This document shows positions 1-64,000 of a stretch of DNA of 64,000 nucleotides, in pieces. Source of the DNA: Ulva prolifera (taxonomy: Eukaryota > Chlorophyta > Ulvophyceae > Ulvales > Ulvaceae); the NCBI GenBank assembly GCA_023078555.1, contig CM041199.1, positions 9,305,315 to 9,369,314 on the forward strand, given 5' to 3'. The notes beneath the pieces were generated by a model that had not been told where the DNA came from, searched no databases, and saw only the letters and a list, made by a program, of their open reading frames with translations. Position 1 is the stretch's first letter, and each line of letters begins with the position of its first letter. The position numbers and the translations under genes are program-made.

Positions 1-2153
1 GTGATGGTGTCCCAGCCACCTGTGTGGCATGCATGATAGCAGTTATGAGCAGGACAGGTACGTGAGACAGCACTAGCAGGAAAGAGATTACAAACGTAAG
101 TGAACACCCCGGACCTGACAGTGTTGGCGGGGTAATCCCACACGCCGATTTGGGCACATCTGAAACATGCCCTCTTCGCTGTATGGCCGATGCTGTTGGT
201 AAGTTTCTCCAGCCATGGGATATCCCCCTCCACACAGCACAGCACCGGCCACACGTGCAGTACCTCGCCCCCTGGCAGTGTGATTTCGAGTGCCTCACCC
301 CCAGCTCCTGCACTCCAGCCATCACGTGGTGCGGGGGCCAGACACTACGTGATCGGGAACTGTACACATCACCCGGCAGTGTCCAGGAAGACAAGGTGAG
401 TGCGCGCCCGGATCATGCTTCTTGAAGAACGCCATCACGGACTCCAGAATGCTGGCCATGCATGTTGGTTCGGATGGCCCCTCCACCACTCCAAGGGGAA
501 TCCAGGCCACATTGGTACTTCAGAGATGGGGCGGCAGGTCAAGCAGGCGGATCCCCCAGATGGTGACACCGTGCTGCTTGTTGACATACAGCTGGGCCCC
601 GTCCCCCCCTGCAGGAAAAGCGACTGTCGGGACACGAGGCAGAGGGTCTCAATTCGCGGAGTTGCATAGGCGTGCCGTTTCGGTGTGCCTGATAGCCACC
701 TGCTCAGATGAGGAGGTGGAGCGCACCGAGGCTGAACAGCAGGACAAGCTCCCTATGCTTTGGCTTCAGGATTTTGCCCCCACACCCCAGGTTGAGGGCC
801 TTTCCAGCCGGGGAGTTGAGGAAGCTGCTTTTGTCTTTGACAGCTGTTGCCCTGGCTTCCCGTACGCTCGTCAGCAGCCCCGGCTGCAGGAGGAGGTCTT
901 TCAGCGAGGCTTCTTCGCCAAAGAAGAAAGCTGAGCGCACTGGGACACCCTTCCCTGTGAGATCGACATCGAATCGCTGTTGACAACAACCAGGGGTTCC
1001 GCAGGTGTCCGCCAAATGCTGGTGATGGTCACCCGGATCAAGTGGGGGGAACAAGGTCCAGCATTGGGGACAAACGTGGCGCGTCACAGAGGAAACAGGC
1101 GGGACACCCAACACCGCCTTGACGAGGTGAAAGGAGGGGGGGAAAAAGTTGCCATCGGGTAGCAGGAGGTAATGTATGAACCTGCACCACGTATCGACGA
1201 CCACGTCTTGTATGCGAAAGAGGCTCTTCAACTGGGCAATCCACATGCACACCGTGAGGACGGTGAGGGCGCTGCCAGTGTATATGTGTTTCATGCGTTG
1301 GTCATGCCACCAGGCGCCCGTGCCCTTACGGGCCCCTGTGGTGGGGAGCGGGCCGTCGTCATCCGCCTCCTGCATGGGCAACGATGCGGCCAGTCCCACG
1401 GAGGAGTACGAGCGGATTCACAGCATTGCATGTAATGGAAGATGAGGACACACCTCGGATTCGTCTGAACTGTAGTCCGTCTCTGAGGAGAAGGCAATGG
1501 AGTCTGCGTCTGAGGTGTCTGAGTCGGCGTCTGAAAATTGTGCGGGGCCCTCGGCATAGTCACTTTCGGACGGTGGGGGCAGCTGTACACAATCCCAACA
1601 CATCAGAGTTGCTTTGGGCGAGCAGGCAGGTTACAGCTGAGGGACAGGAGCGCTGACACCCATGGCCATCGTGATCACGAGCCGCTGTCAGGCCGATCTG
1701 CATCATGATCAGGCAAACCGGGACTTAGCACGGTCAACTACCGAAGGTACGCACGTCGAAGAGGTCGTCGGAGTGGGCAGGCTCATCGGGGGGACCCCCC
1801 ATGGCTGGAGGTGATGGGGATCTCCCAGAGGGACCGGCCCCGTCGTGTCTGCCGCTGCGGTCATCATCGGCAGTAGCGGAGGTCGGGCCAGCGGCTGGCC
1901 TCGAGTCTGGGCCCGCGTCGTCGTGTCCACCAGCGGCTCTCCGCGATGCGGCTGCTGCACTCAGTCGACGGCTGCAAGGACCGTGATGGTTTTGGGCGGT
2001 GTTGTGCCTCTGAAACTTCTCACCACAGGCTAGACACTGGTATTTAAACGGTTCCTTCCCCGTCGGCTCGGGAGGGATCAGGCGCTTACAGTTCGCTTTG
2101 GCAACAAAATCGTTCACCTCCGCCCTCTTCAGTCTATTTGCCGAACCGGCCAT
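1..2153 (-). pseudogene. Tnp2-like (CACTA) transposase, N-terminal part, one in-frame stop
   Basis: DNA transposase of the Tnp2/Transposase_21 type, expected to cut and join the ends of its own element in the nucleus. The start is the ATG at 2153 in a GCTACCATGG context. Exon 1 (2153-1755) has a C2HC finger at C40, C43, H56, C60, then an Ala/Pro-rich acidic linker. Exon 2 (1582-1454) is Asp/Ser-rich. Exon 3 (1369-727) has a cysteine cluster, HVCPQC followed by CGTPGC. Exon 4 starts at 608 and gives SLGGDGAQLY then LPPHL, a family signature with the first catalytic Asp. A TGA at 522-520 interrupts it directly after LPPHL. A further exon from about 307 to 114 carries VEGDIPWLEKL and ACFRC, the second-Asp region. 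Introns 1754-1583, 1453-1370 and 726-609 are GT-AG and phase-consistent. The exon 4/5 junction is unresolved. The gene continues beyond base 1. The stop argues that this copy is inactive, unless it is a sequencing error. Confidence 0.7.
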
Positions 2154-2490
2154 GGTAGCCAGCCGTACTTAAGCATTCTTGTGACGAGGTTCCACAATAG
2201 CGCGGCCTCTGGTGTTTGTCGTCCCTATGATGGCATTACGTCCCACGAAGACCTCCCTGTCGCATCCCATGTTCGCACTGACGCCACAATCCCTGGCGAG
2301 GCGCCGGGGTATCGAGGCAGCCAAACCTTTGAAGGCGGACCGCGCGACGACGCTACATCGGCATACCATTCAAAGCACGGAGCAGCAAAGCATGTGCGAA
2401 TGACGCGATATGTTAGCTGTGCCTACGATACGACCATCCACAGTACCGGCCATAGACGTGTGTTAATTCCGCTTTGTCTAATCATCCACC
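2154..2490. promoter_or_regulatory. Divergent intergenic region, presumed bidirectional promoter
   Basis: This 337-bp gap separates the transposase start (2153, minus) from the companion gene start (2491, plus). No TATA box or repeat stands out by eye. The promoter role is inferred only from the head-to-head arrangement of the two genes. Confidence 0.35.
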
Positions 2491-4844
2491 ATGTCCAACC
2501 TGCAGTTCACGTTCCTCCGCGCGGCGCCCGTCGTCATCGAGAAAGAAGTTGTAGAAGACGCAGACAACGGAGCAGGGATGCTTGACGTGCTGGTCAGCAA
2601 CGTGTGGAGCAGAGGTGCCGGCGTCGACGGGTTGACTTTGACGTCAACCGTCAACAAAGACAGCTCCGTTGATATCGACAGTGTCGAGAAACTGATGACG
2701 TGCGTAAAGTACTTCTTCAGGAAAGGCACAATCGCTGGACTGCTGAAGCCGCCCGTGCTGGTGAAGGCGCTGGGCAAGGGCAGAGGGAGCGTGGGACAAG
2801 CGTCGGCAGCCGTCGGCACTGCACACTCCACAGCTACGGCCTTGACTGCGGACCCCGAAGCTGCCAGGCGGTGGGAAACGATGAAGGATGCGGTGATGAT
2901 GTGGACGGAAGGGATGAGATCCAAGGTGGCGGGAATGGCCGATGCCCACACGCAAGGCAAGAAGGTGCAGGCACTAGTGAACCTGGCCCTCCCAGACGAC
3001 GAGAAGGTGTGGGTCGGGAGTATTCTAACGAAAACACAGGCGGACGCACTCGGCAAAGCTGCACATGGGGTACGGCTGCTGTCTCCGACTAACAACGTGA
3101 TTGAAAACTGGGGTCCACTACCACCCCGTCAGGGCCACGGGATCGCATGCCACCGACTGTCAGTGTAGTGTCTTGGCACGTCAGAGTCGCCATTCGCGGT
3201 CAGTATGCAGTGACGGGTATCGTGTACAGGTCGGCAGAACAGGTGAAGCGTACGAAGCTGCTACTAATATCAATCATGCTTTCTACCGCCAGCACGCCCA
3301 TTTGAACGCCGTGACCAAAGAGTGTGCCTCTGCTGATGCTCGGGTTATGCCGTACCTGTTGCCGTGCCCAACGGTGGCGGAGAAGGGAAGCACACAGTAT
3401 CCGCCCAAACGGAGGTGACCCGATGTGCAGGAAGTTTTCGAGACGGGCGTGGGACCATAACACGGGCCTGCGGAGGAATCCCAGCGCCCGCGAGCAGAGG
3501 AAGCTGCTCGCGGCAATGAATGTGTTCCAGAACACCAAGGCATGTCCTCCACCTGGGTCAGAGTTGGAGTGGCCATTCGCCGAATGGCCACTCCAGCGCG
3601 TCATGCATTGTGTTGCACTGCACGCGCCCGGAGTGGCCATTCGCCGAATGGCCACTCCAGCGCGTCATGCATTGTGTTGCACTGCACGCGCCCGGAGTGG
3701 CCATTCGCCGAATGGCCACTCCAGCGCGGCGCGGCCTGCTTGAATCCGCACTTGCATGGCCACTGACCTGCCATTCGGCGACTGTGTTCCAACCAATGTG
3801 GTTCGTGCGCAGTTCACCGTGAGAGGAGACCGCTTCCCTATCGATAGCGAACCCATGAAAACCCCCGAGGCCTGGGCTATGGAGGACGGTGAGTATGTGT
3901 GCGAAGGAATCGCCAAGGTTGCTGCGGCCCGGCGCGCCCGCGAAGGGACCGCTGACTCTCCCGTCCAACGGGGCAAGAGACAAAGGAAGACCGAGAAGGT
4001 ACAATCTCACCACACGCTGTACTGCCCGCCTGAGGTTGGCCATTAAGTGGTACCGGGATTGTACGGGCGCCTGTGTGAGCGGCATGTGCCATCATTCGAG
4101 GCAGCCATGCGTGTACAGGCTCCTACCGCATCGAAGTCAGGAAGACGGGGCACTCATTCCAACAGCGGACGGCGCACAATGCTCGCTGACTTTTCTCCCC
4201 GGCGGCCAGGGCTAGAACCAAGGGCAGACCGCACTGCTGATAAGGACAGTGAGCACCAGCCGGACGTGGATGAGGTGGGTCACGATCAGATGGGTGAAGA
4301 GGAAGAGCCTGATTCTCCCCAGCGGGCAGACGATCGATGCGAGTCCCCGAAGATGGAGTTACAAGCCGCAGCGCCGGTATGTCCTCTTATGATTTGTGCC
4401 AATTGACGCCTAGTCCGATTGTACTTGCCCCACCCATCATCAGACCAGGTGTAAGAGCGCCTGTACATTGCAGAAGTCCAACAAAGCTCTTGAGAAGCGA
4501 AAGGCCAAGGCAGAGAAGGAGGCCGCCTACCAAGCGCGTAGGGATATTCGGAAAAAGATTGAGGATTGCGAGGCTAAGCTGGCAAGGCATCAGCCCAGAA
4601 GCAAGGGTGCGAGTGTGCAGAAATTAAAACAGCAGCTTGCTGTATTGACGGTATGTCACTACCCCGATACACTTGATCTGACATGTGACACCAATGCCTG
4701 CAATTGTAGCACTATTTGTGTGACAGTCGCTCAGACCACGAATGCATTAGAGCCGTGCACTCATGCAGCTGGTATTGCATGCAGGCCGAGTTGTCAAAGG
4801 TGCAAGACTCCTTAATTGACGGCTTCCCGAAAGAGGACGAGTAG
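2491..4844 (+). CDS. Element companion gene, seven predicted exons, coiled-coil C terminus, function unknown
   Basis: Not recognised as any known family. The exons I derived are 2491-3069, 3230-3351, 3431-3539, 3813-3998, 4119-4376, 4474-4650 and 4785-4844. They total 1491 nt (496 residues plus TAG) and all phases agree. Introns are GT-AG, except the fourth junction (3540-3812), which is GC-AG with donor AAG|GCATGT. The start has a CCACCATG context. Residues 1-193 (exon 1) are helical-looking without Cys/His clusters. The middle is basic (HNTGLRRNPSAREQRK, RGKRQRKTEK), then acidic (GEEEEPDSPQ). The last two exons form a Lys/Glu-rich coiled coil, with LKQQLAVLT joining AELSKVQDSL across intron 6, which supports that splice. 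The gene is divergent from the transposase, so it may be an accessory (TnpA-like) DNA-binding protein; that is inference. The weakest joins are introns 1, 2 and 3. Confidence 0.6.
3566..3722. repeat. Three palindromes in 64-bp tandem register
   Basis: A 29-bp perfect palindrome (14-bp arms around one base, GGAGTGGCCATTCG and its complement) occurs at 3566-3594, 3630-3658 and 3694-3722, exactly 64 bp apart. The two 35-bp spacers are identical. The array lies entirely inside the predicted GC-AG intron 3540-3812 of the companion gene. A related half, GCCATTCGGCG, recurs at 3770-3780. In RNA each copy would fold into a stable hairpin. Confidence 0.9.
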
Positions 4845-5339
4845 ACATGCCAGTGCATTGTATGGTTGTATTTGGGCCATCTCAGGACCATCTTGCAGCC
4901 TGTACGTATACATAGGTCCTTTGCCCGGTCCTGCCCGCGGAATGTCAGGGAGTCTGTCCTGAGGAAATGTGTGGGAGTGTGAGCTATGTATGAATCTAGC
5001 GATGAAAAGGAAAGCACGCGCCATGTAAGCACCTACAGCATATGAATGCAGGCATGTTGCCAACTGCAGCCCCGTGTTCACGTGCCTCATAACAAAGAAA
5101 ACAACCACATCATGCTTCCACAAAACCGCGATCCTTCCTGCACTCCGCTTACATGTGCGCGACAAAGTCTGATCCGGTAATAACGCCCATGACGCCTTTG
5201 GTCAAGCATTGCGTGTCCACAAGTGCACACTCCTCGTAACCATACGTGAGTATATCTCAAGCCAGACGGATACATGTACGTCAAGAGGTCACCAATCCTA
5301 CGGCCCAGCCTGTACTTCCCGCATCCCCGAGGCGGACGC
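4845..5339. other. 3' flank of the companion gene, no gene seen
   Basis: Nothing coding is supported here. The open frames are short, lack splice support and show no protein-like composition. The stretch probably holds the 3' untranslated region and part of the element's end region. Confidence 0.5.
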
Positions 5340-5635
5340 CATACGGATCCGAGACGGATCCGAAATTTAGTGCACGCGTCCGTAGTCCCTCCGTCGGACG
5401 CACAACGGAACCGTCTTTTCTTCCGTACATCCTCCGGTTGGGCTCCGAAGGCAGGCTAGTAACAAAAGGCGTTGCCCTGGGGCGTACCGGACGGGAATCG
5501 GAAAATCCTACCTGCCTCTGCCCCACCTCCGCCACAAGTCTCCGATACTCCTAGCAACCTACGTCCGGCCTCCACCGATTCTCCGTAGGCTCTCCAACTA
5601 CCCCTCCGCACACACTACGTCAGCTCTCCGATTCA
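5340..5635. repeat. Subterminal repeat cluster of element 1
   Basis: About 13 copies of TCCG lie in roughly 300 bp, mostly in contexts such as CTCCGTA, CCTCCG and TCTCCGAT, with a few inverted copies (ATCGGA, CCGGAC). Read inward from the terminus the motif is about TACGGAGR. Dense degenerate repeats next to the ends are typical transposase-binding arrays in CACTA elements. Binding is inferred. Confidence 0.55.
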
Positions 5636-5657
5636 CCGTGTCGCCATTCTTCTAGTG
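5636..5657. other. Right terminus of element 1 (CACTA end)
   Basis: On the minus strand, reading inward from the satellite junction, the first bases are CACTAGAAGAATGGCGAC. On the plus strand the element ends in TAGTG at 5657 and the satellite resumes with TATGTAGGCATG. The partner inverted repeat would lie left of the window. Confidence 0.6.
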
Positions 5658-8600
5658 TATGTAGGCATGTTTCCATGTCCGTGCAGTATGCCGGGCACTA
5701 TGTCGGGCACTATGTAGGAATGGTTCCATGTCCATGCAGTGTGTCGGGCAGTATGTTGGGCACTATGTTGGGCACTATGTAGGCATGGTTCCATGTCCGT
5801 GCAGTGTGTCGGGCACTATGTCGGGCACTATGTCGGCATGGTTCCATGTCCGTGAAGTATGTCGGGCACTATGTCGGGCACTATGTTGGGCGCTATGTCG
5901 GCATGGTTCCATGTCCATGCAGTATGTTGGGCACTATGTTGGGCACTATGTAGGCATGGTTCCATGTCCGTGCAGTGTGTCGGGCACTATGTCGGGCACT
6001 ATGTCGGCATGGTTCCATGTCCGTGAAGTATGTCGGGCACTATGTCGGGCACTATGTTGGGCGCTATGTCGGCATGGTTCCATGTCCATGCAGTATGCCG
6101 GGCACTATGCCAGGCACAATGTAGGCATGGTTCCATGTCCGTGCAGTATGCCGGGCACTATGTCGGGCACTATGTAGGCATGGTTCCATGTCCGTGCGGT
6201 ATGTCGGGCACTATGTCAGGCACTATGTTGGGCACTATGTCGGCATGGTTCCATGTCCGTGCAGTATGTCGGGCACTATGTTGGGCGCTATGTCGGCATG
6301 GTTTCATGTCCTTGCAGTATGTCGGGCACTATGTTGGGCGCTATGTCGGCATGGTTCCATGTCCATGCAGTATGCCGGGCACTATGTCGGGCACTATGTA
6401 GGCATGGTTCCATGTCCGTGCAGTATGTCGGGCACTATGTCGGGCACTATGTTGGGCACTATGTCGGCATGGTTCCATGTCCATGCAGTATGCCGGGCAC
6501 TATGCCAGGCACTATGTAGGCATGGTTCCATGTCCGTGTGGTATGTCGGGCACTATGTCAGGCACTATGTTGGGCACTATGTCGGCATGGTTCCATGTCC
6601 GTGCAGTATGTCGGGCACTATGTCAGGCAATATGTAGGCTTGGTTCCATGTCCGTGCGGTATGTCGGGCACTATGTTGGGCGCTATGTCGGCATGGTTCC
6701 ATGTCCGTGCACTGTGTCGGGCACTATGTGGGGCACTATGTTGGGCACTATGTCGGCATGGTTCCATGTCCATGCAGTATGCCGGGCACTATGCCAGGCA
6801 CTATGTCGGGCACTATGTCGGCATGGTTCCATGTCCGTGTAGTATGTTGGGCACTATGTTGGGCACTATGTAGGCATGGTTCCATGTCCGTGTAGTATGC
6901 CGGGCACTATGTCGGGCACTATGTAGGCATGGTTCCATGTCCATGCAGTGTGTCGGGCACTATGTCGGGCACTATGTCGGGCACTATGTTGGGCACTATG
7001 TAGGCATGTTTCCATGTCCGTGCAGTATGCCGGGCACTATGTCGGGCACTATGTCAGGCACTATGTTGGCATGGTTCCATGTCCGTGCAGTGTGTCGGGC
7101 ACTATGTCGGGCACTATGTCGGCATGGTTCCATGTCCGTGAAGTATGTCGGGCACTATGTCGGGCACTATGTTGGGCGCTATGTCGGCATGGTTCCATGT
7201 CCATGCAGTATGTTGGGCACTATGTTGGGCACTATGTAGGCATGGTTCCATGTCCGTGCATTGTGTCGGGCACTATGTCGGGCACTATGTCGGCATGGTT
7301 CCATGTCCGTGAAGTATGTCGGGCACTATGTCGGGCACTATGTAGGCATGGTTCCATGTCCATGCAGTGTGTCGGGCACTATGTCGGGCACTATGTCGGG
7401 CACTATGTTGGGCACTATGTAGGCATGTTTCCATGTCCGTGCAGTATGCCGGGCACTATGTCGGGCACTATGTCAGGCAATATGTAGGCTTGGTTCCATG
7501 TCCGTGCGGTATGTCGGGCACTATGTTGGGCGCTATGTCGGCATGGTTCCATGTCCGTGCACTGTGTCGGGCACTATGTGGGGCACTATGTTGGGCACTA
7601 TGTCGGCATGGTTCCATGTCCATGCAGTATGCCGGGCACTATGCCAGGCACTATGTCGGGCACTATGTCGGCATGGTTCCATGTCCGTGTAGTATGTTGG
7701 GCACTATGTTGGGCACTATGTAGGCATGGTTCCATGTCCGTGTAGTATGCCGGGCACTATGTCGGGCACTATGTAGGCATGGTTCCATGTCCATGCAGTG
7801 TGTCGGGCACTATGTCGGGCACTATGTCGGGCACTATGTTGGGCACTATGTAGGCATGTTTCCATGTCCGTGCAGTATGCCGGGCACTATGTCGGGCACT
7901 ATGTCAGGCACTATGTTGGCATGGTTCCATGTCCGTGCAGTGTGTCGGGCACTATGTCGGGCACTATGTCGGCATGGTTCCATGTCCGTGAAGTATGTCG
8001 GGCACTATGTCGGGCACTATGTTGGGCGCTATGTCGGCATGGTTCCATGTCCATGCAGTATGTTGGGCACTATGTTGGGCACTATGTAGGCATGGTTCCA
8101 TGTCCGTGCAGTGTGTCGGGCACTATGTCGGGCACTATGTCGGCATGGTTCCATGTCCGTGAAGTATGTCGGGCACTATGTCGGGCACTATGTTGGGCGC
8201 TATGTCGGCATGGTTCCATGTCCATGCAGTATGCCGGGCACTATGCCAGGCACAATGTAGGCATGGTTCCATGTCCGTGCAGTATGCCGGGCACTATGTC
8301 GCGCACTATGTAGGCATGGTTCCATGTCCGTGCGGTATGTCGGGCACTATGTCAGGCACTATGTTGGGCACTATGTCGGCATGGTTCCATGTCCGTGCAG
8401 TATGTCGGGCACTATGTTGGGCGCTATGTCGGCATGGTTCCATGTCCGTGAAGTATGTCGGGCACTATGTCGGGCACTATGTTGGGCGCTATGTCGGCAT
8501 GGTTCCATGTCCATGCAGTATGCCGGGCACTATGCCAGGCACAATGTAGGCATGGTTCCATGTCCGTGCAGTATGCCGGGCACTATGTCGCGCACTATGT

Positions 8601-9180
8601 AGGCATGGTTCCATGTCCGTGCGGTATGTCGGGCACTATGTCAGGCACTATGTTGGGCACTATGTCGGCATGGTTCCATGTCCGTGCAGTATGTCGGGCA
8701 CTATGTTGGGCGCTATGTCGGCATGGTTTCATGTCCTTGCAGTATGTCGGGCACTATGTTGGGCGCTATGTCGGCATGGTTCCATGTCCATGCAGTATGC
8801 CGGGCACTATGTCGGGCACTATGTAGGCATGGTTCCATGTCCGTGCAGTATGTCGGGCACTATGTCGGGCACTATGTTGGGCACTATGTCGGCATGGTTC
8901 CATGTCCATGCAGTATGCCGGGCACTATGCCAGGCACTATGTAGGCATGGTTCCATGTCCGTGTGGTATGTCGGGCACTATGTCAGGCACTATGTTGGGC
9001 ACTATGTCGGCATGGTTCCATGTCCGTGCAGTATGTCGGGCACTATGTCAGGCAATATGTAGGCTTGGTTCCATGTCCGTGCGGTATGTCGGGCACTATG
9101 TTGGGCGCTATGTCGGCATGGTTCCATGTCCGTGCACTGTGTCGGGCACTATGTGGGGCACTATGTTGGGCACTATGTCG

Positions 9181-10890
9181 GCATGGTTCCATGTCCATGC
9201 AGTATGCCGGGCACTATGCCAGGCACTATGTCGGGCACTATGTCGGCATGGTTCCATGTCCGTGTAGTATGTTGGGCACTATGTTGGGCACTATGTAGGC
9301 ATGGTTCCATGTCCGTGTAGTATGCCGGGCACTATGTCGGGCACTATGTAGGCATGGTTCCATGTCCATGCAGTGTGTCGGGCACTATGTCGGGCACTAT
9401 GTCGGGCACTATGTTGGGCACTATGTAGGCATGTTTCCATGTCCGTGCAGTATGCCGGGCACTATGTCGGGCACTATGTCAGGCACTATGTTGGGCACTA
9501 TGTCGGCATGGTTCCATGTCCGTGCAGTATGTCGGGCACTATGTCAGGCAATATGTAGGCTTGGTTCCATGTCCGTGCGGTATGTCGGGCACTATGTTGG
9601 GCGCTATGTAGGCATGGTTCCATGTCCGTGCGGTATGTCGGGCACTATGTCAGGCACTATGTTGGGCACTATGTCGGCATGGTTCCATGTCCGTGTAGTA
9701 TGTTGGGCACTATGTTGGGCACTATGTAGGCATGGTTCCATGTCCGTGTAGTATGCCGGGCACTATGTCGGGCACTATGTAGGCATGGTTCCATGTCCAT
9801 GCAGTGTGTCGGGCACTATGTCGGGCACTATGTCGGGCACTATGTTGGGCACTATGTAGGCATGTTTCCATGTCCGTGCAGTATGCCGGGCACTATGTCG
9901 GGCACTATGTAGGAATGGTTCCATGTCCATGCAGTGTGTCGGGCAGTATGTTGGGCACTATGTTGGACACTATGTAGGCATGGTTCCATGTCCGTGTAGT
10001 GTGTCGGGCACTATGTCGGGCACTATGTCGGCATGGTTCCATGTCCGTGAAGTATGTCGGGCACTATGTCGGGCACTATGTTGGGCGCTATGTCGGCATG
10101 GTTCCATGTCCATGCAGTATGCCGGGCACTATGCCAGGCACAATGTAGGCATGGTTCCATGTCCGTGCAGTATGCCGGGCACTATGTCGGGCACTATGTA
10201 GGCATGGTTCCATGTCCGTGCGGTATGTCGGGCACTATGTCAGGCACTATGTTGGGCACTATGTCGGCATGGTTCCATGTCCGTGTAGTATGTTGGGCAC
10301 TATGTTGGGCACTATGTAGGCATGGTTCCATGTCCGTGTAGTATGCCGGGCACTATGTCGGGCACTATGTAGGCATGGTTCCATGTCCGTGAAGTATGTC
10401 GGGCACTATGTCGGGCACTATGTTGGGCGCTATGTCGGCATGGTTCCATGTCCATGCAGTATGCCGGGCACTATGCCAGGCACAATGTAGGCATGGTTCC
10501 ATGTCCGTGCAGTATGCCGGGCACTATGTCGGGCACTATGTAGGCATGGTTCCATGTCCGTGCGGTATGTCGGGCACTATGTCAGGCACTATGTTGGGCA
10601 CTATGTCGGCATGGTTCCATGTCCGTGTAGTATGTTGGGCACTATGTTGGGCACTATGTAGGCATGGTTCCATGTCCGTGTAGTATGCCGGGCACTATGT
10701 CGGGCACTATGTAGGCATGGTTCCATGTCCATGCAGTGTGTCGGGCACTATGTCGGGCACTATGTCGGGCACTATGTTGGGCACTATGTCGGCATGGTTC
10801 CATGTCCGTGCAGTGTGTTGGGCACTATGTTGGGAACTATGCAGGCATGGTTCCATGTCCGTGCAGTGTGTTGGGCACTATGTTGGGCAC
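9181..10890. repeat. Segmental duplication inside the satellite, copy A
   Basis: About 1.7 kb of satellite matches 15166-16875 at a constant offset of 5985 bp, with only a few base differences (for example GTTGGACAC at 9964-9972 against GTTGGGCAC at 15949-15957). The match ends where copy B carries CCATTTCCG at about 16891-16899. Confidence 0.75.
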
Positions 10891-13800
10891 TATGTCGGCA
10901 TGGTTCCATGTCCGTGCAGTATGTCGGGCACTATGTCAGGCACTATGTAGGCATGGTTCCATGGCCGTGCAGTATGTTGGGCACTATGTTGGGCACTATG
11001 TAGGCATGGTTCCATGTCCGTGCAGTGTGTTGGGCACTATGTTGGGAACTATGTAGGCATGGTTCCATGTCCGTGCAGTGTGTCGGGCACTATGTCAGGC
11101 ACTATATAGGCATGGTTCCATGTCCGTGCAGTATGCCGGGCACTATGTCGGGCACTATGTAGGCATGGTTCTATGTCCGTGCTTTATGCCGGGCACTATG
11201 TTGGGCACTATGTAGGCATGGTTCCATGTCCGTGCACTGTGTTGGGCACTATGTTGGGAACTATGTAGGCATGGTTCCATGTCCGTGCAGTATGTTGGGC
11301 ACTATGTTGGGCACTATGTAGGCATGGTTCCACGTCCGTGCAGTGTGTCAGGCACTATGTCGGGCACTATGTTGGGCACTATGTAGGCATGGTTCCATGT
11401 CCGTGCAGTATGCCGGGCAGTATGTCGAGCACTATGTAGGCATGGTTCCATGTCCGTGCAGTATGCCGGGCACTATCTCGGGCACTATGTAGGAATGGTT
11501 CCATGTCCATGCAGTGTGTCGGGCACTATGTCGGGCACTATGTTGGGCACTATGTAGGCATGGTTCCATGGCCGTGCAGTATGTTGGGCACTATGTTGGG
11601 CACTATGTAGGCATGGTTCCATGTCCGTGCAGTGTGTTGGGCACTATGTTGGGAACTATGTAGGCATGGTTCCATGTCCGTGCAGTGTGTTGGGCACTAT
11701 GTTGGGCACTATGTCGGCATGGTTCCATTTCCGTGCAGTATGTCGGGCACTATGTCAGGCACTATGTAGGCATGGTTCCATGTCCGTGCAGTATGCCGGG
11801 CACTATGTCGGGCACTATGTAGGAATGGTTCCATGTCCATGCAGTGTGTCGGGCACTATGTCGGGCACTATGTTGGGCACTATGTAGGCATGGTTCCATG
11901 TCCGTGCAGTATGTTGGGCACTATGTTGGGCACTATGTAGGCATGGTTCCATGTCCGTGCAGTGTGTTGGGCACTATGTTGGGCACTATGTCGGCATGGT
12001 TCCATGTCCGTGCAGTGTGTTGGGCAATATGTTGGGCACTATGTCGGCATGGTTCCATTTCCGTGCAGTATGTCGGGCACTATGTCAGGCACTATGTAGG
12101 CATGGTTCCATGTCCGTGCAGTATGCCGGGCACTATGTCGGGCACTATGTAGGCATGGTTCCATGTCCGTGCGGTATGTCGGGCACTATGTCGGGCACTA
12201 TGTTGGGCACTATGTCGGCATGGTTCCATGTCCGTGCAGTATGTCGGGCACTATGGTGGGCGCTATGTCGGCATGCTTCCATGTCCATGCAGTATGCCGG
12301 GCACTATGCCAGACACTATGTAGGCATGGTTCCATGTACGTGCGGTATGTCGGGCACTATGTCGGGCGGTATGTTGGGCACTATGTTGGGCACTGTGTTG
12401 GGCACTATGTAGGCATGGTTCCATGTCCGTGCAGTATGCCGGGCACTATGTCGGGCACTATGTAGGCATGGTTCCATGTCCGTGCAGTATGCCGGGCACT
12501 ATGTCGGGCACTATGTAGGCATGGTTCCATGTCCGTGCAGTATGCCGGGCACTATGTCGGGCACTATGTTAAGCACTATGTAGGCATGGTTCCATGTCCG
12601 TGCAGTATGCCGGGCACTATGTCGGGCACTATGTAGGCATGGTTCCATGTCCGTGCAGTATGCCGGGCACTATGTCGGGCACTATGTAGGAATGGTTCCA
12701 TGTCCATGCAGTGTGTCGGGCACTATGTCGGGCACTATGTTGGGCACTATGTAGGCATGGTTCCATGTCCGTGCAGTATGTTGGGCACTATGTTGGGCAC
12801 TATGTAGGCATGGTTCCATGTCCGTGCACTGTGTTGGGCACTATGTTGGGAACTATGTAGGCATGGTTCCATGTCCGTGCAGTGTGTTGGGCACTATGTT
12901 GGGCACTATGTCGGCATGGTTTTATGTCCGTGCAGTATGTCGGGCACTATGTCAGGCACTATGTAGGCATGGTTCCATGTCCGTGCAGTATGCCGGGCAC
13001 TATCTCGGGCACTATGTAGGCATGGTTCCATGTCCGTGCAGTATGTTGGGCACTATGTTGGGCACTATGTAGGCATGGTTCCATGTCCGTGCAGTGTGTC
13101 AGGCACTATGTCGGGCACTATGTTGGGCACTATGTAGGCATGGTTCCATGTCCGTGCAGTATGTTGTGCACTATGTTGGGCACTATGTAGGCATGGTTCC
13201 ATGTCCGTGCAGTGTGTTGGGCACTATGTTGGGAACTATGTAGGCATGGTTCCATGTCCGTGCACTATGTCGGGCACTATGTTGGGCACTATGTAGGCAT
13301 GGTTCCATGTCCGTGCAGTATGTTGGGCACTATGTTGGGCACTATGTAGGCATGGTTCCATGTCCGTGCACTGTGTTGGGCACTATGTTGGGAACTATGT
13401 AGGCATGGTTCCATGTCCGTGCAGTGTGTTGGGCACTATGTTGGGCACTATGTCGGCATGGTTTTATGTCCGTGCAGTATGTCGGGCACTATGTCAGGCA
13501 CTATGTAGGCATGGTTCCATGTCCGTGCAGTATGCCGGGCACTATCTCGGGCACTATGTAGGCATGGTTCCATGTCCGTGCAGTATGTTGGGCACTATGT
13601 TGGGCACTATGTAGGCATGGTTCCATGTCCGTGCAGTGTGTCAGGCACTATGTCGGGCACTATGTTGGGCACTATGTAGGCATGGTTCCATGTCCGTGCA
13701 GTATGTTGGGCACTATGTTGGGCACTATGTGGGGCACTATGTTGGGCACTATGTCGGCATGGTTCCATGTCCATGCAGTATGCCGGGCACTATGCCAGGC

Positions 13801-15165
13801 ACTATGTCGGGCACTATGTCGGCATGGTTCCATGTCCGTGTAGTATGTTGGGCACTATGTTGGGCACTATGTAGGCATGGTTCCATGTCCGTGTAGTATG
13901 CCGGGCACTATGTCGGGCACTATGTAGGCATGGTTCCATGTCCATGCAGTGTGTCGGGCACTATGTCGGGCACTATGTCGGGCACTATGTTGGGCACTAT
14001 GTAGGCATGTTTCCATGTCCGTGCAGTATGCCGGGCACTATGTTGGGCACTATGTAGGCATGGTTCCATGTCCGTGCACTGTGTTGGGCACTATGTTGGG
14101 AACTATGTAGGCATGGTTCCATGTCCGTGCAGTGTGTTGGGCACTATGTTGGGCACTATGTCGGCATGGTTTTATGTCCGTGCAGTATGTCGGGCACTAT
14201 GTCAGGCACTATGTAGGCATGGTTCCATGTCCGTGCAGTATGCCGGGCACTATCTCGGGCACTATGTAGGCATGGTTCCATGTCCGTGCAGTATGTTGGG
14301 CACTATGTTGGGCACTATGTAGGAATGGTTCCATGTCCATGCAGTGTGTCGGGCACTATGTCGGGCACTATGTTGGGCACTATGTAGGCATGGTTCCATG
14401 TCCGTGCAGTATGTTGGGCACTATGTTGGGCACTATGTAGGCATGGTTCCATGTCCGTGCACTGTGTTGGGCACTATGTTGGGAACTATGTAGGCATGGT
14501 TCCATGTCCGTGCAGTGTGTTGGGCACTATGTTGGGCACTATGTCGGCATGGTTTTATGTCCGTGCAGTATGTCGGGCACTATGTCAGGCACTATGTAGG
14601 CATGGTTCCATGTCCGTGCAGTATGCCGGGCACTATCTCGGGCACTATGTAGGCATGGTTCCATGTCCGTGCAGTATGTTGGGCACTATGTTGGGCACTA
14701 TGTAGGCATGGTTCCATGTCCGTGCAGTGTGTCAGGCACTATGTCGGGCACTATGTTGGGCACTATGTAGGCATGGTTCCATGTCCGTGCAGTATGTTGG
14801 GCACTATGTTGGGCACTATGTAGGCATGGTTCCATGTCCGTGCAGTGTGTTGGGCACTATGTTGGGCACTATGTCGGCATGGTTCCATGTCCGTGCAGTA
14901 TGTCGGGCACTATGTCAGGCACTATGTAGGCATGGTTCCATGGCCGTGCTTTATGTCAGGCACTATGTTGGGCACTATGTCGGCATGGTTCCATGTCCGT
15001 GTAGTATGTTGGGCACTATGTTGGGCACTATGTAGGCATGGTTCCATGTCCGTGTAGTATGCCGGGCACTATGTCGGGCACTATGTAGGCATGGTTCCAT
15101 GTCCATGCAGTGTGTCGGGCACTGTGTCGGGCACTATGTGGGGCACTATGTTGGGCACTATGTCG

Positions 15166-16875
15166 GCATGGTTCCATGTCCATGTAGTATGCCGGGCACT
15201 ATGCCAGGCACTATGTCGGGCACTATGTCGGCATGGTTCCATGTCCGTGTAGTATGTTGGGCACTATGTTGGGCACTATGTAGGCATGGTTCCATGTCCG
15301 TGTAGTATGCCGGGCACTATGTCGGGCACTATGTAGGCATGGTTCCATGTCCATGCAGTGTGTCGGGCACTATGTCGGGCACTATGTCGGGCACTATGTT
15401 GGGCACTATGTAGGCATGTTTCCATGTCCGTGCAGTATGCCGGGCACTATGTCGGGCACTATGTCAGGCACTATGTTGGGCACTATGTCGGCATGGTTCC
15501 ATGTCCGTGCAGTATGTCGGGCACTATGTCAGGCAATATGTAGGCTTGGTTCCATGTCCGTGCGGTATGTCGGGCACTATGTTGGGCGCTATGTAGGCAT
15601 GGTTCCATGTCCGTGCGGTATGTCGGGCACTATGTCAGGCACTATGTTGGGCACTATGTCGGCATGGTTCCATGTCCGTGTAGTATGTTGGGCACTATGT
15701 TGGGCACTATGTAGGCATGGTTCCATGTCCGTGTAGTATGCCGGGCACTATGTCGGGCACTATGTAGGCATGGTTCCATGTCCATGCAGTGTGTCGGGCA
15801 CTATGTCGGGCACTATGTCGGGCACTATGTTGGGCACTATGTAGGCATGTTTCCATGTCCGTGCAGTATGCCGGGCACTATGTCGGGCACTATGTAGGAA
15901 TGGTTCCATGTCCATGCAGTGTGTCGGGCAGTATGTTGGGCACTATGTTGGGCACTATGTAGGCATGGTTCCATGTCCGTGCAGTGTGTCGGGCACTATG
16001 TCGGGCACTATGTCGGCATGGTTCCATGTCCGTGAAGTATGTCGGGCACTATGTCGGGCACTATGTTGGGCGCTATGTCGGCATGGTTCCATGTCCATGC
16101 AGTATGCCGGGCACTATGCCAGGCACAATGTAGGCATGGTTCCATGTCCGTGCAGTATGCCGGGCACTATGTCGGGCACTATGTAGGCATGGTTCCATGT
16201 CCGTGCGGTATGTCGGGCACTATGTCAGGCACTATGTTGGGCACTATGTCGGCATGGTTCCATGTCCGTGTAGTATGTTGGGCACTATGTTGGGCACTAT
16301 GTAGGCATGGTTCCATGTCCGTGTAGTATGCCGGGCACTATGTCGGGCACTATGTAGGCATGGTTCCATGTCCGTGAAGTATGTCGGGCACTATGTCGGG
16401 CACTATGTTGGGCGCTATGTCGGCATGGTTCCATGTCCATGCAGTATGCCGGGCACTATGCCAGGCACAATGTAGGCATGGTTCCATGTCCGTGCAGTAT
16501 GCCGGGCACTATGTCGGGCACTATGTAGGCATGGTTCCATGTCCGTGCGGTATGTCGGGCACTATGTCAGGCACTATGTTGGACACTATGTCGGCATGGT
16601 TCCATGTCCGTGTAGTATGTTGGGCACTATGTTGGGCACTATGTAGGCATGGTTCCATGTCCGTGTAGTATGCCGGGCACTATGTCGGGCACTATGTAGG
16701 CATGGTTCCATGTCCATGCAGTGTGTCGGGCACTATGTCGGGCACTATGTCGGGCACTATGTTGGGCACTATGTCGGCATGGTTCCATGTCCGTGCAGTG
16801 TGTTGGGCACTATGTTGGGAACTATGCAGGCATGGTTCCATGTCCGTGCAGTGTGTTGGGCACTATGTTGGGCAC
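15166..16875. repeat. Segmental duplication inside the satellite, copy B
   Basis: Partner of 9181-10890 at offset 5985. The shared order of 53-, 65- and 77-bp monomers shows block duplication rather than independent expansion. Edges are approximate. Confidence 0.75.
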
Positions 16876-19800
16876 TATGTCGGCATGGTTCCATTTCCGT
16901 GCAGTATGTCGGGCACTATGTCAGGCACTATGTAGGCATGGTTCCATGTCCGTGCAGTATGCCGGGCACTATGTCGGGCACTATGTAGGAATGGTTCCAT
17001 GTCCATGCAGTGTGTCGGGCACTATGTCGGGCACTATGTTGGGCACTATGTAGGCATGGTTCCATGTCCGTGCAGTATGTTGGGCACTATGTTGGGCACT
17101 ATGTAGGCATGGTTCCATGTCCGTGCAGTGTGTTGGGCACTATGTTGGGCACTATGTCGGCATGGTTCCATGTCCGTGCAGTGTGTTGGGCAATATGTTG
17201 GGCACTATGTCGGCATGGTTCCATTTCCGTGCAGTATGTCGGGCACTATGTCAGGCACTATGTAGGCATGGTTCCATGTCCGTGCAGTATGCCGGGCACT
17301 ATGTCGGGCACTATGTAGGCATGGTTCCATGTCCGTGCGGTATGTCGGGCACTATGTCGGGCACTATGTTGGGCACTATGTCGGCATGGTTCCATGTCCG
17401 TGCAGTATGTCGGGCACTATGGTGGGCGCTATGTCGGCATGCTTCCATGTCCATGCAGTATGCCGGGCACTATGCCAGGCACTATGTAGGCATGGTTCCA
17501 TGTCCGTGCAGTATGCCGGGCAGCACGTCGGGCACTATGTAGGCATGGTTCCATGTACGTGCGGTATGTCGGGCACTATGTCGGGCGGTATGTTGGGCAC
17601 TATGTTGGGCACTGTGTTGGGCACTATGTAGGCATGGTTCCATGTCCGTGCAGTATGCCGGGCACTATGTCGGGCACTATGTAGGCATGGTTCCATGTCC
17701 GTGCAGTATGCCGGGCACTATGTCGGGCACTATGTAGGCATGGTTCCATGTCCGTGCAGTATGCCGGGCACTATGTCGGGCACTATGTAGGCATGGTTCC
17801 ATGTCCGTGCAGTATGCCGGGCACTATGCTATGTCGGGCACTATGTAGGAATGGTTCCATGTCCATGCAGTGTGTCGGGCACTATGTCGGGCACTATGTT
17901 GGGCACTATGTAGGCATGGTTCCATGTCCGTGCAGTATGTTGGGCACTATGTTGGGCACTATGTAGGCATGGTTCCATGTCCGTGCACTGTGTTGGGCAC
18001 TATGTTGGGAACTATGTAGGCATGGTTCCATGTCCGTGCAGTGTGTTGGGCACTATGTTGGGCACTATGTCGGCATGGTTTTATGTCCGTGCAGTATGTC
18101 GGGCACTATGTCAGGCACTATGTAGGCATGGTTCCATGTCCGTGCAGTATGCCGGGCACTATCTCGGGCACTATGTAGGCATGGTTCCATGTCCGTGCAG
18201 TGTGTTGGGCACTATGTTGGGCACTATGTCGGCATAGTTTTATGTCCGTGCAGTATGTCGGGCACTATGTCAGGCACTATGTAGGCATGGTTCCATGTCC
18301 GTGCAGTATGCCGGGCACTATCTCGGGCACTATGTAGGCATGGTTCCATGTCCGTGCAGTGTGTCAGGCACTATGTCGGGCACTATGTTGGGCACTATGT
18401 AGGCATGGTTCCATGTCCGTGCAGTATGTTGGGCACTATGTTGGGCACTATGTAGGCATGGTTCCATGTCCGTGCAGTGTGTTGGGCACTATGTTGGGAA
18501 CTATGTAGGCATGGTTCCATGTCCGTGCACTATGTCGGGCACTATGTTGGGCACTATGTAGGCATGGTTCCATGTCCGTGCAGTATGTTGGGCACTATGT
18601 TGGGCACTATGTAGGCATGGTTCCATGTCCGTGCACTGTGTTGGGCACTATGTTGGGCACTATGTCGGCATGGTTTTATGTCCGTGCAGTATGTCGGGCA
18701 CTATGTCAGGCACTATGTAGGCATGGTTCCATGTCCGTGCAGTATGTTGGGCACTATGTTGGGCACTATGTAGGCATGGTTCCATGTCCGTGCAATATGT
18801 CGGGCACTATGTCGGGCACTATGTAGGCATGGTTCCATGTCCGTGCAGTATGCCGGGCACTATCTCGGGCACTATGTAGGCATGGTTCCATGTCCGTGCA
18901 GTATGTTGGGCACTATGTTGGGCACTATGTAGGCATGGTTCCATGTCCGTGCAGTGTGTCAGGCACTATGTCGGGCACTATGTTGGGCACTATGTAGGCA
19001 TGGTTCCATGTCCGTGCAGTATGTTGGGCACTATGGTGGGCGCTATGTCGGCATGCTTCCATGTCCATGCAGTATGCCGGGCACTATGCCAGGCACTATG
19101 TAGGCATGGTTCCATGTCCGTGCAGTATGTTGGGCACTATGTTGGGCACTATGTAGGCATGGTTCCATGTCCGCGCAGTATGCCGGGCAGTATGTCGGGC
19201 ACTATGTAGGCATGGTTCCATGGCCGTGCAGTATGTTGGGCACTATGTTGGGCACTATGTAGGCATGGTTCCATGTCCGTGCAGTGTGTTGGGCACTATG
19301 TTGGGAACTATGTAGGCATGGTTCCATGTCCGTGCAGTGTGTTGGGCACTATGTTGGGCACTATGTCGGCATGGTTCCATTTCCGTGCAGTATGTCGGGC
19401 ACTATGTCAGGCACTATGTAGGCATGGTTCCATGTCCGTGCAGTATGCCGGGCACTATGTCGGGCACTATGTAGGCATGGTTCTATGTCCGTGCACTATG
19501 CCGGGCACTATGTCGGGCACTATGTAGTCATGGTTCCATGTCCGTGCGGTATGTCGGGCACTATGTCGGGCACTATGTTGGGCACTATGTCGGCATGGTT
19601 CCATGTCTGTGCAGTATGTCGGGCACTATGGTGGGCGCTATGTCGGCATGCTTCCATGTCCATGCAGTATGCCGGGCACTATGCCAGGCACTATGTAGGC
19701 ATGGTTCCATGTCCGTGCAGTATGCCGGGCAGCACGTCGGGCACTATGTAGGCATGGTTCCATGTACGTGCGGTATGTCGGGCACTATGTCGGGCGGTAT

Positions 19801-22531
19801 GTTGGGCACTATGTCGGGCACTGTGTTGGGCACTATGTAGGCATGGTTCCATGTCCGTGCAGTATGTTGGGCACTATGTTGGGCACTATGTAGGCATGGT
19901 TCCATGTCCGTGCACTGTGTTGGGCACTATGTTGGGAACTATGTAGGCATGGTTCCATGTCCGTGCAGTGTGTTGGGCACTATGTTGGGCACTATGTCGG
20001 CATGGTTTTATGTCCGTGCAGTATGTCGGGCACTATGTCAGGCACTATGTAGGCATGGTTCCATGTCCGTGCAGTATGCCGGGCACTATCTCGGGCACTA
20101 TGTAGGCATGGTTCCATGTCCGTGCAGTGTGTTGGGCACTATGTTGGGCACTATGTCGGCATGGTTTTATGTCCGTGCAGTATGTCGGGCACTATGTCAG
20201 GCACTATGTAGGCATGGTTCCATGTCCGTGCAGTATGCCGGGCACTATCTCGGGCACTATGTAGGCATGGTTCCATGTCCGTGCAGTGTGTCAGGCACTA
20301 TGTCGGGCACTATGTTGGGCACTATGTAGGCATGGTTCCATGTCCGTGCAGTATGTTGGGCACTATGTTGGGCACTATGTAGGCATGGTTCCATGTCCGT
20401 GCAGTGTGTTGGGCACTATGTTGGGAACTATGTAGGCATGGTTCCATGTCCGTGCACTATGTCGGGCACTATGTTGGGCACTATGTAGGCATGGTTCCAT
20501 GTCCGTGCAGTATGTTGGGCACTATGTTGGGCACTATGTAGGCATGGTTCCATGTCCGTGCACTGTGTTGGGCACTATGTTGGGCACTATGTCGGCATGG
20601 TTTTATGTCCGTGCAGTATGTCGGGCACTATGTCAGGCACTATGTAGGCATGGTTCCATGTCCGTGCAGTATGTTGGGCACTATGTTGGGCACTATGTAG
20701 GCATGGTTCCATGTCCGTGCAATATGTCGGGCACTATGTCGGGCACTATGTAGGCATGGTTCCATGTCCGTGCAGTATGCCGGGCACTATCTCGGGCACT
20801 ATGTAGGCATGGTTCCATGTCCGTGCAGTATGTTGGGCACTATGTTGGGCACTATGTAGGCATGGTTCCATGTCCGTGCAGTGTGTCAGGCACTATGTCG
20901 GGCACTATGTTGGGCACTATGTAGGCATGGTTCCATGTCCGTGCAGTATGTTGGGCACTATGTTGGGCACTATGTAGGCATGGTTCCATGTCCGTGCAGT
21001 GTGTTGGGCACTATGTTGGGAACTATGTAGGCATGGTTCCATGTCCGTGCAGTGTGTTGGGCACTATGTTGGGCACTATGTCGGCATGGTTCCATGTCCG
21101 TGCACTATGTCGGGCACTATGTTGGGCACTATGTCGGCATGGTTCCATGTCCGTGCAGTATGCCGGACACTATGTCGGGCACTATGTAGGCATGGTTCCA
21201 TGTCCGTGCAGTATGTTGGGCACTATGTTGGGCACTATGTAGGCATGGTTCCACGTCCGTGCAGTGTGTCGGGCACTATGTCGGGCACTATGTTGGGCAC
21301 TATGTAGGCATGGTTCCATGTCCGTGCAGTATGCCGGGCAGTATGTCGGGCACTATGTAGGCATGGTTCCATGTCCGTGCAGTATGCCGGGCACTATCTC
21401 GGGCACTATGTAGGAATGGTTCCATGTCCATGCAGTGTGTCGGGCACTATGTCGGGCACTATGTTGGGCACTATGTAGGCATGGTTCCATGGCCGTGCAG
21501 TATGTTGGGCACTATGTTGGGCACTATGTAGGCATGGTTCCATGTCCGTGCAGTGTGTTGGGCACTATGTTGGGAACTATGTAGGCATGGTTCCATGTCC
21601 GTGCAGTGTGTTGGGCACTATGTTGGGCACTATGTCGGCATGGTTCCATTTCCGTGCAGTATGTCGGGCACTATGTCAGGCACTATGTAGGCATGGTTCC
21701 ATGTCCGTGCAGTATGCCGGGCACTATGTCGGGCACTATGTAGGCATGGTTCTATGTCCGTGCACTATGCCGGGCACTGTGTCGGGCACTATGTAGGCAT
21801 GGTTCCATGTCCGTGCAGTATGTTGGGCACTATGTTGGGCACTATGTAGGCATGGTTCCATGTCCGTGCAGTGTGTCGGGCACTATGTCGGGCACTATGT
21901 TGGGCACTATGTAGGCATGGTTCCATGTCCGTGCAGTATGTTGGGCACTATGTTGGGCACTATGTAGGCATGGTTCCATGTCCGTGCAGTGTGTTGGGCA
22001 CTATGTTGGGAACTATGTAGGCATGGTTCCATGTCCGTGCAGTGTGTTGGGCACTATGTTGGGCACTATGTCGGCATGGTTCCATGTCCGTGCAGTATGT
22101 CGGGCACTATGTCAGGCACTATGTAGGCATGGTTCCATGTCCGTGCAGTATGCCGGGCACTATGTCGGGCACTATGTAGGCATGGTTCCATGTCCATGCA
22201 GTATGTTGGGCACTATGTTGGGCACTATGTAGGCATGGTTCCATGTCCGTGCAGTGTGTCGGGCACTATGTCGGGCACTATGTTGGGCACTATGTAGGCA
22301 TGGTTCCATGTCCGTGCAGTATGCCGGGCACTATGTCGGGCACTATGTAGGCATGGTTCCATGTCCGTGCAGTATGCCGGGCACTATCTCGGGCACTATG
22401 TAGGAATGGTTCCATGTCCATGCAGTGTGTCGGGCACTATGTCGGGCACTATGTTGGGCACTATGTAGGCATGGTTCCATGTCCGTGCAGTATGTTGGGC
22501 ACTATGTTGGCCACTATGTAGGCATGGTTCC

Positions 22532-23807
22532 ATGTCCGTGCAGTGTGTTGGGCACTATGTTGGGAACTATGTAGGCATGGTTCCATGTCCGTGCAGTGTG
22601 TTGGGCACTATGTTGGGCACTATGTCGGCATGGTTCCATTTCCGTGCAGTATGTCGGGCACTATGTCAGGCACTATGTAGGCATGGTTCCATGTCCGTGC
22701 AGTATGCCGGGCACTATGTCGGGCACTATGTAGGCATGGTTCTATGTCCGTGCACTATGCCGGGCACTATGTCGGGCACTATGTAGTCATGGTTCCATGT
22801 CCGTGCGGTATGTCGGGCACTATGTCGGGCACTATGTTGGGCACTATGTCGGCATGGTTCCATGTCTGTGCAGTATGTCGGGCACTATGGTGGGCGCTAT
22901 GTCGGCATGCTTCCATGTCCATGCAGTATGCCGGGCACTATGCCAGGCACTATGTAGGCATGGTTCCATGTCCGTGCAGTATGCCGGGCAGCACGTCGGG
23001 CACTATGTAGGCATGGTTCCATGTACGTGCGGTATGTCGGGCACTATGTCGGGCGGTATGTTGGGCACTATGTCGGGCACTGTGTTGGGCACTATGTAGG
23101 CATGGTTCCATGTCCGTGCAGTATGCCGGGCACTATGTCGGGCACTATGTAGGCATGGTTCCATGTCCGTGCAGTATGCCGGGCACTATGTCGGGCACTA
23201 TGTAGGCATGGTTCCATGTCCGTGCAGTATGCCGGGCACTATGTTGGGCACTATGTTGAGCACTATGTCGGCATGGTTCCATGTCCGTGCAGTATGTCGG
23301 GCACTATGTCGGGCACTATGTAGGCATGGCTCCATGTCCGTGCAGTATGCCGGGCACTATGTCGGGCACTATGTAGGCATGGTTCCATGTCCGTGCAGTA
23401 TGCCGGGCACTATGTCGGGCACTATGTCGGGCACTATGTAGGCATGGTTCTATGTCCGTGCACTATGCCGGGCACTATGTCGGGCACTATGTAGTCATGG
23501 TTCCATGTCCGTGCGGTATGTCGGGCACTATGTCGGGCACTATGTTGGGCACTATGTCGGCATGGTTCCATGTCTGTGCAGTATGTCGGGCACTATGGTG
23601 GGCGCTATGTCGGCATGCTTCCATGTCCATGCAGTATGCCGGGCACTATGCCAGGCACTATGTAGGCATGGTTCCATGTCCGTGCAGTATGCCGGGCAGC
23701 ACGTCGGGCACTATGTAGGCATGGTTCCATGTACGTGCGGTATGTCGGGCACTATGTCGGGCGGTATGTTGGGCACTATGTCGGGCACTGTGTTGGGCAC
23801 TATGTAG
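22532..23807. repeat. Satellite block repeated at 32670-33945 (offset 10138 bp)
   Basis: The diagnostic monomer order (CCATTTCCG, CACTATGCC, GTAGTCATGG, GCTTCCATG, GGGCAGCACG, GTACGTGCGG variants) recurs at a constant offset of 10138 bp. A single difference, GGGCATTATG at 33661-33670, is also found in a further copy at 34900-34909 (offset 1238 bp). Confidence 0.7.
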
Positions 23808-26800
23808 GCATGGTTCCATGTCCGTGCAGTATGCCGGGCACTATGTCGGGCACTATGTAGGCATGGTTCCATGTCCGTGCAGTATGCCGGGCACTATGTC
23901 GGGCACTATGTAGGCATGGTTCCATGTCCGTGCAGTATGCCGGGCACTATGTTGGGCACTATGTAGGCATGGTTCCATGTCCGTGCAGTATGTTGGGCAC
24001 TATGTTGGCCACTATGTAGGCATGGTTCCATGTCCGTGCAGTGTGTTGGGCACTATGTTGGGAACTGTGTAGGCATGGTTCCATGTCCGTGCAGTGTGTT
24101 GGGCACTATGTTGGGCACTATGTCGGCATGGTTCCATTTCCGTGCAGTATGTCGGGCACTATGTCAGGCACTATGTAGGCATGGTTCCATGTCCGTGCAG
24201 TATGCCGGGCACTATGTCGGGCACTATGTTGAGCACTATGTAGGCATGGTTCCATGTCCGTGCAGTATGTTGGGCACTATGTTGGGCACTATGTAGGCAT
24301 GGTTCCATGTCCGTGCAGTATGTCGGGCACTATGTTGGGCACTATGTAGGCATGGTTCCATGTCCGTGCAGTATGTTGGGCACTATGTTGGCCACTATGT
24401 AGGCATGGCTCCATGTCCGTGCAGTATGCCGGGCACTATGTCGGGCACTATGTAGGCATGGTTCCATGTCCGTGCAGTATGCCGGGCAGCACGTCGGGCA
24501 CTATGTAGGCATGGTTCCATGTACGTGCGGTATGTCGGGCACTATGTCGGGCGGTATGTTGGGCACTATGTCGGGCACTGTGTTGGGCACTATGTAGGCA
24601 TGGTTCCATGTCCGTGCAGTATGCCGGGCACTATGTCAGGCACTATGTAGGCATGGTTCCATGTCCGTGCAGTATGCCGGGCACTATGTCGGGCACTATG
24701 TAGGCATGGTTCCATGTCCGTGCAGTATGCCGGGCACTATGTTGGGCACTATGTTGAGCACTATGTCGGCATGGTTCCATGTCCGTGCAGTATGTCGGGC
24801 ACTATGTCGGGCACTATGTAGGCATGGCTCCATGTCCGTGCAGTATGCCGGGCACTATGTCGGGCACTATGTAGGCATGGTTCCATGTCCGTGCAGTATG
24901 CCGGGCACTATGTCGGGCACTATGTAGGCATGGTTCCATGTCCGTGCAGTATGCCGGGCACTATGTTGGGCACTATGTTGAGCACTATGTCGGCATGGTT
25001 CCATGTCCGTGCAGTATGCCGGGCACTATGTCGGGCACTATGTACGCATGGTTCCATGTCCGTGCAGTATGCCGGGCACTATGTTGGGCACTATGTAGGC
25101 ATGGTTCCATGTCCGTGCAGTATGTTGGGCACTATGTTGGCCACTATGTAGGCATGGTTCCATGTCCGTGCAGTGTGTTGGGCACTATGTTGGGAACTAT
25201 GTAGGCATGGTTCCATGTCCGTGCAGTGTGTTGGGCACTATGTTGGGCACTATGTCGGCATGGTTCCATTTCCGTGCAGTATGTCGGGCACTATGTCAGG
25301 CACTATGTAGGCATGGTTCCATGTCCGTGCAGTATGCCGGGCACTATGTCGGGCACTATGTTGAGCACTATGTAGGCATGGTTCCATGTCCGTGCAGTAT
25401 GTTGGGCACTATGTTGGGCACTATGTAGGCATGGTTCCATGTCCGTGCAGTATGTCGGGCACTATGTCGGGCACTATGTCGGCATGGTTCCATGTCCGTG
25501 CAGTATGCCGGCCACTATGTCGGGCACTATGTAGGCATGGTTCCATGTCCGTGCAGTATGCCGGGCACTATGTTGGGCACTATGTAGGCATGGTTCCATG
25601 TCCGTGCAGTATGTTGGGCACTATGTTGAGCACTATGTCGGCATGGTTCCATGTCCGTGCAGTATGCCGGGCACTATGTCGGGCACTATGTAGGCATGGT
25701 TCCATGTCCGTGCAGTATGTCGGGCACTATGTTGGGCACTATGTAGGCATGGTTCCATGTCCGTGCAGTATGTTGGGCACTATGTTGGCCACTATGTAGG
25801 CATGGTTCCATGTCCGTGCAGTGTGTTGGGCACTATGTTGGGAACTATGTAGGCATGGTTCCATGTCCGTGCAGTGTGTTGGGCACTATGTCGGGCACTA
25901 TGTCGGCATGGTTCCATTTCCGTGCAGTATGTCGGGCACTATGTCAGGCACTATGTAGGCATGGTTCCATGTCCGTGCAGTATGCCGGGCACTATGTCGG
26001 GCACTATGTAGGCATGGTTCTATGTCCGTGCACTATGCCGGGCACTATGTCGGGCACTATGTAGGCATGGTTCCATGTCCGTGCGGTATGTCGGGCACTA
26101 TGTCGGGCACTATGTTGGGCACTATGTCGGCATGGTTCCATGTCTGTGCAGTATGTCGGGCACTATGGTGGGCGCTATGTCGGCATGCTTCCATGTCCAT
26201 GCAGTATGCCGGGCACTATGCCAGGCACTATGTAGGCATGGTTCCATGTCCGTGCAGTATGCCGGGCAGCACGTCGGGCACTATGTAGGCATGGTTCCAT
26301 GTACGTGCGGTATGTCGGGCACTATGTCGGGCGGTATGTTGGGCACTATGTCGGGCACTGTGTTGGGCACTATGTAGGCATGGTTCCATGTCCGTGCAGT
26401 ATGCCGGGCACTATGTCGGGCACTATGTAGGCATGGTTCCATGTCCGTGCAGTATGCCGGGCACTATGTCGGGCACTATGTAGGCATGGTTCCATGTCCG
26501 TGCAGTATGCCGGGCACTATGTTGGGCACTATGTTGAGCACTATGTCGGCATGGTTCCATGTCCGTGCAGTATGTCGGGCACTATGTCGGGCACTATGTA
26601 GGCATGGTTCCATGTCCGTGCAGTATGTCGGGCAGTATGTCGGGCACTATGTAGGCATGGTTCCATGTCCGTGCAGTATGCCGGGCACTATGTCGGGCAC
26701 TGTGTAGGCATGGTTCCATGTCCGTGCAGTATGCCGGGCACTATGTCGGGCACTATGTAGGAATGGTTCCATGTCCGTGCAGTATGTTGGGCACTATGTT

Positions 26801-28721
26801 GGCCACTATGTAGGCATGGTTCCATGTCCGTGCAGTGTGTTGGGCACTATGTTGGGAACTATGTAGGCATGGTTCCATGTCCGTGCAGTGTGTTGGGCAC
26901 TATGTTGGGCACTATGTCGGCATGGTTCCATTTCCGTGCAGTATGTCGGGCACTATGTCAGGCACTATGTAGGCATGGTTCCATGTCCGTGCAGTATGCC
27001 GGGCACTATGTCGGGCACTATGTAGGCATGGTTCTATGTCCGTGCACTATGCCGGGCACTATGTCGGGCACTATGTAGGCATGGTTCCATGTCCGTGCGG
27101 TATGTCGGGCACTATGTCGGGCACTATGTTGGGCACTATGTCGGCATGGTTCCATGTCTGTGCAGTATGTCGGGCACTATGGTGGGCGCTATGTCGGCAT
27201 GCTTCCATGTCCATGCAGTATGCCGGGCACTATGCCAGGCACTATGTAGGCATGGTTCCATGTCCGTGCAGTATGCCGGGCAGCACGTCGGGCACTATGT
27301 AGGCATGGTTCCATGTACGTGCGGTATGTCGGGCACTATGTCGGGCGGTATGTTGGGCACTATGTCGGGCACTGTGTTGGGCACTATGTAGGCATGGTTC
27401 CATGTCCGTGCAGTATGCCGGGCACTATGTCGGGCACTATGTAGGCATGGTTCCATGTCCGTGCAGTATGCCGGGCACTATGTCGGGCACTATGTAGGCA
27501 TGGTTCCATGTCCGTGCAGTATGCCGGGCACTATGTTGGGCACTATGTTGAGCACTATGTCGGCATGGTTCCATGTCCGTGCAGTATGTCGGGCACTATG
27601 TCGGGCACTATGTAGGCATGGTTCCATGTCCGTGCAGTATGTCGGGCACTATGTCGGGCACTATGTAGGCATGGTTCCATGTCCGTGCAGTATGCCGGGC
27701 ACTATGTCGGGCACTGTGTAGGCATGGTTCCATGTCCGTGCAGTATGCCGGGCACTATGTCGGGCACTATGTAGGAATGGTTCCATGTCCATGCAGTGTG
27801 TCGGGCACTATGTCGGGCACTATGTTGGGCACTATGTAAGCATGGTTCCATGTCCGTGCAGTATGTTGGGCACTATGTTGGGCACTATGTAGGCATGGTT
27901 CCATGTCCGTGCAGTGTGTTGGGCACTATGTTGGGAACTATGTAGGCATGGTTCCATGTCCGTGCAGTGTGTTGGGCACTATGTTGGGCACTATGTCGGC
28001 ATGGTTCCATGTCCGTGCAGTATGTCGGGCACTATGTCAGGCACTATGTAGGCATGGTTCCATGTCCGTGCAGTATGCCGGGCACTATGTCGGGCACTAT
28101 GTAGGCATGGTTCCATGTCCATGCAGTATGTTGGGCACTATGTTGGGCACTATGTAGGCATAGTTCCATGTCCGTGCAGTGTGTCGGGCACTATGTCGGG
28201 CACTATGTTGGGCACTATGTAGGCATGGTTCCATGTCCGTGCAGTATGTTGGGCACTATGTTGGGCACTATGTAGGCATGGTTCCATGTCCGTGCAGTGT
28301 GTTGGGCACTATGTTGGGAACTATGTAGGCATGGTTCCATGTCCGTGCAGTGTGTTGGGCACTATGTTGAGCACTATGTCGGCATGGTTCCATGTCCGTG
28401 CAGTGCGTTGGGCACTATGTTGGGCACTATGTCGGCATGGTTTTATGTCCGTGCAGTATGTCGGGCACTATGTCAGGCACTATGTAGGCATGGTTCCATG
28501 TCCGTGCAGTATGCCGGGCACTATCTCGGGCACTATGTAGGCATGGTTCCATGTCCGTGCAGTATGTTGGGCACTATGTTGGGCACTATGTAGGCATGGT
28601 TCCATGTCCGTGCAGTGTGTCAGGCACTATGTCGGGCACTATGTTGGGCACTATGTAGGCATGGTTCCATGTCCGTGCAGTATGTTGGGCACTATGTTGG
28701 GCACTATGTAGGCATGGTTCC

Positions 28722-31700
28722 ATGTCCGTGCAGTGTGTTGGGCACTATGTTGGGAACTATGTAGGCATGGTTCCATGTCCGTGCAGTGTGTTGGGCACTA
28801 TGTTGGGCACTATGTCGGCATGGTTCCATGTCCGTGCACTATGTCGGGCACTATGTTGGGCACTATGTCGGCATGGTTCCATGTCCGTGCAGTATGCCGG
28901 ACACTATGTCGGGCACTATGTAGGCATGGTTCCATGTCCGTGCAGTATGTTGGGCACTATGTTGGGCACTATGTAGGCATGGTTCCACGTCCGTGCAGTG
29001 TGTCGGGCACTATGTCGGGCACTATGTTGGGCACTATGTAGGCATGGTTCCATGTCCGTGCAGTATGCCGGGCAGTATGTCGGGCACTATGTAGGCATGG
29101 TTCCATGTCCGTGCAGTATGCCGGGCACTATCTCGGGCACTATGTAGGAATGGTTCCATGTCCATGCAGTGTGTCGGGCACTATGTCGGGCACTATGTTG
29201 GGCACTATGTAGGCATGGTTCCATGGCCGTGCAGTATGTTGGGCACTATGTTGGGCACTATGTAGGCATGGTTCCATGTCCGTGCAGTGTGTTGGGCACT
29301 ATGTTGGGAACTATGTAGGCATGGTTCCATGTCCGTGCAGTGTGTTGGGCACTATGTTGGGAACTATGTAGGCATGGTTCCAGGTCCGTGCAGTGTGTTG
29401 GGCACTATGTTGAGCACTATGTCGGCATGGTTCCATGTCCGTGCAGTGTGTTGGGCACTATGTTGGGCACTATGTCGGCATGGTTTTATGTCCGTGCAGT
29501 ATGTCGGGCACTATGTCAGGCACTATGTAGGCATGGTTCCATGTCTGTGCAGTATGTTGGGCACTATGTTGGGCACTATGTAGGCATGGTTCCATGTCCG
29601 TGCAGTGTGTTGGGCACTATGTTGGGAACTATGTAGGCATGGTTCCATGTCCGTGCAGTGTGTTGGGCACTATGTTGAGCACTATGTCGGCATGGTTCCA
29701 TGTCCGTGCAGTGTGTTGGGCACTATGTTGGGCACTATGTCGGCATGGTTTTATGTCCGTGCAGTATGTCGGGCACTATGTCAGGCACTATGTAGGCATG
29801 GTTCCATGTCCGTGCAGTATGCCGGGCACTATCTCGGGCACTATGTAGGCATGGTTCCATGTCCGTGCAGTATGTTGGGCACTATGTTGGGCACTATGTA
29901 GGCATGGTTCCATGTCCGTGCAGTGTGTCAGGCACTATGTCGGGCACTATGTTGGGCACTATGTAGGCATGGTTCCATGTCCGTGCAGTATGTTGGGCAC
30001 TATGTTGGGCACTATGTAGGCATGGTTCCATGTCCGTGCAGTGTGTTGGGCACTATGTTGGGAACTATGTAGGCATGGTTCCATGTCCGTGCAGTGTGTT
30101 GGGCACTATGTTGGGCACTATGTCGGCATGGTTCCATGTCCGTGCACTATGTCGGGCACTATGTTGGGCACTATGTCGGCATGGTTCCATGTCCGTGCAG
30201 TATGCCGGACACTATGTCGGGCACTATGTAGGCATGGTTCCATGTCCGTGCAGTATGTTGGGCACTATGTTGGGCACTATGTAGGCATGGTTCCACGTCC
30301 GTGCAGTGTGTCGGGCACTATGTCGGGCACTATGTTGGGCACTATGTAGGCATGGTTCCATGTCTGTGCAGTATGCCGGGCAGTATGTCGGGCACTATGT
30401 AGGCATGGTTCCATGTCCGTGCAGTATGCCGGGCACTATCTCGGGCACTATGTAGGAATGGTTCCATGTCCATGCAGTGTGTCGGGCACTATGTCGGGCA
30501 CTATGTTGGGCACTATGTAGGCATGGTTCCATGGCCGTGCAGTATGTTGGGCACTATGTTGGGCACTATGTAGGCATGGTTCCATGTCCGTGCAGTGTGT
30601 TGGGCACTATGTTGGGAACTATGTAGGCATGGTTCCATGTCCGTGCAGTGTGTTGGGCACTATGTTGGGAACTATGTAGGCATGGTTCCATGTCCGTGCA
30701 GTGTGTTGGGCACTATGTTGAGCACTATGTCGGCATGGTTCCATGTCCGTGCAGTGTGTTGGGCACTATGTTGGGCACTATGTCGGCATGGTTTTATGTC
30801 CGTGCAGTATGTCGGGCACTATGTCAGGCACTATGTAGGCATGGTTCCATGTCCGTGCAGTATGTTGGGCACTATGTTGGGCACTATGTAGGCATGGTTC
30901 CATGTCCGTGCAGTGTGTTGGGCACTATGTTGGGAACTATGTAGGCATGGTTCCATGTCCGTGCAGTGTGTTGGGCACTATGTTGAGCACTATGTCGGCA
31001 TGGTTCCATGTCCGTGCAGTGTGTTGGGCACTATGTTGGGCACTATGTCGGCATGGTTTTATGTCCGTGCGGTATGTCGGGCACTATGTCAGGCACTATG
31101 TAGGCATGGTTCCATGTCCGTGCAGTATGCCGGGCACTATCTCGGGCACTATGTAGGCATGGTTCCATGTCCGTGCAGTATGTTGGGCACTATGTTGGGC
31201 ACTATGTAGGCATGGTTCCATGTCCGTGCAGTGTGTCAGGCACTATGTCGGGCACTATGTTGGGCACTATGTAGGCATGGTTCCATGTCCGTGCAGTATG
31301 TTGGGCACTATGTTGGGCACTATGTAGGCATGGTTCCATGTCCGTGCAGTGTGTTGGGCACTATGTTGGGAACTATGTAGGCATGGTTCCATGTCCGTGC
31401 AGTGTGTTGGGCACTATGTTGGGCACTATGTCGGCATGGTTCCATGTCCGTGCACTATGTCGGGCACTATGTTGGGCACTATGTCGGCATGGTTCCATGT
31501 CCGTGCAGTATGCCGGACACTATGTCGGGCACTATGTAGGCATGGTTCCATGTCCGTGCAGTATGTTGGGCACTATGTTGGGCACTATGTAGGCATGGTT
31601 CCACGTCCGTGCAGTGTGTCGGGCACTATGTCGGGCACTATGTTGGGCACTATGTAGGCATGGTTCCATGTCCGTGCAGTATGCCGGGCAGTATGTCGGG

Positions 31701-31960
31701 CACTATGTAGGCATGGTTCCATGTCCGTGCAGTATGCCGGGCACTATCTCGGGCACTATGTAGGAATGGTTCCATGTCCATGCAGTGTGTCGGGCACTAT
31801 GTCGGGCACTATGTTGGGCACTATGTAGGCATGGTTCCATGGCCGTGCAGTATGTTGGGCACTATGTTGGGCACTATGTAGGCATGGTTCCATGTCCGTG
31901 CAGTGTGTTGGGCACTATGTTGGGAACTATGTAGGCATGGTTCCATGTCCGTGCAGTGTG
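28722..31960. repeat. Tandem 1308-bp higher-order repeat
   Basis: Copies start at 28722, 30030 and 31338. The first two are complete; the third diverges near 31990, where a CCATTTCCG monomer appears. The copies are nearly identical (one change is CAGTATG to CGGTATG near 31070). Confidence 0.75.
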
Positions 31961-34900
31961 TTGGGCACTATGTTGGGCACTATGTCGGCATGGTTCCATT
32001 TCCGTGCAGTATGTCGGGCACTATGTCAGGCACTATGTAGGCATGGTTCCATGTCCGTGCAGTATGCCGGGCACTATGTCGGGCACTATGTAGGCATGGT
32101 TCTATGTCCGTGCACTATGCCGGGCACTATGTCGGGCACTATGTAGGCATGGTTCCATGTCCGTGCAGTATGTTGGGCACTATGTTGGGCACTATGTAGG
32201 CATGGTTCCATGTCCGTGCAGTGTGTCGGGCACTATGTCGGGCACTATGTCAGGCACTATGTAGGCATGGTTCCATGTCCGTGCAGTATGCCGGGCACTA
32301 TGTCGGGCACTATGTAGGCATGGTTCCATGTCCATGCAGTATGTTGGGCACTATGTCGGGCACTATGTAGGCATGGTTCCATGTCCGTGCAGTGTGTCGG
32401 GCACTATGTCGGGCACTATGTTGGGCACTATGTAGGCATGGTTCCATGTCCGTGCAGTATGCCGGGCACTATGTCGGGCACTATGTAGGCATGGTTCCAT
32501 GTCCGTGCAGTATGCCGGGCACTATCTCGGGCACTATGTAGGAATGGTTCCATGTCCATGCAGTGTGTCGGGCACTATGTCGGGCACTATGTTGGGCACT
32601 ATGTAGGCATGGTTCCATGTCCGTGCAGTATGTTGGGCACTATGTTGGCCACTATGTAGGCATGGTTCCATGTCCGTGCAGTGTGTTGGGCACTATGTTG
32701 GGAACTATGTAGGCATGGTTCCATGTCCGTGCAGTGTGTTGGGCACTATGTTGGGCACTATGTCGGCATGGTTCCATTTCCGTGCAGTATGTCGGGCACT
32801 ATGTCAGGCACTATGTAGGCATGGTTCCATGTCCGTGCAGTATGCCGGGCACTATGTCGGGCACTATGTAGGCATGGTTCTATGTCCGTGCACTATGCCG
32901 GGCACTATGTCGGGCACTATGTAGTCATGGTTCCATGTCCGTGCGGTATGTCGGGCACTATGTCGGGCACTATGTTGGGCACTATGTCGGCATGGTTCCA
33001 TGTCTGTGCAGTATGTCGGGCACTATGGTGGGCGCTATGTCGGCATGCTTCCATGTCCATGCAGTATGCCGGGCACTATGCCAGGCACTATGTAGGCATG
33101 GTTCCATGTCCGTGCAGTATGCCGGGCAGCACGTCGGGCACTATGTAGGCATGGTTCCATGTACGTGCGGTATGTCGGGCACTATGTCGGGCGGTATGTT
33201 GGGCACTATGTCGGGCACTGTGTTGGGCACTATGTAGGCATGGTTCCATGTCCGTGCAGTATGCCGGGCACTATGTCGGGCACTATGTAGGCATGGTTCC
33301 ATGTCCGTGCAGTATGCCGGGCACTATGTCGGGCACTATGTAGGCATGGTTCCATGTCCGTGCAGTATGCCGGGCACTATGTTGGGCACTATGTTGAGCA
33401 CTATGTCGGCATGGTTCCATGTCCGTGCAGTATGTCGGGCACTATGTCGGGCACTATGTAGGCATGGCTCCATGTCCGTGCAGTATGCCGGGCACTATGT
33501 CGGGCACTATGTAGGCATGGTTCCATGTCCGTGCAGTATGCCGGGCACTATGTCGGGCACTATGTCGGGCACTATGTAGGCATGGTTCTATGTCCGTGCA
33601 CTATGCCGGGCACTATGTCGGGCACTATGTAGTCATGGTTCCATGTCCGTGCGGTATGTCGGGCATTATGTCGGGCACTATGTTGGGCACTATGTCGGCA
33701 TGGTTCCATGTCTGTGCAGTATGTCGGGCACTATGGTGGGCGCTATGTCGGCATGCTTCCATGTCCATGCAGTATGCCGGGCACTATGCCAGGCACTATG
33801 TAGGCATGGTTCCATGTCCGTGCAGTATGCCGGGCAGCACGTCGGGCACTATGTAGGCATGGTTCCATGTACGTGCGGTATGTCGGGCACTATGTCGGGC
33901 GGTATGTTGGGCACTATGTCGGGCACTGTGTTGGGCACTATGTAGGCATGGTTCCATGTCCGTGCAGTATGCCGGGCACTATGTCGGGCACTATGTAGGC
34001 ATGGTTCCATGTCCGTGCAGTATGTTGGGCACTATGTTGGGAACTATGTAGGCATGGTTCCATGTCCGTGCAGTGTGTTGGGCACTATGTTGAGCACTAT
34101 GTCGGCATGGTTCCATGTCCGTGCAGTGTGTTGGGCACTATGTTGGGCACTATGTCGGCATGGTTTTATGTCCGTGCAGTATGTCGGGCACTATGTCAGG
34201 CACTATGTAGGCATGGTTCCATGTCCGTGCAGTATGCCGGGCACTATCTCGGGCACTATGTAGGCATGGTTCCATGTCCGTGCAGTATGTTGGGCACTAT
34301 GTTGGGCACTATGTAGGCATGGTTCCATGTCCGTGCAGTGTGTTGGGCACTATGTTGAGCACTATGTCGGCATGGTTCCATGTCCGTGCAGTATGTCGGG
34401 CACTATGTTGGGCACTATGTCGCTATGGTTCCATGTCCGTGCAGTATGTCGGGCACTATGTCAGGCACTATGTAGGCATGGTTCCATGTCCGTGCAGTAT
34501 GCCGGGCACTATCTCGGGCACTATGTAGGCATGGTTCCATGTCCGTGCAGTATGCCGGGCACTATGTCGGGCACTATGTAGGCATGGTTCCATGTCCGTG
34601 CAGTATGCCGGGCACTATGTTGGGCACTATGTTGAGCACTATGTCGGCATGGTTCCATGTCCGTGCAGTATGTCGGGCACTATGTCGGGCACTATGTAGG
34701 CATGGCTCCATGTCCGTGCAGTATGCCGGGCACTATGTCGGGCACTATGTAGGCATGGTTCCATGTCCGTGCAGTATGCCGGGCACTATGTCGGGCACTA
34801 TGTCGGGCACTATGTAGGCATGGTTCTATGTCCGTGCACTATGCCGGGCACTATGTCGGGCACTATGTAGTCATGGTTCCATGTCCGTGCGGTATGTCGG

Positions 34901-37900
34901 GCATTATGTCGGGCACTATGTTGGGCACTATGTCGGCATGGTTCCATGTCTGTGCAGTATGTCGGGCACTATGGTGGGCGCTATGTCGGCATGCTTCCAT
35001 GTCCATGCAGTATGCCGGGCACTATGCCAGGCACTATGTAGGCATGGTTCCATGTCCGTGCAGTATGCCGGGCAGCACGTCGGGCACTATGTAGGCATGG
35101 TTCCATGTACGTGCGGTATGTCGGGCACTATGTCGGGCGGTATGTTGGGCACTATGTCGGGCACTGTGTTGGGCACTATGTAGGCATGGTTCCATGTCCG
35201 TGCAGTATGCCGGGCACTATGTCGGGCACTATGTAGGCATGGTTCCATGTCCGTGCAGTATGTTGGGCACTATGTTGGGAACTATGTAGGCATGGTTCCA
35301 TGTCCGTGCAGTGTGTTGGGCACTATGTTGAGCACTATGTCGGCATGGTTCCATGTCCGTGCAGTGTGTTGGGCACTATGTTGGGGCACTATGTCGGCAT
35401 GGTTTTATGTCCGTGCAGTATGTCGGGCACTATGTCAGGCACTATGTAGGCATGGTTCCTTGTCCGTGCAGTATGCCGGGCACTATGTCGGGCACTATGT
35501 CGGGCACTATGTAGGCATGGTTCCATGTCCGTGCAGTATGTTGGGCACTATGTTGGGCACTATGTAGGCATGGTTCCATGTCCGTGCAGTGTGTCAGGCA
35601 CTATGTCGGGCACTATGTTGGGCACTATGTAGGCATGGTTCCATGTCCGTGCAGTATGTCGGGCACTATGTCAGGCACTATGTAGGCATGGTTCCATGTC
35701 CGTGCAGTATGCCGGGCACTATGTCGGGCACTATGTAGGCATGGTTCCATGTCCATGCAGTATGTTGGGCACTATGTTGGGCACTATGTAGGCATGGTTC
35801 CATGTCCGTGCAGTGTGTCGGGCACTATGTCGGGCACTATGTTGGGCACTATGTAGGCATGGTTCCATGTCCGTGCAGTATGTTGGGCACTATGTTGGCC
35901 ACTATGTAGGCATGGTTCCATGTCCGTGCAGTGTGTTGGGCACTATGTTGGGAACTATGTAGGCATGGTTCCATGTCCGTGCAGTGTGTTGGGCACTATG
36001 TTGGGCACTATGTCGGCATGGTTCCATTTCCGTGCAGTATGTCGGGCACTATGTCAGGCACTATGTAGGCATGGTTCCATGTCCGTGCAGTATGCCGGGC
36101 ACTATGTCGGGCACTATGTAGGCATGGTTCTATGTCCGTGCACTATGCCGGGAACTATGTCGGGCACTATGTAGGCATGGTTCCATGTCCGTGCGGTATG
36201 TCGGGCACTATGTCGGGCACTATGTTGGGCACTATGTCGGCATGGTTCCATGTCTGTGCAGTATGTCGGGCACTATGTTGGGCACTATGTCGGCATGGTT
36301 TTATGTCCGTGCAGTATGTCGGGCACTATGTCAGGCACTATGTAGGCATGGTTCCATGTCCGTGCAGTATGCCGGGCACTATCTCGGGCACTATGTAGGC
36401 ATGGTTCCATGTCCGTGCAGTATGTTGGGCACTATGTCGGGCACTATGTAGGCATGGTTCCATGTCCGTGCAGTGTGTCAGGCACTATGTCAGGCACTAT
36501 GTTGGGCACTATGTAGGCATGGTTCCATGTCCGTGCAGTATGTTGGGCACTATGTTGGGCACTATGTAGGCATGGTTCCATGTCCGTGCAGTGTGTTGGG
36601 CACTATGTTGGGAACTATGTAGGCATGGTTCCATGTCCGTGCAGTGTGTTGGGCACTATGTTGGGCACTATGTCGGCATGGTTCCATGTCCGTGCACTAT
36701 GTCGGGCACTATGTTGGGCACTATGTCGGCATGGTTCCATGTCCGTGCAGTATGCCGGACACTATGTCGGGCACTATGTAGGCATGGTTCCATGTCCGTG
36801 CAGTATGTTGGGCACTATGTTGGGCACTATGTAGGCATGGTTCCACGTCCGTGCAGTGTGTCGGGCACTATGTCGGGCACTATGTTGGGCACTATGTAGG
36901 CATGGTTCCATTTCTGTGCAGTATGCCGGGCACTATGGTGGGCGCTATGTCGGCATGCTTCCATGTCCATGCAGTATGCCGGGCACTATGCCAGGCACTA
37001 TGTAGGCATGGTTCCATGTCCGTGCAGTATGCCGGGCACTATGTCGGGCACTATGTAGGCATGGTTCCATGTCCGTGCAGTATGCCGGGCACTATCTCGG
37101 GCACTATGTAGGAATGGTTCCATGTCCATGCAGTGTGTCGGGCACTATGTCGGGCACTATGTTGGGCACTATGTAGGCATGGTTCCATGTCCGTGCAGTA
37201 TGTTGGGCACTATGTTGGCCACTATGTAGGCATGGTTCCATGTCCGTGCAGTGTGTTGGGCACTATGTTGGGAACTATGTAGGCATGGTTCCATGTCCGT
37301 GCAGTGTGTTGGGCACTATGTTGGGCACTATGTCGGCATGGTTCCATTTCCGTGCAGTATGTCGGGCACTATGTCAGGCACTATGTAGGCATGGTTCCAT
37401 GTCCGTGCAGTATGCCGGGCACTATGTCGGGCACTATGTAGGCATGGTTCTATGTCCGTGCACTATGCCGGGCACTATGTCGGGCACTATGTAGGCATGG
37501 TTCCATGTCCGTGCGGTATGTCGGGCACTATGTCGGGCACTATGTTGGGCACTATGTCGGCATGGTTCCATGTCTGTGCAGTATGTCGGGCACTATGGTG
37601 GGCGCTATGTCGGCATGCTTCCATGTCCATGCAGTATGCCGGGCACTATGCCAGGCACTATGTAGGCATGGTTCCATGTCCGTGCAGTATGCCGGGCAGC
37701 ACGTCGGGCACTATGTAGGCATGGTTCCATGTACGTGCGGTATGTCGGGCACTATGTCGGGCGGTATGTTGGGCACTATGTCGGGCACTGTGTTGGGCAC
37801 TATGTAGGCATGGTTCCATGTCCGTGCAGTGTGTTGGGCACTATGTTGGGAACTATGTAGGCATGGTTCCATGTCCGTGCAGTGTGTTGGGCACTATGTT

Positions 37901-40900
37901 GGGCACTATGTCGGCATGGTTCCATGTCCGTGCAGTATGTCGGGCACTATGTCAGGCACTATGTAGGCATGGTTCCATGTCCGTGCAGTATGCCGGGCAC
38001 TATGTCGGGCACTATGTAGGCATGGTTCCATGTCCATGCAGTATGTTGGGCACTATGTTGGGCACTATGTAGGCATGGTTCCATGTCCGTGCAGTGTGTC
38101 GGGCACTATGTCAGGCACTATGTTGGGCACTATGTAGGCATGGTTCCATGTCCGTGCAGTATGCCGGGCACTATGTCGGGCACTATGTAGGCATGGTTCC
38201 ATGTCCGTGCAGTATGCCGGGCACTATCTCGGGCACTATGTAGGAATGGTTCCATGTCCATGCAGTGTGTCGGGCACTATGTCGGGCACTATGTTGGGCA
38301 CTATGTAGGCATGGTTCCATGTCCGTGCAGTATGTTGGGCACTATGTTGGCCACTATGTAGGCATGGTTCCATGTCCGTGCAGTGTGTTGGGCACTATGT
38401 TGGGAACTATGTAGGCATGTTTCCATGTCCGTGCAGTGTGTTGGGCACTATGTTGGGCACTATGTCGGCATGGTTCCATTTCCGTGCAGTATGTCGGGCA
38501 CTATGTCAGGCACTATGTAGGCATGGTTCCATGTCCGTGCAGTATGCCGGGCACTATGTCGGGCACTATGTAGGCATGGTTCTATGTCCGTGCACTATGC
38601 CGGGCACTATGTCGGGCACTATGTAGGCATGGTTCCATGTCCGTGCGGTATGTCGGGCACTATGTCGGGCACTATGTTGGGCACTATGTCGGCATGGTTC
38701 CATGTCTGTGCAGTATGTCGGGCACTATGGTGGGCGCTATGTCGGCATGCTTCCATGTCCATGCAGTATGCCGGGCACTATGCCAGGCACTATGTAGGCA
38801 TGGTTCCATGTCCGTGCAGTATGCCGGGCAGCACGTCGGGCACTATGTAGGCATGGTTCCATGTACGTGCGGTATGTCGGGCACTATGTCGGGCGGTATG
38901 TTGGGCACTATGTCGGGCACTGTGTTGGGCACTATGTAGGCATGGTTCCATGTCCGTGCAGTATGCCGGGCACTATGTCGGGCACTATGTAGGCATGGTT
39001 CCATGTCCGTGCAGTATGCCGGGCACTATGTCGGGCACTATGTAGGCATGGTTCCATGTCCGTGCAGTATGCCGGGCACTATGTTGGGCACTATGTTGAG
39101 CACTATGTCGGCATGGTTCCATGTCCGTGCAGTATGTCGGGCACTATGTCGGGCACTATGTAGGCATGGCTCCATGTCCGTGCAGTATGCCGGGCACTAT
39201 GTCGGGCACTATGTAGGCATGGTTCCATGTCCGTGCAGTATGCCGGGCACTATGTCGGGCACTATGTAGGCATGGTTCCATGTCCGTGCAGTATGCCGGG
39301 CACTATGTTGGGCACTATGTTGAGCACTATGTCGGCATGGTTCCATGTCCGTGCAGTATGTCGGGCACTATGTCGGGCACTATGTAGGCATGGCTCCATG
39401 TCCGTGCAGTATGCCGGGCACTATGTCGGGCACTGTGTAGGCATGGTTCCATGTCCGTGCAGTATGCCGGGCACTATGTCGGGCACTATGTAGGAATGGT
39501 TCCATGTCCATGCAGTGTGTCGGGCACTATGTCGGGCACTATGTTGGGCACTATGTAGGCATGGTTCCATGTCCGTGCAGTATGTTGGGCACTATGTTGT
39601 GCACTATGTAGGCATGGTTCCATGTCCGTGCAGTGTGTTGGGCACTATGTTGGGAACTATGTAGGCATGGTTCCATGTCCGTGCAGTGTGTTGGGCACTA
39701 TGTTGGGCACTATGTCGGCATGGTTCCATGTCCGTGCAGTATGTCGGGCACTATGTCAGGCACTATGTAGGCATGGTTCCATGTCCGTGCAGTATGTTGG
39801 GCACTATGTTGTGCACTATGTAGGCATGGTTCCATGTCCGTGCAGTGTGTTGGGCACTATGTTGGGAACTATGTTGGGCACTATGTAGGCATGGTTCCAT
39901 GTCCGTGCAGTGTGTTGGGCACTATGTTGGGAACTATGTAGGCATGGTTCCATGTCCGTGCAGTGTGTTGGGCACTATGTTGGGCACTATGTCGGCATGG
40001 TTCCATGTCCGTGCAGTATGTCGGGCACTATGTCAGGCACTATGTAGGCATGGTTCCATGTCCGTGCAGTATGTTGGGCACTATGTTGTGCACTATGTAG
40101 GCATGGTTCCATGTCCGTGCAGTGTGTTGGGCACTATGTTGGGAACTATGTAGGCATGGTTCCATGTCCGTGCAGTGTGTTGGGCACTATGTTGGGCACT
40201 ATGTCGGCATGGTTCCATGTCCGTGCAGTATGTCGGGCACTATGTCAGGCACTATGTAGGCATGGTTCCATGTCCGTGCAGTATGCCGGGCACTATGTCG
40301 GGCACTATGTAGGCATGGTTCCATGTCCATGCAGTATGTTGGGCACTATGTTGGGCACTATGTAGGCATGGTTCCATGTCCGTGCAGTGTGTCGGGCACT
40401 ATGTCGGGCACTATGTTGGGCACTATGTAGGCATGGTTCCATGTCCGTGCAGTATGTTGGGCACTATGTTGGGCACTATGTAGGCATGGTTCCATGTCCG
40501 TGCAGTGTGTTGGGCACTATGTTGGGAACTATGTAGGCATGGTTCCATGTCCGTGCAGTGTGTTGGGCACTATGTTGGGCACTATGTCGGCATGGTTCCA
40601 TGTCCGTGCAGTATGTCGGGCACTATGTCAGGCACTATGTAGGCATGGTTCCATGTCCGTGCAGTATGCCGGGCACTATGTCGGGCACTATGTAGGCATG
40701 GTTCCATGTCCGTGCAGTATGCCGGGCACTATGTCGGGCACTATGTAGGCATGGTTCCATGTCCGTGCAGTATGCCGGGCACTATGTCGGGCACTATGTA
40801 GGCATGGTTCCATGTCCGTGCAGTATGCCGGGCACTATGTCGGGCACTATGTTGGGCACTATGTAGGCATGGTTCCATGTACGTGCGGTATGTCGGGCAC

Positions 40901-41345
40901 TATGTCGGGCGGTATGTTGGGCACTATGTCGGGCACTGTGTTGGGCACTATGTAGGCATGGTTCCATGTCCGTGCAGTATGCCGGGCACTATGTCGGGCA
41001 CTATGTAGGCATGGTTCCATGTCCGTGCAGTATGCCGGGCACTATGTCGGGCACTATGTAGGCATGGTTCCATGTCCGTGCAGTATGCCGGGCACTATGT
41101 TGGGCACTATGTTGAGCACTATGTCGGCATGGTTCCATGTCCGTGCAGTATGTCGGGCACTATGTCGGGCACTATGTAGGCATGGCTCCATGTCCGTGCA
41201 GTATGCCGGGCACTATGTCGGGCACTATGTAGGCATGGTTCCATGTCCGTGCAGTATGCCGGGCACTATGTCGGGCACTATGTAGGCATGGTTCCATGTC
41301 CGTGCAGTATGCCGGGCACTATGTTGGGCACTATGTTGAGCACTA

Positions 41346-41368
41346 CGTCTACACAGGTCGTCGCTCAT
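41346..41368 (+). repeat. Left terminal inverted repeat of element 2
   Basis: Perfect 23-bp match to the complement of 49793-49815. It is preceded by TA at 41344-41345, which belongs to the satellite. Its inner end contains CGCTCAT, the complement of the ATGAGCG subterminal motif. Confidence 0.95.
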
Positions 41369-42360
41369 GCGTATGAGCGCCTCCGTATGAGCGGCAATAT
41401 GAGCGGTAAGTTCACCATGTTTGGGTCGAAACGCTGACCTGGAGAATGTGACATCATTGGAAGCATACCGAAATTCGGCTCGTGCGGTTGAATAGCCTTG
41501 CAATTTCATGGTCAAGGCCTGTACCTGGCCAGATTGCGTCATTTGATGAAGAGTCCGTTGCCGAAAGCATGCAGGACTGCTCTGCGCGGGGACGCTCGCG
41601 CTGACCGCTGGTAAAGGTGCTGGTGGAAGCTATCACGACGATCCCGAGGTCTGCATTAGCAACTTTGACATACGTGCAATCTGCTGATTTTATGCACCAC
41701 GAGCATCGGTGATGGACCCGGCCGGTTCGCTCTTATTCAGACTGGCTTTCGACTTGAAGACCACCATTCTAGGCACATGGATTGATCAATGATGAATGAT
41801 GATGAAGGCATGATGGCCGAACAGCCTTCAGGTAACCATGGTCGGTTACCGCGGGTCTGAGAGCGGTCTGTTTCGGCTCTGGCGCTTGAATGTGAGTGTG
41901 GCGCAGAGGGTGATCGGCGATGAACCAGGAATGCAGTCTGACGAATATGGAATAATAACAAAAGAGATCACGGGAGAAGTCAAACACTACACGCCTGTGG
42001 CCAGGCCCGCGCACAAAGCTGTACGGGTCTGTTTATCATTCGATAATGTCCTCCCATCTGGGCGCGCACAGGTTAAGCCTGCACAGTCTACCATCTGGTG
42101 CATGTTTTGTGACAGCAGTTTGTGGTCGACGCCTCGTCCTCGTGGGCTGCATAGCAAAGACGATCACGTCGTGATCATGTGCACCGACAGCGTCGGCGGT
42201 CTCACCGCCACCCCGTGAAGCATTACTTCCGATACGATACACAGATACATGGTGTGTTATGCGATATGCGTTGACGACTCAGACTGTTGGTCTTGCCTGT
42301 CACCAGCGACGTGCCGATTGTGCACGACCAGGTGTAACCGGGTCTCACTTGCGTCAAATA
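41369..42360. other. Left subterminal and 3' flanking region of element 2
   Basis: ATGAGCG occurs at 41373-41379, 41387-41393 and 41399-41405, next to the TIR. From about 41410 to the transposase stop at 42361 no gene is supported; the open frames are short and lack splice or compositional support. Confidence 0.55.
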
Positions 42361-45300
42361 TTACACCTCGTATCCGCGCGGCTGGGCAGTCAAATCCACC
42401 CGAAACTGGTAGTAGCTACTCAGTTTGTATCCCTGCGATCTCTCAAACTCGCGAAACCGCCTCCCTGCGACAGTTTTATCGCTCACCGGTCGCCACTGGT
42501 CCACTCGCTCTGTCCCAAGCACTGGAAGGACTCTGACTGGTGTGGCAGTCTGACACGGTGCAGCGATCGCGCAAAACGCAATACCTTTGTATGCATCATC
42601 ACTTCTTAGTCGATCTTTCCCGAAACCATCAAGTGCGCCTCGACATTTTGTGACTGCAGCCGCTTCTGCGGCGATGTCTGTATCCTTCCGTTTGCTACCT
42701 GGACGTACCGTTTTCCGTAGCTTCGATTCTTGTCCAGCTTCCGCAATTTTCTGATTCAGGTGTCTAATGTCCGCTGGGTATTCTGCTTCCCCAATCCGCG
42801 ACCACACCATGCGGTCGCATCCGTAGAATTCGGCATTTGGGTCTGCCCTCTGCAGCAGACTACTTACAGAAGATACATTTCGTCGTCTTTGTGGGCGCAG
42901 GCGGTGTAACCATCTCAGGAGGTTGACTTGAGCCGTGCGCTCCTTCGGATTCGTGTCCGAGTCTCCCACCCGCAACTCGGTGAACCCAGACCCTGCTGCG
43001 TCCGGTCTGCATACCAGCATCGTAAGTCCTGTACATAATAGAAACACCCATTTAGTGGGTGGAAGGGAAGACTCCCCCTTTATGACGGCGTTGAATTGTT
43101 TGCGATAGTTGATGCTGTTCTGTCTGGCCTCGAGTTCCTTGTCTGTCGTCTCTTGCACTTCGCTGTCCGTCAAGAAAAAGTTCAAGTGGCTTGGTCTGTT
43201 CATGAAAGACACCTGCAAGCTCCGAATCTCCGAGATCCATTTTCGGCCGCCTTTTTGGCCTGTGGCAGTGGCCCCGTCGCATGTGCTGATGGCTACTGCA
43301 TATCTCTGCACCCCATGAGGGGCTCCTGGTACCTCTCGGAACGCACCTGCCGTAGGTGGGCACTGCCTGCGTCACCGTGGTTGTAGTACGTCACATTGAT
43401 GTTCGGGCTGGTCACCAAACACAGCCTCAGAAGTGTCTGCTTCAAGCCTCCCGTTGTCCGAAGATTCTCTTCGACCTGCTGCCCCAGATACTTTTCCAAG
43501 CAGTACGGCAGTGACAGTAGCTCGGGCAACTCCAGTACCTGTTGTGCCGTATCGACGACAACCCCGTTTGTGATCGCAGTCTCTAGCCCAGCCCGCACCG
43601 GGGCACTCACCTCGCCCTCCTGAAGGCGCCTGATCGCTTCCATCCGAATGCTGTGACACCGCGCTTGTTGCCGTCCAGCCCCTTCGAGCCCGGCCGCCTC
43701 CGTTATAGCGGCGCACGGGCTCCCACGCAATTGTCTTGGTGTCCCTCTCTGTGCCTCTGCCATTGCCAGGAGTACCTGCATGTGTAAGTGCGCGTCTCAC
43801 AGTCAACCATCCCTGTGGTCAACGTCTTTCACACAGTCTTGGCTAAAAACCGGCCGGGGTAGGGGAGGCGGGGTGGGGGGAACTACAAGGTAAAATAATC
43901 TGGTACGGAACGTGCTGCCGTTCCCGGTTCGGTGGACCGCTGCGACGTGGTCCAGTTGAATGTGTCGGACTATCGGCGCCGATTCTCTCTTCTGCATTGA
44001 CCTTGGGGGATCTTTGTCTATGATCCTTTGCCGTGTTCCCTGTGCCGGGTCCTCTCTGTTGTGCAGCTCGGTCACAATGGAGGTGGCTGTGATTCTCCCA
44101 AACAATAAAGCACCCAATCCCGGGTTCATGTAGGCCTCGTGTACAAGCGATTGCCATCTACTGGCATGTATGGCATGCATTTCGCGCCAGGTTTGCGGTG
44201 CCATGTTTGTCATCCTCACTATTTTCTTCTGGTCTTTGTGTACAGTTTCGTATATGTTCGTGTTGTGCTCCTGCACATGTGAACTGGTCACGAGCGTCAT
44301 GAATGTTACCTCCACCATAGCTCATCCCGACTGACGCTGGGGGGTGTTGTGTCTGAAATCCCCTCGGCCTTGCCAGGGCTGTTGCGGTTCCGCTGCCGCA
44401 GTATAGCATGCCAGAGTACTGATCGTTGTGGATTGCAGGGCAGGCACATGATTTTGTGTTCGCACCTGTAATCCGCCATGTGTCATCATTTTTTCTGTTG
44501 CGTGTGAAACGACCAGATGCGTCTTCAGTACCCTTGCTTGTGTCAACGCTTCACTGCTGTCATGAAGTTGTTCCAAAAACTTGCGCATGATAGGGAGGAA
44601 CACATGTCCGATGTGATCTTGAAGGCCATCTGCTTCCTGTTCAGTCCAGCCCACGTACGAAAGGTTGTCTCTCAAGAGCAAAGCCCCCAACGCTGTGAGT
44701 CTGCATTCTATCCGACCTGAACTTCCTCCATCATGCCCATAAAATATGTAGGGTGGCATTGCAGAGCTCATGGGCCACTATGGGGCTGGAGCCGGAGAGT
44801 TCTTACTGTGCCAGTGCCAGTGGAGCCGCCGTGTGTGCCGCGCCCGGCAGTCCGTCAACAACGTACGTTAACACAGCCTGAACACGATTCATTTCGGCAC
44901 CTTGGAGCTTGCCGCCTCCCACTGTGTCGCTTGGTCCCACTAAGCCCCCCTTGAAGGCCAGGGGAAGGGAAGCAAAGGGTGGGACCACAAAGACGGCTAC
45001 TTCGTCAAACAAATAATTAAGGCGATCGGTAAGCTCTGCTTTTGTGATTTTTCTCCTTAACTCCTTTCCAAGCCCGGCCAGTAGGGATATTATGCTCTGC
45101 ACTTGTGAGAAATAGTCATTTTACACAAGCTTACGGATTTGACTGAGTGGGACAATTGTAGCGGTGTGGCGCGACCCCCACCATGCCACGGGAGCATGAT
45201 ACAACATAGCATGCAACATACTTTCAGTTGATCCAGCCCGAATCGCTTCATCACGCCTAGTGTCCAGTGATGCAGGTGGTCCACCCCCCACAACTCTGGG

Positions 45301-47514
45301 AGGGCGCCCCACTCAAACTGCGAGTCCCAGAATATGCTCTGTAGTGCTGGGCTAGAGGCTTTTATGCCTGCACAACACGAGTGGTCAAGACTCAGACGTG
45401 GCACGCTTCATAAGGTCCAGTTTGATCTGTCGCCGTATCCTTCGTTACTCGTTTTGTGGAACCCTTTGCTATGCCACAATTACAGATTTGTAGGCTTCCT
45501 GTGCCGGGACTTACCTTGTCTTTTCATCTCTGCCTTTGACCCTGACTCTCGTATTGCTTCTGCTTCTCTGGGACTCCGGTGTTTGCGGTCTTCTGGGGAA
45601 AGCTCATGTGCTGCGAGGTCAAATTTGCATGTAGAGGTGTGGCATAGCAAACAGGCGGCATCTGTGCCTCCATTGACGCTGTCAAGCCTAAACGCGAATC
45701 GCTGCATCAGCCCCATTGTAGCTGCAGCCTCTACGGTGTCCATAATCAATGTACCCACCATTACGTCGCAATGGACTGTCAGGTAGGGACCTCTTGAATC
45801 AAACGCCGGCTCGACACTGCTGTGGCGTAACAATTCTTCTCTATCCTTGTGAAATTTCACCCATACCTGCACCAGATCAGGCACGCATGGTTGTAACATG
45901 CTGAGTGCATATGCCGTCCGGATACCATTCCCCTTCTTGGATCTGGACCATTCGTCATCCCGGACCAACATTGGCGGGGGTAGCGCACTCCGCATTCTGG
46001 CTGCGTAGCCGTCCCTATATCTCTGAGCATCTCCTTCCACATCGCTGCGGTGGTGGCACTTATAGCGGCGTCGATGTCTGCCACGCGTACATGCTCTTGG
46101 CCTTTTGGCCTCTGTGCAAGTACCCATTCCTTCACATTTGGGACCATGCACAGTAGTTGTATCGCATTCTGACGCAGACTGGCATCTACATTCATCGGTG
46201 CCACAAATATAGGGTACAGCTCACTGCAGCAGCACGCATTGGCTTATCTAGATCTGTCTCTATATGCTGCAGTCCCAGGCTACTGTTGACTCTGCCGGAT
46301 AGGGTGTGGTCGATCATGCAGCACAGGCTTGTCAAACCACTGTCCTTTTAAGAGAGGTCACCTTTTGGCAATTGGGCTGATCAGGGTCTTGTCAAAGAAT
46401 ATTGCCACTGCGAAAATGGGCCTTGTGGACTCTGCTAACCCTAGTCCGCCCTGCATCCGGGCATGAATCCGAGCCTGCACGTCGCCCCACCATCAGCTGT
46501 TTGTGGTGCATGACTGTAACTCATACAAAGTCGCCCTGCCTTCTACGAGGGGAGCGGAACCTGCTTCGCTTGGCGTACAGCCGAGCCGTGCATGAAACTC
46601 ACGACTCTGCCTGCCATGTCAGCGTCGAGGGAGCCCTCAGAGGTACTGACTGGATCCATGCGTATGTTGCAGTTCTCGATGACAGGATTCTGAAGCGAGC
46701 AGCTCAACACTTCAGCGATTGGCCTGATGAACAATGGGACCGGGGCCAATTGCCTGAGTAATGCGTGATCTGATACAATAGGTACTTCCCTGGCTGTCAT
46801 CTTGCATCGGTACTTGTCTGCTTTGTCATCCAGGTATTTATTCAGTGCTTCAACTGTATGGATCGTGGGCCGTCTCTCGTGCTCAGGTCGGGATGTCTGC
46901 CTTCTCAGCACTTCCAGCAGGCGCACCCCCATGAAGTAATTCCTTTGCTGTACTGCTGTAAGGTCTTTGAGCATCCATGCAATGATATCATTCGCTATCA
47001 ACATATTCTCGACGTATGCAGGTACAGATGCACCTGATGGTTGCTCTCCATCACTGTCGGGTTCGGAGTTGTCCTCACTCGTAGCGTCTGGAAGAGTAAA
47101 GGTTGGCCAACCTGTGTCTGCTGTCTCCGTATTGCACTCAGGCTTGCACTCCGTTTCACATTCTGGTTCACCGAGATCCTGTCCGTAGAGACCCTTGTTG
47201 GTGCCTGGCTGGGCTGGGGCGAGGTGGGGCTTAGTGGTGTGATTGTATTCTGCTGGATCATGGGCTGTTTCTGCTTGAGGAACGCTGGGGAGTATCATAG
47301 ACTCTGCAGATCTGGTAGCCAGTCTGTTGGTAATGCTTGCAGCGGCCTGATTGTTTGTCAATTTTGTAAGTACCCGTTCATTGTATGACCGGTCTGCTGT
47401 GGTCCGCTTCGTGATGAAACCCCTGCAATGCCTTCTGTGTGCTGCTAGCGCGCCTCTACATGGCGCCCCCACTATAGCCATCCCGCACGTGTCACATACA
47501 ATAGCTGGCTGCAT
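42361..47514 (-). CDS. Plavaka/KDZ-type (CACTA superfamily) transposase, multi-exon
   Basis: DDE-type DNA transposase expected to move element 2. Exon 1 (47514-46603) has a C2HC finger (C7, C10, H26, C30) and an acidic linker. Exon 2 (46450-46362) carries IFFDKTLIS with the first catalytic Asp (about residue 324). Exon 3 from 46223 continues as ELYPIFVAPMN; the phase 2 junction gives KSELYPIF, matching the family's K-S-x-x-P-V pattern. Later come HCDVMVGTLIMD with ACLLCH (second Asp region, about 45760-45640), GVDHLHHWTLGVMKRF (DxxH motif, about 45290-45240), and KTHLVVSH...THGGLQ joined across intron 44465-44271 to EHNTNIYETVHKDQKK. These motifs occur in family order. The region 43781-42361 is a C-terminal extension or a second product. 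The frame shifts near 46000-46040, by an unresolved intron or a mutation. Exons between 45.5 and 44.5 kb are not fully delimited. Confidence 0.65.
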
Positions 47515-48802
47515 TCATCCAAATTTGAAACAGCAGCGGGGCGGATCGCTAGCGCACGGACTGGTAGATTACTCGTGCGGCCTTTTCACATCTGCAGTCC
47601 GGTCGGTAACTCTTCCAACTGAGTACTCGCCGGAGGGGGTGTCACGAGGCGTCTGTAATCAACGTCGTGAATATGTACAGATGCTGTGCTTCTTATCGCC
47701 CGTCGTAAACCGTCCTGCACGTTGAATCCGACGGGGACGGTTGGTCTCCCCGTTTGATTCGAGCAGGCGCGTGTTGCGTGGTCGATCGGGCTGACGAGGG
47801 GGTGTCGCTGTACACGTAGGATGAGGTCTGACACGGATCTGACATCACCCATAGCACAGGCGGCAAAAAGTACAAGTGACGTCTGACGGCCTTGTGGTGA
47901 ACACCGCCCCACAGAAGAAGAAGTAAACGAGCGTGAATTTCCAAAGAAAACTCCAAAACCAACATGATATGCCGAGACGGACTTTAGCAGAGATGTGATG
48001 GGTACCCAGGAGAACGCACACGCGACACCGGTGGCCATGGCTACACGGGCCGCGAGTGCCCCGTTGTCACAAAACGAGTCAACGGAAGGCTCCGCCTAAC
48101 GCAGCCATGACGAAATCAGATCAGTACATGTCAGCTTCCAAACCGCATCCTCATGGACAATCTTATTATGCCACTTCGTCGGTTGTGTGCGCTCCGGAAG
48201 ATAAGAATTGCGCCCTTTTTGATCGTTAACGCTGCTGCACCGCAGTGCAGAGGTACCATCGCTGCAGAGGACATATGTCTTCACAAGTACGTTTCTACTC
48301 GACAGATGGATAAAGTGTGGGTGATTGTCATACCGTCCTCTTAGCACCGTTCATTATGACGAGAAAGGGGTACCTGGTGCGCCATAGAGCGCCCCCCGCC
48401 TTGCATATAGCGTCCATCACATGGCATTTAAATGGCTGCGATTATGTCATGATAATCCATCAGTGCCAGATCGCGTTGTCAGGTGTCGTCGGTAGTATCG
48501 TGGCGTAACAACGCAGGCAACTGTTGGTTGTCAAACGGCGAAAGCACGAACCTGCGGACGAAGCAGACTAATCCAATGCAGGTGATTATTTACAAAAGAG
48601 ATGCAGGTGATTGACTTTTGACAGTTACGAGAAACCGCCACTGACGATCAAGAGGCAGAGACGACACATCTCAGCGCAAATGGATGGGAGAGACACAGAA
48701 CACAATTTTGACCGATGATCAGTAAGGTAGTATGTTTCCTACTCGTATGCATTCAGGCTTCGGTCCAGTAACACCGGCTGTGCAGATCGTTTGTTTGTTC
48801 AG
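47515..48802. other. Upstream region of the element 2 transposase, no gene assigned
   Basis: This stretch probably holds the transposase promoter. Open frames on both strands are short and show neither conserved motifs nor convincing splice sites. A 33-codon frame from ATG 47998 on the plus strand is too small to support. Confidence 0.4.
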
Positions 48803-49733
48803 GCATCGACGGTTGACCAGGTCGCCCAGCTACTTGTGCAGGTCAGTTCATACATGGTTCGGCGTTTGGCATCGAGAGACCTGAGTATGACCTGTTTGTC
48901 CCATCAGCTACGACAATGCGACAGCGTGCGTCGAGTCATTGACACATCAGGTACGTGTACAATTGTCAATTGCAACTGCTACAACGCTGTATGGGTTGAC
49001 AAGGAACAATGCATACAGGTTACTTTCTTCAAGGGGGCTGCAGCCTGCCCGAACAGCTTCAGACGAGCTCGAAACAGCAATTGCACGGACTCGGAGCCAT
49101 GGCAGGTAGGAGCCTCACAGCCTTGCACGCTTGCGGCACAGCCCAGGCGGAAGCCGCTTGGGCTGTGCCGATGACGCATATGCATGCACCACCAGTGACA
49201 GCCCAGGCGGAAGCCGCTTGGGCTGTGCCGATGACGCATATGCATGCACCACTAGTGACAGCCCAGGCGGAAGCCGCTTGGGCTGTGCCGATGACGCATA
49301 TGCATGCACCACTAGTGACAGCCCAGGCGGAAGCCGCTTGGGCTGTGCCACATGAGGGGCTGACCACCTCCAATGCAGCTCGTACAGACGCAGCTCGCGT
49401 GCGGCGGGTGCAGTGAGCAGGGCCACGCAGAGGGGGGGTGTGCCATGCGCCTGCAGCAAGGCCACGAGTGGCTTTGCTGTTGGGCATGGCATACAGCCTG
49501 TTCTGGGTGGACTGCTGGCCACCAAGCTGCAGCCTGCAGTCATGTACATGATGGTGCATACCCCCCACAATCAGGGGTACTGCCCGGGCAAGCACACTTA
49601 CACAAATGCACATGGTGCTATTCAAACTCGCACTGCTGGTGCCGAAAATACAAAAGTTGTACATCTCGTGAAAAACAAACTCGCTCATATCGAAAATTTT
49701 CCGCTCATATATATGCGGAAAATGGGGGGGTAA
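48803..49733 (+). CDS. Possible spliced plus-strand companion gene of element 2 (tentative)
   Basis: Three short candidate exons have good splice signals: 48803-48841 (acceptor TTGTTCAG, donor GTCAGT), 48908-48950 (acceptor CCCATCAG, donor GTACGT) and 49019-49105 (acceptor GCATACAG, donor GTAGGA). Joined, they keep one frame: STVDQVAQLLVQ, LRQCDSVRRVIDTS, then GYFLQGGCSLPEQLQTSSK. An open frame from about 49413 to the TAA ending at 49733 could be the last exon. The start exon was not found and the function is unknown. If the model is right, the 60-bp palindromic repeats fall in its last intron, as in element 1. Chance alignment of splice-like signals remains possible. Confidence 0.25.
49141..49348. 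repeat. 60-bp tandem repeat with hairpin core, three full copies and part of a fourth
   Basis: The units start at 49141, 49201, 49261 and 49321 (the last is partial). Each has an inverted repeat, CAGCCCAGGCGG then AAG then CCGCTTGGGCTG, with one G-T type mismatch. It is followed by the self-complementary runs GCATATGC and, in copies 2 and 3, CACTAGTG. Copies 1 and 2 differ by one base (CACCAGTG against CACTAGTG). Confidence 0.93.
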
Positions 49734-49792
49734 ATAAGAGCCTGCGTAAGCGACCGTGCATGAGCGTGGACGCTTGTAAATATGAGTGGCAT
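49678..49792. repeat. Right subterminal repeats of element 2
   Basis: CGCTCAT occurs at 49682-49688 and 49702-49708, ATGAGCG at 49760-49766, and a one-mismatch copy ATGAGTG at 49782-49788. The TIR itself adds another copy. The same heptamer clusters at the left end, as expected for transposase-binding sites. Binding is inferred. Confidence 0.6.
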
Positions 49793-49815
49793 ATGAGCGA
49801 CGACCTGTGTAGACG
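49793..49815 (-). repeat. Right terminal inverted repeat of element 2
   Basis: Exact complement of 41346-41368. It is followed by TA at 49816-49817 and the resumed satellite TGTCGGCATGG. Confidence 0.95.
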
Positions 49816-52130
49816 TATGTCGGCATGGTTCCATGTCCGTGCAGTATGTCGGGCACTATGTCGGGCACTATGTAGGCATGGCTCCATGTCCGTGCAGTAT
49901 GCCGGGCACTATGTCGGGCACTATGTAGGCATGGTTCCATGTCCGTGCAGTATGCCGGGCACTATGTCGGGCACTATGTAGGCATGGTTCCATGTCCGTG
50001 CAGTGTGTCGGGCACTATGTCGGGCACTATGTTGGGCACTATGTCGGCATGGTTCCATGTCCGTGCAGTATGTCGGGCACTATGTCGGGCACTATGTAGG
50101 CATGGTTCCATGTCCGTGCAGTATGCCGGGCACTATGTCGGGCACTGTGTAGGCATGGTTCCATGTCCGTGCAGTATGCCGGGCACTATGTCGGGCACAA
50201 TGTAGGAATGGTTCCATGTCCATGCAGTGTGTCGGGCACTATGTCGGGCACTATGTTGGGCACTATGTAGGCATGGTTCCATGTCCGTGCAGTATGTTGG
50301 GCACTATGTTGTGCACTATGTAGGCATGGTTCCATGTCCGTGCAGTATGTTGGGCACTATGTTGCGCACTATGTAGGCATGGTTCCATGTCCGTGCAGTA
50401 TGCCGGGCACTATGTCGGGCACTATGTAGGCATGGTTCCATGTCCGTGCAGTATGCCGGGCACTATGTCGGGCACTATGTAGGCATGGTTCCATGTCCGT
50501 GCAGTATGCCGGGCACTATGTTGGGCACTATGTTAAGCACTATGTCGGCATGGTTCCATGTCCGTGCAGTGTGTTGGGCACTATGTTGGGAACTATGTAG
50601 GCATGGTTCCATGTCCGTGCAGTGTGTTGGGCACTATGTTGGGCACTATGTCGGCATGGTTCCATGTCCGTGCAGTATGTCGGGCACTATGTCAGGCACT
50701 ATGTAGGCATGGTTCCATGTCCGTGCAGTATGTTGGGCACTATGTTGTGCACTATGTAGGCATGGTTCCATGTCCGTGCAGTGTGTTGGGCACTATGTTG
50801 GGAACTATGTAGGCATGGTTCCATGTCCGTGCAGTGTGTTGGGCACTATGTTGGGCACTATGTCGGCATGGTTCCATGTCCGTGCAGTATGTCGGGCACT
50901 ATGTCAGGCACTATGTAGGCATGGTTCCATGTCCGTGCAGTATGCCGGGCACTATGTCGGGCACTATGTAGGCATGGTTCCATGTCCATGCAGTATGTTG
51001 GGCACTATGTTGGGCACTATGTAGGCATGGTTCCATGTCCGTGCAGTGTGTCGGGCACTATGTCGGGCACTATGTTGGGCACTATGTAGGCATGGTTCCA
51101 TGTCCGTGCAGTATGCCGGGCACTATGTCGGGCACTATGTAGGCATGGTTCCATGTCCGTGCAGTATGCCGGGCACTATGTTGGGCACTATGTTAAGCAC
51201 TATGTCGGCATGGTTCCATGTCCGTGCAGTGTGTTGGGCACTATGTTGGGAACTATGTAGGCATGGTTCCATGTCCGTGCAGTGTGTTGGGCACTATGTT
51301 GGGCACTATGTCGGCATGGTTCCATGTCCGTGCAGTATGTCGGGCACTATGTCAGGCACTATGTAGGCATGGTTCCATGTCCGTGCAGTATGTTGGGCAC
51401 TATGTTGTGCACTATGTAGGCATGGTTCCATGTCCGTGCAGTGTGTTGGGCACTATGTTGGGAACTATGTAGGCATGGTTCCATGTCCGTGCAGTGTGTT
51501 GGGCACTATGTTGGGCACTATGTCGGCATGGTTCCATGTCCGTGCAGTATGTCGGGCACTATGTCAGGCACTATGTAGGCATGGTTCCATGTCCGTGCAG
51601 TATGCCGGGCACTATGTCGGGCACTATGTAGGCATGGTTCCATGTCCATGCAGTATGTTGGGCACTATGTTGGGAACTATGTAGGCATGGTTCCATGTCC
51701 GTGCAGTATGTTGGGCACTATGTTGGGCACTATGTAGGCATGGTTCCATGTCCGTGCAGTGTGTTGGGCACTATGTTGGGAACTATGTAGGCATGGTTCC
51801 ATGTCCGTGCAGTGTGTTGGGCACTATGTTGGGCACTATGTCGGCATGGTTCCATGTCCGTGCAGTATGTCGGGCACTATGTCAGGCACTATGTAGGCAT
51901 GGTTCCATGTCCGTGCAGTATGCCGGGCACTATGTCGGGCACTATGTAGGCATGGTTCCATGTCCATGCAGTATGTTGGGCACTATGTTGGGCACTATGT
52001 AGGCATGGTTCCATGTCCGTGCAGTGTGCCGGGCACTATGTCGGGCACTATGTTGGGCACTATGTAGGCATGGTTCCATGTCCGTGCAGTATGTTGGGCA
52101 CTATGTTGGGCACTATGTAGGCATGGTTCC

Positions 52131-55100
52131 ATGTCCGTGCAGTGTGTTGGGCACTATGTTGGGAACTATGTAGGCATGGTTCCATGTCCGTGCAGTGTGT
52201 TGGGCACTATGTTGGGCACTATGTCGGCATGGTTCCATGTCCGTGCAGTATGTCGGGCACTATGTCAGGCACTATGTAGGCATGGTTCCATGTCCGTGCA
52301 GTATGCCGGGCACTATGTCGGGCACTATGTAGGCATGGTTCCATGTCCGTGCAGTATGTTGGGCACTATGTTGGGCACTATGTAGGCATGGTTCCATGTC
52401 CGAGCAGTGTGTTGGGCACTATGTCGGGCACTATGTTGGGCACTATGTAGGCATGGTTCCATGTCCGTGCAGTATGTTGGGCACTATGTTGGGCACTATG
52501 TAGGCATGGTTCCATGTCCGTGCAGAGTGTTTTGGGCACTATGTTGGGAACTATGTAGGCATGGTTCCATGTCCGTGCAGTGTGTTGGGCACTATGTTGG
52601 GCACTATGTCGGCATGGTTCCATGTCCGTGCACTATGTCGGGCACTATGTTGGGCACTATGTCGGCATGGTTCCATGTCCGTGCAGTATGCCGGACACTA
52701 TGTCGGGCACTATGTAGGCATGGTTCCATGTCCGTGCAGTATGTTGGCCACTATGTTGGGCACTATGTAGGCATGGTTCCATGTCCGTGCAGTATGCCGG
52801 GCACTATGTCGGGCACTATGTAGGCATGGTTCCATGTCCGTGCAGTATGCCGGGCACTATGTCGGGCACTATGTAGGAATGGTTCCATGTCCATGCAGTG
52901 TGTCGGGCACTATGTCGGGCACTATGTTGGGCACTATGTAGGCATGGTTCCATGTCCGTGCAGTATGTTGGGCACTATGTTGGGCACTATGTAGGCATGG
53001 TTCCATGTCCGTGCAGTGTGTTGGGCACTATGTTGGGAACTATGTAGGCATGGTTCCATGTCCGTGCAGTGTGTTGGGCACTATGTTGGGCACTATGTAG
53101 GCATGGTTCCATGTCCGTGCAGTGTGTTGGGCACTATGTTGGGAACTATGTAGGCATGGTTCCATGTCCGTGCAGTGTGTTGGGCACTATGTTGGGCACT
53201 ATGTCGGCATGGTTCCATGTCCGTGCAGTATGTCGGGCACTATGTCAGGCACTATGTAGGCATGGTTCCATGTCCGTGCAGTATGCCGGGCACTATGTCG
53301 GGCACTATGTAGGCATGGTTCCATGTCCATGCAGTATGTTGGGCACTATGTCGGGCACTATGTAGGCATGGTTCCATGTCCGTGCAGTGTGTCGGGCACT
53401 ATGTCGGGCACTATGTTGGGCACTATGTAGGCATGGTTCCATGTCCGTGCAGTATGTTGGGCACTATGTTGGGCACTATGTAGGCATGGTTCCATGTCCG
53501 TGCAGTGTGTTGGGCACTATGTTGGGAACTATGTAGGCATGGTTCCATGTCCGTGCAGTGTGTTGGGCACTATGTTGGGCACTATGTAGGCATGGTTCCA
53601 TGTCCGTGCAGTATGCCGGGCACTATGTTGGGCACTATGTAGGCATGGTTCCATGTCCGTGCAGTATGCCGGGCACTATGTCGGGCACTATGTAGGCATG
53701 GTTCCATGTACGTGCGGTATGTCGGGCACTATGTCGGGCGGTATGCTGGGCACTATGTCGGGCACTGTGTTGGGCACTGTGTAGGCATGGTTCCATGTCC
53801 GTGCAGTGTGTTGGGCACTATGTTGGGAACTATGTAGGCATGGTTCCATGTCCGTGCAGTGTGTTGGGCACTATGTTGGGCACTATGTCGGCATGGTTCC
53901 ATGTCCGTGCAGTATGTCGGGCACTATGTCAGGCACTATGTAGGCATGGTTCCATGTCCGTGCAGTATGCCGGGCACTATGTCGGGCACTATGTAGGCAT
54001 GGTTCCATGTCCGTGCAGTATGTTGGGCACTATGTTGGGCACTATGTAGGCATGGTTCCATGTCCGAGCAGTGTGTTGGGCACTATGTCGGGCACTATGT
54101 TGGGCACTATGTAGGCATGGTTCCATGTCCGTGCAGTATGTTGGGCACTATGTTGGGCACTATGTAGGCATGGTTCCATGTCCGTGCAGAGTGTTTTGGG
54201 CACTATGTTGGGAACTATGTAGGCATGGTTCCATGTCCGTGCAGTGTGTTGGGCACTATGTTGGGCACTATGTCGGCATGGTTCCATGTCCGTGCACTAT
54301 GTCGGGCACTATGTTGGGCACTATGTCGGCATGGTTCCATGTCCGTGCAGTATGCCGGACACTATGTCGGGCACTATGTAGGCATGGTTCCATGTCCGTG
54401 CAGTATGTTGGCCACTATGTTGGGCACTATGTAGGCATGGTTCCATGTCCGTGCAGTATGCCGGGCACTATGTCGGGCACTATGTAGGCATGGTTCCATG
54501 TCCGTGCAGTATGCCGGGCACTATGTCGGGCACTATGTAGGAATGGTTCCATGTCCATGCAGTGTGTCGGGCACTATGTCGGGCACTATGTTGGGCACTA
54601 TGTAGGCATGGTTCCATGTCCGTGCAGTATGTTGGGCACTATGTTGGGCACTATGTAGGCATGGTTCCATGTCCGTGCAGTGTGTTGGGCACTATGTTGG
54701 GAACTATGTAGGCATGGTTCCATGTCCGTGCAGTGTGTTGGGCACTATGTTGGGCACTATGTAGGCATGGTTCCATGTCCGTGCAGTGTGTTGGGCACTA
54801 TGTTGGGAACTATGTAGGCATGGTTCCATGTCCGTGCAGTGTGTTGGGCACTATGTTGGGCACTATGTCGGCATGGTTCCATGTCCGTGCAGTATGTCGG
54901 GCACTATGTCAGGCACTATGTAGGCATGGTTCCATGTCCGTGCAGTATGCCGGGCACTATGTCGGGCACTATGTAGGCATGGTTCCATGTCCATGCAGTA
55001 TGTTGGGCACTATGTCGGGCACTATGTAGGCATGGTTCCATGTCCGTGCAGTGTGTCGGGCACTATGTCGGGCACTATGTTGGGCACTATGTAGGCATGG

Positions 55101-55458
55101 TTCCATGTCCGTGCAGTATGTTGGGCACTATGTTGGGCACTATGTAGGCATGGTTCCATGTCCGTGCAGTGTGTTGGGCACTATGTTGGGAACTATGTAG
55201 GCATGGTTCCATGTCCGTGCAGTGTGTTGGGCACTATGTTGGGCACTATGTAGGCATGGTTCCATGTCCGTGCAGTATGCCGGGCACTATGTTGGGCACT
55301 ATGTAGGCATGGTTCCATGTCCGTGCAGTATGCCGGGCACTATGTCGGGCACTATGTAGGCATGGTTCCATGTACGTGCGGTATGTCGGGCACTATGTCG
55401 GGCGGTATGCTGGGCACTATGTCGGGCACTGTGTTGGGCACTGTGTAGGCATGGTTCC
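52131..55458. repeat. Two tandem copies of a 1664-bp higher-order block
   Basis: Copies start at 52131 and 53795 and share rare variants at the same offset: GCCGTGT-free monomers, CAGAGTGTTTTGGG at 52523 and 54187, and GGTATGCTGGGC at about 53739 and 55403. Confidence 0.75.
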
Positions 55459-57816
55459 ATGTCCGTGCAGTATGCTGGGCACTATGTCGGGCACTATGTA
55501 GGAATGGTTCCATGTCCATGCAGTGTGTCGGGCACTATGTCGGGCACTATGTTGGGCACTATGTAGGCATGGTTCCATGTCCGTGCAGTATGTTGGGCAC
55601 TATGTTGGGCACTATGTAGGCATGGTTCCATGTCCGTGCAGTGTGTTGGGCACTATGTTGGGAACTATGTAGGCATGGTTCCATGTCCGTGCAGTGTGTT
55701 GGGCACTGTGTTGGGCACTGTGTAGGCATGGTTCCATGTCCGTGCAGTATGCTGGGCACTATGTCGGGCACTATGTAGGAATGGTTCCATGTCCATGCAG
55801 TGTGTCGGGCACTATGTCGGGCACTATGTTGGGCACTATGTAGGCATGGTTCCATGTCCGTGCAGTATGTTGGGCACTATGTTGGGCACTATGTAGGCAT
55901 GGTTCCATGTCCGTGCAGTATGCCGGGCACTATGTTGGGCACTATGTCGGCATGGTTCCATGTCCGTGCACTATGTCGGGCACTATGTTGGGCACTATGT
56001 CGGCATGGTTCCATGTCCGTGCAGTATGCCGGACACTATGTCGGGCACTATGTAGGCATGGTTCCATGTCCGTGCAGTATGTTGGCCACTATGTTGGGCA
56101 CTATGTAGGCATGGTTCCATGTCCGTGCAGTATGCCGGGCACTATGTCGGGCACTATGTAGGCATGGTTCCATGTCCGTGCAGTATGCCGGGCACTATGT
56201 CGGGCACTATGTAGGAATGGTTCCATGTCCATGCAGTGTGTCGGGCACTATGTCGGGCACTATGTTGGGCACTATGTAGGCATGGTTCCATGTCCGTGCA
56301 GTATGTTGGGCACTATGTTGGGCACTATGTAGGCATGGTTCCATGTCCGTGCAGTGTGTTGGGCACTATGTTGGGAACTATGTAGGCATGGTTCCATGTC
56401 CGTGCAGTGTGTTGGGCACTATGTTGGGCACTATGTCGGCATGGTTCCATTTCCGTGCAGTATGTCGGGCACTATGTCAGGCACTATGTAGGCATGGTTC
56501 CATGTCCGTGCAGTATGTCGGGCACTATGTTGGGCACTATGTAGGCATGGTTCCATGTCCGTGCAGTATGCCGGGCACTATGTCGGGCACTATGTAGGCA
56601 TGGTTCCATGTACGTGCGGTATGTCGGGCACTATGTCGGGCGGTATGTTGGGCACTATGTCGGGCACTGTGTTGGGCACTATGTAGGCATGGTTCCATGT
56701 CCGTGCAGTATGCCGGGCACTATGTCGGGCACTATGTAGGCATGGTTCCATGTCCATGCAGTGTGTCGGGCACTATGTCGGGCACTATGTTGGGCACTAT
56801 GTAGGCATGGTTCCATGTCCGTGCAGTATGTTGGGCACTATGTTGGGCACTATGTAGGCATGGTTCCATGTCCGTGCAGTGTGTTGGGCACTATGTTGGG
56901 AACTATGTAGGCATGGTTCCATGTCCGTGCAGTGTGTTGGGCACTATGTTGGGCACTATGTAGGCATGGTTCCATGTCCGTGCAGTATGCCGGGCACTAT
57001 GTTGGGCACTATGTAGGCATGGTTCCATGTCCGTGCAGTATGCCGGGCACTATGTCGGGCACTATGTAGGCATGGTTCCATGTACGTGCGGTATGTCGGG
57101 CACTATGTCGGGCGGTATGCTGGGCACTATGTCGGGCACTGTGTTGGGCACTGTGTAGGCATGGTTCCATGTCCGTGCAGTATGCTGGGCACTATGTCGG
57201 GCACTATGTAGGAATGGTTCCATGTCCATGCAGTGTGTCGGGCACTATGTCGGGCACTATGTTGGGCACTATGTAGGCATGGTTCCATGTCCGTGCAGTA
57301 TGTTGGGCACTATGTTGGGCACTATGTAGGCATGGTTCCATGTCCGTGCAGTGTGTTGGGCACTATGTTGGGAACTATGTAGGCATGGTTCCATGTCCGT
57401 GCAGTGTGTTGGGCACTATGTTGGGCACTATGTCGGCATGGTTCCATGTCCGTGCAGTATGTCGGGCACTATGTCGGGCACTATGTTGGGCACTATGTAG
57501 GCATGGTTCCATGTCCGTGCAGTATGCCGGGCACTATGTCGGGCACTATGTAGGCATGGTTCCATGTCCATGCAGTATGTTGGGCACTATGTTGGGCACT
57601 ATGTAGGCATGGTTCCATGTCCGTGCAGTGTGTTGGGCACTATGTCGGCATGGTTCCATGTCCGTGCAGTATGCCGGGCACTATGTCGGGCACTATGTAG
57701 GCATGGTTCCATGTCCATGCAGTATGTTGGGCACTATGTTGGGCACTATGTAGGCATGGTTCCATGTCCGTGCAGTATGTTGGGCACTATGTTGGGCACT
57801 ATGTAGGCATGGTTCC

Positions 57817-58965
57817 ATGTCCGTGCAGTGTGTTGGGCACTATGTTGGGAACTATGTAGGCATGGTTCCATGTCCGTGCAGTGTGTTGGGCACTATGTTG
57901 GGCACTATGTCGGCATGGTTCCATGTCCGTGCAGTATGTCGGGCACTATGTCAGGCACTATGTAGGCATGGTTCCATGTCCGTGCAGTATGCCGGGCACT
58001 ATGTCGGGCACTATGTAGGCATGGTTCCATGTCCATGCAGTATGTTGGGCACTATGTTGGGCACTATGTAGGCATGGTTCCATGTCCGTGCAGTGTGTCG
58101 GGCACTATGTCGGGCACTATGTTGGGCACTATGTAGGCATGGTTCCATGTCCGTGCAGTATGTTGGGCACTATGTTGGGCACTATGTAGGCATGGTTCCA
58201 TGTCCGTGCAGTGTGTTGGGCACTATGTTGGGAACTATGTAGGCATGGTTCCATGTCCGTGCAGTGTGTTGGGCACTATGTTGGGCACTATGTCGGCATG
58301 GTTCCATGTCCGTGCAGTATGTCGGGCACTATGTCAGGCACTATGTAGGCATGGTTCCATGTCCGTGCAGTATGCCGGGCACTATGTCGGGCACTATGTA
58401 GGCATGGTTCCATGTCCATGCAGTATGTTGGGCACTATGTTGGGCACTATGTAGGCATGGTTCCATGTCCGTGCAGTGTGTCGGGCACTATGTCGGGCAC
58501 TATGTTGGGCACTATGTAGGCATGGTTCCATGTCCGTGCAGTATGTTGGGCACTATGTTGGGCACTATGTAGGCATGGTTCCATGTCCGTGCAGTGTGTT
58601 GGGCACTATGTTGGGAACTATGTAGGCATGGTTCCATGTCCGTGCAGTGTGTTGGGCACTATGTTGGGCACTATGTCGGCATGGTTCCATGTCCGTGCAG
58701 TATGTCGGGCACTATGTCAGGCACTATGTAGGCATGGTTCCATGTCCGTGCAGTATGCCGGGCACTATGTCGGGCACTATGTAGGCATGGTTCCATGTCC
58801 ATGCAGTATGTTGGGCACTATGTTGGGCACTATGTAGGCATGGTTCCATGTCCGTGCAGTGTGTCGGGCTCTATGTCGGGCACTATGTTGGGCACTATGT
58901 AGGCATGGTTCCATGTCCGTGCAGTATGTTGGGCACTATGTTGGGCACTATGTAGGCATGGTTCC
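57817..58965. repeat. Three tandem copies of the 383-bp higher-order repeat
   Basis: Copies start at 57817, 58200 and 58583. Each contains seven monomers in fixed order, six of 53 bp and one of 65 bp (6 x 53 + 65 = 383). The first monomer is marked by GGGAACTATG, the third by GTCAGGCAC, the fourth by ending in TCCATGCAG. The same 383-bp spacing recurs elsewhere (for example 40111 to 40494, 51748 to 52131, 59125 to 59508 to 59891). Confidence 0.85.
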
Positions 58966-61900
58966 ATGTCCGTGCAGTGTGTTGGGCACTATGTTGGGAA
59001 CTATGTAGGCATGGTTCCATGTCCGTGCACTATGTCGGGCACTATGTTGGGCACTATGTAGGCATGGTTCCATGTCCGTGCAGTATGTTGGGCACTATGT
59101 TGGGCACTATGTAGGCATGGTTCCATGTCCGTGCAGTGTGTTGGGCACTATGTTGGGAACTATGTAGGCATGGTTCCATGTCCGTGCAGTGTGTTGGGCA
59201 CTATGTTGGGCACTATGTCGGCATGGTTCCATGTCCGTGCAGTATGTCGGGCACTATGTCAGGCACTATGTAGGCATGGTTCCATGTCCGTGCAGTATGC
59301 CGGGCACTATGTCGGGCACTATGTAGGCATGGTTCCATGTCCATGCAGTATGTTGGGCACTATGTTGGGCACTATGTAGGCATGGTTCCATGTCCGTGCA
59401 GTGTGTCGGGCACTATGTCGGGCACTATGTTGGGCACTATGTAGGCATGGTTCCATGTCCGTGCAGTATGTTGGGCACTATGTTGGGCACTATGTAGGCA
59501 TGGTTCCATGTCCGTGCAGTGTGTTGGGCACTATGTTGGGAACTATGTAGGCATGGTTCCATGTCCGTGCAGTGTGTTGGGCACTATGTTGGGCACTATG
59601 TCGGCATGGTTCCATGTCCGTGCAGTATGTTGGGCACTATGTTGGGCACTATGTAGGCATGGTTCCATGTCCGTGCAGTATGCCGGGCACTATGTCGGGC
59701 ACTATGTAGGCATGGTTCCATGTCCGTGCAGTATGCCGGGCACTATGTCGGGCACTATGTAGGAATGGTTCCATGTCCATGCAGTGTGTCGGGCACTATG
59801 TCGGGCACTATGTTGGGCACTATGTAGGCATGGTTCCATGTCCGTGCAGTATGTTGGGCACTATGTTGGGCACTATGTAGGCATGGTTCCATGTCCGTGC
59901 AGTGTGTTGGGCACTATGTTGGGAACTATGTAGGCATGGTTCCATGTCCGTGCAGTGTGTTGGGCACTATGTTGGGCACTATGTCGGCATGGTTCCATTT
60001 CCGTGCAGTATGTCGGGCACTATGTCAGGCACTATGTAGGCATGGTTCCATGTCCGTGCAGTATGTCGGGCACTATGTTGGGCACTATGTAGGCATGGTT
60101 CCATGTCCGTGCAGTATGCCGGGCACTATGTCGGGCACTATGTAGGCATGGTTCCATGTACGTGCGGTATGTCGGGCACTATGTCGGGCGGTATGTTGGG
60201 CACTATGTCGGGCACTGTGTTGGGCACTATGTAGGCATGGTTCCATGTCCGTGCAGTATGCGGGCACTATGTCGGGCACTATGTAGGCATGGTTCCATGT
60301 CCATGCAGTGTGTCGGGCACTATGTCGGGCACTATGTTGGGCACTATGTAGGCATGGTTCCATGTCCGTGCAGTATGTTGGGCACTATGTTGGGCACTAT
60401 GTAGGCATGGTTCCATGTCCGTGCAGTGTGTTGGGCACTATGTTGGGAACTATGTAGGCATGGTTCCATGTCCGTGCAGTGTGTTGGGCACTATGTTGGG
60501 CACTATGTAGGCATGGTTCCATGTCCGTGCAGTATGCCGGGCACTATGTTGGGCACTATGTAGGCATGGTTCCATGTCCGTGCAGTATGCCGGGCACTAT
60601 GTCGGGCACTATGTAGGCATGGTTCCATGTACGTGCGGTATGTCGGGCACTATGTCGGGCGGTATGCTGGGCACTATGTCGGGCACTGTGTTGGGCACTG
60701 TGTAGGCATGGTTCCATGTCCGTGCAGTATGCCGGGCACTATGTCGGGCACTATGTAGGAATGGTTCCATGTCCATGCAGTGTGTCGGGCACTATGTCGG
60801 GCACTATGTTGGGCACTATGTAGGCATGGTTCCATGTCCGTGCAGTATGTTGGGCACTATGTTGGGCACTATGTAGGCATGGTTCCATGTCCGTGCAGTG
60901 TGTTGGGCACTATGTTGGGAACTATGTAGGCATGGTTCCATGTCCGTGCAGTGTGTTGGGCACTATGTTGGGCACTATGTCGGCATGGTTCCATGTCCAT
61001 GCAGTATGTCGGGCACTATGTCAGGCACTATGTAGGCATGGTTCCATGTCCGTGCAGTATGCCGGGCACTATGTCGGGCACTATGTAGGCATGGTTCCAT
61101 GTCCATGCAGTATGTTGGGCACTATGTTGGGCACTATGTAGGCATGGTTCCATGTCCGTGCAGTGTGTCGGGCTCTATGTCGGGCACTATGTTGGGCACT
61201 ATGTAGGCATGGTTCCATGTCCGTGCAGTATGTTGGGCACTATGTTGGGCACTATGTAGGCATGGTTCCATGTCCGTGCAGTGTGTTGGGCACTATGTTG
61301 GGAACTATGTAGGCATGGTTCCATGTCCGTGCACTATGTCGGGCACTATGTTGGGCACTATGTAGGCATGGTTCCATGTCCGTGCAGTATGTTGGGCACT
61401 ATGTTGGGCACTATGTAGGCATGGTTCCATGTCCGTGCAGTGTGTTGGGCACTATGATGGGAACTATGTAGGCATGGTTCCATGTCCGTGCAGTGTGTTG
61501 GGCACTATGTTGGGCACTATGTCGGCATGGTTCCATGTCCGTGCAGTATGTCGGGCACTATGTCAGGCACTATGTAGGCATGGTTCCATGTCCGTGCAGT
61601 ATGCCGGGCACTATGTCGGGCACTATGTAGGCATGGTTCCATGTCCATGCAGTATGTTGGGCACTATGTTGGGCACTATGTAGGCATGGTTCCATGTCCG
61701 TGCAGTGTGTCGGGCACTATGTCGGGCACTATGTTGGGCACTATGTAGGCATGGTTCCATGTCCGTGCAGTATGTTGGGCACTATGTTGGGCACTATGTA
61801 GGCATGGTTCCATGTCCGTGCAGTGTGTTGGGCACTATGTTGGGAACTATGTAGGCATGGTTCCATGTCCGTGCAGTGTGTTGGGCACTATGTTGGGCAG

Positions 61901-64000
61901 TATGTCGGCATGGTTCCATGTCCGTGCAGTATGTCGGGCACTATGTCAGGCACTATGTAGGCATGGTTCCATGTCCGTGCAGTATGCCGGGCACTATGTC
62001 GGGCACTATGTAGGCATGGTTCCATGTCCATGCAGTATGTTGGGCACTATGTTGGGCACTATGTAGGCATGGTTCCATGTCCGTGCAGTGTGTCGGGCTC
62101 TATGTCGGGGCACTATGTTGGGCACTATGTAGGCATGGTTCCATGTCCGTGCAGTATGTTGGGCACTATGTTGGGCACTATGTAGGCATGGTTCCATGTC
62201 CGTGCAGTGTGTTGGGCACTATGTTGGGAACTATGTAGGCATGGTTCCATGTCCGTGCAGTGTGTTGGGCACTATGTTGGGCACTATGTCGGCATGGTTC
62301 CATGTCCGTGCAGTATTTCGGGCACTATGTCAGGCACTATGTAGGCATGGTTCCATGTCCGTGCAGTATGCCGGGCACTATGTCGGGCACTATGTAGGCA
62401 TGGTTCCATGTCCGTGCAGTATGTTGGGCACTATGTTGGGCACTATGTAGGGCACTATGTAGGCATGGTTCCATGTCCGTGCAGTGTGTTGGGCACTATG
62501 TTGGGAACTATGTAGGCATGGTTCCATGTCCGTGCAGTGTGTTGGGCACTATGTTGGGCACTATGTCGGCATGGTTCCATGTCCGTGCAGTATTTCGGGC
62601 ACTATGTCAGGCACTATGTAGGCATGGTTCCATGTCCGTGCAGTATGCCGGGCACTATGTCGGGCACTATGTAGGCATGGTTCCATGTCCGTGCAGTATG
62701 TTGGGCACTATGTTGGGCACTATGTAGGCATGGTTCCATGTCCGTGCAGAGTGTTTTGGGCACTATGTTGGGAACTATGTAGGCATGGTTCCATGTCCGT
62801 GCAGTGTGTTGGGCACTATGTTGAGCACTATGTCGGCATGGTTCCATGTCCGTGCACTATGTCGGGCACTATGTTGGGCACTATGTCGGCATGGTTCCAT
62901 GTCCGTGCAGTATGCCGGACACTATGTCGGGCACTATGTAGGCATGGTTCCATGTCCGTGCAGTATGTTGGCCACTATGTTGGGCACTATGTAGGCATGG
63001 TTCCATGTCCGTGCAGTATGCCGGGCACTATGTCGGGCACTATGTAGGCATGGTTCCATGTCCGTGCAGTATGCCGGGCACTATGTCGGGCACTATGTAG
63101 GAATGGTTCCATGTCCATGCAGTGTGTCGGGCACTATGTCGGGCACTATGTTGGGCACTATGTAGGCATGGTTCCATGTCCGTGCAGTATGTTGGGCACT
63201 ATGTTGGGCACTATGTAGGCATGGTTCCATGTCCGTGCAGTGTGTTGGGCACTATGTTGGGAACTATGTAGGCATGGTTCCATGTCCGTGCAGTGTGTTG
63301 GGCACTATGTTGGCACTATGTCGGCATGGTTCCATTTCCGTGCAGTATGCCGGGCACTATGTCGGGCACTATGTAGGCATGGTTCCATGTCCATGCAGTG
63401 TGTCGGGCACTATGTCGGGCACTATGTTGGGCACTATGTAGGCATGGTTCCATGTCCGTGCAGTATGTTGGGCACTATGTTGGGCACTATGTAGGCATGG
63501 TTCCATGTCCGTGCAGTGTGTTGGGCACTATGTTGGGAACTATGTAGGCATGGTTCCATGTCCGTGCAGTGTGTTGGGCACTATGTTGGGCACTATGTAG
63601 GCATGGTTCCATGTCCGTGCAGTATGCCGGGCACTATGTTGGGCACTATGTAGGCATGGTTCCATGTCCGTGCAGTATGCCGGGCACTATGTCGGGCACT
63701 ATGTAGGCATGGTTCCATGTACGTGCGGTATGTCGGGCACTATGTCGGGCGGTATGCTGGGCACTATGTCGGGCACTGTGTTGGGCACTGTGTAGGCATG
63801 GTTCCATGTCCGTGCAGTATGCTGGGCACTATGTCGGGCACTATGTAGGAATGGTTCCATGTCCATGCAGTGTGTCGGGCACTATGTCGGGCACTATGTT
63901 GGGCACTATGTAGGCATGGTTCCATGTCCGTGCAGTATGTTGGGCACTATGTTGGGCACTATGTAGGCATGGTTCCATGTCCGTGCAGTATGCCGGGCAC

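Follow-up and report, generated by a model that had tools for sequence, protein, structure and literature searches.

A probable CACTA/CMC-type transposon with a predicted intron-rich transposase inside one satellite monomer of Ulva prolifera

EnSpm/CACTA elements are multi-kilobase transposons with short terminal inverted repeats (TIRs), subterminal repeats, a short target-site duplication (TSD) of arbitrary sequence and a TnpA/TnpD gene pair; a C(2)C motif follows the second D of their transposase. Transib elements, whose C(2)C and H(4)H motifs are also those of RAG1, duplicate 5 bp and have ends other than those of the element described here. The CMCT clade, as set out in the accessible part of the source, is marked by a DDE triad with C(2)C and H(3-4)H motifs between the second D and the E, by target duplications of 2 to 5 bp and, in most cases, by 5'-CA..TG-3' termini; it includes the fungal Plavaka elements, of which PlavakaA duplicates 2 bp and ends TGT..ACA, while PlavakaB ends CATCA..TGATG (PMC12730594). 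Here we analyse an 8,470-bp element at positions 41346 to 49815 of a 64,000-bp stretch of green-algal DNA (the window, by which we mean the whole stretch), where it interrupts an array of a 53-bp satellite. The best reading is that of a young autonomous CMC-type transposon with a transposase of a kind that Pfam does not recognise. Stated in full, an autonomous cut-and-paste transposon of the CACTA/CMC type, belonging to a divergent CMCT lineage, inserted into a single satellite monomer, a reading to which we assign a probability of about 0.75 and which builds on the observed TIRs, 2-bp TSD, empty site, near-identical copies, end-clustered repeats and an open, intron-containing gene common to other families.

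The element shares with EnSpm/CACTA its size class, its short TIRs, its short TSD of arbitrary sequence, the C(2)C after the second D and the possession of subterminal repeats; it differs in that it does not begin with CACTA, which sets it apart from EnSpm/CACTA proper, in giving no match to the Pfam transposase models and in having one recognised gene rather than a TnpA/TnpD pair. With Transib/RAG1 it has C(2)C and H(4)H in common, although neither of the two PDB matches of its profile, each at the chance level of E 1.1, is RAG1. The duplication of TA at the window site recalls Tc1/mariner, from which the element is set apart by the lack of a TA requirement and by a much larger, intron-rich gene. 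The 2-bp duplication is that of PlavakaA, and C(2)C and H(3-4)H motifs are shared with Plavaka as far as its description was accessible; in contrast, the element ends in CG..CG and not in either of the Plavaka pairs, comes from a green alga, has many introns and no Pfam match, and showed no TET/JBP-type Pfam match among its ten reading frames scanned. No description of the element was found in the literature searched, as represented by titles and the beginnings of abstracts among the matches listed, and the accessible parts of PMC11092101 and PMC12301720 contain nothing on genome structure.

A transposon within a satellite monomer

The host array (plus strand) starts at about position 5658 and runs to the end of the window at 64000. 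The element within it is bounded by TIRs of 23 bp, the left one at 41346 to 41368 (plus strand, beginning CGTCTACACAGG) and the right one, identical to it, at 49793 to 49815 (minus strand). They form a perfect inverted match, as the initial annotation had it, and give the element its 5'-CG..CG-3' termini. A TA is found immediately outside each TIR (41344 to 41345 and 49816 to 49817), as read at the junctions and by comparison with the empty site; the range of 41344 to 49817 first given for the element thus places it properly but takes in both TAs. Joining the flanks with a single TA gives a junction that has exact matches elsewhere in the window: 20 at ±20 bp, 10 at ±30, 9 at ±50, 7 at both ±75 and ±100, 4 at ±150 and none at ±200; if mismatches are allowed, the closest sequences in the window differ at 3 positions over 400 bp and at 7 over 600 bp. 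When both TAs are retained, the best 200-bp match in the window has 60 mismatches. Because the junction with one TA exists exactly elsewhere, whereas the junction with two is 60 mismatches off, removal of the element with one TA restores both the monomer and the local order of the array, as had been proposed, exactly over 200 bp at seven places and over 300 bp at four. We looked for empty sites and found them as sister monomers of the same array, not as polymorphic alleles of another strain. The TIRs, the TSD, the restored monomer and the further genomic copies described below establish a clean insertion of a transposon into the satellite. That the junctions mark an array boundary, a reading also considered, is ruled out by the match of the joined flanks to the empty site. 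The event itself is ordinary for a mobile element; insertions into centromeric satellites are on record, one example being five somatic transpositions in Arabidopsis reported in the accessible part of PMC12312487.

A 27-mer of the satellite has 3210 exact matches genome-wide, all on the forward strand and hence in the same orientation, the first of them at base 23 of contig C2, so that one satellite array sits at the tip of that contig. The array in the window adjoins another dispersed repeat, at positions 1 to 5600, for which at least 25 further genomic places match over at least 2.4 kb at 97-100% identity; a 64-bp tandem repeat lies inside it, at 3566 to 3728. Elsewhere the genome gives 38 matches to the chlorophyll a/b-binding family, many of them to single exons, and one of these is highly similar to light-harvesting proteins in the PDB, which come mostly from plants and green algae; the host is thereby marked as a photosynthetic alga of the green lineage.

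Towards its ends the element carries short repeats, ATGAGCG or its complement CGCTCAT. All eight occurrences in the 8470 bp fall within 60 bp of the left end or 140 bp of the right end, at 41362, 41373, 41387 and 41399 on the left (spanning 41362 to 41405) and at 49682, 49702, 49760 and 49793 on the right (49682 to 49799). Two of the eight, the outermost on each side, lie inside the TIRs, and about one occurrence would be expected per element by an estimate of our own that is not shuffle-based. A 60-bp tandem repeat of 3.5 copies (49138 to 49349, plus strand) allows extra alignment registers in some copies of the element, between which its repeat number appears to vary.

Copies, target duplications and age

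The 23-bp TIR, with up to one mismatch, has 49 matches in the 88.9 Mb of the genome (44 contigs), 40 of them exact, whereas the reversed control has none. A search of the same genome with the left 1.5 kb of the element recovers 11 long copies, 97-100% identical where aligned and each with a right end, which disposes of the doubt, raised at the outset, that the element might have no other genomic copy. Seven of them, including the window copy, form a young group whose members are mutually about 99.8-99.95% identical over 8.5 kb. The window copy has 7 to 17 differences from five other copies of 8465-8470 bp (99.80-99.92% identity); the seventh young copy, L014/15, is 13.6 kb long, with about 5 kb of extra DNA. 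Outside this group, L016 and L020 differ from the window copy by 0.8% and L021 by 2.7%, and the interior of L018/19 (13.3 kb) is a different one. Within the young group the window copy has six substitutions of its own, all outside the TIRs; five are C-to-T or G-to-A changes relative to the majority, a number too small to interpret. The insertion had been called recent on the grounds that its two TIRs are identical. Recency is supported by the identity between copies and the few private substitutions, but dating by the TIRs was abandoned: the 40 exact matches among 49 include diverged shorter relatives, and since relatives with exact TIRs have adjoining end regions that match those of the window element at only about 79-95%, TIR identity alone gives no date. 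The family looks young and autonomous.

A perfect 2-bp TSD flanks 10 of the 11 long copies. On the strand fetched it is TA for the window copy (L009), L010, L013 and L014/15, and GA for L011, TT for L017, AG for L016, GT for L018/19, AA for L020 and CA for L021. Since six of these ten duplications are dinucleotides other than TA, the element is not TA-specific; it makes a 2-bp duplication of no fixed sequence, and TA is what the window site offered. A TA-specific transposon, of Tc1/mariner or other TA-duplicating type, would account for the four TA copies, that of the window included; this reading, which the other six already refute and which fits poorly with a nine-exon gene whose predicted 1297-aa product carries C(2)C and H(4)H motifs and is unmatched in Pfam, we consider to have almost nothing left in its favour.

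Shorter relatives share their end regions with the window element in patches, the regions next to the TIRs showing the 79-95% identity given above. Three of them, L022 to L024, are 4.0 to 6.5 kb long. The TSD could be read in four shorter relatives, as TA, CA, GG and TT; L023 and L024 each have two possible ends on one side, both of which fit a TSD in L023 and one in L024. One pair of family ends (L025/L026, C3:6,478,904-6,500,786), flanked by a matching TT duplication, spans 21.9 kb and is perhaps a very large nonautonomous or nested relative. Comparison of L022 to L026 with the transposase exons at E 1e-3 gave no match, only frames of the end regions matching; the search covered L025/L026 apart from about 3 kb in its middle. 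Two left-type ends, at C9:342,876 and C9:359,013, face one another across 16.1 kb, whereas the long copies are left/right pairs. L016 (TSD AG; with its flanks, C8:5,909,850-5,918,900) seems, as judged by eye from a motif, to lie inside a Ty3/gypsy-like reading frame. In viral contigs 219 pattern matches were obtained, none of them a relative by tblastn.

The remaining long copy, L012, is complete (C2:10,796,721-10,805,190; with its flanks, C2:10,796,400-10,809,000) and is the only one of the 11 whose flanks do not match, the left one giving TC and the right one TA. Its left flank lies in a different tandem array, B, and its right flank is satellite, identical to the right flank of the window over 3810/3810 bp; a 301-bp sample about 13.7 kb further along has an identical counterpart in the window, offset by 2 bp from where it would be expected, and is also identical to two other places in the window. 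Such shared flanks and mismatched duplications, among young copies so nearly identical over 8.5 kb, could mean that the window junction is itself a product of assembly, in which near-identical copies were confused and the wrong satellite flank was joined. We think this improbable, as in the window the two TAs match and the joined flanks reproduce existing monomers exactly over 300 bp, and it is L012 that is inconsistent, its left flank, ending in TC, pairing with sequence that begins with TC at the tip of C2. That contig ends inside another copy (L040), whose right flank is array B; joined with one TC, the left flank of L012 and the right flank at the tip agree with array B at all but 3 or 6 of 200 positions, and a nearby monomer provides the unoccupied site (72/72 and 126/129 bases). 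By samples, satellite-like sequence extends on C2 up to 10.836 Mb and is absent at 10.840 Mb; on C4 the samples at 9.400 Mb (L052) and 9.450 Mb (L070) contain such sequence and that at 9.420 Mb does not. We read these data as two true insertions, into satellite A (the window, with TA duplicated) and into array B (with TC duplicated), with the path through C2 representing either a wrong join or a real exchange between the two copies. Either is more likely to have occurred at C2 than in the window, because the TSDs of the window match, while L012 is inconsistent and pairs with the C2 tip.

The predicted transposase and its class

On the minus strand the element contains a nine-exon gene, from 47514 to 42361, with a frame of 3894 nt for 1,297 aa. 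The model was built from exon-by-exon matches to more distant families of the same genome, at about 27-74% identity; it replaces a first model of 1330 aa, introns 5 and 7 having been changed after comparison with these relatives. Exon 1 (46547 to 47514) holds the start codon and an N-terminal zinc-finger-like motif, C7-C10-H26-C30; exon 2 (45989 to 46223) holds the proposed first catalytic residue, D336, and exon 3 (45515 to 45866) the proposed second, D444, and C473-x2-C476. D548-x2-H551-H552 falls in exon 4 (45222 to 45367), which is followed by exon 5 (44807 to 45096), by exon 6 (44466 to 44700) with H725-x4-H730 and by exon 7 (43884 to 44270) with the proposed catalytic E750. Exon 8 (43347 to 43775) leads to exon 9 (42361 to 43212), which ends in the stop codon and encodes a C-terminal domain that shares about 55% identity with its counterpart in the nearest other family. 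All introns of the window copy run from GT to AG, and the weak donors of introns 1 and 7 make these the least certain junctions. Intron 3 starts with GT in the window copy and with GC in nine of the ten other copies, L018/19 being unreadable there.

The frame is free of internal stops and reaches the same stop codon in 9 of the 11 copies, which bears out the earlier description of the element as intact-looking; of the other two, L016 (3891 nt) contains a single internal stop, and L018/19 is rearranged. The lengths of introns 4 and 5 differ between copies by 1, 5 or 14 bases and the frame is kept. Length changes that are not multiples of three and yet spare the frame support the gene model. Relative to the 97% identical copy L021, dN/dS is 0.40 (31 synonymous and 41 nonsynonymous changes); against the other six young copies the values lie between 0.31 and 1.23, with 4 to 10 changes behind them, an insufficient basis for use.

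The predicted protein can be summarised as D336-(108)-D444-(29)-C473xxC476...D548xxH551H552...H725x4H730-(20)-E750. Among the relatives that cover each site, C7, C10, H26 and C30 are each conserved in 4/4, D336 in 6/7, D435 and D444 in 7/7, C473 and C476 in 6/6, D548, H551 and H552 in 6/6, H725 and E750 in 5/5 and H730 in 4/5. The seven relatives are not independent, as L033, L034 and L036 are nearly alike, and L037 and L038 likewise. The assignment of D336 and D444 as catalytic is our own proposal, D435 being conserved equally to D444. We take the 108-residue step from D to D and the 20-residue step from H to E to agree with the spacing in RAG1, and the wording around the YP-I/V-F and D-x2-H motifs to resemble that of Plavaka. 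Pfam returned no family for the spliced 1297-aa protein or for four aligned members of the alignment of relatives; the ten single reading frames gave two matches at chance level (Bestrophin-like, E 0.07; Epimerase, E 0.2).

TIRs, a TSD of constant length, an empty site and several copies, all of them present here, are together what defines a class II cut-and-paste transposon with TIRs. As to its class, the D-D-C(2)C-H(4)H-E order, with both D placements ours, and the 2-bp duplication of 10 of the 11 long copies agree with the CMCT clade, whereas the CG..CG termini depart from CA..TG, a rule that holds in most cases and is not strictly defining. As Pfam gave no match and the PDB none above chance, CMCT membership would be at the level of motifs, and the family is best filed as a variant near the CMC group. 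Possibly, the element is a DDE transposon of another or new superfamily, its C(2)C/H(4)H likeness to CMCT being convergent or accidental: the lack of Pfam or PDB similarity, the CG..CG ends, the spacing of 29 between D444 and C473 and our own choice of the first two D would all allow it. We consider this unlikely, given that, of the 5 to 6 relatives covering each of the two C, the three H and the E, 4 to 6 retain it, and that a 2-bp TSD with end-clustered repeats fits CMC elements.

If the element is of the CACTA/CMC type, the nine-exon gene would encode its transposase, which may bind the TIRs and the subterminal ATGAGCG repeats, as in CACTA-type elements, perhaps through the zinc-finger-like motif at its N-terminus. 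The DDE site would then excise the element and join it to the target across a 2-bp staggered cut, gap filling by the host would produce the 2-bp duplication, and the satellite would be a passive target.

Implications for the family and the satellite

A more far-reaching proposal is that the element represents an unnamed green-algal lineage of CMCT type, with a single, very long and intron-rich transposase (about 1300 aa, including a conserved C-terminal domain of no recognised kind), CG..CG ends and a non-specific 2-bp TSD, which is still active and able to join the satellites of two chromosomes by ectopic exchange among copies lying in tandem arrays; taken as a whole, we offer this tentatively and would sooner expect it to fail than to hold. 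In any event, elements of this kind can mislead the assembly of satellite arrays. The insertion is also datable, and the exact empty monomers allow the pace of local homogenisation of the array to be set against the element's age. Moreover, a family that looks young and autonomous may still be live and might serve as a transposon tool in a green alga, and a transposase without a Pfam match could extend what is known of the clade that gave rise to RAG1.
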